From the NCBI RefSeq assembly GCF_900092025.1, contig NZ_FLTX01000053.1:1-64000 (forward strand): 64,000 nucleotides of DNA. The letters run 5' to 3'. This document shows positions 1 to 64,000 of the stretch, in pieces. A program made the translations under genes and the position numbers. Source of the DNA: Xanthomonas bromi. GTDB lineage: Bacteria > Pseudomonadota > Gammaproteobacteria > Xanthomonadales > Xanthomonadaceae. Position 1 is the stretch's first letter, and each line of letters begins with the position of its first letter. The notes beneath the pieces were generated by a model, which saw only the letters and a list, made by a program, of their open reading frames with translations, ran no database searches and was not told the origin of the DNA.

Positions 1-297
1 AGGAGCTAGGGCCAGGGCTGCGACCGTCGCAGTAGCGCACTGCGGGCTGAGCGCTAGCGTCGACAGGCATCAATCGCCCGACGACACACCTGCTGCAGGC
101 ATCACGGGCGCCGGGCGCATACGGTCATGCTCGCGGTGCCTCGATAGCGCCACGAAGCAATTGGAAGTTGACTAGCGGCAGCACCGAACAACGGTCAGCC
201 GACGCGCTGAGCGGTCCACTACGTGTGCGGCGCAGTGCCGCCACCGCACACGCACGGCAGTGGCAATCGCACCGGCCCCTGGCCCCCTATCACCAGC
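1..297. other. Left-edge non-coding stretch
   Basis: No convincing gene was seen in these 297 bases. The short open frames here have no recognisable protein features and run antisense to, or past, the end of the neighbouring ATPase gene. The stretch lies downstream of zapE. Confidence 0.5.
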
Positions 298-1392
298 TCA
301 CGCGCGATGCGCAGTTGCCAGATACTCCGCGCTCTGCATCTCGATCAGCCGCGAGGCGGTGCGTTCGAAGGCGCCGGCCAGGCGCTGGCCGCTGTACAAG
401 GATGCAGGCGCATCTTGCGCGGTGCAGACCAGATTGACGTGGCGGTCGTACAGCTCGTCGATCAAGTTGACGAAGCGGCGCGCGGCATCTTCGTTCATGC
501 GGTCGAAGTGCGGAATGCCGCCCAGCAACACGGTGGTGAATTCGCGTGCGATCTCGATGTAGTCGCCCGGTCCGCGCGGGCCTTCGCACAGCGCGGCAAA
601 ATCGAACCAGGCGATGCTCTTGCCACGCGCGCGCACCGCAATCTTGCGCGCCTCGATTTCGATATTGCCCGCGCGTGCCTCGGCATTGCCGCTTAATTCG
701 CCCCAGCGCTGCAGCAGCCAATCATCGGCTTGCGCATCCAGCGGCGCGCGATAGACCGGCGAGCGCGTGAGTGCACGCATTCTGTAGTCCTCGGTGCCTT
801 CTGCGTAGAGTTCCACGCAGAACTTCTGCAGCAACCCGATCGCCGGCATGAAACTGTCGCGCTGCAACCCGTTGGCGTACAGGTTTTCCGGCGCGGTGTT
901 GGACGTGGTCACCAGCGTCACGCCCTCGGCGAACAGGCGCTCGAGCAGGCGCGCCAGCAGCATCGCATCACCGATGTCGGTGACGAAGAATTCGTCCAGC
1001 ACCAACACGCGCAGATTCTCGCGCCACTGCTGGGCGATCCTGGCCAACGGATCGCTCTGCCCGGCGTGCTCGCGCAACTGCTCGTGCACGCCGCGCATGA
1101 AACGGTGGAAATGCGTGCGGTACTTCTGCTTGATCGGCAGGCCGTCGTAGAACAGATCGACCAGAAAGGTCTTGCCGCGCCCCACCCCGCCCCAGAAGTA
1201 CAGGCCACGCACCGGTTCGGGTTTTTTCCAGAACGCCGACAGCCGATCCAGCCAACCGTCCTGTTCGCTGTCCACCAGCGCTTCGTGGATACGGTCCAGT
1301 TCCGCCAGGGCTGCCAGCTGCGCAGGATCGGCGCGCCAGTCGCCGCGTTGTACGCCGGCGGCGTAGCGCTGCGACGGGGTCATCTCACTCAT
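298..1392 (-). CDS. zapE: Cell division protein ZapE (AFG1-like ATPase)
   Basis: This 364-residue protein belongs to the AFG1/ZapE family of P-loop ATPases. In E. coli ZapE associates with the Z-ring and modulates FtsZ bundling. A Walker A motif (GGVGRGKT, residues 68-75) and a Walker B segment (VLVLDEFFVTD) are visible, and length fits the family. The frame opens further upstream, but the start at 1392 is preceded by GGAG at good spacing and begins at MSEMTPSQRY, so it is preferred. It is transcribed in the same direction as the following hydrolase gene. Confidence 0.92.
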   Translation of the reverse strand: MSEMTPSQRYAAGVQRGDWRADPAQLAALAELDRIHEALVDSEQDGWLDRLSAFWKKPEPVRGLYFWGGVGRGKTFLVDLFYDGLPIKQKYRTHFHRFMRGVHEQLREHAGQSDPLARIAQQWRENLRVLVLDEFFVTDIGDAMLLARLLERLFAEGVTLVTTSNTAPENLYANGLQRDSFMPAIGLLQKFCVELYAEGTEDYRMRALTRSPVYRAPLDAQADDWLLQRWGELSGNAEARAGNIEIEARKIAVRARGKSIAWFDFAALCEGPRGPGDYIEIAREFTTVLLGGIPHFDRMNEDAARRFVNLIDELYDRHVNLVCTAQDAPASLYSGQRLAGAFERTASRLIEMQSAEYLATAHRA

Positions 1393-1470
1393 TGCATTCT
1401 CCGCGCGCCGGCTGCTGCCTGGCTCGCTCAACAGCGCATCGCCGGGCGATACGCATGGGCCGTGCCGCGG

Positions 1471-2133
1471 TCAGACTGCGGCCGGCAACCAGCGCCGGAC
1501 ACCATGCTGGATCGCACCGCGCAGGTCGATCAATTTACGGTGGAAGAAGTGGCTGGTATCGGGCATGCGCACCAGCTCGGGCTGCTGCTCCAGGGTGTCC
1601 AGCCAATCGTAAACCGCTTGCGGGTCGACGATTTCGTCGGCATCGCCCTGGATCACCAACCACTGCGCCGGCGGCTGGATATGGCTGAAATCCCAGCGCC
1701 CGGCCGGCGGCGCGATCGAGATCAGCACCTGCGGTTCAAGCGATCCGGCAGCACGCAACGACACATACGCGCCGAAGCTGAAACCGCCCAACCACAGCGT
1801 GTGGCCCGGGCGCTGCGTCCGTACCCAGTCGGCAACCGCACGCAGATCGTCCTGCTCGCCATCGCCATGATCGAACGCGCCCGCCGAATTGCCGACACTG
1901 CGGAAATTGAAACGCACCACGGTGATGCCCAGCTCGCGCAGCGCACGCGCGGCCATGGTGACGACCTTGTTGTGCATGCTGCCGCCCTCGGTAGAGAGCG
2001 GATGGCAGAAGATGGCGGTGACCGCATGTGCGGCAACATCCGGCTCGGGCAGATCGACCGCGACATCCAGCGGGCCGACCGGCCCCTCCAGCGTCAACGC
2101 AGCCGATTCGGTGGGGAATGGGGGATTGGACAT
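1471..2133 (-). CDS. Alpha/beta hydrolase
   Basis: This 220-residue cytoplasmic hydrolase has a nucleophile elbow GGFSFG with Ser near residue 119, an acid loop (GDADEIVDP) and a late His (DTSHFFH), giving the complete Ser-Asp-His triad. It resembles the small dienelactone-hydrolase-like alpha/beta hydrolases common in proteobacteria; the substrate is unknown. The open frame runs hundreds of bases upstream, antisense to the transporter gene, but that extension is low-complexity and Gln/Arg-rich. The start at 2133 (MSNPPFPTES) is the sensible one. It is divergent from the EamA transporter gene. Confidence 0.82.
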   Translation of the reverse strand: MSNPPFPTESAALTLEGPVGPLDVAVDLPEPDVAAHAVTAIFCHPLSTEGGSMHNKVVTMAARALRELGITVVRFNFRSVGNSAGAFDHGDGEQDDLRAVADWVRTQRPGHTLWLGGFSFGAYVSLRAAGSLEPQVLISIAPPAGRWDFSHIQPPAQWLVIQGDADEIVDPQAVYDWLDTLEQQPELVRMPDTSHFFHRKLIDLRGAIQHGVRRWLPAAV

Positions 2134-2199
2134 ACCGTCATAATAGCTGCCCCGCCGGCCGCGTTCATCGCCCGGCCTGCACACTTCGTTGCGTTGCCC

Positions 2200-3075
2200 A
2201 TGCATTTTCTGCTGTTTGCCGTTGTCTGCAGTGTCCTGGTGTCGGTGCTGTTGAAGCTTGCGCCACGCCGCCAGATCGACGTGTTTCATGCCATTACCTG
2301 GAACTACGCCACTGCCGCGCTCCTTGCGTGGTTGACGCTGCATCCGGCGTTGGGCACGTTGCATGCCACCACCACGCCCTGGTTGGCACTGCTGCTGTTG
2401 GCCGTGGCACTGCCCTGCGTTTTCCTGCTGCTGGCACGTTCGGTCGCGGTTGCCGGCATCGTACGTACCGATATCGCACAGCGCTTGTCGTTGCTGCTCT
2501 CGCTGGCCGCAGCCTTCACCGTCTTCGGCGAACCGGTCAATGGCTGGAAACTGGCAGGGCTGGCACTGGGTCTGCTGGCAATCGTGTGTCTCGTGCAACG
2601 ACCGCCACAGCGCGGCGCTGCGGACCCGCCGTCGGCGACGGTCGGCTTGCCCTGGTTGGTGGGCGTCTGGATGGGCTTTGCGCTCATCGATCTGCTGCTC
2701 AAGCACATCGCGCAAGCAGGAACGTCGTCGCTGACGTCGTTGACGCTCTGCTTTGCCCTGGCCTTCGCGCTCATGCTTGCGTTGCACGGCGTCCGTCGGA
2801 CCCGCGGTGTGCGGCTGAGCGCCCGCAGCATGCTTGCAGGGGTGCTGCTGGGTGCGCTCAATTTCGGCAACATCCTGTGCTACGTGCGGGCCCACCAGTT
2901 GTTGCCGGATCGCCCCGCGATGGTGTTCGCGGGCATGAATCTGGGCGTGGTCGTGTTGGGTGCGCTGGTCGGCAAGCTGGGGTTTGCCGAACGCCTGGGT
3001 CGGCGCGGCTGGTTGGGGCTGGGACTGGCGGCCCCCGCGATCGCGGCGATCGCCTGGGGAATGCGTCTGGGGTGA
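2200..3075 (+). CDS. EamA/DMT-family transporter
   Basis: This 291-residue hydrophobic protein has about ten predicted transmembrane helices in two similar halves, as in the drug/metabolite transporter superfamily. A Glu in the fourth to fifth helix region (FGEPVNGWK) resembles the EamA repeat signature. The frame is open from 730, but the upstream part is antisense shadow of zapE and the hydrolase gene; ATG 2200 starts directly with the first helix. Substrate unknown. It ends just before the PIP box of xopR. Confidence 0.75.
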   Translation: MHFLLFAVVCSVLVSVLLKLAPRRQIDVFHAITWNYATAALLAWLTLHPALGTLHATTTPWLALLLLAVALPCVFLLLARSVAVAGIVRTDIAQRLSLLLSLAAAFTVFGEPVNGWKLAGLALGLLAIVCLVQRPPQRGAADPPSATVGLPWLVGVWMGFALIDLLLKHIAQAGTSSLTSLTLCFALAFALMLALHGVRRTRGVRLSARSMLAGVLLGALNFGNILCYVRAHQLLPDRPAMVFAGMNLGVVVLGALVGKLGFAERLGRRGWLGLGLAAPAIAAIAWGMRLG

Positions 3076-3085
3076 CGATCACGTT

Positions 3086-3146
3086 TTCGGACTACGCGAC
3101 GCCGGTTCGCAGCCCGGCTCCGGCGCCGGGACGCGATCGCTACGAT
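3086..3146 (+). promoter_or_regulatory. PIP box with -10 element (HrpX-dependent promoter)
   Basis: TTCGG at 3086-3090, exactly 15 bases, then TTCGC at 3106-3110 match the plant-inducible promoter consensus TTCGB-N15-TTCGB. TACGAT follows at 3141-3146 after 30 bases, fitting the YANNNT -10 box expected 30-32 bases downstream. HrpX is the known activator of such promoters. The element also rules out the earlier in-frame ATG at 3145, which lies inside the -10 box. Confidence 0.93.
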
Positions 3147-3174
3147 GGACTCACAGTTCCGACAGGAGTGTGTG

Positions 3175-4395
3175 ATGCGCTTGAGCCTATTTTCGAGCAA
3201 CTATCATCGGGTCGCTGCAGAACCGCCAAGCCCGGCATCCACCGATAAGCTGGCGGATGCACCGGGTGCGTGTTCGCAGCACCCGCTCGCTCAAGCGCCG
3301 AAGACCGATGCAACGGCTGGCGCGTCCAAGTCGCGCCAGGGCATGCTCTCATCGGCGCGAAAGTCACTGGCGACACTGCGCAAGCAGCTGCCTTCGATGT
3401 GCCTGGGTTCGCCCACCACCAAGGCGAGCCAGAACCCCCTCCCGCGCACCTCGGCCGCGCCCCACAGCGCAAGGCGCGATCCGGCGCCGCCGCTGCGAGT
3501 CCCGCCAACGCGCGTCGATGCGCAATGGCAAGCGGCCGCGCCCGCACCGTCCGATCGGGTTTCGCAGCGGCGTGATCCGACCCAAGCGCCGCCGCCGAGG
3601 CAATCGGCACCCACCCGTGCTACGGGCCGCGTACCGGTACGCGAAAGCAGCACCGGCCCAGCACGGCAACGGCCGGCACCCAGCCCGGTCAACGTCGATC
3701 GGATGAGACAGCCGCAACCGTCCTCCAGGCAGTCGCGCGCCACGCCGGTGGCGCACAGCGTGTCGCCGCAGCCTGCCGCGACGGCGCAACACACACCGCT
3801 GCCGGCGTTGCGCAACCTGAATAAAAAGTTGGCGCTGCTCGACAAGCAGAAATACGAGATCGACCAGCGACGATTCGCTGAGGATCGCCCGCCCACGGCG
3901 GAGGAACAACAGGTGCTCGCCGAGCGTGCGGAGCTGATCGCCAGGCGCAATGAGGTTCGCGACATTCAGCTCAGCACGATGCTGGAAGGGCTTGCCCCCA
4001 TGGAGACGATCAATGCACCGCGCACAACGACCAGTTCGATAGGCGGCGTCCAGCGGGACGTGGTGCAAGGCAATCGACGCGCCTTGCTCGCCGTGCAAAA
4101 GCAGAACCTCGACATGGACTTGATAGCGGGCCATTACGCACGGGCGCAGCGGCGCCTGCAGTCTCTGAAGGACAGCGGGGCGCCTTACAAAAAGACCGCG
4201 CGTCTGGAACGCATGATGCAGGGTTACAAGAACTTCCTGGCGTTGCAGGAGATCGTCAAGAGCACCGACGATCAGTTGGAACGGATGGGCGGACCGCGGC
4301 TGATGGACAGCAGGCCTACGACAGCCGAAGAACGTCGGTTGGCGTATGAGCAAGAACTGGACGACCAACGCGCGGCGGACGACTACATTCGCTAG
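3175..4395 (+). CDS. xopR: Type III secreted effector XopR
   Basis: This 406-residue protein has a long Pro/Arg/Ser/Ala-rich, probably disordered N-terminal half (to about residue 215) and a charged helical C-terminal half. No enzyme motif is visible. XopR in other xanthomonads is a disordered effector reported to phase-separate and disturb host actin and immunity. The identification rests on recollection of the family and gene neighbourhood, size and disorder, plus the perfect PIP box. ATG 3175 has an AGGAGTG ribosome site and lies about 28 bases after the -10 box. It should be made when the hrp regulon is on and delivered into plant cells. Confidence 0.78.
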   Translation: MRLSLFSSNYHRVAAEPPSPASTDKLADAPGACSQHPLAQAPKTDATAGASKSRQGMLSSARKSLATLRKQLPSMCLGSPTTKASQNPLPRTSAAPHSARRDPAPPLRVPPTRVDAQWQAAAPAPSDRVSQRRDPTQAPPPRQSAPTRATGRVPVRESSTGPARQRPAPSPVNVDRMRQPQPSSRQSRATPVAHSVSPQPAATAQHTPLPALRNLNKKLALLDKQKYEIDQRRFAEDRPPTAEEQQVLAERAELIARRNEVRDIQLSTMLEGLAPMETINAPRTTTSSIGGVQRDVVQGNRRALLAVQKQNLDMDLIAGHYARAQRRLQSLKDSGAPYKKTARLERMMQGYKNFLALQEIVKSTDDQLERMGGPRLMDSRPTTAEERRLAYEQELDDQRAADDYIR

Positions 4396-4552
4396 CTGCG
4401 GGCAACACCGGGCGCGCTGTGTGTCCGTGGCGGAAGTGGCATCGCTTGCGCGCCGACGGCCGGCGCGCGCTGCAGATCAGGTTGCGGTTCCGCTCCGAGG
4501 CGATCGCGCCCGCATGCAAACCTGGCGGGCGATCAGCAAGCGCAACGCGCCG

Positions 4553-5878
4553 TCAACGCTCCCAGTGCGGGAACGGGTCGTCCAGCAGCTGCCATTGCGC
4601 CGGCCCCTGACGCAGTTCCTGGTCGTTGAGCAGGCACGCGTCCAGCGCAGCGCGCGTGCGCGGCGCGTCCATCTCCACGCCGATCACCGCCAGCTCCTGG
4701 CGGCGGTCGCCCCACAGCGGATGCCATAGCCGCTGCATCGCGGCGTATTCGCTGGCATCGCCCACCTCGTGCGGTTGCGGCAGCGGCGCGCTCCAGCAGT
4801 GCGTCTGCTGCCGCTGCCACCCGATGTCGGTGTAGGGCAACGGCGTGATGCTAGTTTGCAGGGGTTGGCCGATCGATTGCGTATCCACCCGGTGCCGCGC
4901 AGCGAACCAGAAACCGGCTGCGTTGGTCTGGGTGGCACCGCCCACGCTGGACAGTTCGCCCACCCAATCCATGCGACTTGCCAGCCAGAAGAAGCCTTTA
5001 CTGCGGATCACCTGCGGCAGGCCGCTGTGCACCATGCGCGCGAAGCGCTGCGGATGGAATGGCCGACGTGCGCGATACACGAAGCTGCTGATGCCGTATT
5101 CCTCGGTTTCCGGCGTGTGCTGGCCGCGCAACTCCTGCATCCAGCCCGGCGCCAGCTGCGCACGGGTGAAATCGAAACGCCCGGTGTCCAGCAGCTGCTG
5201 CAACGGCACTTCCCCATGCACCGCATCGATCATCACTGCCTCGCGGTTGAGCGCACGCAGCACCGCACGCAGGCGTTGCAGCTGCTGCGCCTCGATGCGG
5301 TCGCACTTGCTGATCACCAGCACATCGGCGAATTCCACCTGTTCGCCCAGCAACTGCACCAGCCCGCGCGTGTCGTCAGGGCCGGCTTGTTGGCCGAGTT
5401 CGGCCAGCGTGGCGGCCGAGCCGAAATCCTCCAGAAAACGGCTGCCATCCACCACCGTCACCATGGTATCGAGCCGGGCGATGTCCGACAGGCTGAAACC
5501 GTCGGCGTCGCGCACGGCGAAGGTGGCCGCCACCGGCATCGGTTCGGCGATACCGGTCGATTCGATCAGCAGATAGTCGTAGCGGCGCTGCTCGGCCAAC
5601 CGCCGCACTTCCTGCAGCAGATCGTCGCGCAGCGTGCAGCAGATGCAGCCGTTGCTGAATTCCACCAGCGTCTCTTCGGTACGCCGCAGTTCCGCGCCGC
5701 CATCGCGCACCAATTGCGCGTCGATGTTGACCTCGCTCATGTCGTTGACGATCACCGCCACACGCAATCCCTCGCGGTTGTGCAGGATGCGGTTGAGCAA
5801 GGTGGTCTTGCCCGCGCCCAGAAAGCCGGACAGCACGGTGACGGGAAGACGCGGATCGCGCTTGGGGGACAGGGACAT
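4553..5878 (-). CDS. CobW/COG0523-type zinc metallochaperone GTPase
   Basis: This 441-residue G3E-family GTPase has a P-loop GFLGAGKT (18-25), the COG0523 metal-binding motif GCICC (77-81), a base-recognition segment SKCD, and a C-terminal CobW domain. Proteins of this type controlled by Zur deliver zinc to target enzymes during zinc limitation. The Zur-like palindrome 25 bases upstream of the start supports that role. It is divergent from the MerC gene and shares its control region. The metal is inferred from the operator, since other COG0523 members handle cobalt or iron. Confidence 0.88.
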
Positions 5879-5902
5879 CCTGAGAGCCTGGCTGAAGTGA
5901 AG

Positions 5903-5917
5903 TGTTACTATATAACA
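5903..5917. promoter_or_regulatory. Zur-like operator between divergent genes
   Basis: TGTTACTATATAACA is a near-perfect inverted repeat (TGTTA/TAACA arms) close to the gammaproteobacterial Zur consensus, roughly GTTATA-N-TATAAC. It overlaps possible -10 elements on both strands (TATAGT on minus, TATAAC on plus), so one repressor could shut both genes under zinc sufficiency. Assignment to Zur rather than another Fur-family regulator is inference. Confidence 0.7.
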
Positions 5918-5939
5918 ATTACTCGACAGGTCATTTCAG

Positions 5940-6326
5940 ATGCGCGCCACCGTCTCGCTGCTGGACAGCTCAGCCATTGCCCTGTCCGGGCTATGCCTGT
6001 TGCATTGCCTTGCCCTGCCGCTACTGGCAGCAGCGCTACCGCTGCTGGGCGCCTGGAGCCGGGCCGAATGGGTACACGTGGTGTTCGCCATGGCAGCGCT
6101 GCCCCTGAGCGGCTACGCGCTGTGGAGCACGCACCGTCGGCATGCGCTGCCGGCACCGGTCTGGGTGTTGGCGCTTTGCGGGCTCACCGGGCTGGTGGTT
6201 GGCGCGAGTGGTCTGGCCGGCGACGCGCTGGAAACGCCGATCACGGTGATCGGCAGCCTGCTGCTGGCAAGCACGCATCTGCTCAATCTGCGGCTGCGTC
6301 GCCGACATGCAGGATGCGCGAGCTAA
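5940..6326 (+). CDS. MerC-domain membrane protein
   Basis: This 128-residue protein has about four transmembrane helices with the LHC motif in helix 1 (CLLHCLALPLL) typical of MerC-like proteins. True MerC imports mercuric ions in mer operons, but stand-alone homologues beside Zur-controlled COG0523 genes are common and are thought to act in zinc homeostasis. No merR or merA is present, which argues against mercury resistance. The gene shares the operator with the divergent GTPase gene. Confidence 0.8.
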   Translation: MRATVSLLDSSAIALSGLCLLHCLALPLLAAALPLLGAWSRAEWVHVVFAMAALPLSGYALWSTHRRHALPAPVWVLALCGLTGLVVGASGLAGDALETPITVIGSLLLASTHLLNLRLRRRHAGCAS

Positions 6327-6645
6327 CCGCACCACGATCAGCGCACAGCGCAGTTGTTGGCGCGGCGCGCATGGGCAGGTTGCCAGGTTGCGGACACGCG
6401 CACATCGATCGACAAGCGCCCGGCAGGCGGTCGCACATGTCGCCGCATACCGGAGCTGCGGCGTGGCTGCGACCTGCTGCAGCAGTGAGCACTGCTGCGC
6501 GCTGTGCGGGCGCGTCCACCTGGCCTGAAGGACCTATGCCGTCGTCAATGCGCGTGCCGGCTTGCAGCAGGCGCCGGCGCGCGATGAAGCGCCCTGTGCA
6601 AGCGCACGACAGGCAGGCATCAATGATGGCCGACAGGTGCTGGTG
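6327..6645. other. Intergenic region, nothing recognised
   Basis: About 320 bases separate the convergent MerC and nuclease genes. Short open frames on both strands have no recognisable features. No clear rho-independent terminator was found. Confidence 0.5.
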
Positions 6646-8364
6646 CTACAGCGAGAAACCCAGCAGCACCGGGTCGTGATCGGAGCTGCGCCAGGGCCCT
6701 GGCAGGTTCCGCTTGGCATAGCCGGCCGCGTCCATGACATCGGCATTGATATGCCATTCGGCCGCGCCACGCAGTTGCTTGGCCATCGCCGGGCTGAGCA
6801 GAGCGTGATCCAGGCGCCCGCTCATGCCGTCGTACACATAGCTGTAGGGCTGTTTCACCCCGGCCACCGCAAACGCGTCCTGCCAGCCGCTGGCACGCAG
6901 ACTACGCATCGGCATTTCCATCGCGTAGGCATTGAAGTCGCCCAACAGCACCGCGAGTTTGGTCTGCGCGCCGGTGGGGTCGGTCTGCAGCCACTGGTGC
7001 AACCGCTTGGCCGATTCGGTGCGGGTGGCATTCCAGCAGGCCTGGCCATCCTGCTGATCGGCGTCGGCACCGCTGGCGTTGCCGCAACCCTTGGACTTGA
7101 AGTGATTGGCCACCACAACGAATGTGGCTCCGCGCGTGCTGCGGAACGCCTGCGCCAAGGGCACGCGGCTGTGATTGTCGAACGGCCCGCCAGTCAGCGT
7201 GGCCGGCTTGCCCACCGGGGTGACCTGCGTGCTGCGGTACACGATGCCGACCCGGATCGCATCGTCACCCGAGCCGTTACCGGTATCGATGAACTGCCAA
7301 TCCTTGTCCTTGCCGGCAGCGTTGAGCGCGGCCACCAACTGCGCGATCGCCGTATCGGCGCCGCTGCCGTCGTTTTCCACTTCCATCAGCGCGGCCACAT
7401 CGGCGCCCAATGGCACGATGGTGGCGACCAGCTTGGCCAGCTGCGCCTGGAACTGTTCGTGCGTGCGCGCACCGCGCTTGGTCGGGAAGCCACCGCCACG
7501 GCCATTGCCGTTGAAGAAATTCTCCAGGTTGAACGAAGCGATGCGCAGATCGCCGCCCACCTGCGGCGCAACGGCTGTGGGCATCGACGGTAAGGTCAAC
7601 GGACTCAGCACCTGGATGCGGTAGGTGCCGTCGTAGCGTTGATCGACGATGCCATCGACCGATTTGAGCAGGCTACCGCTGCGCAGGACCGGATCGGCAG
7701 GCAGATACGACACCGCCTTGGGGCTGCGGCCGTTGCGCGCATCGTCCAGCAGCACGCGACGGCGTGCGTTATCGGCCTGCACCTGCGCGAACGCCGGCGT
7801 GCCGGCTGCGGCCACCTCGCTCGGCTGCCACAGGCGTCCGCCGAACGCGGCGACCAATTCACCGTACGTGTCCAGGCGGTCGCTGCCATTGAGCGCGAGC
7901 GCAGCGATGCGTACGTGCTCGCCTTCGAGCGCTTCCCAATTGGCCGGCGGGCCACTGAGCATGCGCACCGGCACCGGTTGGCCACTGGCGAGCCGCTCGA
8001 GGCTGCTGGCGTCCAATGTGGTCAGGCTGGCCTCGCCGCCTGCCGAGACCTCGCGCACGGTGCCGACGATGCGCACGCGGTCGCCCACCGCCAGCTCGGC
8101 ATCACCGGCACCGGTGACGAATAGACCATGCGAGCGCCGGGGCTCGAAACCGGGTTGCTGCACGAACAGGCCGGCCAGACCAACGCGCGTGTCGGCGGTA
8201 ACGATGCCTTCCACCTCCACCACGCGGCCGTCGTACGGGCTGCGGCTGTCTTCGCCCTGTACATCGGCAATCGAGAGCCGCTGCGCGGCACCGTCGGAGG
8301 CGCTGCAGAGCAACGGAGCCAACAGACCAACTAAACCGAGCACAACCAGCGGGCGACGCGACAT
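6646..8364 (-). CDS. Secreted ExeM/NucH-type endonuclease
   Basis: This 572-residue protein has an N-terminal signal peptide (about 25 residues), an OB-fold-like region resembling ExeM/NucH nucleases (about 30-250) and a C-terminal endonuclease/exonuclease/phosphatase domain. Catalytic signatures are visible: ASFNLENFF, ALMEVEND (metal-binding Glu), GDFNAYAMEMP and the terminal SDHDPV. Such enzymes degrade extracellular DNA and can be type II secretion substrates in Xanthomonas. GGAG precedes the ATG at 8364. It stands alone on the minus strand. Confidence 0.87.
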   Translation of the reverse strand: MSRRPLVVLGLVGLLAPLLCSASDGAAQRLSIADVQGEDSRSPYDGRVVEVEGIVTADTRVGLAGLFVQQPGFEPRRSHGLFVTGAGDAELAVGDRVRIVGTVREVSAGGEASLTTLDASSLERLASGQPVPVRMLSGPPANWEALEGEHVRIAALALNGSDRLDTYGELVAAFGGRLWQPSEVAAAGTPAFAQVQADNARRRVLLDDARNGRSPKAVSYLPADPVLRSGSLLKSVDGIVDQRYDGTYRIQVLSPLTLPSMPTAVAPQVGGDLRIASFNLENFFNGNGRGGGFPTKRGARTHEQFQAQLAKLVATIVPLGADVAALMEVENDGSGADTAIAQLVAALNAAGKDKDWQFIDTGNGSGDDAIRVGIVYRSTQVTPVGKPATLTGGPFDNHSRVPLAQAFRSTRGATFVVVANHFKSKGCGNASGADADQQDGQACWNATRTESAKRLHQWLQTDPTGAQTKLAVLLGDFNAYAMEMPMRSLRASGWQDAFAVAGVKQPYSYVYDGMSGRLDHALLSPAMAKQLRGAAEWHINADVMDAAGYAKRNLPGPWRSSDHDPVLLGFSL

Positions 8365-8399
8365 CGAACGACTCCAGGAAGGTGGATCAAACGCAAACG

Positions 8400-8419
8400 C
8401 CGCCCGGAAGGCGGCGCGT
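8400..8419 (-). terminator. Hairpin, possible terminator
   Basis: On the minus strand a CGCCGCC / GGCGGCG stem closes on a short TTCCG loop and is followed by a T-rich run (GTTTGCGTTT). It lies between the cytochrome gene, 220 bases upstream, and the nuclease gene, so it could end cytochrome transcription. Confidence 0.45.
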
Positions 8420-8641
8420 GATCAAGGAAAGCGCGAAGGCAGGCTAGCAAATCACGGTGAATTATTGCCAGGCGCGTCCGCTACGCAAACCCGATGCGGC
8501 CAATGCATTGCATCGGCGCCGCGCCGTTCTTGCCGGCGCCCAGAGTTGCACGCGACGCATTCGATAAAGACGAACATGGCACGCGATAAACCGCGCCGGT
8601 TGGAACACCGCAGCCCAGGTCGCCGACGCCTCGCCAGAACC

Positions 8642-9160
8642 TTATTTCAGATTACCCAGCATCCAATCGACGGTGGCGCGCACCTGCTCTTCAGTCAGGG
8701 CCGGATTGCCGCCCTTGGGGGGCATGATGCCGCCATCCGGACCGTTGTAGCCCTCGATCGCGTGCTTGTACAAGGTGTCCTTGCCCTGGGCGATGCGCGC
8801 GTCCCAATGCGAATGGTCCAATGTTGGCGCCTTGCCTACACCGGTGGTGTGGCAGGCGGTGCACAGGTTGTTGAAGATGGTCTTGCCGTCGGTCGTGCCG
8901 CCGTAAGCAGACTGCGAGGCGGCCTTGGCCAGCGCTGCGGCCTGGGCCGCGGCCTGCGCGGACGCACCGGTGGCGCCGGCATAGACCGCACCGGCAGGCG
9001 CAATGCGTTGCTGCATGCGTTTGGCGGCCGTGGGCGAGACGTCGTCGGGGATAGCGCGTTGCAAATAGGCTGCCAGGGCGATCAGGCCCAGGGTGATCAC
9101 CACGAGTAATCCGATCACCATCGAGAATTTTTTCAGGAACTCGAGGTCGTAATTCCGCAC
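8642..9160 (-). CDS. Cytochrome c5-family protein
   Basis: This 172-residue protein has an N-terminal membrane anchor (about residues 11-33), an Ala-rich linker, and a C-terminal class I cytochrome c domain with CTACH haem attachment and a methionine ligand in the MPPKGG segment. It is probably an anchored periplasmic electron carrier. The start is taken as GTG 9160 because it follows AGGGGTGAG and leads straight into VRNYDLEFLKKF. The longer open frame upstream is antisense to the DUF4198 gene. Confidence 0.85.
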   Translation of the reverse strand: MRNYDLEFLKKFSMVIGLLVVITLGLIALAAYLQRAIPDDVSPTAAKRMQQRIAPAGAVYAGATGASAQAAAQAAALAKAASQSAYGGTTDGKTIFNNLCTACHTTGVGKAPTLDHSHWDARIAQGKDTLYKHAIEGYNGPDGGIMPPKGGNPALTEEQVRATVDWMLGNLK

Positions 9161-9367
9161 GCGCTCACCCCTGGCTGTTGGTCGAAGACCTCTGCTAGCG
9201 CGGAGTATAGAGCACAGTGCAGGCCAGTCTGACCAGCCTGCATGACACTTTTCGTAACGATGTGCGCTGCGCCCCTGGTGGGCGGATGCTTCTGTCCGCA
9301 GGCACACGTGCGTCGCTTGGATAATTGCCGCAGCGCCGCATGCGGTGCATTGGTCTCCGCCGAGGGA

Positions 9368-9386
9368 ATTGCGTATCATTCCCAAT
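9368..9386 (+). promoter_or_regulatory. Fur-box-like palindrome
   Basis: ATTGCGTATCATTCCCAAT is a 19-base imperfect palindrome (7 of 9 arm positions pair) that resembles Xanthomonas Fur sites. It lies 57 bases upstream of the first gene of an iron-associated cassette. The binding protein is inferred. Confidence 0.5.
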
Positions 9387-9442
9387 AACACACGGTGACG
9401 CGGTTCCCGCCTCGCCCGGTCCCGCCTTGAGGAGTCGCCGCG

Positions 9443-10087
9443 ATGAAATCTTTTCTCCTGTCCTGCCTGGCCTTGGCCAGCCTCAGCCTTTCCGCCCAGG
9501 CCCACGAAATCTGGATCGAGCGCGACGGCAGCGGCCCGGTGCGCATCTTCTTCGGCGAGCCGGCGCAGGACGCCCTCGACCATGGCGAAGACGAGATCAA
9601 GCGCGTGGTCAAGCCGACCGTGTTCGGCACCGCCGGCAAGGCCGGTCCGCTGCAGCGCGGCACCGAGTTCCTGACCGCCCCCCTTGCCGGCAGCGGCGAT
9701 GCCTGGCTCAGCGACGACAGCGTGTTCGAGCCATGGAAAGGGGAAGCTGGCGGTTTCGAGACGGTGAGCTACTACGCACGCGCCGGCCGCACCACGCCGG
9801 CAGCAAAACTCGATTTCGAACTGGTGCCCACCGCTGCCAACAGCAATACGCTGACCGTGCTTTATCGCAACAAGCCGCTGCCCAAGGTCGAAGTCACGCT
9901 GATCGATCCACAGAAGTGGCAGAAGACGCTGACCTCCGATGCCAAGGGCCAGGTCACCCTGCCGATGCTGCGTGCCGGCCGCCACATCCTGGTCGCCACC
10001 AACAAGGAACCGGTGAAGCGCGAGATCGCCGGCAAGCAGGTGTCGATGGTGCATCACATCAGCACGCTGACATTCCTGGCCGAGTGA
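9443..10087 (+). CDS. DUF4198 periplasmic protein
   Basis: This 214-residue protein has a clear signal peptide (cleavage after SAQA, about residue 20) followed at once by HEIWIE, the family's conserved N-terminal His motif. The C-terminal part is beta-rich, and DUF4198 proteins are associated with metal uptake loci. It has a strong GAGGAG ribosome site and sits first in a cassette with DUF3649, PepSY and DUF3325 genes behind a Fur-like site, which suggests a role in iron acquisition. Confidence 0.8.
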   Translation: MKSFLLSCLALASLSLSAQAHEIWIERDGSGPVRIFFGEPAQDALDHGEDEIKRVVKPTVFGTAGKAGPLQRGTEFLTAPLAGSGDAWLSDDSVFEPWKGEAGGFETVSYYARAGRTTPAAKLDFELVPTAANSNTLTVLYRNKPLPKVEVTLIDPQKWQKTLTSDAKGQVTLPMLRAGRHILVATNKEPVKREIAGKQVSMVHHISTLTFLAE

Positions 10088-10280
10088 GCATGGTCGACGC
10101 GGCTCCCGCGCAGTTATGGAACAGGTGTGGCCGGTGCCCTGCCGCGGAAGCTGCGCCGCCCACTTCGCGCTTCGTTCGCCGCAGCCGGAAGCCGCTAGCG
10201 CTTGGTGACCCTGCCGGCCTTTCAGCAGTGCGCTGCTGTGGGCCGGTTGCTGCCCCTCGGCCGCGCGTGCAGTGGGTCTG

Positions 10281-10592
10281 ATGTCCAGCGCACCGCTCCT
10301 GCCGCTTCCCTGGTTCAAACGTCCCTGGCTGGGGGTGCTTGCGCGCACGTTGGCAGCGATCTTCGGCGGCTACGCGCTGGCCAGCGCAACCAATTTGCTA
10401 TTGGCACTGACGTTGCCGATGCCGCGCAGCGAAGCGGTGTTGACCAGCATGCTGGTCGGTATCGTGGTGTGCGCGTGTGCGCCATTGTGGGCCTTCGCCA
10501 CCGCCAGTGTGTGGCGTGCGTGGGCCGGCATTGCGGTGCCGGCGGCGCTGATGTTCGCGCTGTCGGCTTGGCTGCAACGGAGCGCAGCGTGA
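10281..10592 (+). CDS. DUF3649 small membrane protein
   Basis: This roughly 103-residue protein has three predicted transmembrane helices. DUF3649 proteins occur next to PepSY and DUF3325 genes in iron-siderophore uptake loci. ATG 10281 is used; another in-frame ATG lies nine bases upstream. Its TGA overlaps the GTG start of the next gene, showing translational coupling. Precise function unknown. Confidence 0.75.
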   Translation: MSSAPLLPLPWFKRPWLGVLARTLAAIFGGYALASATNLLLALTLPMPRSEAVLTSMLVGIVVCACAPLWAFATASVWRAWAGIAVPAALMFALSAWLQRSAA

Positions 10593-12208
10593 AGCAGGGC
10601 TTTCGCCAGTCGATGGCGTGGCTGCACACCTGGACCGGGCTGCTGGTCGGCTGGGTGTTGCTGCTGATCTTCATGGGCGGCACCGCCAGTTATTACCGCG
10701 ACGAAATCAGCCGCTGGATGCGCCCGGAACTGCCCACTACCACGGTGAGCACCGCCACGGCACTGCGCAGCGCCGAGCAGTATCTGCAGACGCACGCAGC
10801 CAATGCAGTGAACTGGAACATCACCTTGCCGGATACGCGCACTCCGGTGGTGAGCATGTACTGGCAGAATCCCCCGCCCGCCGACGGCAAACCGGCCGAG
10901 CGCCGGCAGATGTACGGCAACGCCATCATCGACCCGGCCACCGGCAAGGACATCGCCGCACGCGATACGCTGGGCGGCGAGTTCTTTTACCGGCTGCATT
11001 TCGATCTGCATTACGTGCCGGTGATGTGGGCGCGCTACATCGTGGGTTTCTGCGCGATGTTCATGCTGGTGGCGATCATCAGCGGGGTGATCACGCACAA
11101 GAAAATCTTCAAGGACTTCTTTACGTTCCGCCCGGGCAAAGGGCTCCGGTCGTGGCTGGATTTCCACAACGTCAGCGCGGTGACAGCATTGCCGTACCAC
11201 GCGATGATCACCTACACCGGCATCGTGACCTTGATGTTCATGTACCTGCCGTGGGGCATCAAGGCGCGCTATGCGGGCGATGAAATGCGCTTCTACGACG
11301 AGGCGGCCAATCGGGTGGTCGATACGCGCAAGGCGGCCGGCACACCGGCGCACATGCTGCCGCTGGAGCAGTTTGTGGCACGTGCGCGCAGCGACTGGCG
11401 TGGTGGCGATGTGGGCAATGTCGCGGTGTCGTTTCCCAACGATGCGCATGCCGCCGTGGGGGTAAGTCAGTTGGCCGACCACCTCTCCACCGATACGCCG
11501 TCCATCCTGTTCGATGCAGTGAGTGGCGAGCGGCTGCAACGTAGCGGACCGCCGGGCAGTGCCAGCCAGACGCACGGTGTGATGGTGGGGCTGCATCTGG
11601 CCCACTTCGCCGGTCCATGGCTACGCGCATTGTTCTTCGGCTCCGGCCTGCTCGGTTGCCTGATGGTGGCCAGCGGCGTGGTGATGTGGGCGGTGAAAGA
11701 ACGCCCCAAGCATCTGAAAGCCGGACGCATCGGTTTCGGCCTGCGCCTGGTGGACGCACTCAACATCGGCACGGTGGCCGGCTTGCCGATCGCCTTCGCC
11801 AGTTTTTTCTGGGCCAACCGCGTGTTGCCGGTGAACCTGGAAGCCCGCGCAGCGATGGAGGCCAATCTGTTTTTCGCCGCATGGGCTGCGGCGTTGCTGG
11901 CTGCTTTCGTGTGGCCGCGGCGTGCGATGTGGAGCTGGCAGTTGTATCTGGGCGCGGCGTTGTTCGCGCTGCTGCCGGTGCTTAACGCGATCACCACCGA
12001 TGTGCATCTGGGCGTGACGCTGCCGGCCGGGCAATGGGCGCTGGCCGGTGTGGATCTGGTGTGCCTGGTCCTTGGTCTTTGCCTGGGCATCGCCGGCTTT
12101 CGCTTGCAGCGTTGGAAGGGACCGCAGCCTGCTTCGGCGCGCCGTGCGCGTGCTGCTGCGTCCGCAACGCCCGCGCAGCACACCGCGCCGATCCAGGAAA
12201 GCGCATGA
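10589..12208 (+). CDS. PepSY-associated membrane protein (possible ferric-siderophore reductase)
   Basis: This 539-residue inner-membrane protein starts with the PepSY-TM signature (QSMAWLHTWTGLLVGWVLL). It has conserved His residues in membrane segments (LHTW, FDLHYVP, LHLAHFAGPW) and a large periplasmic loop. Related PepSY-TM proteins such as FoxB and PiuB reduce or release iron from siderophores at the inner membrane. The GTG start at 10589 overlaps the preceding stop; the gene ends with an ATGA overlap to DUF3325. Confidence 0.82.
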   Translation: MKQGFRQSMAWLHTWTGLLVGWVLLLIFMGGTASYYRDEISRWMRPELPTTTVSTATALRSAEQYLQTHAANAVNWNITLPDTRTPVVSMYWQNPPPADGKPAERRQMYGNAIIDPATGKDIAARDTLGGEFFYRLHFDLHYVPVMWARYIVGFCAMFMLVAIISGVITHKKIFKDFFTFRPGKGLRSWLDFHNVSAVTALPYHAMITYTGIVTLMFMYLPWGIKARYAGDEMRFYDEAANRVVDTRKAAGTPAHMLPLEQFVARARSDWRGGDVGNVAVSFPNDAHAAVGVSQLADHLSTDTPSILFDAVSGERLQRSGPPGSASQTHGVMVGLHLAHFAGPWLRALFFGSGLLGCLMVASGVVMWAVKERPKHLKAGRIGFGLRLVDALNIGTVAGLPIAFASFFWANRVLPVNLEARAAMEANLFFAAWAAALLAAFVWPRRAMWSWQLYLGAALFALLPVLNAITTDVHLGVTLPAGQWALAGVDLVCLVLGLCLGIAGFRLQRWKGPQPASARRARAAASATPAQHTAPIQESA

Positions 12209-12540
12209 GCGTCGTGCTGTTGCTGGCGCTGAATTTTTCCGGCTTTGCGGCGCTGTGCCTGGCGATGGACAAGCATCAGCAGGCGCTACGCGGCCACCTG
12301 TTGGGCGCGGCACGTTCACGGCAACTGCGTGTGCTGGGTTGGTTGCTGCTGTTGCTGACGTGCGGCCTGGCGGTGCATGCGCAGGGCTGGGGCATCGGCT
12401 CGGTGCTGTGGCTGGGCACGTTGACCGCAGCTGCAGCGGTGTTGTCGCTGTGGCTGCTGCCGTATCGGCGTGGTGCGATCGTGCCGGCAGCGGTGGCCGC
12501 ACCGGTGCTGGCAGGCTTGGTGCAGGTATTGGTGGGTTGA
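12205..12540 (+). CDS. DUF3325 small membrane protein
   Basis: This 111-residue protein has about three or four transmembrane helices, and its start overlaps the stop of the PepSY gene (ATGA). DUF3325 members are small integral membrane partners in the same iron-linked cassettes. The function is not established. The gene is convergent with, and nearly touches, the broken RES toxin gene. Confidence 0.78.
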   Translation: MSVVLLLALNFSGFAALCLAMDKHQQALRGHLLGAARSRQLRVLGWLLLLLTCGLAVHAQGWGIGSVLWLGTLTAAAAVLSLWLLPYRRGAIVPAAVAAPVLAGLVQVLVG

Positions 12541-13011
12541 AAGGTGCGCTGCAGCACGCGCTCGGGCTGCAGCATGTCGAGAAACAGCACCACGTTGACG
12601 CCTTCGGGCCGCGCCATGCTGGGGAAGATCACGCCGGGAATATCCGCTTCGCGCAGCAGATCGCCAAGCACCCAGCTCACCGGTTCTATCTTGTTGACCA
12701 GGGCCTTGCGCCAGTCGTCGGCCCACTCTGCCCACAACGCATCCCAGCTGGCATCGAGCAGACGCAGATCAGCCAGCGCCGGAAGATCGGCGGCATAACT
12801 GACCAGCGTCAACGGCGGCAGGAATGGGGGCAGCCTGCGCGTATTCGGCCGTGGCGGTTTCCAGCTGCAGCGACAGATACAGCGCCGGCTGACCGAAGCG
12901 ATTGAAGCGCCCGCCCGAGCGCGCCGCACCGGCACCGCTCAGCGGTTCGGCGGCCCAGCGCGGTGTGAAGGCGCGATAGAGCGTGCAGTGCGCCGGGGCG
13001 CTCAGCTTCAA
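12541..13011 (-). pseudogene. RES-domain toxin, frameshifted
   Basis: The N-terminal half (LYRAF, RSGGRFNR, ALYLSL) lies in one frame from a TTG start at 13011 and the C-terminal half (LTLVSYAADLPAL, VIFPSMARPEGVNVVLF) in another. Removing one base from the G5 run at 12826-12830 restores continuous reading across EYAQAAPFLPPL. RES toxins modify or degrade NAD+. The start overlaps the antitoxin stop, so the module layout is intact. After the break the second frame stays open to 12276, antisense to DUF3325, so the true C-terminus is uncertain. Confidence 0.75.
12826..12830. other. Frameshift site in G5 homopolymer
   Basis: A run of five G (five C on the coding strand) sits at the junction of the two RES reading frames. 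Four would restore the protein. This may be a genuine slippage mutation, phase variation or a sequencing error. Confidence 0.65.
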
Positions 13012-13382
13012 CCGGCGGCCCCTGCGGCGACCGTGCGCAGATAAGTCAGCGCATCGTCGGTGCGCCCCTGCTTGACCACTTCCAGCAAGGTGGCGAACTC
13101 AAACGCGGGGATCGGCGTGTTTTTGAGATGGAACACCACCTGGCGCTCGTCCGGCTGCACCTGGGCCATCGCCACCAGCAGGCGTGACAGATTGCGCAGC
13201 AGGTCCTGCACGCGCGGGCTTTCGGGATGCACGCGCAGGCTGTTGCGGTGTACGCCTGCCAGCTCGGCCAGTTCCTGTTGCGACAGATCCAGCAGGCCGG
13301 CCATGGCCGAGGGGGACAGGATGGTCCGGTCCGGCACGCGCAGGCGTTCGGTCAGGGCAAGGGGATTGAGAACGGCAACCAT
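13008..13382 (-). CDS. Xre/MbcA/ParS-type antitoxin
   Basis: This 124-residue protein has a helix-turn-helix-like N-terminal region (LSQQELAELAGVHRNSLR) and a C-terminal DUF2384-like region, the standard partner of RES toxins. It would neutralise the toxin and repress its own operon. ATG 13382 has GGAG nine bases upstream and is preferred to the longer frame. Its stop overlaps the toxin start. With the toxin frameshifted it may now be an orphan antitoxin. Confidence 0.82.
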   Translation of the reverse strand: MVAVLNPLALTERLRVPDRTILSPSAMAGLLDLSQQELAELAGVHRNSLRVHPESPRVQDLLRNLSRLLVAMAQVQPDERQVVFHLKNTPIPAFEFATLLEVVKQGRTDDALTYLRTVAAGAAG

Positions 13383-13404
13383 CGCGCGGCTCCAGCAAGG
13401 GGTG

Positions 13405-13423
13405 TGCACAGTATATGCACAGT
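13405..13423 (-). promoter_or_regulatory. Toxin-antitoxin promoter with direct-repeat operator
   Basis: TGCACAGT occurs at 13405-13412 and again at 13416-13423, an 11-base period. On the minus strand TATACT (13410-13415) between them makes a good -10 element. An antitoxin dimer bound here would block the promoter, as expected for autoregulated TA operons. Confidence 0.5.
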
Positions 13424-13468
13424 CAGGCCAAGTTGCGTTGCACCTTCATGCGCACGGGCAGTGCACTG

Positions 13469-14089
13469 TCAGCTGGTCGGTTGCGCTGCGCCCACCGCAC
13501 GCAGACAGAAGCCGCAGATCGCCTCGACCAACTGCTCGCCTTGCTGCGGGTCGCCGCGACTGGGGGCGATCGGCCCCACCAGCGCTTCGGTGAACGCGCC
13601 GACGATGCAGGCCGCCGCCGTGTCCAGAGACTGCTGCGGGAACTCCCCGGCCGCCACGCCTTCGGCAAGCAGTTGACGAAACACCTCGCCGAACAGACGC
13701 CGGCCACGGATCCGCTCGGCGTCCACCTCGCTTTCCACAGGCTCGGCGATAAAGGCGTAGGCCAGCGCCGGGCCCGCCAAGGCACGTCGTACGAAGGTCG
13801 CGATCGCGCTGCGCAAGCGCTCGGCAGCGCTGGCCTGAGTGGCGGCGACAGCGCGCAGGATAGTCATCTCGCGCTGCACGGCTTCGTTGAGAACTTCCAC
13901 GAAAAGTTCGGACTTTGACGGGAAATGCCGATAAATCTGCCCAGTCGAAACGCCGGCGGCAGCTGCCACCGCGGCGATCGGTGCGTTGCGGTAGCCGCCT
14001 TCGGCGATCAGGACGCGGGCCGCGTGCAGGATGCGTTCACGGTTGCCGGCCAGGCGTTCTTCCATCAGGGCGGAGCGTCGATAAGCCAT
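13469..14089 (-). CDS. TetR-family regulator of the isovalerate/leucine genes
   Basis: This 206-residue repressor has an N-terminal TetR HTH (ILHAARVLIAEGGY, VAAAAGVSTGQIYRHFPSK) and a variable ligand domain. It is divergent from liuA and shares a 128-base gap that holds a TTCAA/TTGAA palindrome. By context it probably represses the downstream acyl-CoA catabolic genes and senses an acyl-CoA or acid. Other bacteria use the MerR-type LiuR for this pathway. Confidence 0.8.
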   Translation of the reverse strand: MAYRRSALMEERLAGNRERILHAARVLIAEGGYRNAPIAAVAAAAGVSTGQIYRHFPSKSELFVEVLNEAVQREMTILRAVAATQASAAERLRSAIATFVRRALAGPALAYAFIAEPVESEVDAERIRGRRLFGEVFRQLLAEGVAAGEFPQQSLDTAAACIVGAFTEALVGPIAPSRGDPQQGEQLVEAICGFCLRAVGAAQPTS

Positions 14090-14103
14090 GGTGTGATTCT
14101 TGG

Positions 14104-14116
14104 TTCAATAGTTGAA
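14104..14116. promoter_or_regulatory. Palindromic operator between TetR and liuA
   Basis: TTCAATAGTTGAA is a perfect 5-base inverted repeat with a 3-base centre, 15 bases upstream of the TetR start. It is the likely binding site of the adjacent TetR protein for autoregulation. Confidence 0.5.
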
Positions 14117-14217
14117 TTTTAGTTCACTTCTTTGTTGCAAACCGCTAGGCTGGCAACATTCGCCGCGCGGCCCGCCCGCTCCCACCCGGCACGTCCCGAT
14201 TCCTGTGGAGTTGTTGC

Positions 14218-15381
14218 ATGCATGTGCCGTCCCTGAACTTCGAGCTTGGCGAAGAGATCGATCTGCTGCGCGAAAGCGTGGCGACCTTCGCCAGCCACCA
14301 TATCGCCCCGCTGGCCGCGGCCGCCGATCACGATAACGTGTTCCCCTCCCAGCTCTGGCGCCTGCTCGGCGAGCAAGGCCTGCTCGGCCTGACGGTAGAA
14401 GAAGCGTACGGCGGCAGCGGCATGGGTTACCTGGCGCATGTGGTGGCGATGGAAGAGATCTCGCGCGCCTGCGGTGCGATCGGATTGTCCTACGGCGCGC
14501 ATTCCAATCTGTGCCTCAATCAGCTGCGCAAGAACGCCAGCCCGGAACAGAAGCAGCGCTACCTGCCCAAATTATGCAGTGGCGAGCATGTGGGCGCGCT
14601 GGCGATGAGCGAAACCGGCTCCGGCTCGGACGTGGTGTCGATGAAGTTGCGCGCCGATGCCCGTGGCGACCGCTACGTGCTCAACGGCAGCAAGATGTGG
14701 ATCACCAACGGACCGGATGCCGACGTGTTGGTGGTGTACGCCAAGACCGACCCCGACGCTGGCGCGCGCGGCATTACCGCCTTCATCGTCGAAAAGGGCA
14801 TGCCGGGTTTTTCCACTGCACAGAAGCTGGACAAGCTGGGCATGCGCGGCTCCAACACCTGCGAGTTGGTGTTCACCGATTGCGAAGTGCCTGCAGAGAA
14901 CGTGCTGGGCACGCTCAATGGCGGCGTGCGCGTGCTGATGTCCGGGCTGGATTTCGAGCGGGTGGTGCTGGCGGGCGGCCCGCTTGGGCTGATGGCCGCG
15001 GCGATGGATGTGGTGCTGCCGTACGTGCACGAGCGCAAGCAGTTCGGCGAGCCGATCGGTAGCTTCCAGTTGATGCAGGCCAAGCTGGCCGACATGTATG
15101 TGGGGCTCAATGCCTGCCGCGCGTATGTGTATGCGGTGGCGCGTGCCTGCGATGCCGGGCGCACCACCCGCCAGGACGCCGCCGGCGCGATCCTGTATGC
15201 CGCCGAAAAAGCCACCTGGCTCACCGGCCAGGCGATCCAGGTGCTGGGCGGCAATGGCTACATCAACGACTACCCCACTGGCCGCTTGTGGCGCGATGCC
15301 AAGCTGTACGAGATTGGCGCGGGCACCTCGGAAATCCGCCGCATGCTGATCGGCCGCGAGTTGTTCGAACGCACCGCCTGA
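14218..15381 (+). CDS. liuA: Isovaleryl-CoA dehydrogenase
   Basis: This 387-residue acyl-CoA dehydrogenase carries the family signatures [39 protein letters not shown] and [16 protein letters not shown]. The [15 protein letters not shown] segment places a Glu (about 247) where isovaleryl-CoA dehydrogenases carry the catalytic base, which separates them from short/medium-chain enzymes with a later base. It converts isovaleryl-CoA to 3-methylcrotonyl-CoA with FAD in leucine breakdown. It lies ten bases before the carboxyltransferase gene, so the two are one operon. Confidence 0.88.
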
Positions 15382-15391
15382 CGGAGCCACC

Positions 15392-17002
15392 ATGAGCGTG
15401 ATCGATAGCCAGCTGCAGGTCAGCGGCGAGAGTTTTCAACACAACGCCGCCGCGATGCGTGCGGTGGTCGACGACCTGCGCCGCACACTTGCACAAACGG
15501 CGCGTGGTGGCAGCGAGGCGGCACGCGCCAAGCACACTGCGCGCGGCAAATTACTGGTGCGCGAGCGCATCGACGCGTTGCTGGATCCGGGCAGCGCCCT
15601 GTTGGAGATCGCGCCGCTGGCAGCGCATGGCATGTACGACGATCAGGTGCCGTGCGCGGGCGTGGTAGCCGGTATCGGCCGCGTGTCTGGCGTGGAATGC
15701 GTGATCGTGGCCAACGATGCCACCGTCAAGGGCGGCACCTATTACCCAATGACGGTGAAGAAGCATTTGCGGGCGCAGGAAATCGCGCAGCAAAACCGGC
15801 TGCCGTGCATCTATCTGGTCGATTCCGGCGGCGCGTTCCTGCCGCTGCAGGACGAGGTGTTCCCGGACCGCGACCACTTCGGGCGCATCTTCTACAACCA
15901 GGCCAACCTGTCGGCAAACGGCATTGCGCAGATCGCCTGCGTGATGGGGTCGTGTACCGCTGGCGGTGCATATGTGCCGGCCATGAGCGATGAAACAGTG
16001 ATCGTGCGCGAGCAGGGCACCATCTTTCTGGGTGGCCCGCCGCTGGTCAAGGCAGCCACTGGCGAGCAAGTCAGTGCCGAAGAACTGGGCGGCGCCGATG
16101 TGCATACGCGCATCTCGGGTGTGGCCGACCACGTTGCCGACAACGATCTGCAGGCGCTGGCGCGCGTGCGCGCCATCATCGCGCAGCTCAACTGGCGTAA
16201 ACCTGCCGCATCGTTGGCGCTGCAGGAGCCACTGCCGCCGCGCCATGCCGCCGACGAACTGTATGGCGTGATTCCAGCCGATGCCCGCAAGCCCTTCGAT
16301 GTGCGCGAAGTGATCGCGCGCATCGTCGACGACTCGCGCCTGGACGAATTCAAGCCGCGCTATGGCAGCACGCTGGTCACCGGATTTGCGCATCTGCATG
16401 GTTATCCGGTGGGCATCATTGCCAACAACGGCATCCTGTTTTCGGAGTCGGCACTCAAGGGCGCGCACTTCATTGAGCTGTGCACGCAGCGCGGCATTCC
16501 GCTGATCTTCCTGCAGAACATCACCGGCTTCATGGTCGGGCGCAAATACGAACATGGCGGCATCGCCAAGGATGGCGCCAAGCTGGTGATGGCGGTGGCC
16601 TGCGCCAAGGTGCCCAAGTTCACCGTGGTAATCGGCGGCTCGTTCGGTGCGGGCAACTACGGCATGTGCGGACGCGCATACTCGCCGAACTTTCTGTGGA
16701 TGTGGCCGAACGCGCGCATCGGCGTGATGGGTGGCGAACAAGCGGCCAGCGTGTTGGCCACGGTGCGCCGCGATGGCATCGAAGCCAAGGGCGGTGCGTG
16801 GTCGGGCGAAGACGAGGATGCGTTCAAGGCGCCGATCCGTGCGCAGTTCGAGCAGCAAGGCCATCCGTATTACGCCAGTGCGCGGCTATGGGACGACGGC
16901 ATCATCGACCCGGCCGACACGCGTCGTGTACTGGGTCTGGGGTTGTCGGCGGCATTGAATGCGCCGATCGAGCCGACGCGCTTTGGCGTGTTCCGCATGT
17001 GA
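15392..17002 (+). CDS. liuB: Methylcrotonyl-CoA carboxylase beta subunit (carboxyltransferase)
   Basis: This 536-residue carboxyltransferase matches MCC-beta in length. It contains [47 protein letters not shown] and the Gly-rich [21 protein letters not shown] oxyanion region. It transfers carboxyl from biotin to 3-methylcrotonyl-CoA. A propionyl- or geranyl-CoA carboxylase is less likely because of the isovaleryl-CoA dehydrogenase next door. GGAG precedes the ATG. Confidence 0.86.
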
Positions 17003-17234
17003 GTGGATTGAGTGCCTAGCAGCCGCAAGCCTGTGTGCTGCGGTAGGTAGGCGCTGATGGTGAGGTTCTGTCCTGTCCGCGCTGGCAATCGCTGAAGTTT
17101 GCGTAGCTGGTCTGGAAGCAATACAGCACCTTTTCGCAACAAACCTGCCCTGCCTTCGATGTAGCTGTGAAACAGACAAAACTTTTTCTTCGCAGGACGA
17201 CCCGCCACCACGGCGACGTGCAGAGACTGATCCG

Positions 17235-19262
17235 ATGACCCAGCGCGACCCCATCGCCGCAGCAACGCAAGCGCCCTTCGACAGGATCCTGATCGCCAAT
17301 CGCGGTGAGATCGCGTGCCGAGTGATCGCGACCTGCCGCACTCTCGGCATTGCGACGGTAGCGGTGTACTCGGATGCAGACCGCGATGCACGGCATGTGC
17401 GCCTGGCCGATGAGGCGGTCCACATCGGTGCCTCTCCGGCGCAGCAAAGCTATCTGCGCGGCGAAGTCATTCTGAAAGCGGCACACGCAACCGGTGCGCA
17501 GGCGATTCATCCGGGTTATGGATTTCTTTCGGAAAACGCGGCATTTGCCGAGGCCTGTGTAGATGCTGGCATCGTCTTCATCGGCCCACCGGCAGCGGCG
17601 ATTCGCGCGATGGGCGACAAAAGCGCGGCCAAGGCACTGATGCAACGGGCCGGCGTGCCGCTAACGCCGGGTTACCACGGCGATGAGCAAGCGCCGGCAT
17701 TCTTGCGTGCGCAAGCCGATGCAATCGGCTACCCAGTGTTGATCAAGGCCAGCGCAGGCGGCGGCGGCAAGGGCATGCGCCGGGTGGATGCCAGCGCCGC
17801 GTTCGAAGAGGCCTTGGCCAGCTGTCAGCGCGAAGCGCAGTCGGCATTCGGTAATGCCCACGTATTGGTAGAGAAATATGTCGAACGGCCGCGGCATATC
17901 GAAATCCAGGTGTTCGGCGATACGCATGGCGAGGTGGTGTACCTGTTCGAACGCGATTGCTCGGTGCAGCGCCGCCACCAGAAAGTGCTGGAAGAAGCGC
18001 CTGCGCCCGGCATGAGCGAGGCGCGGCGCGCTGCGATGGGCAAGGCGGCCGTGGATGCGGCGCAAGCCGTGGGCTACGTCGGTGCGGGCACGGTGGAATT
18101 CATCGCTGGTCCGAACGGCGATTTCTATTTCATGGAAATGAACACCCGGCTACAGGTGGAGCACCCGGTGACCGAGTTGATCACCGGCACCGATCTGGTC
18201 GAGTGGCAATTGCGCGTTGCCGCTGGCGCGCGCTTGCCGCGTCGGCAGCACGAGCTGCGCATCCACGGGCATGCGTTGGAAGCACGCCTCTATGCCGAGG
18301 ACGCCGAGCGAGGGTTTCTGCCGTCCACCGGTACGCTACGGCAGCTGCAGATGCCCGTCGCCAGCGCGCATGTGCGCGTCGATGCCGGCGTGGAACAAGG
18401 CGACACCATCAGCCCTTACTACGACCCGATGATCGCCAAGCTGATCGTCTGGGATACCGATCGCCCCGCTGCGCTGGCACGCATGCGCGCAGCATTGGCG
18501 CAGTTCCATGCGGTGGGCGTTACCACCAACAGTGCATTTCTATCGCGCCTGATTGCGACCGAGTCGTTCGCATCCGCGAATCTGGACACCGCGCTGATCG
18601 AGCGCGAGCATGCTGTCCTGTTTCCTGAGGCGCGCAGCCCCGATAGCGCATGGTGGTGCCTGGCAGCGGTATTGGTCGCCGATACAGTGCCGGCCGCTGA
18701 CGTCGATCCAGCCGATCCCCACTCGCCGTGGCAGCAGCAGGATGGTTGGCGCATCGGTGCGCATGCAGCGCAGCGCATCATCCTGGAGGCAAATACCGAG
18801 CGCCGCCAATTCGAGGTGCGCCCGGATGCCGATGGCTGGCAAGTCACCTCCGCGGGCGAAACGCACACCTTGCGCTACCACCTGCACGACACCGGCGTAC
18901 GGGTGCAAATGGACGGACGGCAATGGCGCGCGCAGGCATTGCGCGATGGCAGCCTGCTGACCCTGACCGGCGCCACGCAGCGAGCGGCATTCCGTCACCA
19001 CGATGCGCTGGTGGAAGCCGATCGACCGGCGCAGGACAGCGGCGGGCTGACCGCACCGATGCCCGGTCGCATCGTCTCCCTGCCCGCCACGGTGGGCCAG
19101 CCGGTCACCCGTGGACAGGCGTTGGTGGTACTGGAAGCCATGAAGATGGAGCACACACTGCACGCGCCCAGCGACGGCACCGTCCAGGGGTATCTGGTGG
19201 CAGAAGGCGATCTGGTGTCCGACGGCGCGGCACTGGTGGAATTTGTGTCCGCGTCTGCGTAG
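17235..19262 (+). CDS. liuD: Methylcrotonyl-CoA carboxylase alpha subunit (biotin carboxylase-BCCP)
   Basis: This 675-residue biotin-dependent subunit starts with ILIANRGEIACRV and has the ATP-grasp segment KASAGGGGKGMR, FMEMNTRLQVEHPVTE, and a C-terminal biotinyl domain with EAMKM (biotin Lys about 637). It carboxylates biotin for the beta subunit. It follows liuB after 232 non-coding bases, where many genomes place liuC. Neither a methylglutaconyl-CoA hydratase nor an HMG-CoA lyase gene is present here. Confidence 0.87.
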   Translation: MTQRDPIAAATQAPFDRILIANRGEIACRVIATCRTLGIATVAVYSDADRDARHVRLADEAVHIGASPAQQSYLRGEVILKAAHATGAQAIHPGYGFLSENAAFAEACVDAGIVFIGPPAAAIRAMGDKSAAKALMQRAGVPLTPGYHGDEQAPAFLRAQADAIGYPVLIKASAGGGGKGMRRVDASAAFEEALASCQREAQSAFGNAHVLVEKYVERPRHIEIQVFGDTHGEVVYLFERDCSVQRRHQKVLEEAPAPGMSEARRAAMGKAAVDAAQAVGYVGAGTVEFIAGPNGDFYFMEMNTRLQVEHPVTELITGTDLVEWQLRVAAGARLPRRQHELRIHGHALEARLYAEDAERGFLPSTGTLRQLQMPVASAHVRVDAGVEQGDTISPYYDPMIAKLIVWDTDRPAALARMRAALAQFHAVGVTTNSAFLSRLIATESFASANLDTALIEREHAVLFPEARSPDSAWWCLAAVLVADTVPAADVDPADPHSPWQQQDGWRIGAHAAQRIILEANTERRQFEVRPDADGWQVTSAGETHTLRYHLHDTGVRVQMDGRQWRAQALRDGSLLTLTGATQRAAFRHHDALVEADRPAQDSGGLTAPMPGRIVSLPATVGQPVTRGQALVVLEAMKMEHTLHAPSDGTVQGYLVAEGDLVSDGAALVEFVSASA

Positions 19263-19361
19263 CGGCGCATGGCGGCGTGACCAACGGCACGTTCGGCTGC
19301 GCGCGCACTGCCGCTAGCGTGGCACATCGGCCGGCTCGGCCGCATTGCCACCGGAGGCCCC

Positions 19362-21446
19362 ATGCAACGCCTGCTTCTTGTTTCCAGCATGCTGCTCGCG
19401 CTGTCTGCCTGCAGCGACAAAACCGCTCCCGCCGCCGAGAAAGCTGCCACACCTGCACCGGCGGCGACCGCGCCCGCAGCGCCGCCTGCGCTGATCACCC
19501 GCGATGCGCTGTTCGGCAACCCCGAGCGTGCCAATGTCAGCATCAGCCCGGACGGCAAGTATCTCAGCTGGGTGGCGCCGCTGGACGGCGTACTCAATGT
19601 CTGGATTGCGCCGGTGGATGCGCCCGATCAGGCCCGCGCGATCACCAAGGACACCGCACGCGGTATCCGCAATTACTTCTGGACCTATCAAGCCAATACC
19701 TTGCTGTACCTGCGCGACACCGGTGGCGATGAAGACTTCCACCTGTTCTCGGTCAATCTGGCCGACGGCAGCAGCAAGGACCTCACCCCGTTCAAGAAAA
19801 CCAATGCCGAGGTGTATCGCGTCAGCGCGCAGCATCCCGAATCGATCATGGTCGGCATGAACGACCGCGATGCCAAGTGGCACGATTTGTATCGCGTGGA
19901 CCTGGTGTCCGGCACACGTACGTTGGTGCAGAAAAATACCGAAAACCTGGATGCGTACCTGCTCGATGGCGACTACCTGCTGCGCTACGCCACCCGCGCC
20001 ACCGACGATGCCGGCAGAGAGTTGCTGGTGCCAGACGGCAAACGCTGGAAGAGCGTGGACCGCATCCCGTTCGAGGATGTCACCAACACCGCGCCGAACG
20101 GCCTGACCGAGGATGGCAAGACGTTGTACATGCAGGATTCGCGCAACCGCGATACCGCGGCGCTGTATGCCATCGACACTGCCAGCAACGCACGCACGCT
20201 GCTGTTCGAAAACCCGCATGCCGATGTCGGCGCCACCTTGAACGACCCCAAGACCGGCCAGGTGCAGGCGGTGTCCACCGACTACCTGCGCGAAGAATGG
20301 AAGCCGCTGGACACCGGCATTGCGGCGGACCTGCAAAAATTCAAATCGCTCGGCAATGGCGATGCCAGCGTTGCTGCACGCACGCTCGACGACCGCATCT
20401 GGATCGTTGGCTACTCCGCAGCAGAAACGCCGCTGACCTACTACCGCTACGATCGCGCCGATGGCGGCAAGCTGACCAAACTGTTCTCTGCACGACCCGC
20501 GCTGAATGGCAAACCGCTGGTCCCGATGTGGCCACAGGAACTGACCGCACGCGACGGTCTCAAGCTGGTCAGCTACCTCACCCTGCCCGCCGAAGCCGAT
20601 GCCAACCACGACGGCAAGGCCGACAAGCCGGTGCCGCTGGTGTTGTTCGTGCACGGCGGTCCGTGGGCACGCGACAGCTACGGCTACGGGCCGTACGAGC
20701 AATGGCTGGCCAACCGCGGCTATGCGGTGCTGTCGGTGAACTTCCGTGGCTCCACCGGCTTCGGCAAGGCCTTTACCAACGCCGGCAACGGCGAGTGGGC
20801 CGGCAAGATGCACGACGATCTGCTCGATGCGGTGCAATGGGCGGTCAAGCAAGGCGTCACCCAACCCGACGACGTTGCCATCATGGGTGGCAGCTACGGC
20901 GGCTACGCCACGCTGGTCGGTATGACCTTCACCCCGGACGCCTTCAAATGCGGCGTGGATATCGTGGGGCCAGCCAATCTCAACACCTTGCTCAGCACGG
21001 TGCCGCCGTACTGGGCCAGCTTCTACAAGCAGCTGACCAGGCGCATGGGCGACCCCGCCACCGAGGCCGGCAAGCAGTGGCTGACCGAACGCTCTCCGCT
21101 CACGCATGCCGACAAGATCAGCAAGCCGCTATTGATCGGCCAGGGCGCTAACGACCCACGCGTCAAACAGGCCGAAAGCGACCAGATCGTCAACGCGATG
21201 AAGGCCAAGAACATTCCGGTCACCTACGTGCTGTTCCCCGACGAAGGCCACGGCTTCCGCCGCCCGGAAAACAGCAAGGCCTTCAACGCGGTGACCGAAA
21301 GTTTCCTGAGCCAATGCCTGGGCGGACGCGTGCAACCGATCGGTGCGGATCTGGAAGGCTCCAGCATCACCGTCCCGGAGGGCGCCGACAAGATCAACGC
21401 TCTGAGCGATGCCCTGAAGACGCATACGCAGGCGATTCGGAAGTAG
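19362..21446 (+). CDS. S9 prolyl-oligopeptidase-family lipoprotein peptidase
   Basis: This 694-residue protein has a lipoprotein signal with lipobox LSAC (Cys about 17), a beta-propeller-like N-terminal region (about 45-400) and a C-terminal alpha/beta hydrolase domain. GGSYGGYA carries the catalytic Ser (about 511); GQGANDPRVK and FPDEGHGF supply Asp and His. It is likely an envelope dipeptidyl or acylaminoacyl peptidase. GGAGG precedes the ATG. It stands as a single gene with a hairpin terminator downstream. Confidence 0.87.
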   Translation: MQRLLLVSSMLLALSACSDKTAPAAEKAATPAPAATAPAAPPALITRDALFGNPERANVSISPDGKYLSWVAPLDGVLNVWIAPVDAPDQARAITKDTARGIRNYFWTYQANTLLYLRDTGGDEDFHLFSVNLADGSSKDLTPFKKTNAEVYRVSAQHPESIMVGMNDRDAKWHDLYRVDLVSGTRTLVQKNTENLDAYLLDGDYLLRYATRATDDAGRELLVPDGKRWKSVDRIPFEDVTNTAPNGLTEDGKTLYMQDSRNRDTAALYAIDTASNARTLLFENPHADVGATLNDPKTGQVQAVSTDYLREEWKPLDTGIAADLQKFKSLGNGDASVAARTLDDRIWIVGYSAAETPLTYYRYDRADGGKLTKLFSARPALNGKPLVPMWPQELTARDGLKLVSYLTLPAEADANHDGKADKPVPLVLFVHGGPWARDSYGYGPYEQWLANRGYAVLSVNFRGSTGFGKAFTNAGNGEWAGKMHDDLLDAVQWAVKQGVTQPDDVAIMGGSYGGYATLVGMTFTPDAFKCGVDIVGPANLNTLLSTVPPYWASFYKQLTRRMGDPATEAGKQWLTERSPLTHADKISKPLLIGQGANDPRVKQAESDQIVNAMKAKNIPVTYVLFPDEGHGFRRPENSKAFNAVTESFLSQCLGGRVQPIGADLEGSSITVPEGADKINALSDALKTHTQAIRK

Positions 21447-21477
21447 GCGACCTGGGTCACCCCCGCGTTGCGTGCAA

Positions 21478-21512
21478 GGCAGTCCTCGCTGTTACCGCGA
21501 GGACTGCCCCTT
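21478..21512 (+). terminator. Rho-independent-type hairpin after the S9 peptidase gene
   Basis: A perfect 12-base stem (21478-21489 with 21497-21508) encloses a 7-base loop and is followed by CCTT. The stem is strong but the T-run is weak. Confidence 0.6.
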
Positions 21513-21692
21513 GGATTGCGTATGCTCTGACCAGGCAACGCTATCGCTGGCCCACCTATCGAAGCTTGGATTACAAATCAGCGCCAAGGCAATTCGATTG
21601 CATCGCTGCGTTTACTGCTGACAGCCCAGCAACTCCAAACTCGAAGACAGCCGCCCTGCATTGGTCATGTGCCGCGAGATCTGGAAGATCTG

Positions 21693-22901
21693 TTAATGCT
21701 GCTCAAGGTCGTTGGATAGATCCCGAGCGCGATCGGACTGCCATACGGCTCCATTGGGATCCAGCTCGGTGTTCGTCATCTCTTCGGCGCGCCAACCGAA
21801 TCCGCAGATGGCCAGTGGACCGTCCTGCAAGCCATCCAGGCCCAATGCCTGCTCGATGTCCACCTCATTGATGGCCGACGTCACGAATGCTCCCAGCCCC
21901 AGATCGGTGGCGCTCAGATAGAGCGTCTGCGCGATATGGCCAACGTCGAGAATCATCGCGCGATAAGCCTTGGCGTGGTTTCGATACTTCCAGAAGCTAC
22001 GCAAAAAACGAGGCGCCAGAATCAGCAGCACCGGCGCTTCGGCAAACCAGTGCTGACCGGAGAGCGCTCGACGCGCGAGATCTGGCAGCGGCTCAGGCGG
22101 CGTCGCCATGGGCTGCAGCGCATGGTCGATTGGACGGTAGTGGTACAGCCCGCTTGGCATGCCTTCGACGCGCTGAATCAACAGATAGGTCTCCGTGGGA
22201 TGCAAACTTCCTCCCGAAGGCACCGGCTTTTTTAAAAACGCGGTCCCCTGTCCCACCGCAACGCGCGCACTCGCCATGACGCTACGTTGGAGCATGTGAC
22301 TCAACAACTCGCCTGATAGCGCGCGCTGCGTATCGAAATTGCGGCAGGTCACACGGCGCGACAACAGGTCATCGAAGGTGCCGGGTGTCGCACGCGGCAG
22401 CGTGATCCGTGCAGCATCACCTCCTACGCCACGCTCCACGACTTCGGCAGGCGGTGCGCCCAGGCGATCCACCATCCCCTCGGCGGTTGTCAGGCCTTGC
22501 GCTTCCATCGTCGCTACGCTGTCCTCACCTTTCCAGCGTGCAGAACGATGCCAAAGCGCGGCCAACGGCCACCAGCGCTGCTGCTGAACCCGCTCGTCAT
22601 GCTGCCGGTGGGTTGCGTGCTCGGGTTGATCGCTGATCGCAAGACCTTGATCGAGCAGACGCCCCATCCAGGCTGGCGGTGATTGCAAGGGATCGACCGG
22701 CTGCCAGCGTGTAGGACTGAGTTGACTTAACCAGTCACGCTCGTGCGTCGCGACTTCCACTTCGTCATCAAGGTGGGGAGCGAGCGCCAGCCAACGGGTA
22801 CGGCGGCGCAGACCATCACCACCCGCAAGCAATTGGGCAAGATCGAACGTCGCATCGTCGCGAAGCTCGAAGAACAGCGTGGCACAGCGACGAATCTGCA
22901 T
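21693..22901 (-). CDS. SagB-like dehydrogenase of a putative RiPP maturation system
   Basis: This 402-residue protein has a poorly conserved N-terminal part (about 1-180) and a C-terminal FMN nitroreductase/SagB-type domain (RRVTCRNFDTQRALS, PSGGSLHPTETYLL, GLYHYRP, DVGHIAQTLYLSATDLGLGAF). SagB enzymes oxidise azolines to azoles in modified peptides. I recall a model for a putative peptide maturation dehydrogenase found with the leader-peptide and cyclase families seen next door. It is divergent from the precursor gene. No SagC/D cyclodehydratase is present, so its substrate may not be an azoline. Confidence 0.8.
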   Translation of the reverse strand: MQIRRCATLFFELRDDATFDLAQLLAGGDGLRRRTRWLALAPHLDDEVEVATHERDWLSQLSPTRWQPVDPLQSPPAWMGRLLDQGLAISDQPEHATHRQHDERVQQQRWWPLAALWHRSARWKGEDSVATMEAQGLTTAEGMVDRLGAPPAEVVERGVGGDAARITLPRATPGTFDDLLSRRVTCRNFDTQRALSGELLSHMLQRSVMASARVAVGQGTAFLKKPVPSGGSLHPTETYLLIQRVEGMPSGLYHYRPIDHALQPMATPPEPLPDLARRALSGQHWFAEAPVLLILAPRFLRSFWKYRNHAKAYRAMILDVGHIAQTLYLSATDLGLGAFVTSAINEVDIEQALGLDGLQDGPLAICGFGWRAEEMTNTELDPNGAVWQSDRARDLSNDLEQH

Positions 22902-22926
22902 GGAGACATCTCAAGGACACATGAGC

Positions 22927-23325
22927 ATGGTCGATATTGTCTCAGGTATGCCATCACACATGCCCCCTCACCCTGCGGACAAGACGATGACTGACTCAGC
23001 CGACAATGCGCACCTTCCGTTCGATGCATCCACTGCCGACAGGCTGCTGGAGCTGCTGTCCAACGACGACAGTTTTCGCGACCGCTTTCAATGCAACCCA
23101 GCGCAGGCGCTCGCCCAGATCGGGGTTGCCGGCGCGAGTGCCGACAAGGGCGTGCCCAGTGCAGGAGAACCCTATTACTGCATGACGACCGGTCAGCTCG
23201 CTCCCAAGGAGGACATTGCGCTGGCGCGTGCCGAGTTACAGAGCTATCTGACGGAGACGACCAATCACACCGTCATCTTCGCTTTCGAATCCGAAAGTAT
23301 TCGCTCTACCCTGCTGCGCAGGTAA
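22927..23325 (+). CDS. NHLP-related RiPP precursor-like peptide
   Basis: This peptide of about 132 residues (112 if ATG 22987 is used) resembles nitrile-hydratase-alpha-like leader peptides. It has a helical leader (ADRLLELLSNDDSFRDRFQ, then NPAQALAQIGV), a Cys-containing YYCMTTGQLAP segment, and a charged C-terminus. Only two cysteines remain in the core half or near it, few for a heterocyclised product. ATG 22927 has AAGGA nine bases upstream; ATG 22987 matches the usual leader start better. Its 3' end overlaps the antisense cyclase gene by 61 bases. Product structure unknown. Confidence 0.72.
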   Translation: MVDIVSGMPSHMPPHPADKTMTDSADNAHLPFDASTADRLLELLSNDDSFRDRFQCNPAQALAQIGVAGASADKGVPSAGEPYYCMTTGQLAPKEDIALARAELQSYLTETTNHTVIFAFESESIRSTLLRR

Positions 23326-25925
23326 GCAGGTAGACGCGATGCAGGCCAGGCGTTCACGAACGCCTGCGCCTGCTCGCGGGCCTCCTGGGTACGGCCCAGT
23401 GCATACAACGACTCGGCGGCCCATAACTGGGCTAACCGCGTGTGCGCCACATTGAGCGGCTGCAGCGTCTGCGACGCGTTCGCTTCGATATAAGCGCGCC
23501 CGCGCTGAAGAGACAGCCAGCGTGCTTGCTGCAGTGCCTCCGCATGCCGTCCGCTGTCATGCAACAACGTGTACAAGGTCACGCGTGTCTGCAGCAGATC
23601 GTCAGGCCTGACAGGCAGGCGGGCCAGGGCTGCTGCGCGATCCCCTGACAGCGCCAGATGCTGGGCTTCGACGATCGCGCGTAATTCGGCAAGTACAGGT
23701 GTTTCATGCGCGAGCGCAGGCTTGATCGCCGAAAGCGCCCGTGCAGTGAACTGATCGTCGCCATTACGCTGGGCCTGGCTAACCAGGGCCAGCACCATCG
23801 CGGCGTCATCCTGCAGGTTTGGCTCGGCCGGGCCGTTGGTCGTTATTGCAGCCACAAGCGCATCAAACGCCGAACTCATCTTCGGGCCCACGGGTACCGT
23901 TTCGCCAGTGATGGCGGCGGTAGTCGCCCCAATCACCAGGAATTGACGATAGTTGAAATCATCAGTGCGCTTGCTGCGTTTCAGGGCCTGTGCCATCGCA
24001 GCATTCGCATCCGCCCAATTCGCCTGATCCAGCGCGATGCTGGTGCGGTCGATCAGCGGCACCACGTCGTCATTGGCGTAGCCATTCTCTACAATTCGGT
24101 CGAGGGCTCGCCGTGCATCGGCATAACGACCCAGCACTGCCAAGGTATCGGCTTTGCGGCGCAGCGGACCTGCCCGATCCCCATCGGCCAAGTTTTCGAA
24201 GCGCTGCAACGCGGCCTCGACTTTCCCTTGCGCCAGCAGGATGCGTCCGATCCGATCCGATGCAATGGAGCGCAGCGGATCCTGGACGACGTCGGCAGCC
24301 TGCGCATATGGCAGAGCATCGGCAAAGCGGTTGGCCACAAACAAATGCCACGACGTATTGGCGGCGCCGGCAAAATTGTCCGGATACAGCGACGCCAAGG
24401 TTCTCCACAGTGGCAATGCGGTGTTCACCGCCCGCAATTCGGCGATCCAGGCATCTAGATAGAGCTGATCACGCGCCGGCAAGCGCTGGCGTAACCGAAC
24501 CGCGTTATCCAGATACGGAAGCGCGCCCTTGCGGTCGGACACCGCAACCTTGATGCGCGCCGCACCCAGGTACGCTAACGCAAACGTCGGGTCGACCCTG
24601 ACCGCGCGATCGAACAGCTCCAAGCCCTCACGCCAACGACCGTCTGCAGTGGCTTCCACGCCGAGAGCATACGCACGCAACGCGTCCAGGCTCGATGTTG
24701 TGACTGCCGGTAATGGCACCGAACTCTTGTCGATCGACGCAACCATCTCGCCCAGCCCCAGCCGGAGCTTACGGGTGATTTGATCCACCGAAGACAGGGT
24801 AGACGGCAAGCCGTCTCCTTGTACAAACTCCGAATACACGGTTATTTGCGTGCGCGGATCCACCAGCTCTACGCTGAGACGTAATTTCCCGCCGACTTCA
24901 GCCACGGTCGGCAGAAGAACAGCGCGGGCGCCATCACGCAACGCTACCTCCGACGCTACGCTGCGATCGAGAAAAACCGTGCTGGGATCGCGCTTCATTC
25001 GTGCGACGGTATCGCGCACCTTCATGGCGCTCAGGACATTGACGTACCGCGACTGCTCAAGGCTGACGCGTAGCGCCTGTTCCAGCGCGCCATCGAGCAG
25101 TGTATTTCCAGTGAGATTCCGCACATCGCCAACCACCACCCAATCGCGCTCGCCAAACGCAATCGCAGGCTGCGGTCGAATGAAAAACCACACCGCGATT
25201 CCCACCGCCAGTACCACTCCCAGCTCGGCCGCCAACGCGGCCGGTCTGCGCCACAGCGGCACATCGCGCCAGGCTTTTGCCGAATTCTTCGGCAGGCGCA
25301 GAGGGGTCAGGCCGACGTCGCCGACTTCGTAGATCTCCATCGCGGTGGGCATGCCCTTGAAGCGCCAGCGGCCGTGCGATTTCCATAACAACCGCTCGGC
25401 GCGACCACCGAGTTCGCGTGCGGCGTGGTGGGTCAACGATTCGGCTACCGCCGAGATCAGGATCTGCCCAGGCCGTGCCATCGACATCAGGCGTGCGGCG
25501 GTGGGCTTGGCCAGGCCTTCGACTTCCAGCGGCTTGGCACCGATGCTGACCGCTTCTTCGCTGTTGCGCCAGGTCAGCACTTCGCCGACATGCAGGCCCT
25601 GGCGGGCGCGGAGCGTCAGCGTGTGCGCATCGCCCATCGTCTTGAGCCCACGCGCGTAATCCAGCGCAAAACCCAGGCCATCGATGGGGCGATCGAACAG
25701 CAGCAGCAGGCCGTCGGAACGATCGATCAGCCGGCCGCGCCAGTGCTGCTGCAGCTTGACCACCAGGCGGTCGTGCTCGCGGAACAGAGCAGCAGCAGCG
25801 TTATCGCCGATACGTTCGACCAGCGCGGTCGAATCGCACAGATCGGTCAGCAGCAAGGTCCGCAGACGCGGCGCCTGGATCGCTTCCGACGACGCGTCCT
25901 TGCGTGCGTGGGTGCGGTTGCTCAT
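23265..25925 (-). CDS. Class III cyclase-TPR protein of a putative peptide modification system
   Basis: This 886-residue protein has an N-terminal class III nucleotide cyclase domain (about 20-190), one transmembrane helix near 225-250, then a periplasm-facing region and TPR-like helical repeats (about 400-850). Metal Asp candidates are in LLLTDLCDST and RSDGLLLLF, and RQGLHVGEV is conserved. The transition-state motif is altered (KPTAARL instead of the usual N-x-x-AARL), and no Lys selector before the second Asp is apparent, so activity or base specificity may differ. I recall this family as a putative peptide modification system cyclase. It follows the GGDEF gene by three bases. Confidence 0.75.
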   Translation of the reverse strand: MSNRTHARKDASSEAIQAPRLRTLLLTDLCDSTALVERIGDNAAAALFREHDRLVVKLQQHWRGRLIDRSDGLLLLFDRPIDGLGFALDYARGLKTMGDAHTLTLRARQGLHVGEVLTWRNSEEAVSIGAKPLEVEGLAKPTAARLMSMARPGQILISAVAESLTHHAARELGGRAERLLWKSHGRWRFKGMPTAMEIYEVGDVGLTPLRLPKNSAKAWRDVPLWRRPAALAAELGVVLAVGIAVWFFIRPQPAIAFGERDWVVVGDVRNLTGNTLLDGALEQALRVSLEQSRYVNVLSAMKVRDTVARMKRDPSTVFLDRSVASEVALRDGARAVLLPTVAEVGGKLRLSVELVDPRTQITVYSEFVQGDGLPSTLSSVDQITRKLRLGLGEMVASIDKSSVPLPAVTTSSLDALRAYALGVEATADGRWREGLELFDRAVRVDPTFALAYLGAARIKVAVSDRKGALPYLDNAVRLRQRLPARDQLYLDAWIAELRAVNTALPLWRTLASLYPDNFAGAANTSWHLFVANRFADALPYAQAADVVQDPLRSIASDRIGRILLAQGKVEAALQRFENLADGDRAGPLRRKADTLAVLGRYADARRALDRIVENGYANDDVVPLIDRTSIALDQANWADANAAMAQALKRSKRTDDFNYRQFLVIGATTAAITGETVPVGPKMSSAFDALVAAITTNGPAEPNLQDDAAMVLALVSQAQRNGDDQFTARALSAIKPALAHETPVLAELRAIVEAQHLALSGDRAAALARLPVRPDDLLQTRVTLYTLLHDSGRHAEALQQARWLSLQRGRAYIEANASQTLQPLNVAHTRLAQLWAAESLYALGRTQEAREQAQAFVNAWPASRLPAYLRSRVERILSDSKAKMTV

Positions 25926-25928
25926 CGC

Positions 25929-26987
25929 TCAGCGATGACCCGAGGCAGGCGGTTGATTCAGGGCGAGCGTCTCCTGCATGCACAGCACGTTGCCGCCCTG
26001 CCGCTTGGCTTCGTACAAGGCGCGGTCGGCGAGTGTGTACCAGTCGTTCCAGGCCGCGTCCGCATCGATGATGCACAAGCCCACGCTGACCGAGCAGCCC
26101 TGTTCGCCCTGGCCGTTGCACAGCCGCGCTTCCACCGCCCGCACGATGCATTCGCCGATGTGGTGCACCAACTCGCTGGTGCCTTGTGCGACGAGCACGC
26201 AAAATTCATCGCCGCCGAGGCGGCAGGCGAGATCGCCTTCGGCGATCACCGAACGCAAGGCATGCGCCACGTTCTGCAGCACGCGGTCGCCTGCCAGATG
26301 GCCGAACTCGTCGTTGATGCGCTTGAAGCGGTCGCAGTCGATCAGGATCAGGCCAACGCCCGGCACCTGGCCGGCGCGCCGGCATTCCTGCAGGTGCAAC
26401 GCCAGCCCACGTCGATTGTGCAAGCCGGTGAGCTCGTCGGTGCGGCTCAGTTCTTCGGTATGGTTGAGCTGGTGCGAGGTGACGTAGAGATTGTCCAGCG
26501 CCGCTTCCAGATCGTGGTTGCGGCGGCGCAACTGGCGGATCAGCAGTTGTTCGTTGTTGACCACCCGCACGATGGAGCGGCGCAGGAAGTGCGCCACCAT
26601 CGAGGGGTCCTGGTTCACCAGGCGCTGAAAATCGGCGTGTCCCAGCTCGATCAGGCGGCTATCGGTGCTGGCGCTGGCGCCCGCGCTGCGCGCGTGGTCG
26701 CCGATCAGCAGGCCAAGCTCGCCGAAGAATTCGCCGGGGCCGAGATGCTTGAGCATCAGATCTTCACCGAAATCCAGATCGATCTGGCCGCTGACAACGA
26801 TGTACATCTGCGTGCCGACTTCACCGCGATCGAACAGCGACTGGCCCGCAGACACTTCGCGCGAACGACCGAAACGGGCGAAAAACGCCAGTTCTTCAGC
26901 TGTCATCAGCGCATGCAGCCCGTCGGGGAGCGTCTTGGCAACGCTCCCCGACGGCTCACCTACGCCCGCGGTGTTGTGGCAAGTCAT
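25929..26987 (-). CDS. Diguanylate cyclase with N-terminal cyclic-nucleotide-binding domain
   Basis: This 352-residue protein has a CRP-like cNMP-binding domain (about 30-150, including GPGEFFGELGLLIGDHARSAG), a linker helix and a GGDEF domain with intact RLGGDEF. An upstream RxxD I-site is not obvious. It should make c-di-GMP in response to a ligand bound by the CNB domain. Lying three bases upstream of the cyclase-TPR gene in the same operon, it could read that enzyme's product. In xanthomonads c-di-GMP controls motility, biofilm and virulence. Confidence 0.88.
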   Translation of the reverse strand: MTCHNTAGVGEPSGSVAKTLPDGLHALMTAEELAFFARFGRSREVSAGQSLFDRGEVGTQMYIVVSGQIDLDFGEDLMLKHLGPGEFFGELGLLIGDHARSAGASASTDSRLIELGHADFQRLVNQDPSMVAHFLRRSIVRVVNNEQLLIRQLRRRNHDLEAALDNLYVTSHQLNHTEELSRTDELTGLHNRRGLALHLQECRRAGQVPGVGLILIDCDRFKRINDEFGHLAGDRVLQNVAHALRSVIAEGDLACRLGGDEFCVLVAQGTSELVHHIGECIVRAVEARLCNGQGEQGCSVSVGLCIIDADAAWNDWYTLADRALYEAKRQGGNVLCMQETLALNQPPASGHR

Positions 26988-27280
26988 CAGTTTTTCCCTA
27001 GGCCAGCCTGCGACATTAGCCTACAGGACCCCCTTGTTCAGCACCAGGTCACATTATTTCTCAACGCAAAAGAGACGACTGGACGGGTATTTCATGAATG
27101 AAAGAGGGCCCGGTTTCCCGAGCCCTCTTCCTTCCAGGGTGGCGCAGATCGCACCTGTTGCATCCGCGTCTTCGTCCGGTGCTGTAACGACAGCCGTTTT
27201 CGCCAGGCGCTCAAGCGCTGCGGCATTGCGGCACTTCAACGCTCAACGCACGCCCGGCGACCTTGCCGTGTTGCCGGCGG
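26988..27280. other. Intergenic region between aceA end and GGDEF gene
   Basis: This 293-base gap holds the promoter region of the minus-strand GGDEF-cyclase operon near 27000 and the aceA terminator hairpin. No gene was recognised. Confidence 0.5.
27102..27129 (-). terminator. Terminator hairpin downstream of aceA
   Basis: AAGAGGGC pairs with GCCCTCTT around a 12-base inner part that can itself partly pair. On the minus strand the stem is followed by TTCATTC. It lies about 150 bases after the aceA stop. Confidence 0.6.
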
Positions 27281-28576
27281 TCAGGCGGCCTTGTCTCCGT
27301 GGAACTGCGCTTCTTCGGTGGAACCACGCAACGCGGTGGTGGACGACTGCCCCTGCTGGATCGCCTGCGTCACTGCGTCGAAATAGCCGGTGCCTACTTC
27401 GCGCTGGTGCCTGACTGCGGTAAATCCCATCTGCGCCGCTTCGAATTCGGCTTGCTGCAACTCCACGAATGCGCTCATCTGCCGACGCGCATAGCCGTGC
27501 GCCAGCTGAAACATGCTGTGATTCAACGCGTGGAAACCGGCCAGGGTGATGAACTGGAACTTGTAGCCGTAGCTCGCCAGCTCGGTCTGGAATTTGGCGA
27601 TGGTGGCGTCGTCAAGATTCTTCTTCCAGTTGAAGCTCGGCGAGCAGTTGTAGGCCAGCAATTTGCCGGGAAACCTGGCATGGATGGCCTGCGCAAACGC
27701 GCGCGCAAATTCCAGATCCGGCTTGCCGGTTTCGCACCAGATCAGATCGGCATACGGTGCATAAGCCAAGCCGCGACTGATCGCCTGGCCCAGGCCATTG
27801 CGGGTCTTGAAGAAGCCCTCGACCGTCCGCTGGCCAGTGGTGAACGGTTGGTCGTTGGCATCCACATCGCTGGTGATCAGATCCGCCGCCTCGGCGTCGG
27901 TACGTGCGATCAGCACCGTCGGCACGCCCAGCACGTCGGCGGCCAAACGCGCAGCATTCAATTTTTCGATCGCCTCACGCGTGGGCACCAGCACCTTGCC
28001 GCCCATGTGGCCGCACTTCTTGACCGACGCCAGTTGATCTTCGAAATGCACACCCGCCGCACCGGCTTCGATCATCGCCTTCATCAGTTCGAAGGCGTTG
28101 AGCACGCCGCCGAAGCCGGCTTCGGCATCGGCCACGATCGGCTGCAGGAAGTCGATGGCATCGTTGCCTTCGGCGTGATGCAGTTGATCGGCACGCAGCA
28201 AGGTGTTGTTGATGCGCTTGACCACCGCCGGCACCGAATCGGCCGGGTACAACGACTGGTCCGGATACATCTGCCCGGCCAGATTGGCATCGGCTGCCAC
28301 CTGCCAACCGCTCAGGTAAATGGCCTTCAAGCCGGCCTTGACCTGCTGCATCGCTTGATTGCCGGTCAACGCACCCAGCGCGTTGACGAACGGCGTTGCG
28401 TGCAACGACGTCCATAATTTTTCCGCACCCAACCGCGCCAGCGAATGCTCGACATGCACGGTGCCGCGCAGGCGCACCACATCGGCGGCGCTGTAATTAC
28501 GGGTGATGCCGCTCCAGCGCGGGTTCTTGGCCCAGTCCTGCTGCAGTTGTTCGGTGCTTTGCAGTGTGGTGCTCAT
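27281..28576 (-). CDS. aceA: Isocitrate lyase
   Basis: This 431-residue enzyme cleaves isocitrate to glyoxylate and succinate in the glyoxylate shunt. Signatures include the catalytic KKCGHMGGK (Cys near 190), [13 protein letters not shown] and [13 protein letters not shown]. Length fits bacterial AceA. ATG 28576 has AGGAG upstream; the frame's longer N-terminal extension is not credible. It is downstream of aceB in the same orientation, forming aceBA. Confidence 0.96.
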
Positions 28577-28748
28577 CTTGCGTTCTCCTGAGAGGGACGA
28601 CGGATGGAACGAGGAAGCAATGGCGGGTGTGCCAAGGCATGCGGCATGGCGAAGCCGTCGTTGCGCGTGTGTGCGCAACGGGCGGTGTCATACGTTCAAG
28701 TGAGGACTGCGGGGACGCCTATGGCGAGGCGACGCTGCAGCGGTGCGA

Positions 28749-30365
28749 TCAGTCGATCAGGCGGTAGGCCGGCACGGTGAGAAAATCCGCCAATTCATCG
28801 GCGCGGCTCAGTTCTTCCAGCAAGGCGATCGCTTCATCGATCCGTGCGGCGCCGGGCAGTGCAGGAGCGCTTCCCAACCGCGCAGGCAGCGCACGCAATG
28901 TGGCTTGCAGCAGGTGCTGATCGATGGCCGTGCCATCGTCCAGATGCTGGCCGTGATGCAACCACTGCCATAGCTGCGCGCGACTGATTTCGGCCGTGGC
29001 GGCATCTTCCATCAAGTTGTGGATGGGCACGCAGCCATTGCCGTCCAGCCAGGCCGCCAGATAGCGCACGCACACTTCGACATTGCCTTCGAACCCGACG
29101 CGGGTGACATTGCCTGGCGAGGGGGCGATCAACAGGTCGCGCGTCACCTGCACGTCGCTGCGCAGCACATGATGCTGATGCGCGGTGGGCATGTGTTCGT
29201 CGAACAATTTCATGGCCACCGGGATCAGCGCCGGGTGCGCCACCCAGGTGCCATCGTGACCTGCGGTCACTTCGCGCAGCTTGTCCGCGCGCACGCGGGC
29301 CCTGGCCTGCTCGTTGGCGGCTTCGTCGTGGTTGATCGGAATCTGTGCAGCCATGCCTCCCATCGCATGCGCACCGCGGCGATGGCAGGTCTTGATCAAC
29401 AGCTCCGAATACGCCTTCAAAAATGGCTGGGTCATGGTGACCTGACCGCGTTCGGGCAGTACGCGGTCGCGGTGCGCACGAAAGGTTTTCAGGTAGGAAA
29501 AAATATAGTCCCAGCGTCCGCAATTCAGCCCGACGATGCGATCGCGCAGCGCGTGCAGGATCTCGTCCATCTCGAACACCGCCGGTAGCGTTTCGATCAG
29601 CACGGTGACCTTGATCTGCCCATGCGGCAGGCCCAGCATCGCTTCGATATGCGCCAGCGCGGTGTCCCACAGTGCGGCTTCTTCCATGCTCTGCAGCTTG
29701 GGCAGATACAGATACGGGCCGCGGTCCTTGGCCTGCAGCGCGCGGCCATTGTGAAAAGCGAACAGCGCCGCATCGAACAGACCGCCGGCCAGCGGCTGAC
29801 CGTCGATCAGCACGTGCTTTTCGTCCAGATGCCAGCCGCGCGGGCGCACGATCAATACCGCACGTTCGGCTTCCGGGCGCAGGGCGTAGTGCTTGCCGTT
29901 GGGCGCATCGAAGCTGAGATCGCCACGTACCGCGGCAGCCAACGTGCGCTGGCCGGCCAGCAGGTTGCGCCAGGTCGGCGCGGTGGAATCTTCGAAGTCG
30001 GCCATGAACACCTTGGCGCCGGAGTTCAGCGCGTTGATGACCATCTTCGGGTCGGTGGGGCCGGTGATTTCGACGCGGCGGTCCTGCAGCGCCGCCGGCA
30101 AGGTCGCCACGCGCCAATCGCCGGCGCGGATGGCGCGGGTGTCGGTACGGAAGTCGGGCAGCTGACCGGCGTCGAACGCGGCCTGGCGCTCACGCCGCTG
30201 GGCCAGACGCTGCTGACGGCCGGGCTCGATCGCCCGGTGCAGCGAGACCAGCAGGGCGAGGGCAGCGGCCGGCAGCAACTCTGCCTGGCCGGCGACCTGG
30301 GTGGTCAACGCGATGCCGGGCGTGGCGTGGTCGGTGGAACGGGAAGCAAACGCGATGGCAGCCAT
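28749..30365 (-). CDS. aceB: Malate synthase A
   Basis: This 538-residue enzyme condenses glyoxylate and acetyl-CoA to malate. Recognisable segments are VFMADFEDSTAPTW, VLIETLPAVFEMDEILHALR, GLNCGRWDYIFSY and AMGGMAAQIPI. Length matches AceB. ATG 30365 has AAGGACC upstream. It leads the aceBA unit and is divergent from a LysR-type regulator gene. Confidence 0.95.
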   Translation of the reverse strand: MAAIAFASRSTDHATPGIALTTQVAGQAELLPAAALALLVSLHRAIEPGRQQRLAQRRERQAAFDAGQLPDFRTDTRAIRAGDWRVATLPAALQDRRVEITGPTDPKMVINALNSGAKVFMADFEDSTAPTWRNLLAGQRTLAAAVRGDLSFDAPNGKHYALRPEAERAVLIVRPRGWHLDEKHVLIDGQPLAGGLFDAALFAFHNGRALQAKDRGPYLYLPKLQSMEEAALWDTALAHIEAMLGLPHGQIKVTVLIETLPAVFEMDEILHALRDRIVGLNCGRWDYIFSYLKTFRAHRDRVLPERGQVTMTQPFLKAYSELLIKTCHRRGAHAMGGMAAQIPINHDEAANEQARARVRADKLREVTAGHDGTWVAHPALIPVAMKLFDEHMPTAHQHHVLRSDVQVTRDLLIAPSPGNVTRVGFEGNVEVCVRYLAAWLDGNGCVPIHNLMEDAATAEISRAQLWQWLHHGQHLDDGTAIDQHLLQATLRALPARLGSAPALPGAARIDEAIALLEELSRADELADFLTVPAYRLID

Positions 30366-30444
30366 GTGAAGGTCCTTGTGCATCCGGAGCTCCACCGTGC
30401 TCTTCTGGCAACTATTTGACAAAGCAGTTTTATCAATTCTGTAA

Positions 30445-30459
30445 ATAAGCCGGGCTTAT
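30445..30459. promoter_or_regulatory. Candidate LysR-type operator between aceB and the regulator
   Basis: ATAAGCCGGGCTTAT has ATAAGC/GCTTAT arms around CGG and contains the T-N11-A arrangement typical of LysR-type sites. It lies 25 bases upstream of the LysR start and 80 upstream of aceB, suited to shared control. Confidence 0.55.
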
Positions 30460-30483
30460 ACTTATGCCGGGAAGTTGCTTTAA

Positions 30484-31440
30484 ATGGCGCCAACCCCCCG
30501 ATTTTCCTACAAATCCGACCGTCTCAAGCCGCTGCGCGCATTTTGCCAGACGGTCCGCCTGGGTTCGGTCTCGCGGGCGGCTGAGGCGCTTTACGTCAGT
30601 CAGCCAGCGGTGACGCTGCAGTTGCAGGCCCTGGAACGCGATCTGGGTGTGCCCCTGTTCGAACGCTCCGGGCGACGCATGGCGCCCAGCCGCGAGGGCC
30701 AGTTGCTGTACGACATGGCGCTACCACTGGTGGAGAGCCTGGATGGGCTGGAGGCCAGCTTTCGCGAAAAGGTGCGTGGGCTGGACGCCGGCGAGCTCAC
30801 GATTGCCGCCAATAGCTCCACCATCCTGTATTTGCTGCCGCGCATCGTGGCCAACTTCCGCGCGCGGCATCCGGATGTGCGCTTGACCCTGCACAACGCC
30901 ATCAGTGCCAACGGCACCGACCTGCTGCGCGAAGATGCGGTGGACCTGGCCATCGGCTCGATGCTGGACGTGCCGGCCGACCTCAACTACGCGCCGGTCT
31001 ACCGTTTCGAGCAATTGCTGATCACTCCACCCGACCATCCGTTGGCCAGCAAGGCCGAGGTCTCGTTGCAGGATCTGTCGCCGTATCCGTTGATCCTGCC
31101 GCCGCGCCGGCAGGTGACCTACCGCCTGGTGGATCTGATCTTTCAGCAGGCGCGCGTGCCCTACACCGTGGCGCTGGAAGTCGGCGGCTGGGAGGTGATC
31201 AAGCAATACGTGGCGATGGGCATGGGCATTTCCATCGTCACCGCGATCTGCGTGACCGATGCCGATCGCGACAAGCTGGCCACGCGCTCGCTCAAGGAAT
31301 ATTTCCCCACCCGCAGCTATGGCGTGGTGGTACGCAAGGGCAAGTATCTGTCGCCGCAGGCACGCGCGTTTATCGAATTGATCCAACCGGATCTGTTCAC
31401 GCCACGCGGGTACGACGAAAGCGGCGATTCGGAACGCTAG
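30484..31440 (+). CDS. LysR-family regulator (CysB-like)
   Basis: This 318-residue protein has an N-terminal winged HTH (RAFCQTVRLGSVSRAAEALYVSQPAVTLQLQALE) and a periplasmic-binding-like effector domain (about 100-310). It is divergent from aceBA across a gap with a LysR-type palindrome, so it probably controls the glyoxylate shunt and itself. The inducer is not evident from sequence. Confidence 0.88.
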   Translation: MAPTPRFSYKSDRLKPLRAFCQTVRLGSVSRAAEALYVSQPAVTLQLQALERDLGVPLFERSGRRMAPSREGQLLYDMALPLVESLDGLEASFREKVRGLDAGELTIAANSSTILYLLPRIVANFRARHPDVRLTLHNAISANGTDLLREDAVDLAIGSMLDVPADLNYAPVYRFEQLLITPPDHPLASKAEVSLQDLSPYPLILPPRRQVTYRLVDLIFQQARVPYTVALEVGGWEVIKQYVAMGMGISIVTAICVTDADRDKLATRSLKEYFPTRSYGVVVRKGKYLSPQARAFIELIQPDLFTPRGYDESGDSER

Positions 31441-31830
31441 CAATAACGCGCTCGCAACAAGCGACGCGACCAGCGATGACTGCTTTGACGATTCCCTGCG
31501 CAGCGTCGCCTTCGCACCGCGCCGGACGCTGATGATCTCCAACACCCTGACACCGCCTGCAAGAAACCGTCGCACGCGCGATGAATTGCATGGGCTTACT
31601 CGGGATCCCCGTCTGCGTCGGCAGTGCGCGCGCATGCGCCACGCGATGACACTGCGCGTTTGGTCACGCCTGCCCGCGTGCACGGGCGCAGCTGAGCGGC
31701 CAACAGAACAGAGCGGGAGTGAGTGAGGTGCGCAGGATCACCCGGAACAGCGACAGTGTTTGGGCAACAGTGCCGATTCCGGGCATCGGCCACGCCGCCT
31801 GGCGCAGGCGCCGCCGTGCTACCACAGCAC
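31441..31830. other. Intergenic region, nothing recognised
   Basis: This 390-base gap between the convergent LysR and TetR genes holds no convincing gene, repeat or terminator that I can support. Confidence 0.5.
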
Positions 31831-32463
31831 TTACTCGCGCCCGTAAAGGCCCAGAAACATCTCCACCGCCGACTCCGCCACCTGTGTCTGCTGGGCGGGC
31901 GACAGCGGCGGCTGGCCCATCGCCAACTGCGGCCAGAACGCGAACCCCTTCACCAGCGCCTGTAGCTGTTGCGAAGCGAATTCCGGGTCGACCTCGGCCA
32001 GGCGTCCATCGGCCTGCGCCGCACGCAGCCAGGTGGTGGTGCCCTCCTCCTTGCTGCCCAGTTGCGCCAGCAGTGCACGGGCGCGTTCGGGCGAGTGGAT
32101 ACCTTCGGCAATCGCCACGCGCGACAGGTCGATAAATGCTGCATCGTCGAGCAACCGCAGCTTTTGCTGCAGCAAGTGCGTCAACTGCATGCGCAATGAT
32201 TGGTCGGGGCGATAGGCCAGACTCACCGCATCGGCGCTGCGTTGCCATAGCCCGCGCAGGATCTCGCCGAACAACGCGTCCTTGCTGGGGAAATGGTTGT
32301 AGACGGTGCGCTTGGACACGCCTGCGGCGGCGGCCAGGCGGTCCATGCTGGTGGCCTGGAACCCGTGCTGGCGGAACTGCGCGATGGCCGCTTCGAGAAT
32401 GGCGTGGCGCTTGCGGTCGGTGAGCCGCTGCGGCGCCGGCGCCGCGTCGGATGAGCTGGACAT
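31831..32463 (-). CDS. TetR-family regulator
   Basis: This 210-residue protein has a TetR HTH (ILEAAIAQFRQHGFQATSMDRLAAAAGVSKRTVYNHFPSKDALF) and an AefR-like C-terminal domain. It is divergent from a metallo-beta-lactamase-fold gene, and a 15-base palindrome lies between them. It most likely represses itself and the hydrolase gene; the ligand is unknown. Confidence 0.85.
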   Translation of the reverse strand: MSSSSDAAPAPQRLTDRKRHAILEAAIAQFRQHGFQATSMDRLAAAAGVSKRTVYNHFPSKDALFGEILRGLWQRSADAVSLAYRPDQSLRMQLTHLLQQKLRLLDDAAFIDLSRVAIAEGIHSPERARALLAQLGSKEEGTTTWLRAAQADGRLAEVDPEFASQQLQALVKGFAFWPQLAMGQPPLSPAQQTQVAESAVEMFLGLYGRE

Positions 32464-32505
32464 GGCGCAATGTTACACCGCCGAGTTTACATTTCCCAAG
32501 ATAAA

Positions 32506-32520
32506 ACTACACTGTGTAGT
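32506..32520. promoter_or_regulatory. TetR operator palindrome
   Basis: ACTACACTGTGTAGT is a perfect 7-base inverted repeat around one base. It lies in the 100-base gap between the divergent TetR and hydrolase genes and is the obvious binding site for the adjacent repressor. Confidence 0.65.
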
Positions 32521-32563
32521 GTAAAAATCCCACCGGCAACGCCGGTTCGCCCGCCCTCAAACG

Positions 32564-33646
32564 ATGGAAGCCGTCGTGCTCACCCAGTCCCGTCACCTGC
32601 CACGCCCCACCTCGCATGTCGCTTCGCCGCAGTTCCGCAATGGCCGGTTCCGCAACGCATTGCCCACCCGCTTGAGTCAGCCCGGCGTGTTGGGCGGCTT
32701 GCGCCTGTTGTGGGAGGTGCTGTTCAACAAGCCCGCGCACACCGTGCCGTCGCAAACGCTGCCGGTCGCACCACTGAGCGCGGCGCAACTGCAGGCCGCG
32801 CCGGATCGCAGCCTGTTCCGGCTGGGTCATTCCACGGTGCTGATGAAGCTGCGCGGCGGCTTGTGGCTGACCGACCCGGTGTTCTCCAAGCGCGCCTCGC
32901 CGTTTCCGTTTGCAGGGCCAAAGCGCTTCCACGCACCGCCGATCGCACTGGACGCGCTACCGCCGCTGGCCGGGGTGATCCTGTCGCATAACCATTACGA
33001 CCATCTGGACTGCGCCACCATCCGTGCGTTGGCCGACCGCGTCGGCGTGTTCGTCGCGCCGCTGGGCGTGGGCGATCTGCTGGTGCGCTGGGGCGTGGAT
33101 CCGGGGAAGGTGCGGCAACTGGATTGGTGGCAATCGGTGGAAGTGGGTGGCCTCACGCTCACCGCCACGCCGTCGCGGCATTTTTCCGGCCGCGGCCTGT
33201 TCGACCGCGACCGCACGCTGTGGTGCTCGTGGGCGATCCAGGATGCCGACCTGCGCGTGTTCTTCAGCGGCGACGGGGGTTATGGCCCGCGTTTCAAGGC
33301 GATCGGCCAGCGCCTGGGGCCGTTCGATGTGGCGCTGATCGAAAACGGCGCCTACGACCACCTGTGGCCGGACGTGCACATGCAACCGGAGCAGAGCCTG
33401 CAGGCGTCTATCGATGTCGGCGGACGCACCTTGCTGCCGATCCACAACGGCACCTTCGATCTTGCCATGCATGCGTGGCAGGAACCGTTGGACCGCAGCG
33501 TGGCGCTGGCCGACGTCGCTGGCGTTGCCCTGGCCACACCGTGCATGGGCGAGCGGGTGGATTTGACTGCGCCCGGCAAGCGCGTGCGCTGGTGGCGGCA
33601 GGACGCTGCGGCGCAAGCGTCGGAAGGGTTGGGGGCGCCCCGATAA
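32564..33646 (+). CDS. Metallo-beta-lactamase-fold hydrolase (UlaG/NAPE-PLD-like)
   Basis: This 360-residue protein has the metal-binding SHNHYDHLD (HxHxDH), later metal ligands in TPSRHFSGR and FSGDGGYGPRF, and a terminal His in LPIHNGTF. The arrangement (RLGHSTVLMKL, DPVFSKRASPF) is that of NAPE-PLD-like phospholipid or lactone hydrolases of the fold. Substrate unknown. It is probably derepressed from the shared TetR operator. Confidence 0.83.
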   Translation: MEAVVLTQSRHLPRPTSHVASPQFRNGRFRNALPTRLSQPGVLGGLRLLWEVLFNKPAHTVPSQTLPVAPLSAAQLQAAPDRSLFRLGHSTVLMKLRGGLWLTDPVFSKRASPFPFAGPKRFHAPPIALDALPPLAGVILSHNHYDHLDCATIRALADRVGVFVAPLGVGDLLVRWGVDPGKVRQLDWWQSVEVGGLTLTATPSRHFSGRGLFDRDRTLWCSWAIQDADLRVFFSGDGGYGPRFKAIGQRLGPFDVALIENGAYDHLWPDVHMQPEQSLQASIDVGGRTLLPIHNGTFDLAMHAWQEPLDRSVALADVAGVALATPCMGERVDLTAPGKRVRWWRQDAAAQASEGLGAPR

Positions 33647-34022
33647 CTGGCTGGGGCATGCCGATGCGTTGCCATCACGTTTTGATGACGCACCACGCAC
33701 GCAGATGCGCGTGACACGGTTCCTCATCCTGCCAGGGGCAAGCCGCCAATCCGAAGGTTTCGGATGCAGCGACGTCAATTCTGTTGTGCGGCCAAGATGG
33801 CTCACGCTGTTTGATTCAATGCTGATGCAATGCGGTCTGCCGCTTTGGGCTTTCCTGTCTGCAACGGCTGCGTCGCGTGGTTGAACGCGGTGCTCCCTTT
33901 GCGCCATCGCGACGACGCCGCCACTGGACAATGCGCCCAACTCCAGGTTGGTGGACGATCGCATTCATCGGCACCGGCCGTTGACCGATGCTGCCACTGC
34001 ATCAAGCACCGGGAGAAATCTG
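33647..34022. other. Effector upstream region
   Basis: This 376-base region holds an imperfect PIP box with a matched -10 element and a long leader of about 200 bases. It carries no recognisable gene. Confidence 0.6.
33759..33820 (+). promoter_or_regulatory. Imperfect PIP box with -10-like element
   Basis: TTCGG at 33759-33763, exactly 15 bases, then TTCTG at 33779-33783 differ from the PIP consensus at one position in the second half. TTCAAT at 33815-33820 follows after 31 bases, the spacing expected for HrpX promoters, though it is not a strict YANNNT. Two of three parameters fit well. Confidence 0.6.
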
Positions 34023-36212
34023 ATGAAACCTGCTGCATCCGCCAATCCGCTCACTCGCCCCGTGTCAGTGTCAACTGCGGGCACCCATGAGATTGAGGAA
34101 GAAGCTTCCCCGCACACATCGCCCAGTCCTTCGTCTGCGCAGCCCGATGCTGCACTGAGCATGCTCTCGCGCCGCCCGAGCAAGCGCGGCAAGGAGCCCG
34201 CAGATGCCGCTGCGCATGCATCCCAGACGGCTAGCCAAGCGAACGTGGTTGATCTGCAGGTGTCCCAGCCTGCAACGTCGTCAAACCCCGCCACGGCGTC
34301 GCTGGTGCGACTCAAAGAGCAACTGGCCGCCGACAAGCAGCGGCCGGTCGAGCCGCAATTGGCCGCCGAACTCATCAACAAGGTGAGGCCGATGAAATTG
34401 CCGGATGCCACCGGCCCGGAGGAACGCGCAGCAACACACGCGGATCTGTTGGGCCGCATCCGCGAAACGGATGCGATGGCGTGGTACAGGGCGCAGGGAT
34501 TGAGCGAAAGCGAGGTGTCCAACCTGCGGCGCACCGCATTGCTGTCGGGCATGCCCAACCCCAGTGGCAGTTTTCTCAACAATGCAATGCAGTACATCGT
34601 CTCGCCCTGGATCAACTACGCAACCCGTAAGCCCTGGATAGGCGCGGGATTCGGCTTTGGGACAGCGGCCCTCGCCGCGCCCATGAATGCGGCCCAGCAG
34701 TCGGCGGTGGTGAGCCTGTGCGAATCCATCCGCGAGCATGGCGGTCACGTCATCGTGCCGGACAAGGCGCAGATCAGCGACAAGCATTGGCTACCGGACC
34801 TTGCGAAGGCGCTGGAAAGGCATATCGAAGAATTCGGCGGGTGCTGCGACAGGTTCCGTGAACTCAAGGCCGCCGCAGACCAGAACCCCGCGGCGCCGGC
34901 AACTGCCGACTTCATCGCCGCGGCTCACAACTTGCTGCAAGCCGAAACGCGCTTGCATCAGGCACAGCACGACTTTGTCATGACCCAGGGCGCGCACGAA
35001 CGGCAATGGATGGGTAATCGCTGGCAGGCCGTCCCGCGCATTCTGCGCTCGCCATTGGCGGGCTCGCTGGGCCTGATCAGCAAGACCGGCGCAATGCGGG
35101 CGCTGTCGCCGACCGCGCAGACCATCGGTGCCCTGCTGATGACCGCGACGCAGCACGTGGCCGCTGGCTTCGACGAACAGGCAAAACAGGACTACAACAA
35201 CAAGCTCAATCTGCTGTACGCCGATGTATTGACCGAGACGGGCAAGTCGAAATTTGCACGCGGTGAGGCAGTGGCGGCCGAGGAGATCGATCAGGGCAAA
35301 TTGCGCAAACTGATTCAATCGCCGACGCAGGCGCTGGTGAAACGCGTCACCAACGGACTGGTGGCGATGGAAAAGGAGATACAAAAAGAACTCAAGGCGG
35401 AACAAGAGCGCCAGGCGAAACGCGCCGCGTCGGGTACGCCGCAGGCGACGACGGGCGACGAGGATCTGGATCTGGAAGCGGGCCACGGCGCCGGCCTGGC
35501 GAAGAAACTGAAATTGCTGAACCAGGATCTGACCGCCTTGCGCGAAGGCAGGTTGGACGAACTGGAGCCGGACGGCATCGCGGCAAAGTTGCTTCTCGGC
35601 GCCGAGAAATCGGTGGTATCGGAGCAACTGATCAACGATATCGTGAAGAAATATACCCCACGCGAGTTCTCGGCACAGACCGCCCAACGCATTGGCCAGA
35701 TGTTCCATCTCGGCGTGCTGGGCAGCGCGGCCTCCTCGGTGATCGGCAAGGCCAGCTCCGCGGCGCAGGGCGGAACCCGCAACGTGCCGACCGCGCAGAC
35801 ACTGGGGATCTCCGCCCTGTCGGGAGGCATGGCTGCGGTCGGCGCGTTGAATCAGCACACCGCCATCACCGTCAAGAACAATCGCCGCGAAGGCGAGACG
35901 GACATCGGATTGAAGCGGCAAGTCTTGCGCGGCGTGATGGGGGGCGCCAGCGAAGCGCTGTCCCAACGGCGGGCGACCAGGGCGAGTCGAGCCATCAATG
36001 CGCTGGTGCAAAACAGCGATGTGGAAGCGTTGTTGAGTCAAGCCAAAGCGCTCACCCAGCCATCCGAGGCCTCGTCATCTGCGACGCATGCCACGCCCTC
36101 GCTGACCCTGCCGGAGGCGGTGGAACAGCTGCGTCCAGGCGTGGCGTCCACATCGCAGGCGCACGAGGTGATCGTGCAGATCGGAGACGATCGGGCACCG
36201 CCGCCTGCCTGA
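34023..36212 (+). CDS. Probable type III secreted effector, family not recognised
   Basis: This 729-residue protein has a Ser/Pro/Ala/Thr-rich N-terminus low in acidic residues (about 1-110), typical of Xanthomonas type III signals. A helical body follows, with Gly/Ala-rich semi-hydrophobic stretches near 205-230 and 560-620 (WIGAGFGFGTAALAAP; LGVLGSAASSVIGKASSAAQ) that could insert into membranes. A charged Lys/Glu-rich coiled region (about 440-490) lies between. No enzyme motif seen. GGGAG precedes ATG 34023, and an imperfect PIP box lies upstream. I cannot assign it to a named Xop class. It is followed by a strong terminator. Confidence 0.7.
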   Translation: MKPAASANPLTRPVSVSTAGTHEIEEEASPHTSPSPSSAQPDAALSMLSRRPSKRGKEPADAAAHASQTASQANVVDLQVSQPATSSNPATASLVRLKEQLAADKQRPVEPQLAAELINKVRPMKLPDATGPEERAATHADLLGRIRETDAMAWYRAQGLSESEVSNLRRTALLSGMPNPSGSFLNNAMQYIVSPWINYATRKPWIGAGFGFGTAALAAPMNAAQQSAVVSLCESIREHGGHVIVPDKAQISDKHWLPDLAKALERHIEEFGGCCDRFRELKAAADQNPAAPATADFIAAAHNLLQAETRLHQAQHDFVMTQGAHERQWMGNRWQAVPRILRSPLAGSLGLISKTGAMRALSPTAQTIGALLMTATQHVAAGFDEQAKQDYNNKLNLLYADVLTETGKSKFARGEAVAAEEIDQGKLRKLIQSPTQALVKRVTNGLVAMEKEIQKELKAEQERQAKRAASGTPQATTGDEDLDLEAGHGAGLAKKLKLLNQDLTALREGRLDELEPDGIAAKLLLGAEKSVVSEQLINDIVKKYTPREFSAQTAQRIGQMFHLGVLGSAASSVIGKASSAAQGGTRNVPTAQTLGISALSGGMAAVGALNQHTAITVKNNRREGETDIGLKRQVLRGVMGGASEALSQRRATRASRAINALVQNSDVEALLSQAKALTQPSEASSSATHATPSLTLPEAVEQLRPGVASTSQAHEVIVQIGDDRAPPPA

Positions 36213-36267
36213 TCCGGCGCCCACGATTGCGATGCATCTACTGCGATGCATCAAAAACCACGCAAGC

Positions 36268-36297
36268 AAACGGGATGGCGCAAGGCCATCCCGTTTT
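36268..36297. terminator. Bidirectional rho-independent terminator
   Basis: A perfect 12-base stem (AAACGGGATGGC with GCCATCCCGTTT) closes on GCAAG and is flanked by A-rich and T-rich sides. It serves the convergent effector gene and the peptidase gene. Confidence 0.85.
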
Positions 36298-36339
36298 GGA
36301 TCATCGTCGGCATTCGCGTGCGTCGTGCACGCGGCTGTC

Positions 36340-38508
36340 TTACTCGGTTAACCCACGGTTTTCCAGCAGCGCCTTGACGCTGGGATCCTTGCCGCGGAAA
36401 TCGCGGTAGAGCGTGGCCAGATCGACGGTGTTGCCGCGCGAGAGGATCTTGGCGCGGAAGATGTCGCCGTTCTTGCGGGTCAGGCCACCGTGCTCCTTGA
36501 ACCATTGGAACGCATCGTCGTCGAGCACTTCCGACCAGAAGTACGCGTAGTACCCGGCCGAATAACCACCGCCCCAGATGTGATCGAAGTAGCTGCTGCG
36601 GTAGCGCGGCGGCACTTCGGCCAGGTCCACCTTGAAGCGCTTGAGCGCGTCGGCTTCGAACTTGCTCACGTCCTGCAACGGCGCGTCGGCCGGCTGGGTG
36701 TGCCAGGCCAGATCCAGCAGCGCCGCCGACAGGTATTCGGTGGTGGCGTAGCCGCTGTTGAAGGTCTTGGCCTTCTTGATCTTTTCCACCAACTCGGCCG
36801 GCATCGCCGCGCCGGTCTGGTAGTGCTTGGCGTAGTTGGCGAAGACCTTCGGGTCGGACGCCCAGTGCTCGTTGAACTGCGAAGGGAATTCCACGAAGTC
36901 GCGCGAGGTGCTGGTGCCGGCGATCGAGGGGTATTTCACCTTGGATAACATGCCGTGCAGCGCGTGGCCGAACTCATGGAACAGCGTGGTGACGTCGTCG
37001 AAACTCAGCAACGCCGGCTGGCCGGCAGCGGGCTTGGTGAAGTTGCAGACGTTGTAGACCACCGGCTTGGCACCGGTGAGGCCGTTCTGCTCGACGAACA
37101 CGTCCATCCACGCGCCACCGGACTTGCTGTCGCGCTTGAAATAGTCGGTGTAGAACAGCGCCATCGAGGTACCGTCGGCATCGAAGACTTCATACACCTT
37201 CATGTCGGCGTGGTAAGTCGGAATGTCGGTGCGCTGTTTGAAGGTGATGCCGTACAGCTGCGTTGCGGCGTAGAAAACGCCGTTCTGCAGAACGTTGTCC
37301 AGCTCGAAATACGGCTTGATCTGCGATTCGTCCAGGTCGTACTTGGCCTTGCGCACCTGCTCGGCGTACATGTCCCAATCGGAAGCGGCAAGTTTGAAGC
37401 CACCATTCTGCGCGTCGATGACCTTCTGAATCTCGGCCGCTTCGCGGCGTGCCTTGGCAGTGGCGGCCGGCACGGTGTCGGTCAGCAGCTTGAGCGCGGC
37501 GTCCGGCGTCTTGGCCATCTGGTCGCCCAGGCTGTAGGCAGCGTAGTTGTCGAAGCCGAGCAGCTTGGCTTTCTGCGCGCGCAGCTGGGCCAGACGCTGG
37601 ATGGTCTGGCGGGTGTCGTTGGCATCGCCCTTTTCTGCGCGTGTTTCGGAGGCCTTCAACACCTCGGCACGCATCTCGCGATTCTTCAACGACGCCAGCA
37701 CCGGCTGCTGGGTAGTGTTCTGCAGGGCGAGCAGATATTTGCCGTCGAGCTTGCGTGCCTTGGCGGCATCGGCCGCGGCGGCAATGTCGCCCTCGCTCAG
37801 GCCGTCGAGCTTGGCCTTGTCGTCCACCACCACCGCACCGGCAGCCGAAGCGGCGACCAGACGGGTATGAAACTGTGTGGAGAGCGTGGTTTCTTCCACG
37901 TTGAGCTTGCGCAGGCTGTCCTTGTCGGCATCGGACAACTGCGCACCGGCGCGCACCAGTTGCTGGTAATCGCGTTCGACCAGGCGCTTCTGCTCCGGGT
38001 CCAGGTTCAGTGTGTCGCGCTGGTCGTAGATGGTTTTGACCCGCGCGAACAACTTGGGATCGAGATTGATCTCGTCCTGGTGCGCGGCCATCTTTGGCGC
38101 GATCTCTTCCTGGATCTTCTGGCGTGCGTCGCTGGTATCGGCCTGCACCAGCCCGAAGAAAATCCGCGAGACCCGCGTCAACGTTTCACCGCTGCGCTCC
38201 ATCGCTTCGATGGTGTTGTCGAAGGTGGGCGCTTCGGGGTTATCGGCGATCTTGCGGATGTCGGCCAGATGCAGGCGCATGCCTTCTTCGAAGGCCGGCA
38301 GATAGTCGGCGTCCTTGATCTTGTCGAACGGCGGCGCCTGGAAAGGCAGCGTGCTGGCGGTCAGCAGCGGGTTGGATGCAGCATCTGCGGCCGGGGCCGG
38401 GGCAGTTTTCTCGGGCACGGTGGTGGACTCCTGGCCGGACGACTCTTTTCCAGAACAAGCAGCCAGTGCCAGGGTGATGGCAGCGGCCAGAACGACGGTA
38501 CGCGACAT
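36340..38508 (-). CDS. dcp: M3-family peptidyl-dipeptidase lipoprotein (Dcp-like)
   Basis: This 722-residue zinc peptidase has a lipoprotein signal (lipobox LAAC, Cys about 19) and the thermolysin-type motif LFHEFGHALH (about residue 510), with a downstream catalytic region GGYSAGYYAYFWSEVL. Length and order match dipeptidyl carboxypeptidase, which removes C-terminal dipeptides. The lipoprotein signal suggests a periplasmic, membrane-tethered enzyme. The gene symbol is by family resemblance. Confidence 0.88.
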   Translation of the reverse strand: MSRTVVLAAAITLALAACSGKESSGQESTTVPEKTAPAPAADAASNPLLTASTLPFQAPPFDKIKDADYLPAFEEGMRLHLADIRKIADNPEAPTFDNTIEAMERSGETLTRVSRIFFGLVQADTSDARQKIQEEIAPKMAAHQDEINLDPKLFARVKTIYDQRDTLNLDPEQKRLVERDYQQLVRAGAQLSDADKDSLRKLNVEETTLSTQFHTRLVAASAAGAVVVDDKAKLDGLSEGDIAAAADAAKARKLDGKYLLALQNTTQQPVLASLKNREMRAEVLKASETRAEKGDANDTRQTIQRLAQLRAQKAKLLGFDNYAAYSLGDQMAKTPDAALKLLTDTVPAATAKARREAAEIQKVIDAQNGGFKLAASDWDMYAEQVRKAKYDLDESQIKPYFELDNVLQNGVFYAATQLYGITFKQRTDIPTYHADMKVYEVFDADGTSMALFYTDYFKRDSKSGGAWMDVFVEQNGLTGAKPVVYNVCNFTKPAAGQPALLSFDDVTTLFHEFGHALHGMLSKVKYPSIAGTSTSRDFVEFPSQFNEHWASDPKVFANYAKHYQTGAAMPAELVEKIKKAKTFNSGYATTEYLSAALLDLAWHTQPADAPLQDVSKFEADALKRFKVDLAEVPPRYRSSYFDHIWGGGYSAGYYAYFWSEVLDDDAFQWFKEHGGLTRKNGDIFRAKILSRGNTVDLATLYRDFRGKDPSVKALLENRGLTE

Positions 38509-38706
38509 GGCGTGTGATTCCTGAGTGGGTAGTGCAGCCAGCTACGCTAGCGGGTTTTGCAGCGGCTGGCATGTGCCGTTGGATTGGTTGGACTGGCGCG
38601 GTTGGGGATGGTGCGCGACGCTGGGCAGCATCCGTAGCGCGGGTGGCGTTACGTCGGGGATCGTGGTCGCGCTGGACCGCTGGGAAATCGCGACCGAGCA
38701 GGATCG

Positions 38707-39722
38707 CTACAACGTCTCGTCCTTGAAAATCGCCACATGCGGGGTGCCGTCGGCACCGATCCAGCCGCGGTACATCCCTTCGGTATTGAACGGAAACGCG
38801 GCATTGCCCTGCGCATCCAGCGCAATGGCGCCGCCGTCGCCGCCGGCCTTGGGAATGTCCTGATCGATCACGGTCTCGGCCGCCTGTTGCAGCGATTGCC
38901 CGGCATATTTCATCCGCGCACAGATGTCGTAGGCCGCCACGGCGCGGATGTAGAACTCGCCCCAGCCAGTGCCGGACACCGCGCATTGGTTGTTGGCATA
39001 CGTGCCGGCGCCGATGATCGGCGCATCGCCGACGCGGCCGTAGCGCTTGTTGGTCATGCCGCCGGTGGAGGTGCCAGCGGCCAGATGGCCGTCGCGGTCC
39101 AGCGCCAGTGCGCCGACGGTGCCGAAATGCTTGGCGGTTTCCAGCTCCAGGTTGGCCTGCGCCTGGCGGTCGCCGGCCTCGGCCTTGAGCGCTTTCTGCA
39201 GCTGCTGCCAGCGTTTGTCGGTGCGGAAATAACTCGGGTCCACCAGCGTGATGCCCTGCTCGCGCGCGAATTGCTCGGCGCCGTCGCCGACCAGCATCAC
39301 GTGCCTGGAGCGGTCCATGACGCGGCGCGCCAGCAGGATCGGGTCTTGACCGTATGCACGCCGGCAATCGCACCGGCCTTGCCGCTGGCGCCGTCCATGA
39401 TGGCCGCGTCCAGCTCGTTCTTGCCGTCGTGAGTGAACACTGCACCGCGCCCGGCGTTGAACTGCGGCGCGTCCTCCAGCACGGTGATGGTAGCGGCGAC
39501 CGCATCCACCGCACTGCCGCCGCGGTTCAACACCGCATGCCCGGCGCGCAGCGCGCGTTGCATCGCCTCACGTGCCTGTGCTTGTTCGTCCTTGGAAAGG
39601 CTGGATTTCTCCACGCCCGCACCGCCATGGATCACCAGCATCGGCGTGGCTGCGAGCGCGGGGCCGGCGATGAGCAGCAGCGAGAGCGATAGGCACAACG
39701 CGCGTGGAGACAGGGCCATCAT
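38707..39722 (-). pseudogene. Isoaspartyl peptidase/L-asparaginase, frameshifted
   Basis: The first part (from ATG 39722) has a signal peptide and the Ntn-hydrolase N-half (MLVIHGGAGV, NRGGSAVDAV, NAGRGAVFT). The second part, in another frame, holds the nucleophile Thr (HFGTVGALALD) and GGMTNKRYGRVGDAPIIGAGTYAN. Adding one base at about 39343-39346 restores HTVKNPILLARRVMDRSRHV. The enzyme normally self-cleaves before the Thr and hydrolyses beta-aspartyl dipeptides in the periplasm. As written it would be truncated at 39297 and inactive. Confidence 0.8.
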
Positions 39723-39810
39723 GCGGTTTCCCGACAGGTGAACATTCGACGACAGATTTACCGGATGCGCCAATCACCGCCAGCGATCCGGCAACCGCGC
39801 GCCGCCGGCC

Positions 39811-40440
39811 TCACAACGTATCGCGATGCTTCCCGCGCCACGGCCGGTACCAGGTGCGGATGGCGGCGATGTCGGCAGCCATGTCGGGCCCGGTCCAGAA
39901 CGGCTCACCGATACCCACGGTCTTGCTGGGGTAGTCGAAATACACCGGCAGGATCGGCACCTTGGAATCGGAGGCGATCTTCCAGAAACCGGCCTTCCAG
40001 TTCTCCACCCGCTTGCGCGTGCCTTCTGGCGTGATCACGTACCACATCTGCTCGGAGTTGCGGATCAGCCGCACCGCCTGGCCGATGGTGCCCTGCGGCG
40101 AGCTGCGGTCCAGCGGGATGGCGCCGAGCTTGCGCAGCAGTGGGCCCAGCGGCCACCAGAACAACTGCGACTTGCCGAGCACGCGCACCTCGAAGCCCAG
40201 CGCGAACTTGGCCGCAAAGCCCAGGAAGCCGTCCCAGTTGGAGGAATGCGGGGCCACGATCATCACCAGCTTGGGCTCGTCGGGCAGCCGCCCCAACAGG
40301 CGCCAACCGGCCACACGCAAGACGGTGCGGCCCAGCCAGCGGATGAAGCGGCCATGGGCACGCGGCATTCGGGGCGGCGATGGCTGCAGCAGGATGTTGG
40401 CCTGTGTTACCGGTGGCAACGACGGGTCGGGTTGACTCAC
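39811..40440 (-). CDS. Lysophospholipid acyltransferase-family protein
   Basis: This 209-residue protein has the acyltransferase motif HSSNWDG (HX4D) near residue 65 and a later EGTR (TPEGTRKRV) phosphate-binding motif, the hallmarks of PlsC-like enzymes. It probably acylates a glycerolipid or ornithine lipid at the inner membrane. It lacks a clear N-terminal helix beyond a hydrophobic patch. It is followed after two bases by arfB in the opposite reading order of the same strand, suggesting co-transcription. Confidence 0.82.
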   Translation of the reverse strand: MSQPDPSLPPVTQANILLQPSPPRMPRAHGRFIRWLGRTVLRVAGWRLLGRLPDEPKLVMIVAPHSSNWDGFLGFAAKFALGFEVRVLGKSQLFWWPLGPLLRKLGAIPLDRSSPQGTIGQAVRLIRNSEQMWYVITPEGTRKRVENWKAGFWKIASDSKVPILPVYFDYPSKTVGIGEPFWTGPDMAADIAAIRTWYRPWRGKHRDTL

Positions 40441-40442
40441 AC

Positions 40443-40874
40443 TTACTCCCAGTGGGACGCAGAGCGTCCACGCTTGATATGGCTGCGCTCACGCTTGGCA
40501 TCCAATCGCCGCAGCTTGGCGCCATGACTCGGTTTGGTGGCGACCCGGCGCTTGGGCACCGACAGGCACGCACTGATGATGTCGACCAGCCACTCGCGCG
40601 CATCGTCGCGGTTGCGGTCCTGGGTACGGAAGCGCTGCGCGTCGATCACCAGCACGCCGTCGGCGGTCATGCGGCGGTCGCGCCGCGACAGCAGCCGCGC
40701 CCGCAATGGCTCCGGCAGCGACGGCGAGCCGGCCACGTCGAAACGCAGTTCCACCGCGGTGGAGACCTTGTTGACGTTCTGCCCACCGGCGCCGCTGGCA
40801 CGCACGAAGCGTTCGACGAGTTCGCTGGGCGGAATCGTCAGGCTGGGGCTGATCTGGATCGGGTCGCTGGCCAT
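40443..40874 (-). CDS. arfB: Alternative ribosome-rescue factor ArfB
   Basis: This 143-residue class I release-factor-like peptidyl-tRNA hydrolase has the catalytic GGQ in RASGAGGQNVNKVSTAVELRF shortened here to its core ASGAGGQNVNK, and a basic C-terminal tail (KRERSHIKRGRSASHWE). ArfB/YaeJ frees ribosomes stalled on mRNAs lacking a stop codon. Length matches. The longer frame upstream is antisense to the DUF2059 gene. Confidence 0.9.
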   Translation of the reverse strand: MASDPIQISPSLTIPPSELVERFVRASGAGGQNVNKVSTAVELRFDVAGSPSLPEPLRARLLSRRDRRMTADGVLVIDAQRFRTQDRNRDDAREWLVDIISACLSVPKRRVATKPSHGAKLRRLDAKRERSHIKRGRSASHWE

Positions 40875-40964
40875 GTGCGCCGATTGTATCGGCAGCGGCG
40901 TGGACGCGCGCGAATGCCGGCTTCCCGTATGCTGCGGCCGGTCTCCCGTTTGCAGGATGCTCCG

Positions 40965-41507
40965 ATGACACCGACTTCTTCGCTCTTTGCCGTGCGTAGC
41001 CTCGCTCGCCGGCTGCTGCTGGCCGCCCTGCTGGCCGTGGCCGCCCCGGCCGCATTGGCGCAGGCGCCCAGCGATGCCGACATCAACCGCCTGCTGGCCG
41101 CCTCGCGCGCCCAGACCATGCTGGACACGATGCTGCCGCAGATCGAAGCGATGCAGCAGCAGCAATTCGCCCAGCTCACCGCGCAACGCCAGCTCGATGC
41201 CGAGCAACAGGCGCAGCTGCAGCGCATCCAGGAACGCACCCGCCAGACCGTGCGCAAGGCGCTGTCCTGGTCGGAACTGCGCCCGATGTACGTGGACATC
41301 TACAAGCGCTCGTTCTCGCGCGAGGACGTGCTGGCCATGGCCGAGTTCTACGAGAGCTCGGCCGGCCAGAGCCTGCTGGACAAGACCCCGGCGCTGACCC
41401 AGAACCTGATGGGCGCGATCCAGCAGAAGATGCTGCCGCTGTTTGCCGACCTGCAGAAGGATCTGGAAAAGATCGTCAACGAACCTGCTCCGGCCAAGAA
41501 GCCCTGA
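40965..41507 (+). CDS. DUF2059 exported protein
   Basis: This 180-residue protein has a signal peptide (cleavage after ALAQ, about residue 33) and a helical DUF2059 domain including SWSELRPMYVDIYKRSFSREDVLAMAEFY reduced here to its key motif YVDIYKRSFSREDV. Function unknown for the family. AGGATG precedes ATG 40965. It is divergent from arfB. Confidence 0.83.
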   Translation: MTPTSSLFAVRSLARRLLLAALLAVAAPAALAQAPSDADINRLLAASRAQTMLDTMLPQIEAMQQQQFAQLTAQRQLDAEQQAQLQRIQERTRQTVRKALSWSELRPMYVDIYKRSFSREDVLAMAEFYESSAGQSLLDKTPALTQNLMGAIQQKMLPLFADLQKDLEKIVNEPAPAKKP

Positions 41508-41640
41508 TGGGCGGGGAATCGGGATTGGGGAATCGTGAGAGCGTGCTGTGCTGGTGCGTCTAGATCCGTCGTGAAGAGTGGCAAGCGCGTTGCTCGAGAA
41601 CCTGCCGCCTGATGAGTGGACGACGACTCGCGCATGCCAA

Positions 41641-41770
41641 GCCCCTCTCCCCGCGGGAGAGGGGGTGGGGTGAGGGTCGGAAGGCGAAGCCCGCGCAGAA
41701 TGCGAACGCGCATGGCTTCGCTCCGTACCCTCCTTCGCCCTGCGGGGCACCTTCTCCCCAATAAAGGAGG
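41641..41770. repeat. Palindrome-rich intergenic repeat element
   Basis: The block opens with CCCTCTCCCCGCGGGAGAGGG, a near-perfect palindrome around CCGCGG, and continues into CCTTCGCCCTGCGGGGCACC. Similar CCCTCTCCCGCGGGAGAGGG elements are scattered in Xanthomonas intergenic DNA. Function unknown; REP-like. Confidence 0.5.
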
Positions 41771-41824
41771 ACATGTCCCAGTGTGAGAAGGGAGCGACGG
41801 CTTCGGTGATCGCGCGTGTGCTGC

Positions 41825-41853
41825 GAAAACGACCGCTGCGGAAAACGACCGCT
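41825..41853 (+). repeat. Short tandem repeat, 16-base period
   Basis: GAAAACGACCGCT occurs at 41825-41837 and 41841-41853. Two copies only. Confidence 0.7.
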
Positions 41854-42034
41854 GGTGCTGACCATGCGCCTCGCATGCAGCATGACAGGGCTAGCGTGCC
41901 CGCCACGACCCTCGCTTGACTCGGCACGCTTGCGCGGCTGAAGCACCGGCGGAACTGGAGACGGGTGCAGTGCCTGACACGTGGAGCGTTTGCGCGCACA
42001 GCGCCCACCCGCCTCGGGTCACGGCCCACCAGCA

Positions 42035-42769
42035 CTATGCCTGTGCCGTCGCCTGCAGCTGCGCCATGTCCCAACCAAACAACGCGCAGGCCTTGGTGAA
42101 TTCCGCATCCAGCGGCGCGATGACGCTGATACGCCTGCCTTCGGCCGGATGCGGAAATGCCAGGCGTTCGGCGTGCAGCAGCATGCGGTGGATGCCAAGC
42201 ATGCGGAAGCTGCGGTTGTGGCGTCCGTCGCCGTGGCTGGTGTCGCCGATCATGTGGTGCGACAGGTGCTTCATGTGCCGGCGAATCTGCCGGAAGCGGC
42301 CGGTCTGGGGCTGGCAGCGCAGCAGTGCGTAGCGTGAGGTGGCGAACCCGGTGGAAGGAATCTCCAGCTCGCTGGTGGCCAGACGCTGGAAATGCGTCAC
42401 TGCCGGCTTCTTGACCGGTTTGCCAGGGCCGCCATCCAGATCATGGTCGACGATGAAGCGCTCCTCAGCCGGCCAGCCGCGGCACACGGTCAGATAATGT
42501 TTATCCACCTCACCGGCCATCAAGGCCTTGCCCAGCGCACTGGCGCTATCGCGGTCGAACGCCAGCAACAGGCAACCGCTGGTGGCGCGGTCGAGCCGGT
42601 GCACCAGAAAGATCGGCTTGCCCAACTGCTCGCGCAGGCGGTCGGCCAGGAAGTCGTCTTCTCCGCGCGCCAGCTTGCTGTCGTGGACCATCAGGCCCGC
42701 GGGTTTGTCGACGACGGCCAGGACATCGTCCTGGTAAAGAATCTGCAGATGCTTGGGGGATATGCTCAC
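42035..42769 (-). CDS. truC: RNA pseudouridine synthase (TruC-like)
   Basis: This 244-residue RluA/TruC-family enzyme begins ILYQDDVLAVVDKPAGLMVH and carries the catalytic motif HRLDRATSGCLLLAF (catalytic Asp in RLDRATSG). The later QTGRFRQIRRHMKH segment fits TruC, which modifies U65 in some tRNAs. GTG 42769 is taken as the start because homologues begin close to this residue; upstream is not conserved-looking. The exact RNA target is inferred from family resemblance. Confidence 0.82.
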   Translation of the reverse strand: MSISPKHLQILYQDDVLAVVDKPAGLMVHDSKLARGEDDFLADRLREQLGKPIFLVHRLDRATSGCLLLAFDRDSASALGKALMAGEVDKHYLTVCRGWPAEERFIVDHDLDGGPGKPVKKPAVTHFQRLATSELEIPSTGFATSRYALLRCQPQTGRFRQIRRHMKHLSHHMIGDTSHGDGRHNRSFRMLGIHRMLLHAERLAFPHPAEGRRISVIAPLDAEFTKACALFGWDMAQLQATAQA

Positions 42770-42826
42770 CGGCGGATTATCCGCATCGCTGACACCGCAT
42801 GCCACTGCGTCGCGGCGGACATGGGC

Positions 42827-42852
42827 CCATTGACCACACCCATTGACCACAC
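42827..42852 (+). repeat. 13-base tandem duplication
   Basis: CCATTGACCACAC occurs twice in direct succession in the gap between truC and the thioredoxin-like gene. It is a likely replication-slippage site that may vary among strains. Confidence 0.85.
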
Positions 42853-42897
42853 CGATGTACTGGCGGAGCATGCAGATTCCCCTTCGCGGAGCGTGCC

Positions 42898-43359
42898 ATG
42901 CGTCCCTGGCTCCTGCTTTGCCTGCTGGCGGTCGTTCCGCTGGCCCAGGCCTCGAACCTGCCTTACGACGAACACGCAGATGTCAACGTGCAGCTACGCA
43001 ATGCGCTGGCAGCCGGTAAGACATCGCACAAACCCGTCCTGGTGATCTTCGGCGCAAACTGGTGTCATGACTGCCGTGCGCTGGACACCTCGCTGCATAC
43101 CGCCAAGAACGCACCACTGATCGATCGGTCGTTCGTCGTGGTCAAGGTGGACGTGGGCAATTTCGACCGCAACCTGGACATCAGCCAGCGCTACGGCGAC
43201 CCGATCCAGAACGGCATCCCGGCCGCCGTGGTGGTATCGCCCGCAGGCAAGCTGCTCTACACCACGCGTGCCGGCGAGTTGGCCAATGCGCGCAGGATGA
43301 GCGACGACGGCATCTACCAGTTCTTCGACCACGTGGCGCACGCCGACCACGCACCTTGA
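42898..43359 (+). CDS. Periplasmic thioredoxin-family protein
   Basis: This 153-residue protein has a signal peptide (about 19 residues, cleaved after AQA) and a thioredoxin fold with active site WCHDC (FGANWCHDCRAL). It would act on periplasmic disulfides. It resembles thioredoxin_7/DUF255-type proteins. ATG 42898 leads directly into the signal peptide. Confidence 0.85.
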   Translation: MRPWLLLCLLAVVPLAQASNLPYDEHADVNVQLRNALAAGKTSHKPVLVIFGANWCHDCRALDTSLHTAKNAPLIDRSFVVVKVDVGNFDRNLDISQRYGDPIQNGIPAAVVVSPAGKLLYTTRAGELANARRMSDDGIYQFFDHVAHADHAP

Positions 43360-43670
43360 TGCAATGGTGTGCAAGGCCGGTGCGCGCGCGGGGCGTGCCG
43401 CTGCTGACCGCCAACGCGGTTTAGGGCCTGCCGACCTTACGCGCAGCGTGGCCGGACATGTACCTCTGTCCGGCGCGGTATCGGCATGCGTCGGTGACCC
43501 CGCCGTGTCGACGCAACCGGTTGCCGCTGCCAGAGCGCTGCAGCGACTCCTTGCAGACGCTCACCATCACCCGCGTGCGATGGGCTGTCACCGGTGTCCC
43601 GCGGCGCGTGCATGGCGAGCCACCACGTCAGTGACACTGATGGGCATGCGTGTCGCGCGCGACGCGATGG
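43360..43670. other. Intergenic region, nothing recognised
   Basis: This 311-base gap between convergent genes has no credible coding frame or obvious terminator. Confidence 0.5.
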
Positions 43671-45344
43671 CTAGCGACGCAGCCACGCAACCAGCAACGC
43701 GGCCGTGCCGGCGCCGCCGCTGATCCAGCTCCACACCGGTACCGTGCCCAGGTACCAGCCATCCGGGTGCAGGCCGTAGAGCACAGCGGCGACCACCAAC
43801 AACCCGCTGCCGGTGATGGCGGTGACCACGCGCGTCTGCAGCTTGCGTAGGCTCAGGTCCAACGCGCGCAATTCGCTGGAACGGATATCGATCTGATGCC
43901 GGCCTTCCACCTGCTGTTCCAACCAACTGTGCACCAGACGCGGCATGTCCGGCGCATGGGTCATGATTTCCGGTAGCCGCTTGCCCAGCTCGCGCAACGC
44001 ACGGCGCGGGCTGTAACGCTCGCGCAGGATGCGTTCGAGCACCGGTCGCGCCACCGCCCAGATATCCAGCTTGGGGTCGAGCTGACGGCCCACGCCTTCG
44101 ATGTTGAGCAAGGTCTTCTGCAGCAGGATCAACTGCGGCTGCAGCGTCAGCTCATAGCGCTGGGCCACGCGGAACAATTTGATCAGCACCTGCGCCAGCG
44201 AAATTTCCGACAGCGGCCGGGTGAAATACGGCTCGCAAACCGAGCGCGCGGCCGCTTCCAGTTCGTCGATGCGCACGTTGGACGGCATCCAGCCCGCCTC
44301 CACGTGCAGCTCGGCCATGCGTCGGTAATCCTTGTGGAAGATCGCCATGAAGTTCTCGGCCAGGTAATACTGATCCTCCTGCGAGAGCTGGCCCATGATG
44401 CCGAAATCCAGCGCGATGAAACGCGGATTGAGGCGGCGCTCCGGATCCGAATCGACCCAGATGTTGCCGGCGTGCGCATCGGCGTGGAAGAAATTGTCGC
44501 GGAACACCTGCGTGTAGAACACGCGCACGCCCTTGGCTGCCAGCGCCTTGCGATCGATGCCGGCGGCATCGAGCTTGGCGATGTCGTCGGAGGGAATGCC
44601 GTACACGCGCTCCAGCGTGAGCGCGCGCTCGGCGGTGTGCGACCAGATCACTTCCGGTACGTACAGATCGTCCGAGCCTTCCCAGAACCGACGCAGCACG
44701 CTGGCATTGGCGCCTTCGCGTTGCAGATCGAGTTCGGCCGACAGCGTGCCTTCGATCTCGGCCACCACCTCGCGTGGACGGATCTTGTCGGCACGCGGAT
44801 GGGTACGTTCCACCAGCGTGGCCAGCGAGTGCAGCAACGCGATATCGGCATCGATCTGGCGCTCGATGTCCGGGCGCAGCACCTTGACCACCACCTCGCG
44901 GCGCACGCCGTCGGCATCCGGCGGCAACGTGGCCGCATGCACCTGCGCGATCGAGGCCGAGGCCAGCGGCACGGTGTCGAAGCTGGCAAACGCCACGCTC
45001 ACCGGCAGGCCGAGCGCGCCTTCCACGATCAGCCGCGCGGCCTCGCCATCGAACGGCTTGACCCGGTCCTGCAGCAAGGTGAGTTCTTCGGCCACATCGG
45101 CGGGGATCAGATCGCGACGGGTGGAAAGAATCTGCCCGAACTTGACGAAGATCGGCCCCAGTTCCTGCAGCGCCAGCCGCAACCGCGCACCACGCGATTG
45201 CGCGGCGATTTCGGCGCTGGCACGCGGCACGAATGGCTTGGCCAGGCGCAACCAGCGCTCGGCCGGAGTACCTTCCAGCAAGGCATCCAGGCGGTAACGC
45301 AGAATCACCCGGCCGATGCGGCTGGCCCGCAGGATCGCCTTCAT
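43671..45344 (-). CDS. ubiB: Ubiquinone biosynthesis protein UbiB (ABC1/ADCK atypical kinase)
   Basis: This 557-residue protein has the ABC1 signatures [20 protein letters not shown] (KxGQ), ASIAQVHAA (Ala-rich loop), [12 protein letters not shown] and ALDFGIMG (metal-binding DFG), then a C-terminal hydrophobic pair of helices (about 500-555). UbiB is required for ubiquinone synthesis. ATG 45344 overlaps the ubiJ stop (ATGA). The 1016-residue open frame that includes it runs antisense past ubiJ and ddlA and is not real upstream of 45344. Confidence 0.93.
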
Positions 45345-45985
45345 GCCGCGCCCCCACTCGCGCGCAGGCGGCTCACGCGCGCGGCCAGCCGTTCGACGTC
45401 GTCGCGTAGCTCGTCCACATCGTCGTGGAAGGCGTCGAGTTCGGCGCGTGGCACCACATCGCGCGATTCTTCGGTGACGAATTCGGCCGCGCTGTGCGCC
45501 AGATCCACTGCGCTGCGACGCGCCTGCTGCAGCGCTGCACGCACCCCACCGGCGATCTGCACGCCGAGGATCTCGCCGAACACCGCCACGAACGGCAGCT
45601 GCCAATCCGGGTCGAAGCGACCGGCCAGCTGTTGTAGCTGGCGCGCCAGCTCGGCATCGCCAGACACCTTGAGCCGGCCAGCCGGCGCACCGCTGCGACG
45701 TGCGTTGGCCAGGAACGGCAGTTGCCCGAGCAAGCCGGCCAGGCTGCTGCGCACTGCAAGATCGGGTTCCTGCGCCGGATCGACCGGACCGACCAGCAAG
45801 CGGCGCTCGTGCACGCGGATCTGCAGGGCCAGCGCGGGCGCGTCCAGGGTCAGCGCGATGCGCTGGCCTTCCAGCGGCAGCAGGGCGTCGCGGGTATCCG
45901 GGTCCAGCGCCAGCGCACGGTTGAGCGCTGCCTGCAGGGCCTGGCCGGCGAGCGGCTTGAGTGAATTGAAGAGTGATCCGGGCAT
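45341..45985 (-). CDS. ubiJ: Ubiquinone biosynthesis accessory factor UbiJ
   Basis: This 214-residue protein has an SCP2 sterol-carrier-like domain (about 15-115) and a C-terminal amphipathic coiled region ([19 protein letters not shown]). UbiJ binds ubiquinone intermediates in the soluble Ubi complex. The usual partner order ubiJ-ubiB is kept with a four-base overlap; ubiE is not adjacent. Confidence 0.88.
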
Positions 45986-46122
45986 GCCTGCATTCTACCG
46001 TCCCTGCATGTCGCAGCTGCTTGACGACGCTGTGGCAGCACTGACTGGCGTTGCAGCACTTCCTTCGGTACGCATGCCACGGGCATCCTGGCGCCTTCCA
46101 TTGACGATGGCAGGAGCGGGCA

Positions 46123-47226
46123 ATGCGCAAGATTCGGGTCGGCCTCATCTTCGGCGGCAAATCGGCCGAGCACGAGGTCTCGTTGCAATCGGCACGCAAC
46201 ATCCTGGATGCGCTGGACCCGCAGCGCTTCGAGCCGGTGCTGATCGGTATCGACAAGCAAGGCCAGTGGCACGTCAACGACCCCGACAGCTTCCTGCTGC
46301 ATGCCGACGACCCGGCACGCATTGCGCTGCATCGCAGTGGTCGCGGTGTGGCACTGCTGCCAGGCGCGCAACAGCAGCAGTTGCGCCCCATCCAGCCGGA
46401 GCAGGCGCTGGCGCAGATCGATGTGGTGTTTCCCATCGTGCACGGCACGCTGGGCGAAGACGGCTCGCTGCAGGGACTGCTGCGCATGGCCAACCTGCCC
46501 TTCGTGGGCTCCGGCGTGCTCGGCTCGGCGGTGGCGATGGACAAGGACATGGCCAAGCGCGTGTTGCGCGATGCCGGGCTGGCGGTGGCACCGTTCGTCT
46601 GCTTCAACCGCCACACCGCCGCACAGGCCGATGTGGATGCGTTGATCGCACAGTTGGGCTTGCCGCTGTTCGTCAAACCGGCCAACCAGGGCTCGTCGGT
46701 CGGCGTCAGCCAGGTGCGCACGGCAGACGCGTTCGCCGCTGCACTCGGCTTGGCCTTGGCCTATGACCACAAGGTCTTGGTGGAAGCGGCCATTGCCGGG
46801 CGCGAAATCGAATGCGCCGTGCTCGGCAATGCCGCACCCCAGGCCAGCGTGTGCGGCGAAGTGGTGGTGCACGATGCGTTCTATTCGTACGAAACCAAAT
46901 ACATCAGCGACCACGGTGCCGAGATCGTGATCCCGGCCGCCATCGATGCGCAGACCCAGCAGCGCATCCGGCAGATCGCGGTGCAGGCGTATCAGGCACT
47001 GGACTGCGCAGGCATGGCGCGCGTGGATGTCTTCCTGTGCGCAGACGGACGCATCGTGATCAATGAGGTCAACACGCTGCCGGGCTTCACCCGCATCAGC
47101 ATGTATCCGAAATTATGGCAGGCAAGCGGGCTGGACTATCGCAGCCTGATCACGCAATTGATCGAACTGGCACTGCAACGCCACGCCGACGATCGCCTGT
47201 TGCGTAGCGCGGTCGAGCCACACTGA
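46123..47226 (+). CDS. ddlA: D-alanine--D-alanine ligase A
   Basis: This 367-residue ATP-grasp enzyme makes D-Ala-D-Ala for peptidoglycan. Visible motifs are [50 protein letters not shown] and [19 protein letters not shown]. Length fits the DdlA branch. Its stop overlaps the start of the decayed acetyltransferase gene. Confidence 0.94.
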
Positions 47227-47706
47227 TGGCGCTGCCGCAGTTGCGCGCCGTACAACCGCACGACCACGCCGGAGTGCTGGCGCTCGCTCATGCGCATGCC
47301 GCCGAATAGTCGTTGCCCGACGTCGACGGCCTGACTGCCTTGCTGCAGATCGCCTGACACGCATGCATGCCACATCGGCTGAGTGCCTGCTGCGTGCGCT
47401 GGATCAAGACGCGCCGTATGCCAACGCGCGCTTGGTCTGGAGGGCCGCTCGCTTTGCACGGCTTGTGTTTGTCGATCGCATCGTCATTGCCGCGCACGCA
47501 CGTCGGGGTGGTATTGCCACGCGGCTATATGACGGACTCATCCGAAAAGCAGGTGCAACAGGACAGCTGCCATTCGTGTGCAAGGTCAATGTGATCCCTG
47601 CCAATCCCAGATCGCTCACGCGGCATCGCCGCTGCGCTTCGTTGCGATCGGCGATGCAGTGCTGGCCAATGGCAAGTAGGTGCAATATTTGGAAAAGCGC
47701 CTGTCG
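47226..47706 (+). pseudogene. GNAT acetyltransferase, multiply disrupted
   Basis: The frame from ATG 47226 ([20 protein letters not shown]) meets TAG at 47307 and TGA at 47355. Reading resumes in other frames as ALDQDAPYANARLVW and VDRIVIAAHARRGGIATRLYDGLIR (a GNAT acetyl-CoA site), then AIGDAVLANGK before another TAG at 47677 and QYLEKRL. At least three stops and two frame changes show a long-decayed gene. Confidence 0.8.
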
Positions 47707-47742
47707 CCGGCGAAACCTTGTTTCTATCCCGCCGTAAACGCA

Positions 47743-47774
47743 CATGGCCCGCTTCCTTGCGAAAGCGGGCCATG
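47743..47774 (-). terminator. Hairpin downstream of the DUF1328 gene
   Basis: CATGGCCCGCTT pairs perfectly with AAGCGGGCCATG around an 8-base loop. The T-run is weak on either strand, so it could stabilise RNA ends as well as terminate. Confidence 0.6.
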
Positions 47775-47821
47775 TAGCGCCGATCAGCAGCGCCGCTGCC
47801 GTGACGTATCGCGTTTAAGCG

Positions 47822-47980
47822 TTACACCTTGCCGCGACGGAACATCGAGATCACTGCCAGGATCAGGAACACCACGAACAGGATCCAGGCGATGTTGGTC
47901 GCCGCGCCGGCGATACCACTGAAGCCCAGCACAGCAGCGATGATGGCGATGACGAAAAAGATGATGGCGTAATGCAGCAT
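47822..47980 (-). CDS. DUF1328 small membrane protein
   Basis: This 52-residue protein has two transmembrane helices ([20 protein letters not shown] and [18 protein letters not shown]) with the family's GIAGAAT turn. DUF1328 (YtjA-like) proteins are small inner-membrane proteins of unknown function, often stress-related. It stands alone with its own hairpin. Confidence 0.88.
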
Positions 47981-48044
47981 GGCAAGGGTTCCAAAAGTTG
48001 TCGTGCCGAATCGGCGCAGACGTATCTTGAGGATGTGCCGGTCT

Positions 48045-49055
48045 TTAGCGAGTGACGGGGATGTCGTTGGAAGATGAGGATCGCAGCCGTTGCAGGCCTT
48101 CTTCGATGCTGATGCGCGGCACATAGCCGAAATCGCGACGTGCTGGTTCCATGCTGTACCAATGCGGCGTACACAACTGTTCTACCAAGAACCGCGTCAA
48201 CGGCACTTCGCCTGGCAGACGCAACAGTGGCCACAGCGTTTCGCATACCGCACCGATGCGATACGCGGTCTTGAACGACAGCGAGCGCGTCACCGCGGGC
48301 GCATCCACCGCTGCGAGCAAACGATTGAGCAACTCGCGCATCGGCAACGGTTCGCCGTTGGAAATGAAGTACGCCTTGCCTGCGCAGGCAGCGCCGACTG
48401 CCAGGTGCTCGAACGCATCGAAATGCGCCTGCGCGGCGTTGTCGATGTAGGTGCTGTCGACCAGGTTGCTGCCGTCGCCGACCATGCGCAGCCGTCCGGC
48501 ACGCGCACGCGCTGCCAGACGCGGCACCAGGTGATTGTCACCCGGCCCCCAGATCAGGCGCGGACGCAACGCCACCGTCGCCAACTGGGCATCGTTGGCC
48601 GCCAGCACTGCACGCTCGGCAATGGCCTTGGTTGCCGCGTAGGCGGCGCGCAGATTGTCGCCATACGGCACTTCATCGGCACCGAGCCCTTCCACCGGAT
48701 TGGTGGCGCGATGGGTGACGCTGGGCGTGGAGGTGTAGATCAGCCGTGGCACGCCATTGACGCGGCAGGCGTCGAGCACGTTCTGCGTGCCCACGACATT
48801 GGCTTGGTGATAGCTGTCGTAACTGCCCCACGCACCGGCCTTGGCGGCATTGTGGAACACCGCATCGATGCCGGCGAAGGCATGCCGCACCGCCTGCGGG
48901 TCGGCCAGGTCGCCGCGGATCTGGCCCACGCCCAGCGTCTGCAACACCGGGTAATCGCCGCGCTGGAAACTCACCACCGCGTGCCCGCGCGCGCGCAGGC
49001 CGCGGCACAACGCCTGGCCGAGAAAGCCGCCACCACCGGTTACCAATACCTTCAT
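48045..49055 (-). CDS. oleD: 2-alkyl-3-ketoalkanoate reductase OleD
   Basis: This 336-residue short-chain dehydrogenase/epimerase-fold enzyme has NAD(P) motif VTGGGGFLG near the N-terminus and a Tyr-Lys pair (YAATK) typical of 3-beta-HSD-like proteins. OleD reduces the OleA product to a beta-hydroxy acid in long-chain olefin synthesis. Identity is supported by oleC next upstream and oleB/oleA further on. ATG 49055 starts at MKVLVTGG. Confidence 0.9.
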
Positions 49056-49284
49056 CGCACCAGACCTCGCCTCTGAGGGACGACACCATAGCCGGCCACA
49101 CCCGACTTGGCGATCCTGCGTGGACACGCGGCCGTGCAGTCTGCCGTCTGAAACCAGGAGCTACCAACGAACGACTGTGCTTACCGCCAGGCAGGCGTGT
49201 CCGGTGCTCGGAACCGACCACTCGCACACTGCCATTTCTGAGTGCGCCATCCACGCTCGCCTGACGACTGCGCGCTACCTGTTG

Positions 49285-50955
49285 TTAGCCGCTCTTATGC
49301 AGCTGCTGCGCCACCCACACCGCCAGCGTCTCGCGGCCGATCTTGGCGTTATGGCGGATATCCACCGGGAAGCCTGGATGGCACAGGAAATCGGCGATGC
49401 CAGCGGTCAGTGGATGTGCCGCAGCGGTAGTGCGCAGCTGCTGCCTGAAGTCTTCCTGTTCCCTTGGACTGGACATCCAGGCGTAGGCGTCCGGTTCGTA
49501 GCACAGCACCGGACGCTGCCGGCCCATCTCGCCCAGGCCCACCAACGCGCTGCGCCCCATCCCCGGTAACGCATTGAAGATCTGCTCCACCTGCTCGGTG
49601 TACATCGGGCCTTGCGCGGTCTCCACGCGCTGGGTCTTGCGCCCACAGAACCACAGGCGTCCTTCGGCATCGAAGTAACCCACATCGCCCATGCGGTGCA
49701 CGATGCGCTCGCTGCCATCGCTACGGCGCTCGCGAATCTTGGCGATGCGCGTGGCCGCATCGCGGTTGAAATAGGTGTCGGTGGTGGTGGGGCCAGCAAC
49801 GGTGATCTCGCCGACCTCGCCCATCGCCAGCTCGCGCACGCCGCTCCAGTCGGCAATGGCCGCATCGTCAATCGCAATAATGCGCACCTCGTTGGGCGGC
49901 ACGACATGGCCCACGCAGGTGCCGGCACCGGTTTCGGTGGCGGCGCGCGTCGCTTCCAGGGTGCGCCCTTCGATCGCGGCCACCGGCAGGCACTCGGTGG
50001 CGCCGTACGGGGTCCAGAACTGCGCATCGGCCGGCAGCAGCGCGCGGATCTTCGCCACCACATCCGGCGGCACCGGCGCACCGGCGGAGGTGGCCAGGCG
50101 TACGTTGGGAAGCGGCTGCCCATCGTCGGCCAGCACGCGCATCAAGGCGGGCGAACCGAACAACTGGGTGACACCGAAGCGCGCGATCGCATCATGCAGC
50201 TTGCGCGGATCGGCGCTGCCCGGGCGCGTCGGGTCCATGTCCGGAATCACCGAGGTCAACCCCAGCGCCGGGTCGAACAAGGCGAACGGGGGAAACGTCG
50301 GCAGATCCACGCCACCGGGCTGCATGTGAAACGCATTGCGCAGCAATTCGATCTGCCCGACGAAATGCCGGTGCCGGTACACCACACCCTTGGGCACACC
50401 GGTGGAGCCGCTGGTGAACAGGATCGCCGCGACATCGTCGGGCGCGGTGTCGGCCAGTTGGCTGCCGGCGCCGGCACCATCGCGCTCCACGCGCGCCAGC
50501 GTCACCCCACCCCAGCCGTAACGTCCGCCGACGGTGACAATCTGCTTTGCCGAGCGCGCCCAGCGCAGCAGGCGCCGCGCCAGTTGCGCCAAAGGAATAC
50601 CGATAAATGCCTGTGGCTGCGCTTCATCCAGGCACTGCTTGAGCGCACGTTTGTCGATGCCCGGATCCACCAGCACCGGCACCGCGCCAGCCTTGAACAA
50701 AGCGAACATCAGCAAAAAGAATTCCGGCGACGGCCGCACCATCACCACCGCACGTGCACCGCGCCCGATGCCGTGGCGTGCCAGACCGGCGGCGATCGCA
50801 TCGCTGCGCGCGTCCAGCTCGGCATAGCTCAGGGTCACATCGTAGGCAGCAAACCCGTTGGCACCCCGACCGCCCGGGCAGCGGATGGCGATCTGATCGG
50901 GGCGCTCGCGCGCCAGTTGTGGGAGGGTGGCGGCGATATTGCAGAGGGTCGTCAT
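49285..50955 (-). CDS. oleC: Beta-lactone synthetase OleC
   Basis: This 556-residue ANL-superfamily enzyme has the adenylation motif LFTSGSTGVPKGV, YGATECLPV and a GRKTQRVE hinge. OleC converts beta-hydroxy acids from OleD to cis-beta-lactones with ATP. Xanthomonas OleC is the studied example. ATG 50955 (MTTLCNIAA) is preferred; another ATG 18 bases upstream is possible. oleD follows after 229 bases. Confidence 0.9.
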   Translation of the reverse strand: MTTLCNIAATLPQLARERPDQIAIRCPGGRGANGFAAYDVTLSYAELDARSDAIAAGLARHGIGRGARAVVMVRPSPEFFLLMFALFKAGAVPVLVDPGIDKRALKQCLDEAQPQAFIGIPLAQLARRLLRWARSAKQIVTVGGRYGWGGVTLARVERDGAGAGSQLADTAPDDVAAILFTSGSTGVPKGVVYRHRHFVGQIELLRNAFHMQPGGVDLPTFPPFALFDPALGLTSVIPDMDPTRPGSADPRKLHDAIARFGVTQLFGSPALMRVLADDGQPLPNVRLATSAGAPVPPDVVAKIRALLPADAQFWTPYGATECLPVAAIEGRTLEATRAATETGAGTCVGHVVPPNEVRIIAIDDAAIADWSGVRELAMGEVGEITVAGPTTTDTYFNRDAATRIAKIRERRSDGSERIVHRMGDVGYFDAEGRLWFCGRKTQRVETAQGPMYTEQVEQIFNALPGMGRSALVGLGEMGRQRPVLCYEPDAYAWMSSPREQEDFRQQLRTTAAAHPLTAGIADFLCHPGFPVDIRHNAKIGRETLAVWVAQQLHKSG

Positions 50956-51281
50956 CTGCGCATTATTACCCATGCGCCAATGGCGCCGACCGTTTGCAGT
51001 CGGTTTAGAGGAAACCTGAGAACGCTGCAGCGAGAGCGCTGACCATCGGCGCGCAGCTTCATGGCGCATCGATGCGTGGCAGTCACCGGCCATGCGACTG
51101 CAGCGTGACCGTCCTGCATGCCACAGCCGCAACCTCACTCACCGGCCGTGGCGCGCCCATGCGTTGCAGGGCGCATCTGAATCGCTAACCGGCCACCGCT
51201 GCGCGCCACTTGTATCGCGGCGTGGTTCGGTCAGAATGCCGCGCTCTCCACGCGATTTCGCCGCGCCAGGCCCGGCATTCC
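50956..51281. other. Intergenic region, nothing recognised
   Basis: This 326-base gap separates divergent oleC and the YkgJ-type gene and probably holds both promoters. No clear elements found. Confidence 0.5.
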
Positions 51282-51665
51282 ATGGCACACCCCTGCCTTA
51301 CCTGCGGCGCCTGCTGCGCCTATTTCCGCGTCAGTTTTCACTGGAGCGAAGCCGACCCCGCATTGGGCGGCAGGGTGCCGATCGAACTGACCGACTCCTT
51401 GCGCACGCACGAGCGCGTCATGCGCGGCACCTCGCAATCGCAGCCGCGCTGCATCGCCCTGGATGCGGACATCGGCCGCTACAGCCGCTGCAGCATCCAC
51501 GACCGCCGCCCCTCGTCCTGCGCTGCGGTGCCAGCCTCGCTGGAATTCGGCGAGCGTAGTGCGCAATGCGATAAGTCGCGCTTGGCGCATGGCCTGCACG
51601 CACTGACCGACGCCGATTGGGTGGGCGTGGACGATGCGCAACGCAACCCGTTGCCGCCGGTGTAG
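51282..51665 (+). CDS. YkgJ-family cysteine-cluster protein
   Basis: This 127-residue protein starts HPCLTCGACCAYFRV (CxxCGxCC), with more Cys and His downstream (CIAL, RCSIHDRRPSSC), the pattern of YkgJ zinc/iron-chelating proteins. Function unknown. ATG 51282 starts right before the motif. It is on the opposite strand within the ole cluster. Confidence 0.82.
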   Translation: MAHPCLTCGACCAYFRVSFHWSEADPALGGRVPIELTDSLRTHERVMRGTSQSQPRCIALDADIGRYSRCSIHDRRPSSCAAVPASLEFGERSAQCDKSRLAHGLHALTDADWVGVDDAQRNPLPPV

Positions 51666-51804
51666 CGCAGCACGTGTGGATTGCTGGCAACAACGTCGTC
51701 AGACACGTTGCCGGTATTACTGCTACATCGGACGCCAATGCAGTCACGTCAGTGCTCGAGTGCCGTGCACCAATGCGCATCCGCCCTCTGCTGCCGGTGA
51801 GGCG

Positions 51805-52707
51805 TTACAGCGGATTGCGCTCCAGAAACGCGCGAATCTCCGGTACCAGCACCTCGTGCTTGTCTTCCAGCACGTAATGATTGGCATCGTCGAATGCGGT
51901 CACTTCTGCGTTCGGCAATGCGCGACGAAACCCCGCCAGAAAGTGCTTGTCGAAGCAGACATCGCGCAGACCCCAGGCGATAAAGGCCGGGCGATCCGCG
52001 AACGAAGGTAGCGCCTGCGCCGAGCGTTCCAGCAACGACCAGCCCTTATCGGCCGGCGACAGCGGAATGTCCTGCATGAAGCGAATGGTGGAGATGCGGT
52101 TGCGCCAATTGTTGTATGGCGCCACATACGCGCGACGCACGGCGGCCGGCATCCGTCGCGATACGCCAAACCAGGATGCGCCGGACGAAAACGCATTGAA
52201 GGTGCGGATAAACCACTCGCCCGGCCGCCAGTGCCGGCCCATCGCGATCTGCCACGGCATCGGTTTCTCCGGCGGCAGCGGAAACGCAGCGGTGTTGGTG
52301 ATCACCAGACGCTTGACCTGCGCGTGATGCGACAGCGCCCAGCCGAACCCGATCATGCCGCCCCAATCGTGCACCGCCAGCGTGACCGGACCGGTGATGC
52401 CCAGATGCCGCAGCAGCGTATCCAGATCGTCCACGCGCGATTGCAAAGTGTAGTCATAGCGCGGCTGCGCATCGGGCGAATCGTCCGGCTTGTCGGACAA
52501 GCCCATGCCGATATGGTCGGGCACGATGCAGCGGTAGCGATCGGACAGGTCGCTCACCAGATGCCGCCACAGATAACTCCACGATGGATTGCCATGCAGC
52601 ATCACGACCACTTCGCCATCGCGTGGACCTTCGTCCAGATACGACATCGCAACGCCGGGACGCACCTCAAGGCGCTTGGGAGTAAAGGGATAGCCGGGGT
52701 AGTTCAT
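51805..52707 (-). CDS. oleB: Beta-lactone decarboxylase OleB
   Basis: This 300-residue alpha/beta hydrolase of the haloalkane-dehalogenase type has HGNPSWSYLWR, nucleophile Asp in VHDWGGMIGF and a late His in DANHYVLED. OleB decarboxylates the OleC beta-lactone to an alkene. A true haloalkane dehalogenase is less likely in this context. It is separated from oleA by a Fic gene. Confidence 0.88.
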   Translation of the reverse strand: MNYPGYPFTPKRLEVRPGVAMSYLDEGPRDGEVVVMLHGNPSWSYLWRHLVSDLSDRYRCIVPDHIGMGLSDKPDDSPDAQPRYDYTLQSRVDDLDTLLRHLGITGPVTLAVHDWGGMIGFGWALSHHAQVKRLVITNTAAFPLPPEKPMPWQIAMGRHWRPGEWFIRTFNAFSSGASWFGVSRRMPAAVRRAYVAPYNNWRNRISTIRFMQDIPLSPADKGWSLLERSAQALPSFADRPAFIAWGLRDVCFDKHFLAGFRRALPNAEVTAFDDANHYVLEDKHEVLVPEIRAFLERNPL

Positions 52708-52846
52708 GAAAAACGTATCCGATGTGTTTCAAGAGGGTCTGCACGGCTCAGACGCTGACCTGGCACATGTACAGCAACGGCTTCGCGCATGTCGGCAAGC
52801 TCCAGCAAGACAGGCGATGCAAGCTCGCTACTTTGCTTACTCGGCA

Positions 52847-53965
52847 TCAGTGCTGAACTCTTTGTGGCAACGTATACCGCTGCGCTGCGCGCGCATTGTC
52901 GGACAACAGGCGCAGATACGCCGGATGCAGGAACAATTTCTCTTTCCCCATGCGCTGCTCGTGCAGTACGCCGATATCCACCAAGTCGCGAAGATAACGC
53001 ACCGCAGTTTCGCGCTTGGCGATACCGGCATCCACGACGTTTTGAATGCGGCAGTAAGGCTGGCTGAAAAGCACATCCACCAGTTCGCGGCTGTAGGTTT
53101 TCGGACGCTCTGCACGAACCCAATCACATGCATGCTCATGCAGTTGGCGAATGGCCTCAATCTTGGCGCCGGTCCAGCGTGCGGTATCGGCAATCGCATC
53201 CAGCATGTAAGCAACCCATTCGGCCCATGCGCCGTCGCGCGTGACGGCCAGCAGCAAGCGGTAGTAATCCGCCTTGCGTTCGATGATGTAGCGCGACAGG
53301 TACAGCACAGGTTGGTCCAGCAGATCCTGCTCGACCAGCATCAAGAGATTGAGCACACGTCCAGTACGCCCATTGCCGTCGGTGAACGGATGGATAGCCT
53401 CGAATTGATAGTGCGCCACTGCCATGCGAATCAATGGATCGATCTCGGGCGCCTCATGGATGAAGCGCTCCCAATTGGCCAGCTTTTCGCGTAACACCGC
53501 CTCGCCGACTGGGGGCGTATAGATCACGTCACCGGTCTGCTGATTGGCCAATGCCGTGCCAGGTACACGCCGCACCTGCATTTCTGCATTCTTGATGCGA
53601 GTGCACACGATCTCTGCTGTGCGGGTGGAGAGCGGGCGCGTACGCAGCGAAATAAAGCCCTCCTGCAACGCGGTGCGATAGCGCAAGGCTTCTCGCGTTG
53701 CTGGATTGGCAGCGTCTTGATGCTCGGCGTAGCGAAACAGCTCATCCGTGGTGGTGACGATGTTCTCGATCTCCGAACTCGCCTGTGCTTCTAGGATAGG
53801 AATGGTATTGATCAACACGGCCGGGTTTGGCAAATGTCCGGTGGCCTGGCGAAGCGATGCCAATGCCTTGTGCGCCTCAATACACGCCTTCAGCAACCCC
53901 CGGGTTTCAAGCTCCACCGCAGGCGGCAACGGAGGCAGCTCGTTATACGGACGCTGGGGATCCAT
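52847..53965 (-). CDS. Fic-domain protein (AMPylase)
   Basis: This 372-residue protein has a DUF4172-like N-terminal region and a Fic core HPFTDGNGRTGR (about 190-203) with all catalytic residues. An inhibitory-helix motif ASSEIEN (SxxxEN) lies upstream (about residue 62), so it is a self-inhibited class II type. A C-terminal winged-helix region (about 290-360) suggests self-regulation. Fic enzymes mostly AMPylate proteins. It lies between oleA and oleB, so it may be an insert. Target unknown. Confidence 0.88.
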   Translation of the reverse strand: MDPQRPYNELPPLPPAVELETRGLLKACIEAHKALASLRQATGHLPNPAVLINTIPILEAQASSEIENIVTTTDELFRYAEHQDAANPATREALRYRTALQEGFISLRTRPLSTRTAEIVCTRIKNAEMQVRRVPGTALANQQTGDVIYTPPVGEAVLREKLANWERFIHEAPEIDPLIRMAVAHYQFEAIHPFTDGNGRTGRVLNLLMLVEQDLLDQPVLYLSRYIIERKADYYRLLLAVTRDGAWAEWVAYMLDAIADTARWTGAKIEAIRQLHEHACDWVRAERPKTYSRELVDVLFSQPYCRIQNVVDAGIAKRETAVRYLRDLVDIGVLHEQRMGKEKLFLHPAYLRLLSDNARAAQRYTLPQRVQH

Positions 53966-54135
53966 GCGATGCGCTCATGTCGACGGAATCGACATGATGC
54001 CAGCGTCATGTCGAAAAAACTGGAATCTCATACCTGGCGAGACTGCCGTGAGCGCAGTCAGTGCCTGGAGCGGGATGAAACGTGGCGACCGCTCGCCAGA
54101 AAGCGGCCATCCCATCTCTGGGATGGCCGTGCGGT

Positions 54136-55152
54136 TCACCAAACCACTTCCGCCATCGAGCAGTTCAGCCCCGACCCGATGCCCAGCAGCGCGATCCGGT
54201 CGCCCTTCTTCAGGCGGCCCAGTTCCTTGAGCTTGCTCAGAACGATCGGCACCGAGGCCGGGCCGATGTTGCCGTGCTCGCCGAAGATGGTCATGACCTT
54301 GGCCGGGTCGATGCCGAAGGACTTCACGAACGCGGCGGTGTGCGGACGGCTGACCTGGTGGATGACGAACTGGTCCAGCTCGTCCACCGCCCAGCCCAGC
54401 ACCTGCTTGGCGGCAACGAAGGTCTTCTGGGCCAGCTTGATGCCTTCGATCAGCAGCAGGCGGGTGTCGGTGACCATGCGGTCCAGGTTGCCGCGGCACA
54501 GCTTGTTCCACTCGGTGGCCGAGCGGGTCACGCCGCCTTTGTAGCGGGGCGCGTCGGGCACCAGCTCGGTGCGCGCCATCACCATGGCTGCTGCACCGCA
54601 CCCCAGGGTCAGTGCGGCGAGTTCGTTGCGGAACTCCTCTTCGGTGACGTCCGGGGAGGTCATGCGCTCCAGGGTCTTTTCGTACACCAGGTTGGCGGTT
54701 TCGCCATCGACGACCAAGGCGTAGTCGATCTCGCCGCGCTCAAGCATGCGTGCAGCGATATCCATGCCGTTGATGAAGGCAAGGCAGGCGTTGGCCACGT
54801 CGAAGGTGACGCAGTGGTCGCCCACGCCCAGGTTGCCGGACACGATGGAGGCCGTGGACGGCTCCAGGTAATCTCGGCTCACCGAGGTATTGACCAGCAG
54901 GCCGATCTTCTCGATGCCGATACCGGCATCGATCAGCGCCTTGCGCGCGGCCTGGGTGGCGGCGTCCGATGCCTGGACATCCTGGTCCCACAAGCGCCGT
55001 GCATGGATACCGGCAACGTCGCCCAACACGTCGGTCTTGATGCCGAGGCGGTCGTAGGTCGGTTGCAGGCGCTCGTTGATTTCCTTGGAAGTCAGCGTGT
55101 GCGGCGCATCAATATGCGCCAGTCCCGCGATGGAGACATTCTGGAAGAGCAT
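54136..55152 (-). CDS. oleA: Thiolase-like acyl-CoA condensing enzyme OleA
   Basis: This 338-residue KAS III-like enzyme condenses two acyl-CoAs to a beta-ketoacid at the start of long-chain olefin synthesis. The catalytic Cys (about 123, DVANACLAF) and later His/Asn (FVIHQVS, GEHGNIG) are present, and length equals known Xanthomonas OleA. It starts the minus-strand series oleA, fic, oleB. Confidence 0.92.
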   Translation of the reverse strand: MLFQNVSIAGLAHIDAPHTLTSKEINERLQPTYDRLGIKTDVLGDVAGIHARRLWDQDVQASDAATQAARKALIDAGIGIEKIGLLVNTSVSRDYLEPSTASIVSGNLGVGDHCVTFDVANACLAFINGMDIAARMLERGEIDYALVVDGETANLVYEKTLERMTSPDVTEEEFRNELAALTLGCGAAAMVMARTELVPDAPRYKGGVTRSATEWNKLCRGNLDRMVTDTRLLLIEGIKLAQKTFVAAKQVLGWAVDELDQFVIHQVSRPHTAAFVKSFGIDPAKVMTIFGEHGNIGPASVPIVLSKLKELGRLKKGDRIALLGIGSGLNCSMAEVVW

Positions 55153-55253
55153 CGAAGTAGCGCCATGGCGTCAGGCGAGGGGGCGCTAGTCTAGCCGCTG
55201 GCTGGTTTTACCGCATCTTTACATTTGAATGACGCCCGCCCCAGCCCAACGGT

Positions 55254-55574
55254 TCAGCGCGGCGGGCAGCGGAAGGCGCTGAAGCGCTGGCTTCCGTCGG
55301 CCGGTTGGCCCTGCGCCTGCACGGTGTTGGCGTTGGCGCCCGGCGCCTCGTTACGGGCCAGGGTTTCCAGTTCTTCCTGCACGCGCAGCGGGTTGCGGTT
55401 GTAGAAACCGACCTTGCTCTTGACCGTCACCACCACTTCGCCCTGCTGCTGACACCCCGCCGGCACCGGGCCTGCAGGCAGCACCTGCACGCTTTTGCCG
55501 CTTTGCTCGATCGGCACCCAGGTGCAGGCCGCGGTGGTGGTGGCAACCAGAACAGACAGCATCAGCACGCGCAT
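55254..55574 (-). CDS. DUF4156 lipoprotein
   Basis: This 106-residue protein has a lipoprotein signal with lipobox TAAC (Cys about 17) and the DUF4156 pattern including KVGFYNRNP and NEAPGANANTV. Related E. coli YjeI-type proteins are envelope lipoproteins of unknown function. It follows oleA by 100 bases on the same strand upstream side. Confidence 0.8.
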   Translation of the reverse strand: MRVLMLSVLVATTTAACTWVPIEQSGKSVQVLPAGPVPAGCQQQGEVVVTVKSKVGFYNRNPLRVQEELETLARNEAPGANANTVQAQGQPADGSQRFSAFRCPPR

Positions 55575-55963
55575 AAGTCATCCACACCTAAAAGGGCAAA
55601 GCCGGATTGTGCCGCAGTTGCCTGCCGGCAATCCGACGCGCAGCGGTACCAGCAATACGCCCATTCAGCGCACTGAACCACTCTTGTGCTTGAACGCAGA
55701 GACCGCTTGGCGGCGATGTCCGCCGTCCTGTGGCGCGTCCGGGTGTCCGGACGCGGACACTTTTACGAGCCTAAAAACTCTTTAGAAACAACGCTCTTTC
55801 GTTGACACACCGTTTGCTCTGGTGTTTCTCGCAGCCATTGCCACACCTGAAAATGACTTTTTGCTGAATAAAACAAAAAGCACCACGAAAGTTCTTGCTC
55901 GTAGCGAGACGGTGTAATACATTACTACCACACTACTTGCAAACAACACCGAGAGACTCCGTC
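55575..55963. other. Intergenic region with possible sRNA terminator
   Basis: This 389-base gap lies between divergent genes and is AT-richer than its surroundings near 55780-55930. It contains a plus-strand terminator-like hairpin with no plus-strand gene before it, and probably the promoter of the exported repeat protein. Confidence 0.5.
55743..55764 (+). terminator. Orphan terminator hairpin
   Basis: GTGTCCG pairs with CGGACAC around GACG and is followed by TTTT. No plus-strand gene lies upstream within range, so it may end a small RNA starting after about 55575. Confidence 0.5.
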
Positions 55964-56425
55964 ATGAACACCCAGACTCTCCGCATCGCCCTCTCCACCG
56001 CCCTGTTCGCAGGCGCCACCCTGGCCGGGTTTGCCCAGGCCGCCAACCTGACTACCTTGGAGACCGTCCAGGTGCGCCCGGCCGCCGACCAGATCGCCCA
56101 GCAGACGCTGGAGCGCAACAGCGACATCCGCACCCTGGCCGCCGTACAGGTGCGTCCGTCGGCCGAGCAGTTGGCGGATCTGACAGCCGAACAGGCCGGC
56201 CCGCGTATCGTCACCCTGGCGGCGGTGCAGGTGCGTCCTTCGGCCGAACAGCGCGCCGACCTCGTCGTGCGCAGCGCCGCCGCCAGCGCACAGACCGCCT
56301 CCAGCCAGGCAGCTGGCGCCATCGGCGCGCTGATGGGCCGGGTCCTCGTGAACCTGCCGGCACCGACGCTGCAGCCCTCGCCGGCCGAGATGGAAGCGCT
56401 GGTCAACGCTGCCATCCGCCTTTAA
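55964..56425 (+). CDS. Exported protein with three AVQVRPSAEQ repeats
   Basis: This 153-residue protein has a signal peptide (cleavage after AQA, about residue 25), then three imperfect repeats centred on TVQVRPAADQ, AVQVRPSAEQ and AVQVRPSAEQ, spaced about 31-36 residues apart, each followed by a Leu-rich linker. A C-terminal helix carries LQPSPAEMEAL, similar in form. No known domain recognised. The repeats may bind a repeated partner surface. Weakly supported by homologues I cannot search. Confidence 0.72.
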   Translation: MNTQTLRIALSTALFAGATLAGFAQAANLTTLETVQVRPAADQIAQQTLERNSDIRTLAAVQVRPSAEQLADLTAEQAGPRIVTLAAVQVRPSAEQRADLVVRSAAASAQTASSQAAGAIGALMGRVLVNLPAPTLQPSPAEMEALVNAAIRL

Positions 56426-56451
56426 GCACGCGCGCAGCTACACTTGCGCGC

Positions 56452-56928
56452 ATGTCAGCACCCGTCCTCGATGTCATCCTGTTTCAGCCCGAAATTCCGC
56501 CCAATACGGGCAATGTGATTCGCTTGTGCGCCAACACCGGCGCGCGCCTGCACCTGATCGAGCCGCTCGGTTTCGACCTCAGCGACAAGCAACTCAAGCG
56601 CGCCGGCCTGGACTATCACGAATACGCACCGCTCAAGGTGCACGCCGACCTGCCCAGCGCACTGGCCGCGATCGCGCCCAGGCGCGTGTTTGCACTGAGC
56701 ACCCGCAGTACGGTGCGCTACGACACACCGCAATTTGCCGATGGCGATGCGTTTTTGTTCGGTCCGGAAACCCGCGGCCTGCCAGCCGAGGTGCTGGAGT
56801 CGATTCCGCCGCAGCACCGGCTCCGTCTGCCGATGCGCCCGGACAACCGCAGCCTCAATCTGTCCAACACCGTCGCAGTGATGGTGTTCGAAGCCTGGCG
56901 GCAATGGAATTTCGCTGGCGGTCAGTAG
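56452..56928 (+). CDS. trmL: tRNA (cytidine(34)-2'-O)-methyltransferase TrmL
   Basis: This 158-residue SPOUT methyltransferase has IPPNTGNVIRLCANTG, FGPETRGLP and the knot motif LRLPMRPDNRSLNLSN. It 2'-O-methylates position 34 of some leucine tRNAs. Length fits TrmL. It is 26 bases after the exported protein gene, possibly co-transcribed. Confidence 0.93.
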   Translation: MSAPVLDVILFQPEIPPNTGNVIRLCANTGARLHLIEPLGFDLSDKQLKRAGLDYHEYAPLKVHADLPSALAAIAPRRVFALSTRSTVRYDTPQFADGDAFLFGPETRGLPAEVLESIPPQHRLRLPMRPDNRSLNLSNTVAVMVFEAWRQWNFAGGQ

Positions 56929-57271
56929 CCACGCTTGCACACAACGACACGCCATTGCGCACGCGTTACCTGCAGCCGCATCGGCCACGCGTTCCTTGAG
57001 ATCTGAATAAGGCGAGCAGCCGTCTGACGATCACTCGCGCTCTAGGCTGGCCGCCCCTGGCCGAGAGCCGGACACACCGCATCGACCAGTCGTCGTCGGA
57101 GCGATCATGCCTGCCGCGCTAGCTGCACGTTCAATGCGTGCCCTCCTCTGCCATCGCTCGACGTTGCACACAGCGCGCGTGGGCATTCTCGCCGGCGCAT
57201 TGCCGTGGATCCGATGCCAGCGGCAACGGACCTCAATCGATACGCACACGCTTGCGCGCACTGCCCAGCAA
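56929..57271. other. Intergenic region, nothing recognised
   Basis: This 343-base gap between convergent trmL and the MFS gene contains no credible gene or clear terminator. Confidence 0.5.
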
Positions 57272-58495
57272 TTACGCCGCAGCCGGCACGGCGGTCGCCG
57301 CCTGCAACATGCCGCGACAGCCGGACCACAAGGCCACCGCCAGCAACGCAATCGCGCCCAACACCAAAAACGCAACGCGGTAACCGAAGGCATGCGCCAG
57401 CCAACCACCGAACGCCGGGCTCAGCGACGCTCCGATGCCCTGCACCGTCATCACCGCACCCTGGCCGACATTCACGCGCCCGGTGCCTTGCAACAACCGC
57501 GCGACCAGTGCCGGCACCACCACGCTTTGCAGGCCTGCGCCGAGCCCATCGAGGATCTGTACTGGAAACACACCCCAGCCATGGATCACCGATGCCGCCA
57601 CCAGCGCGCGCAATGGCAGGGCCATGAACGCCACCAGCAATACCCACCAATGCCCATGGACGCGGATCCAGCGCATCGCCAGGAGCGCGACCACGACCAT
57701 CGTGGCCTGTGCCACCACGATGGTCGTGGCGGTCAACGCACTTGGGTCGCCCGCATGCGCCGCCACGATCGCCATGCCGTAGAGCGGCAGCATCGCCGCA
57801 TTGCCCAGATGGAACAGCCCCAGCGTGACCGCCAGCAGCGCCAGCGGGCGGCAGGTCAGCAGCACGCGCCAGCCACTGAGCGTATCGCCACTGTTGTTGG
57901 TTGCCAGACCGCGTGCTGCCCGGTGGTCGATGGCCGCGGCCGGAATCGCCAGCACGGCCACCAGCGCCAGCGCGCCGAAGAATGCGGTGAGCAAAAACAC
58001 CGCAGAAAACCCGTAGTGCCATCCCAACCAGCCGGCCAGCACCGCCGCCAGCACGTTGCCGGCATGGTTGGCTACCTGGTTGCGCGCCAGTTGATGGTCG
58101 AAGCCGCGCGCGTGCACCAACCCCAAGGTGATCCCGGTCAAGGCCGGGCCGATGCCGGCGGCCGCCAACGCCGAGGCGATCTGCGCGGCAACCACGCCGG
58201 AGGAGGTGGGCTGCAGCCAGATCAACGCGGTGGCAAGCAGGATCGCCAGGCAACCGATCGCCACCACGGCGCGTTTGCGCCGGGTGGCATCGACCAGCGC
58301 GCCGGCCGGCGTGGTGGCAAGCATGCCGGCAATGCCGCCCACGCTCATCACCGTGCCGATCGCCGCCACCGACCAGCCTTTGGATTGCAGAAATACGCTG
58401 AGGAATGGACCTAGCCCGTCCTGCACATCGGCCACGCTGAAGTGCAGTGCTTCCAGCGCGCGGGTACCGCGTGGCCTGGCCTTGGTCATCGGCAT
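57272..58495 (-). CDS. MFS transporter
   Basis: This 407-residue protein has about 12 transmembrane helices with the MFS loop motif between helices 2 and 3 (GALVDATRRKR). It begins with a soluble stretch and then LHFSVADVQDGLGPFLSVF. Substrate unknown; efflux is the usual role. ATG 58495 has GGAG upstream; an ATG six bases later is also possible. Confidence 0.83.
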   Translation of the reverse strand: MPMTKARPRGTRALEALHFSVADVQDGLGPFLSVFLQSKGWSVAAIGTVMSVGGIAGMLATTPAGALVDATRRKRAVVAIGCLAILLATALIWLQPTSSGVVAAQIASALAAAGIGPALTGITLGLVHARGFDHQLARNQVANHAGNVLAAVLAGWLGWHYGFSAVFLLTAFFGALALVAVLAIPAAAIDHRAARGLATNNSGDTLSGWRVLLTCRPLALLAVTLGLFHLGNAAMLPLYGMAIVAAHAGDPSALTATTIVVAQATMVVVALLAMRWIRVHGHWWVLLVAFMALPLRALVAASVIHGWGVFPVQILDGLGAGLQSVVVPALVARLLQGTGRVNVGQGAVMTVQGIGASLSPAFGGWLAHAFGYRVAFLVLGAIALLAVALWSGCRGMLQAATAVPAAA

Positions 58496-58599
58496 GGCAA
58501 TGCTCCGCTGCCAGTTGCAACGCCAGCGCGCACCTCGGCGCACGTGGCAAACCAGAGGCCGAGCATCTCAACCGCGCGCGGTGGCCGCATGTCCGGCTC

Positions 58600-59217
58600 C
58601 TAGTGTTTGGGCTTGGGCTTGGGTTTGTGCGCGGGACCGTGCGGCGGATGCTCGATCTGCTTCAGCGTCGCCGCCTTGCCGCCCAAGGCATGGGCATGGA
58701 TCAGCACACCGTGCGGCGTGGCCTTGGTATCGCCTTCGGCCACCAGCGGCTTGCCGACTACCAGCAGTTTGGCGAAATCGCCACCGGCATGCGGCGGGAA
58801 CCGCACCGTCACCGCATCGTCCAGCAGCACGCCATGCACCTGCCCGTGCGGACCGTGCAGCAGCCGGGTGATGGTGCCACTGTGCTGGGTCACTTCCGGC
58901 TTGGGCGGTTTGCCGGGCGGCTTGGGTTTGGGCTTGGCGTGCGGCCCATGCGGGCCCTCATCGAGAATGCGCTTGCCGCCTTCCGGATCGATCGCCAGCG
59001 CCACCAGCATGTCCACGTCGCGTGGCTTGAGGCCACGCACGGTGAGCGCGCTGCCAGGCTTGAGCGCCTTCAGCAGCACAGCCGACAGGTGCGGCGGCGT
59101 ATGCACTTCGGTGCCATCGGTAAGCAGCAGACCATCGATATCGGCCTTGGGATTGAGCAGGAAACGGGCCAGGGTGCCGCGGGTAGCGGGAAGGAAATCA
59201 GGGTCGACCCAATACAT
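58600..59217 (-). CDS. Duplicated-domain protein, second of a tandem pair
   Basis: This 205-residue protein contains two similar modules: GTLARFLLNPKADIDGLLLTDG then PPHLS, and GTITRLLHGPHGQVHGVLLDD then FPPHAG. They are separated by a His/Lys/Pro-rich linker, and the C-terminus is a Lys/Pro/His tail. No signal peptide is obvious. The modules look like small beta-barrels (OB-like). It is paralogous to the next gene upstream. The His-rich tail could bind metal. A terminator-like hairpin precedes it. Start is ATG 59217 with GGAG. Confidence 0.78.
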   Translation of the reverse strand: MYWVDPDFLPATRGTLARFLLNPKADIDGLLLTDGTEVHTPPHLSAVLLKALKPGSALTVRGLKPRDVDMLVALAIDPEGGKRILDEGPHGPHAKPKPKPPGKPPKPEVTQHSGTITRLLHGPHGQVHGVLLDDAVTVRFPPHAGGDFAKLLVVGKPLVAEGDTKATPHGVLIHAHALGGKAATLKQIEHPPHGPAHKPKPKPKH

Positions 59218-59235
59218 GGTGTTACTCCGAAAAAG

Positions 59236-59252
59236 GACCGGCACTGCCGGTC
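59236..59252 (-). terminator. Attenuator-like hairpin between the tandem genes
   Basis: GACCGGCACTGCCGGTC is a perfect palindrome around one base, and on the minus strand it is followed by CTTTTTC. It lies just before the ribosome site of the second tandem gene, so it could limit read-through into it. Confidence 0.6.
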
Positions 59253-59255
59253 AAG

Positions 59256-59285
59256 CCGCTGGCCACGCGGGGGCGTGGCCAGCGG
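59256..59285 (-). other. Strong intergenic hairpin
   Basis: A 13-base stem (CCGCTGGCCACGC with GCGTGGCCAGCGG) encloses GGGG. It follows the stop of the first tandem gene and precedes the attenuator-like hairpin. It could protect the upstream mRNA's 3' end. Confidence 0.55.
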
Positions 59286-59320
59286 AGGAAACCAACGAAC
59301 AAGACACGTGCAAGTGCGAC

Positions 59321-60070
59321 TTAACGACCGGCCGGCGGGACCGGAGCGCCCGGCGGCGGCGGCAGCGGGCCATCCGGACGCGGGGCGGTGAACAGCGTAC
59401 GCAGCGAGGTGCGGTCGCGCCCCAGCTGGGTGGCCTCGATCGCACGGCCGTCCGGAGTGGCCACGCCGAAGCCGCTAGCGCTCAGCGGGGCGCCCACGCG
59501 GAGCAGATCGGCGAACTGCAGCGCCAGATGCGGCGGCATCCGCACCACCGTGCCATCGCTGACCAACGCACCATTGACCTCGCCGGCAGGCCCATAGACC
59601 AGGCGCCGGATCGTGCCATCGGACTGCAGCGGGGTCAGCTGACCGGGGGTCGGCGGGGGCGGCGGCGCCGCGCCGAAGGTGGGCGGGCGATCGACCACCT
59701 CGCGGCCGCTACGGCCGGAGCGGATCGAACTGACCTGCAGCACCGGCAGATTGCCCAGACGGAAGCCCTGCACAACCACGTTGTCGCCGGCACGCACCGC
59801 CGCCCTTACCTCGGTGGACAGATGCGGGGGAAATCCAACCTGGGTGCCGTCGCGCAGCCACAGGCCGTCGACGTCGCCATTGGGATTGAGCATGAAGCGC
59901 TCGACGGTACCGCTCACGCTCACCGGGGTGGCGGCGACGGGGGGCGGCGGGGCCGGCGGGCCGCCGATCGGACCATTGGGCGCCGGCGGCGGCGGCGGGG
60001 CGGCGACTTGGGCGGCGGCGGCGCCGATGGTGCAAGCCAGGGCAATTGCAAGAACGGTCTGACGCATCAT
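59321..60070 (-). CDS. Exported duplicated-domain protein under sigma-54 control
   Basis: This 249-residue protein has a signal peptide (cleavage near residue 20, GAAAAQ), a Pro-rich stretch and two similar modules: GTVERFMLNPNGDVDGLWLRDG then FPPHLS, and GTIRRLVYGPAGEVNGALVSDG then MPPHLA. A Pro-rich C-terminus follows. Sequence shows the same fold as its paralogue downstream. Function unknown; the modules may bind a periplasmic or surface ligand. It has GGAG before ATG 60070 and a sigma-54 promoter. Confidence 0.82.
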   Translation of the reverse strand: MMRQTVLAIALACTIGAAAAQVAAPPPPPAPNGPIGGPPAPPPPVAATPVSVSGTVERFMLNPNGDVDGLWLRDGTQVGFPPHLSTEVRAAVRAGDNVVVQGFRLGNLPVLQVSSIRSGRSGREVVDRPPTFGAAPPPPPTPGQLTPLQSDGTIRRLVYGPAGEVNGALVSDGTVVRMPPHLALQFADLLRVGAPLSASGFGVATPDGRAIEATQLGRDRTSLRTLFTAPRPDGPLPPPPGAPVPPAGR

Positions 60071-60117
60071 GGGGATGTCTCCAGCGCGGCGGGAAGGGGC
60101 CGCGTACCAGAGACAAA

Positions 60118-60132
60118 GCAGTAATCGTGCCA
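60118..60132 (-). promoter_or_regulatory. Sigma-54 promoter (-24/-12)
   Basis: On the minus strand TGGCACGATTACTGC gives GG at -24 and GC at -12 with exactly ten bases between, matching TGGCACG-N4-YTGC. It is 48 bases upstream of the first tandem gene, so it needs an NtrC-type activator; one is encoded just upstream. Confidence 0.85.
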
Positions 60133-60177
60133 ATCTCTAAGTAATTGTTTTAATGGAATTTTCATAGCCGATTGTCG

Positions 60178-60202
60178 GGATGAAGGCGTCTGCATTTCAT
60201 CC
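60178..60202. promoter_or_regulatory. Candidate enhancer site for the NtrC-type regulator
   Basis: GGATGAA and TTCATCC form a 7-base inverted repeat with an 11-base spacer, 46 bases or more upstream of the sigma-54 promoter. It is a suitable upstream activator sequence. Assignment is inference. Confidence 0.5.
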
Positions 60203-60206
60203 ACCT

Positions 60207-60223
60207 TGTCCGCTTTGGGGACA
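60207..60223. promoter_or_regulatory. Second candidate enhancer palindrome
   Basis: TGTCC and GGACA arms with a 7-base spacer lie next to the first palindrome, upstream of the promoter. Confidence 0.35.
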
Positions 60224-60260
60224 CCTGCACCGGTTTCTGCAGTCGATGCGTGCGCGATCG

Positions 60261-61607
60261 TCACAGGCCGTATTCCTCCAGCTTGCGATAGAGCAGTTGC
60301 CGGTGGATCCCAAGCCGACGCGCGGCCTCGGCGCGATTGCCCTGGCTCTGTTCCAGGGCGGACTGGATCATCTGTTTTTCCAGCCGCGCCACCGCTTCGG
60401 GCAGTGTCCCGGTCAACTCGGACGCCACCGCGGACGGCGACTCGCTGGTCTCGGCCAGCGCCTCGTCCAGATCCGCGGCATCGATGCTGGCACCCCGCAC
60501 CAGCACCTGACTGCGTTGCATGACGTTGCGCAACTCGCGCACGTTGCCAGGCCAGCGGTGCGCGAGCAGGCGGTCCTGCGCAGCCGGCGACAAACCTTGC
60601 GCATGCGCTGCATTGGTGCTCAGGAAGTGCTGCGCCAGCAGCAGGATGTCCTGGCCGCGCTCACGTAATGGCGGCAATTCGATCGGCACCACATTGAGCC
60701 GGTAACGCAGATCGCTGCGAAAGCGCCCGTCGACCACGCAGGCGGCCAGGTCGCGGTGGGTGGCGGCCAGCACCCGCACATCCACCTTCTGCGGGCCGCT
60801 GCCACCCAAGGGCGTCACCTCGCCTTCCTGCAGAAAGCGCAGCAGCTTGGCTTGCATCGGCAACGGCATATCGCCGATTTCATCCAGAAACAGCGTGCCG
60901 CCATCGGCTTCGCGAATCAGACCAAGCCGGTCGCCGCTGGCACCGGAAAACGCGCCCTTGCGGTGGCCGAACAGCTCGCTCTCCATCAACTCCAGCGGAA
61001 TGGCCGCACAGTTGACCGCAACGAACGGCGCGCTCGCACGCGGACTGGCGCGATGCAGCGCACGTGCGGCCAACTCCTTGCCGGTGCCGGTTTCCCCGGT
61101 GATCAGCACCGGGAGATCCGACGCCGCCGCCAGCCCGATGCGCTTGTGCACCGTGCGCATGGCCGGGCTGTGTCCGACCAACGCATCGTCGTCCTCGACC
61201 GGCGCGTCTGCCCCGCCGGCCTGCACGGCGGCCTCGTCGGCGCGACTCAGCAGCGCGCGCTGCACCACCTCGACGATGTCGGCGCGGCCCACCGGCTTGA
61301 CCAGATGATCGAAGGCGCCGAGCGTCATCGCCTCGATGGTGTTGCCGCTGGACACATGCGCGGTCAGCATCACCAGCGGCACCTGACGCGCCTGCGCATC
61401 GTCCAGGCGCGCACGCAGCACTGCGATGCCATCCATGCCGGGCATGCGGAAATCCACGAACGCCATGTCGATCCCGCCTTCGCTCAACCGAGCGAGTCCG
61501 TCCGGCCCGTTGTTGGCCGCAACCACCGTGTGCCCGAGCGAGCGCAAGGTGGCCTGCAAGGTCGTGCGAAACGCCGCATCGTCGTCGATGATCAGGATGC
61601 GCGCCAT
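60261..61607 (-). CDS. NtrC-family sigma-54-dependent response regulator
   Basis: This 448-residue protein has a receiver domain (phospho-Asp about 52 in FVDFRMPGMDG), an AAA+ domain with Walker A GETGTGKE, GAFSGA (Ser in place of Thr in the GAFTGA loop that contacts sigma-54) and Walker B TLFLDEIGDMP. A Fis-type HTH is at the C-terminus (NRAEAARRLGIHRQLLYRKL). It activates sigma-54 promoters when phosphorylated by the adjacent kinase, whose gene overlaps it by 16 bases. The GAFSGA variant is unusual but present in functional regulators. Confidence 0.92.
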   Translation of the reverse strand: MARILIIDDDAAFRTTLQATLRSLGHTVVAANNGPDGLARLSEGGIDMAFVDFRMPGMDGIAVLRARLDDAQARQVPLVMLTAHVSSGNTIEAMTLGAFDHLVKPVGRADIVEVVQRALLSRADEAAVQAGGADAPVEDDDALVGHSPAMRTVHKRIGLAAASDLPVLITGETGTGKELAARALHRASPRASAPFVAVNCAAIPLELMESELFGHRKGAFSGASGDRLGLIREADGGTLFLDEIGDMPLPMQAKLLRFLQEGEVTPLGGSGPQKVDVRVLAATHRDLAACVVDGRFRSDLRYRLNVVPIELPPLRERGQDILLLAQHFLSTNAAHAQGLSPAAQDRLLAHRWPGNVRELRNVMQRSQVLVRGASIDAADLDEALAETSESPSAVASELTGTLPEAVARLEKQMIQSALEQSQGNRAEAARRLGIHRQLLYRKLEEYGL

Positions 61608-63034
61608 GGCACCTCCAGAATGAAATGGGTCAGCCCGTCGGCATGCGCGTAGCGCGCTTGACCACCGTGTGCGCGCGCGATCTCGCGCACCAGCGCCAGC
61701 CCCAGGCCATTACCGTCAGTGCGGCCACTGACAAACGGTTCGAACAGGTGCGCAGCGATCGGTTCGGGGATTGCCGCGCCGCGGTTGGAGACCTGCAGTT
61801 GCAGCGTGCCCTCCACATCGGCCGCGCGTAGCGTGACCTCGCTGCCTGGATCGGCATGCTGCACGGCATTGCGCAACAGGTTGTGCACCGCACGCCCCAG
61901 TTGTTGCGGATCCAGGGTCCAGCACAACGGCGCAGCCGGCAGCAGCAAGCGGGGCGGCGGCGTGTCCGGCGACGCCGGGCTCGGCTCCAGCAGCGTCGCC
62001 AGCCAGTCCTGCACGACCACGGTCTCCAGTTGCAGGCGGATCGGCTGCACCATGCCGAGCAGGCTCTCGACCACGCCATCCAGGCGACGGATCTGCCCCA
62101 GCATCAACTCGCCATGCGCCGCATCGTCCGGCGTCGCATCACGGCGCGCGATCTCGTTTTCCAGCGCCAAGCGCATCGTGGCGATCGGGTTGCGGATTTC
62201 ATGCGCCACGGTGGCCGTCATGCGCCCGAGTGCAGCAAGCCGCTCGTGTCGCGATAGCTCGTCGGCCAGACGGCGTGTCTGCGCCAGCGCCTGCGCGTTG
62301 CGCTGCGCATAGTCGTTGACCGCCGCGCCCAGCCGATCCAGTTCCGGCGTCCCGGTCGGCGGGATATGCGGGGTCTCGGTGTCGGCGGCCAGCGCCTGCT
62401 GGATGCGGTGCAGGCGCTGGCTCCAGCGCCGCACCAGCACGCCCAGCGCAATCGCCGACATCGCCACCATCGCGAAGATCAACAGCATGCCGACAACCAG
62501 CGGCCGCCAGGCATCGGCCTTGCTGGCCGGCACCCGCGTCATCGTCCATGCCGCGCTGTTGGAGGCCAGCGGGCAGGCGCTGATCAGCAGCACCTCGCGG
62601 CGGCCGGTGCGACGGTACTGCGCGGCTTTCTTCTCGCTCACGCTCTGTCGCGCCGTACTGACGATATTGATCCATTCTGCGGCCGGAATATCGGTCTTGT
62701 GGTCGCTCCCGTCGTAGGTCGGGTACGCGTATGCAACGAAGCCCTTGTGCAGATCCCAGACCCCACCTTCGACCCCTGGCGCATCGGCCAGCACCAGGTG
62801 CACCACCACCGCTGCCAGGCCCACGCCATCGTCGCCGGTACGCGCCGCCTCGCTTGCCCCGGCATAGCGTTGCACGATGCGCGCACACTGACCGCTCAAT
62901 TGCTGCCGCGCCTCCTCCAGCCGCACGCCTTGGGTCTGCTGGTACAAGCCATACAACATGGTGGCGACGCCCAAGCAGGCGGCGACGATCACCATCCAGA
63001 TCAGCAACAGTTGCCGTAGCAGCGAACGGGGCAT
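61592..63034 (-). CDS. Sensor histidine kinase partner of the NtrC-type regulator
   Basis: This 480-residue kinase has an N-terminal transmembrane helix (about 12-33), a periplasmic sensing region (about 35-165), a second helix (about 180-203), a HAMP-like stretch, the phospho-His motif HEIRNPIATMR, and a C-terminal ATPase domain with N box (NLLRNAVQHA) and G boxes (DGNGLGLALV). It shares the operon with the regulator. ATG 63034 is preferred because it leads directly into helix 1. Confidence 0.88.
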   Translation of the reverse strand: MPRSLLRQLLLIWMVIVAACLGVATMLYGLYQQTQGVRLEEARQQLSGQCARIVQRYAGASEAARTGDDGVGLAAVVVHLVLADAPGVEGGVWDLHKGFVAYAYPTYDGSDHKTDIPAAEWINIVSTARQSVSEKKAAQYRRTGRREVLLISACPLASNSAAWTMTRVPASKADAWRPLVVGMLLIFAMVAMSAIALGVLVRRWSQRLHRIQQALAADTETPHIPPTGTPELDRLGAAVNDYAQRNAQALAQTRRLADELSRHERLAALGRMTATVAHEIRNPIATMRLALENEIARRDATPDDAAHGELMLGQIRRLDGVVESLLGMVQPIRLQLETVVVQDWLATLLEPSPASPDTPPPRLLLPAAPLCWTLDPQQLGRAVHNLLRNAVQHADPGSEVTLRAADVEGTLQLQVSNRGAAIPEPIAAHLFEPFVSGRTDGNGLGLALVREIARAHGGQARYAHADGLTHFILEVPWRAS

Positions 63035-63227
63035 GGGCGAAGCGGCCTGAAGAGATGAACCAGTGTGCGTGAGTGCAACTGAATTAGAGCGGCTCACAAA
63101 AACGTCGCGAGCGTTCATCAAGTGTGTGCGGGCGGCGACAGGAATCGGCGTGTGCAAGTGGCACATGCCGATTCCGAGCACCGACCGCGCCTGCCTGGCG
63201 GATGCGCAATCGTTTTGTTCGATGCGC

Positions 63228-64000
63228 CTAACGCAGGTTGGTCTTGACCAGCTCGATCACCTGATCTCCACGCCCGCTCATCACTGCCTTGAGCAAATAC
63301 AGGCCCATGCCCTTGGCCTGTTCGAGCTTGATCGCCGGCGGCACGGCCAGTTCCTGCGTGGCGATGCGCACATCCACCAGCGCCGGGCCCGAATGCGCAA
63401 AGGCTTGCCGCAACGCACGTTCCAGCTGCGAAGACGTATCGACGCGAATTCCGAGGATGCCCATCGCAGTGCTCATCGCCGCAAAGTCCGGGTTGCGCAG
63501 CTCGGTACCGGTCTCCAGGTAACCGGCGGCCTTCATCTCCATCGCCACGAAACCCAGCGATGCATTGTTGAACACCACTACCTTCACCGGCAGATTCAAC
63601 TGCGCCAGCGAAATGAAATCGCCCATCAGCATCGCAAAGCCGCCATCGCCCGACAGCGAGATCACCTGCCGTCCCGGGAATGCCGCTTGCGCGCCGAGTG
63701 CCTGCGGCATCGCGTTGGCCATCGAGCCGTGATTGAACGAGCCCAACAGACGGCGCTTGCCGTTCATGCGCAAGTAGCGTGCGGCCCAGACCGTGGGCGT
63801 GCCGACATCGCAGGTGAACACCGCATCCTGATCGGCAATCTGGCTGATCAGTCGGGTCACGAATTGCGGGTGCAACGGCTCGCCCGGGTCTGCCGGCACC
63901 GCCAGATCGTCCAGCCCTTCGCGCGCCTTGCGGTAGTGCGCCAGCGACTTCTCGAGAAAGCCGCGGTCTTCGCGGCGTTGCAGCTGCGGCAGCAGTGCGG
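63228..64000 (-). CDS. Pyruvate dehydrogenase/oxidase, ThDP-dependent (PoxB-like), partial
   Basis: The C-terminal 257 residues are in the window; the gene runs off the right edge. It has a ThDP-binding core with [12 protein letters not shown] and [12 protein letters not shown], and a C-terminal membrane-binding-like tail. It fits ubiquinone-dependent pyruvate dehydrogenase (PoxB), which oxidises pyruvate to acetate. Acetolactate synthase is an alternative within the same superfamily. Confidence 0.8.

What the first reader, a model, noticed from the sequence alone, without database searches (positions are those of the whole stretch)
21693..25925. Candidate RiPP-type peptide modification locus: SagB-like dehydrogenase, NHLP-like precursor, cyclase-TPR protein
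The three genes sit together: a SagB-type FMN dehydrogenase, divergent from a nitrile-hydratase-like leader peptide, and a class III cyclase-TPR membrane protein convergent with the precursor. I recall these as families noted only as putative peptide maturation system members, without a characterised product. The locus has no cyclodehydratase, lanthionine synthetase, radical SAM enzyme, peptidase or ABC exporter. The chemistry and the role of a nucleotide cyclase in it are therefore open.
Basis: partly seen in the sequence, partly recalled or inferred. Interest (0 to 1): 0.85.

Follow-up and report, generated by a model that had tools for sequence, protein, structure and literature searches.

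The report
Swappable peptide cassette on guanylate cyclase
Beside a bacterial enzyme family that makes the signal molecule cGMP lie a small peptide gene and a peptide-oxidising enzyme that are exchanged between related bacteria together with the outer, sensing half of that enzyme, as if they were a matched private signal and its receptor.

Summary
The three genes are real: each passes the NCBIfam cut-off for the trio TIGR04509/10/11. It occurs in 52 of the 53 relatives (of 100) that have the precursor, in three of them unlinked. Cyclase and diguanylate cyclase correspond to X. campestris XC_0250/XC_0249, a published guanylate cyclase and its cGMP receptor (PMC3770947). So the cyclase is a signal transducer, not a modifying enzyme.

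New here: in 25 Xanthomonas genomes the cyclase's catalytic domain (94% identical between types), diguanylate cyclase and flanks are conserved, while the cyclase's outer TPR half (35%), precursor (34%) and dehydrogenase (45%) change together as discrete types (partial r 0.98-0.99). The edge lies just past the membrane helix. A second genus repeats this. Five strains named X. arboricola carry three types.

Best explanation: a polymorphic modified-peptide signal with its receptor guanylate cyclase, working like agr or ComQXPA but with cGMP-to-c-di-GMP output. Binding, chemistry and export are inferred. No YcaO in 51 of 53 such genomes: azole chemistry unlikely.

The parts
21693..22901 (-). SagB-type FMN dehydrogenase, 402 aa; part of the type-specific cassette
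   Evidence: TIGR04511 577.9 bits, TIGR03605 124.4 bits; Pfam Nitroreductase; W304-K305-Y306 invariant in 42 of 42 aligned relatives
22987..23325 (+). NHLP-related precursor, 112 aa; leader conserved between types, C-terminal tail type-specific
   Evidence: TIGR04509 111.2 bits; only one in the genome; variation by segment
23263..23322 (+). Putative core: last 20 residues of the precursor, the best conserved part within each of types A, B and C and unlike between types
   Evidence: within-type identity 0.88 (A), 0.95 (B), 0.95 (C)
23265..25925 (-). Class III guanylate cyclase with one membrane helix and an outer TPR domain, 886 aa
   Evidence: TIGR04510 1210.3 bits; D28, D41, D71, A150 in 47 of 47; single hydrophobic helix
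25311..25877 (-). Catalytic domain (residues 17-205), conserved in every type
   Evidence: 0.96 within and 0.94 between types
25176..25235 (-). Membrane helix (about residues 231-250)
   Evidence: hydropathy maximum at 231
23268..25127 (-). Outer sensor (residues 267-886), type-specific
   Evidence: residues 275-832: 0.83 within, 0.35 between types; drop begins at residue 267
25929..26987 (-). cNMP-binding diguanylate cyclase, 352 aa, XC_0249 family; fourth member, conserved in every type
   Evidence: Pfam cNMP_binding and GGDEF; PDB 5h5o 243.1 bits; in 52 of 53 precursor-bearing relatives
21450..25127 (.). Exchangeable cassette: dehydrogenase, precursor, outer half of the cyclase (edges approximate)
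   Evidence: DNA identity profile of five cross-type pairs; residue profile

Best explanation
A polymorphic peptide-signalling locus whose receptor is a guanylate cyclase. (1, inferred) The precursor is made in the cytosol and its nitrile-hydratase-like leader is recognised by the SagB-type dehydrogenase. (2, inferred) The dehydrogenase, without a cyclodehydratase, carries out a two-electron oxidation on the peptide, most likely Calpha-Cbeta desaturation in the C-terminal tail and not azoline-to-azole oxidation. (3, inferred, route unknown) The tail is released and leaves the cytosol. (4, inferred) It binds the outer TPR domain of the cyclase of its own type and changes its activity. (5, shown by others for X. 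campestris XC_0250) The cytosolic domain turns GTP into cGMP. (6, shown by others for XC_0249) cGMP binds the neighbouring diguanylate cyclase and raises c-di-GMP, which affects biofilm formation and gene expression. Peptide, enzyme and sensor exist as several types that are exchanged as one block onto an unchanged output module, as agr and ComQXPA pherotypes are (recalled comparison).
For: Sensor, precursor and dehydrogenase distances correlate at r 0.98-0.99 with flank distance partialled out (0 of 2000 permutations as high), while catalytic domain against precursor gives 0.09 (378 of 2000) and GGDEF against precursor 0.17 (103 of 2000). Repeated with flanks lacking S9 and without G010 (24 genomes), and also without types D and F (22): 0.97-0.99 against -0.08 to 0.07. 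Sharp DNA edges, the inner one just past the membrane helix. Types need 9 changes on the flank tree and 4, the minimum, on the cassette tree. Second genus: sensor-precursor 0.95, sensor-dehydrogenase 0.94, catalytic-sensor 0.12. Related types occur in both genera. Tail best conserved within types and unlike between them. Purifying selection within types: pN/pS 0.00-0.28 for cyclase and dehydrogenase regions of ten pairs. cGMP receptor family in 52 of 53 precursor-bearing genomes, in three unlinked, with four of five reported cGMP contacts kept there. Published biochemistry of XC_0250/XC_0249 (PMC3770947).
Against: No binding or activation is shown. The cassette parts are neighbours within 3.7 kb, so co-inheritance by linkage alone could give the same correlations. 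No export route: no exporter in the locus, and 8 of the 35 precursor-bearing genomes among the 61 searched have no C39 domain; no leader-cleavage site recognised. The published cyclase domain alone (residues 1-220) is active, and by itself restored biofilm formation (PMC3770947), so input from the TPR half is not needed for activity. The type-A tail overlaps the cyclase gene on the other strand, which by itself slows change there. Type labels come from the precursor tails, so label-based counts are partly circular; the Mantel tests are not. The cassette tree has very long branches (G014 above all) that the program flags as possibly misplaced.
Confidence: 0.6

Rival explanations
1. Bacteriocin-type peptide: the modified peptide inhibits competitors, and the cyclase senses the producer's own peptide or the stress it causes in order to time production. 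Types diverge by antagonism, as bacteriocin-immunity pairs do.
For: RiPP-like precursor plus tailoring enzyme; polymorphic cassette; one genome with nine precursors and several dehydrogenase copies (G055).
Against: No immunity gene or exporter recognised among the four conserved genes; output goes to a diguanylate cyclase; purifying selection within types; the receptor half, not an immunity protein, is exchanged with the peptide.
Confidence: 0.15
2. The TPR half senses a host or environmental cue, or varies to escape recognition by hosts or phages; precursor and dehydrogenase are carried along because they lie between the recombination edges.
For: Tight linkage; homologous recombination of any diverged block would move all three; the published link of the pathway to plant infection (PMC3770947).
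Against: The four genes co-occur across genera; the precursor's leader stays recognisable while its tail is type-specific; within-type constraint on dehydrogenase and tail; types are matched in two genera.
Confidence: 0.15
3. The precursor-like protein is not exported: it and the dehydrogenase form an intracellular redox or flavin-dependent regulator, and the link to the outer sensor is indirect.
For: No signal peptide seen, no exporter in the locus, C39 absent from 8 of the 35 precursor-bearing genomes searched for it; precursor length about 76-132 aa with a conserved domain.
Against: Does not explain why the precursor's divergence follows the outer half and not the cytosolic half of the cyclase.
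Confidence: 0.07
4. One reading: a biosynthetic RiPP locus in which the cyclase belongs to the modification chemistry.
For: NCBIfam names of the three families.
Against: XC_0250 makes cGMP (PMC3770947), the Asp residues reported as essential are invariant, and its product's receptor family travels with it.
Confidence: 0.02
5. A Pycsar-like anti-phage module with an unusual effector.
For: Cyclase next to a cyclic-nucleotide-binding protein; the cNMP domain weakly matches PADLOC Pycsar models, up to 36.9 bits.
Against: Cyclase, precursor and dehydrogenase match no PADLOC model; the effector is an intact GGDEF domain.
Confidence: 0.01

Closest known systems
NCBIfam trio TIGR04509/TIGR04510/TIGR04511 (NHLP-related RiPP peptide, putative peptide modification system cyclase, putative peptide maturation dehydrogenase)
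   Same: All three window proteins are members well over cut-off.
   Different: The models name a putative modification system; the fourth gene, the cGMP link and the exchange of types are not part of the names shown. No held paper contains these accessions.
XC_0249/XC_0250 cGMP pathway of Xanthomonas campestris (PMC3770947)
   Same: Same gene pair, domain order and reported key residues at the same numbers.
   Different: The paper calls the TPR domain uncharacterised and does not contain the words peptide, dehydrogenase or nitroreductase in its main text.
agr of staphylococci and ComQXPA of Bacillus (recalled; one search gave only a search listing)
   Same: Precursor, processing enzyme and receptor sensor half vary as a linked set, output half conserved.
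   Different: No homologous part; receptor is a guanylate cyclase and not a histidine kinase; Gram-negative; SagB-type enzyme.
SagB-type oxidases CyaGox, BmdC, McbC
   Same: Flavin domain and the W-K-Y stretch aligned with CyaGox.
   Different: No YcaO partner in 51 of 53 genomes; N-terminal part of about 160 residues matches nothing outside the family.
Animal receptor guanylyl cyclases, such as natriuretic peptide receptors (recalled)
   Same: Proposed working: outside peptide, one membrane pass, inside guanylate cyclase.
   Different: No claim of descent; domain order and sensor fold differ; ligand binding not shown here.

Membership tests
TIGR04509/04510/04511 system | Each protein over its curated cut-off | tested here: met
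   111.2 of 34, 1210.3 of 400, 577.9 of 240 bits
TIGR04509/04510/04511 system | Co-occurrence of the three | tested here: met
   53, 51 and 49 of the same 100 relatives over cut-off; missing members fall in decayed or contig-end loci (G007, G033, G041, G045, G057)
XC_0250/XC_0249 cGMP pathway | Residues reported as essential for cGMP synthesis | tested here: met
   D41, D71, A150 in 47 of 47; L73 in 37 of 47 (window L); 157 is I in the window, L in 26 of 47; A161 in 42 of 47
XC_0250/XC_0249 cGMP pathway | Residues that contact cGMP in the receptor | tested here: met
   F73, E90, H98, E146 in 29 of 29 and N145 in 21 of 29 (window N); N145 is S in the three unlinked ones
XC_0250/XC_0249 cGMP pathway | cGMP made, and c-di-GMP synthesis raised by it, in this organism | not testable with these tools
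   needs biochemistry
Azol(in)e RiPP (TOMM) | YcaO cyclodehydratase | tested here: not met
   none at E up to 1e-10 in the window's genome nor in 51 of 53 precursor-bearing relatives
agr/ComQXPA-type pherotype system | Precursor, processing enzyme and sensor half vary as a linked set while the output half is conserved | tested here: met
agr/ComQXPA-type pherotype system | Histidine kinase receptor | tested here: not met
   receptor candidate is a class III cyclase with TPR repeats
agr/ComQXPA-type pherotype system | A peptide activates only its own type of receptor | not testable with these tools
   needs a cross-activation assay
NHLP RiPP with C39 peptidase-exporter | C39 peptidase-exporter | tested here: inconclusive
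   none among the conserved genes; one full-length match elsewhere in the window's genome, but none in 8 of 35 precursor-bearing genomes of the 61 searched
Pycsar | PycC cyclase and Pyc effector | tested here: not met
   no PADLOC match for the cyclase; only weak cNMP-domain matches, at most 36.9 bits, for the diguanylate cyclase

The most novel reading that the evidence does not exclude
The first bacterial peptide-gated receptor guanylate cyclase: an oxidised ribosomal peptide pheromone in several pherotypes, kept as exchangeable ligand-enzyme-receptor cassettes across Xanthomonas and related genera, that sets cGMP and through it c-di-GMP. It would supply the missing input of the Xanthomonas cGMP pathway and reveal strain-recognition groups in a Gram-negative genus.
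Probability: 0.5. Interest if true: 0.95.

Novelty: new variant of a known kind. Interest (0 to 1): 0.86.

Why it matters
It joins two bodies of knowledge that no paper found connects: a RiPP family trio named only 'putative' in its annotation models, and the Xanthomonas cGMP pathway, whose TPR domain is called uncharacterised. 'What does the TPR domain sense?' and 'what is this peptide for?' become one question with a simple cross-type activation test. If true, it is a Gram-negative, cyclase-based counterpart of agr and ComQXPA with cGMP as the first messenger inside the cell, and a SagB-type enzyme that acts without a cyclodehydratase.

Tried and rejected
Azole RiPP: not supported, YcaO is absent from 51 of 53 precursor-bearing genomes. 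C39 exporter as the general export route: not supported. S9 peptidase as a variable member: not supported, identity 0.88 within and between types (0.91 and 0.89 without G010); S9 distances fit the other genes badly in general (r -0.02 to 0.19), partly because G009 and G010 hold only S9 fragments (382 and 109 aa), which is why repeats the test without S9 and G010. Pycsar or other defence: no PADLOC match for three of the four proteins. Degenerate cyclase: considered because no Pfam cyclase model hit; rejected because the Asp residues are invariant and XC_0250 is active (PMC3770947). Positive selection inside types: not seen in cyclase and dehydrogenase, pN/pS 0.00-0.28 over ten pairs; S9 reaches 0.58 in the pair with the G010 fragment. 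Clean empty site: G011 lacks the stretch equivalent to about 21.6-32.7 kb, isocitrate lyase included, and G004's contig ends inside S9; G002, G022 and G032 have no S9 match at 1e-100, so no empty site could be read. Promoter and terminator scan: numbers as in shuffles. Structure of cyclase and dehydrogenase: tool switched off.

Literature: no held paper contains TIGR04509/10/11. Searches with family names, cyclic GMP + Xanthomonas + RiPP, nitrile hydratase + RiPP + Xanthomonas, guanylate cyclase + tetratricopeptide + cyclic GMP + Xanthomonas and locus tags near XC_0250, partly guessed, listed nothing that by title joins the peptide and the cyclase; most hits were seen as listings only. The library holds open-licence PMC papers only; Ryu et al. 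2015 on bacterial guanylate cyclases is not held, and supplements were not open to me.

Rows dropped: of the 35 genomes of the window's genus (own included), one search used 25. Left out: five without the locus (G002, G004, G011, G022, G032), G007 and G027 (decayed), G029 (dehydrogenase split), G033 (dehydrogenase lost), G018 (contig ends before S9; its precursor is of a further type). Alignments took one best open frame per locus within length limits: dehydrogenase 42 of 45, cyclase 47 of 48, diguanylate cyclase 29 of 46 available rows, window included. One search used 24 of the 25 genomes.
Full report
1. Observation. The three genes are present at the stated places and pass the curated NCBIfam cut-offs for TIGR04511, TIGR04509 and TIGR04510. 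The likeliest precursor start is the ATG at 22987 (112 aa), leaving 85 bp to the divergent dehydrogenase gene. The precursor's last 61 bp overlap the 3' end of the cyclase gene on the other strand. The window lies in a 4.84-Mb genome.

2. A missed fourth member. The gene at 25929-26987, 3 bp upstream of the cyclase on the same strand, encodes a cyclic-nucleotide-binding domain plus GGDEF. With that protein at E up to 1e-30, 53 of 100 relatives match. Precursors over cut-off occur in 53 of the same 100: 52 genomes have both, one only the precursor (G007, a decayed locus at a contig end), one only the diguanylate cyclase (G086, 37% identical), 46 neither. It lies next to the cyclase in 49 of the 52 loci that hold a cyclase (window included). 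In G055, G071 and G080 it lies elsewhere in the genome and still keeps F73, E90, H98 and E146, with Ser for N145; the exception G086 lacks H98. Cyclase over cut-off: 51 of 100; dehydrogenase: 49 of 100. In a sample of 369 genomes of the class the cyclase family is over cut-off in 5, all of the window's order.

3. What the pair is. PMC3770947 (abstract and parts 1-3 of 4 of the text read, plus a term search of the main text) describes X. campestris XC_0250, a class III cyclase attached to a TPR domain 'of uncharacterised function', whose residues 1-220 make cGMP from GTP and not cAMP from ATP, and the linked XC_0249, whose cNMP domain binds cGMP (KD 0.293 uM) and whose c-di-GMP synthesis rises with cGMP. 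Mutants of either have less biofilm and lower virulence. The residues reported there fall at the same numbers in the window proteins: D41, D71, L73, A150, A161 (I instead of L at 157), and F73, E90, H98, N145, E146. The window's cNMP domain matches PDB 5h5o over all its 129 residues with 243.1 bits. The tool names 5h5o only 'Diguanylate cyclase' and the paper gives 4KG1, so that 5h5o is XC_0249 is my inference. The paper's main text does not contain 'peptide', 'nitroreductase' or 'dehydrogenase'. Passages of three other papers (PMC8042644, PMC6637768, PMC3749722) name no input signal to the cyclase; PMC3749722 describes XC_0249 also as a partner of RpfG.

4. The mosaic. Relative to the window, cyclase residues 17-205 are 80-99% identical in the genus wherever a cyclase was found, but residues 271-832 fall to 22-57% in 13 genomes whose GGDEF, S9, isocitrate lyase and carboxylase proteins, where present, stay at 81-96%. 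The precursors of these genomes have different C-termini. I sorted 25 genomes by precursor tail into types A (13), B (4), C (6), D (1) and F (1). Mean identity within/between types: sensor 0.83/0.35, precursor 0.80/0.34, dehydrogenase 0.83/0.45; against catalytic domain 0.96/0.94, GGDEF 0.92/0.90, isocitrate lyase 0.94/0.93, S9 0.88/0.88, carboxylase 0.88/0.86. Without labels, distances correlate at 0.98 (sensor-precursor), 0.99 (sensor-dehydrogenase) and 0.98 (dehydrogenase-precursor) with flank distance partialled out, 0 of 2000 permutations as high; catalytic domain-precursor r 0.09 (378 of 2000), GGDEF-precursor r 0.17 (103 of 2000), catalytic domain-sensor 0.11 (340 of 2000). Because two S9 sequences are fragments, I repeated this without S9 and G010 (24 genomes) and also without types D and F (22): 0.97-0.99 for the three cassette pairs, -0.08 to 0.07 for the controls.

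5. Edges and history. In five cross-type pairs the DNA identity is 36-68% in all 200-bp bins between 21601 and 25200 of the window, and mostly 83-99% outside, with lower values (71-93%) in the intergenic bins outside. In 10-residue bins the between-type identity of the cyclase equals the within-type value in the bins sampled up to residue 226, is somewhat lower through the membrane helix and linker (0.69, 0.33, 0.68 against 0.80, 0.51, 0.82), equal again at 257-266 (0.88 against 0.90), and drops from residue 267 (0.46 against 0.90). So the outer part is exchanged and the cytosolic part is not. On the flank tree the types need 9 changes (shuffled mean 11.0, as low in 12 of 200), on the cassette tree 4, the minimum, with A, B and C each one side of a well supported branch; the program warns of long branches, G014 above all. 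G014 (F) and G034 (C) are sisters by flanks. Five strains named X. arboricola carry A (pv. juglandis CFBP 2528, pv. guizotiae, CFBP 7645), B (pv. populi) and C (NL_P126), although the source collection treats them as separate species.

6. Replication. In a second genus (20 genomes, 18 with the locus) catalytic domains and GGDEF proteins are at least 90% identical in all pairs, while sensors range from 28 to 100% and fall into about six groups; sensor-precursor and sensor-dehydrogenase identities correlate at 0.95 and 0.94, catalytic-sensor at 0.12, GGDEF-sensor at 0.24 (no permutation test was run there, and the dehydrogenase is only the part inside the fetched locus). Its F-like sensors are nearer to Xanthomonas type F (47%) than to most of their own genus (median 30-31%), and its A-like sensors are 51-52% to Xanthomonas A against a median of 40-41% to their own genus. 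Some types are thus older than the genera or move between them.

7. Selection. Within types, pN/pS is 0.00-0.28 in all cyclase and dehydrogenase regions of ten pairs; cyclase residues 561-720 have the highest ratio of the six cyclase regions in 6 of 10 pairs. In the precursor the tail is the best conserved segment within types (A 0.88, B 0.95, C 0.95), the middle the least (0.69, 0.67, 0.63). That fits a ligand held to one receptor within a type and different between types. In type A the tail-coding DNA overlaps the cyclase gene, so B and C carry the argument.

8. The dehydrogenase. A profile search finds 3eo7, CyaGox, BmdC and McbC as nearest solved relatives, over the C-terminal flavin domain; W304-K305-Y306 is invariant in 42 of 42. 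That this Lys-Tyr is catalytic in McbC-like enzymes is recalled. No YcaO occurs in the window's genome or in 51 of the 53 precursor-bearing relatives at E up to 1e-10. Hence azoline formation by the usual enzyme is unlikely in nearly all, and I infer direct oxidation, by analogy with nitroreductase-fold cyclic dipeptide oxidases (recalled). About 160 N-terminal residues match nothing in Pfam, NCBIfam or the PDB beyond the family itself.

9. Mechanism and limits. Shown by others: cGMP synthesis and cGMP-driven c-di-GMP synthesis. Shown here: four-gene co-occurrence, locking of types, position of the edge. Inferred: topology (one hydrophobic helix with arginines on the catalytic side), modification, release, binding. 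The weakest points are export (no route found) and the possibility that linkage alone keeps the types together.

10. Verdict. The finding is real and more interesting than described, but for another reason: it looks like a polymorphic peptide-receptor system on a known cGMP pathway.

Noticed in passing
window 23265-23325: The part of the precursor gene that encodes the tail overlaps the 3' end of the cyclase gene on the other strand; in types B and C the cyclase ends before the precursor gene.
   Followed up: partly
window 19362-21446: S9 prolyl-oligopeptidase, lipoprotein-like, with a weak match (58.5 of 400 bits needed) to the lasso-peptide isopeptidase profile, beside a peptide locus.
   Followed up: partly
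L075, L076 (G055): Nine precursor matches, one of them with a stop, and several dehydrogenase copies with one full-length cyclase within about 20 kb; the cGMP-binding diguanylate cyclase is about 180 kb away.
   Followed up: no
L036 (G007), L054 (G027, X. phaseoli), L056 (G029), L059 (G033, X. vasicola), L068 (G045): Decayed or interrupted versions: dehydrogenase lost in G033 and split by about 13 kb in G029, several genes broken in G007, G027 and G045.
   Followed up: no
L136 (G011): The stretch equivalent to window 21.6-32.7 kb, with this locus and the glyoxylate-shunt gene isocitrate lyase, is missing and replaced by about 4.5 kb of other DNA.
   Followed up: no
window 25842-25844 (cyclase D28): D28 is invariant in 47 of 47, as D41 is. 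PMC3770947 names D41 and D71 as metal-binding; by the class III motif as I recall it D28 would be the first metal ligand.
   Followed up: no
L042 (G014), L130-L133: Type F cassettes have shorter precursors (78 aa or so) and, in L042, a dehydrogenase on the precursor's strand instead of divergent.
   Followed up: no
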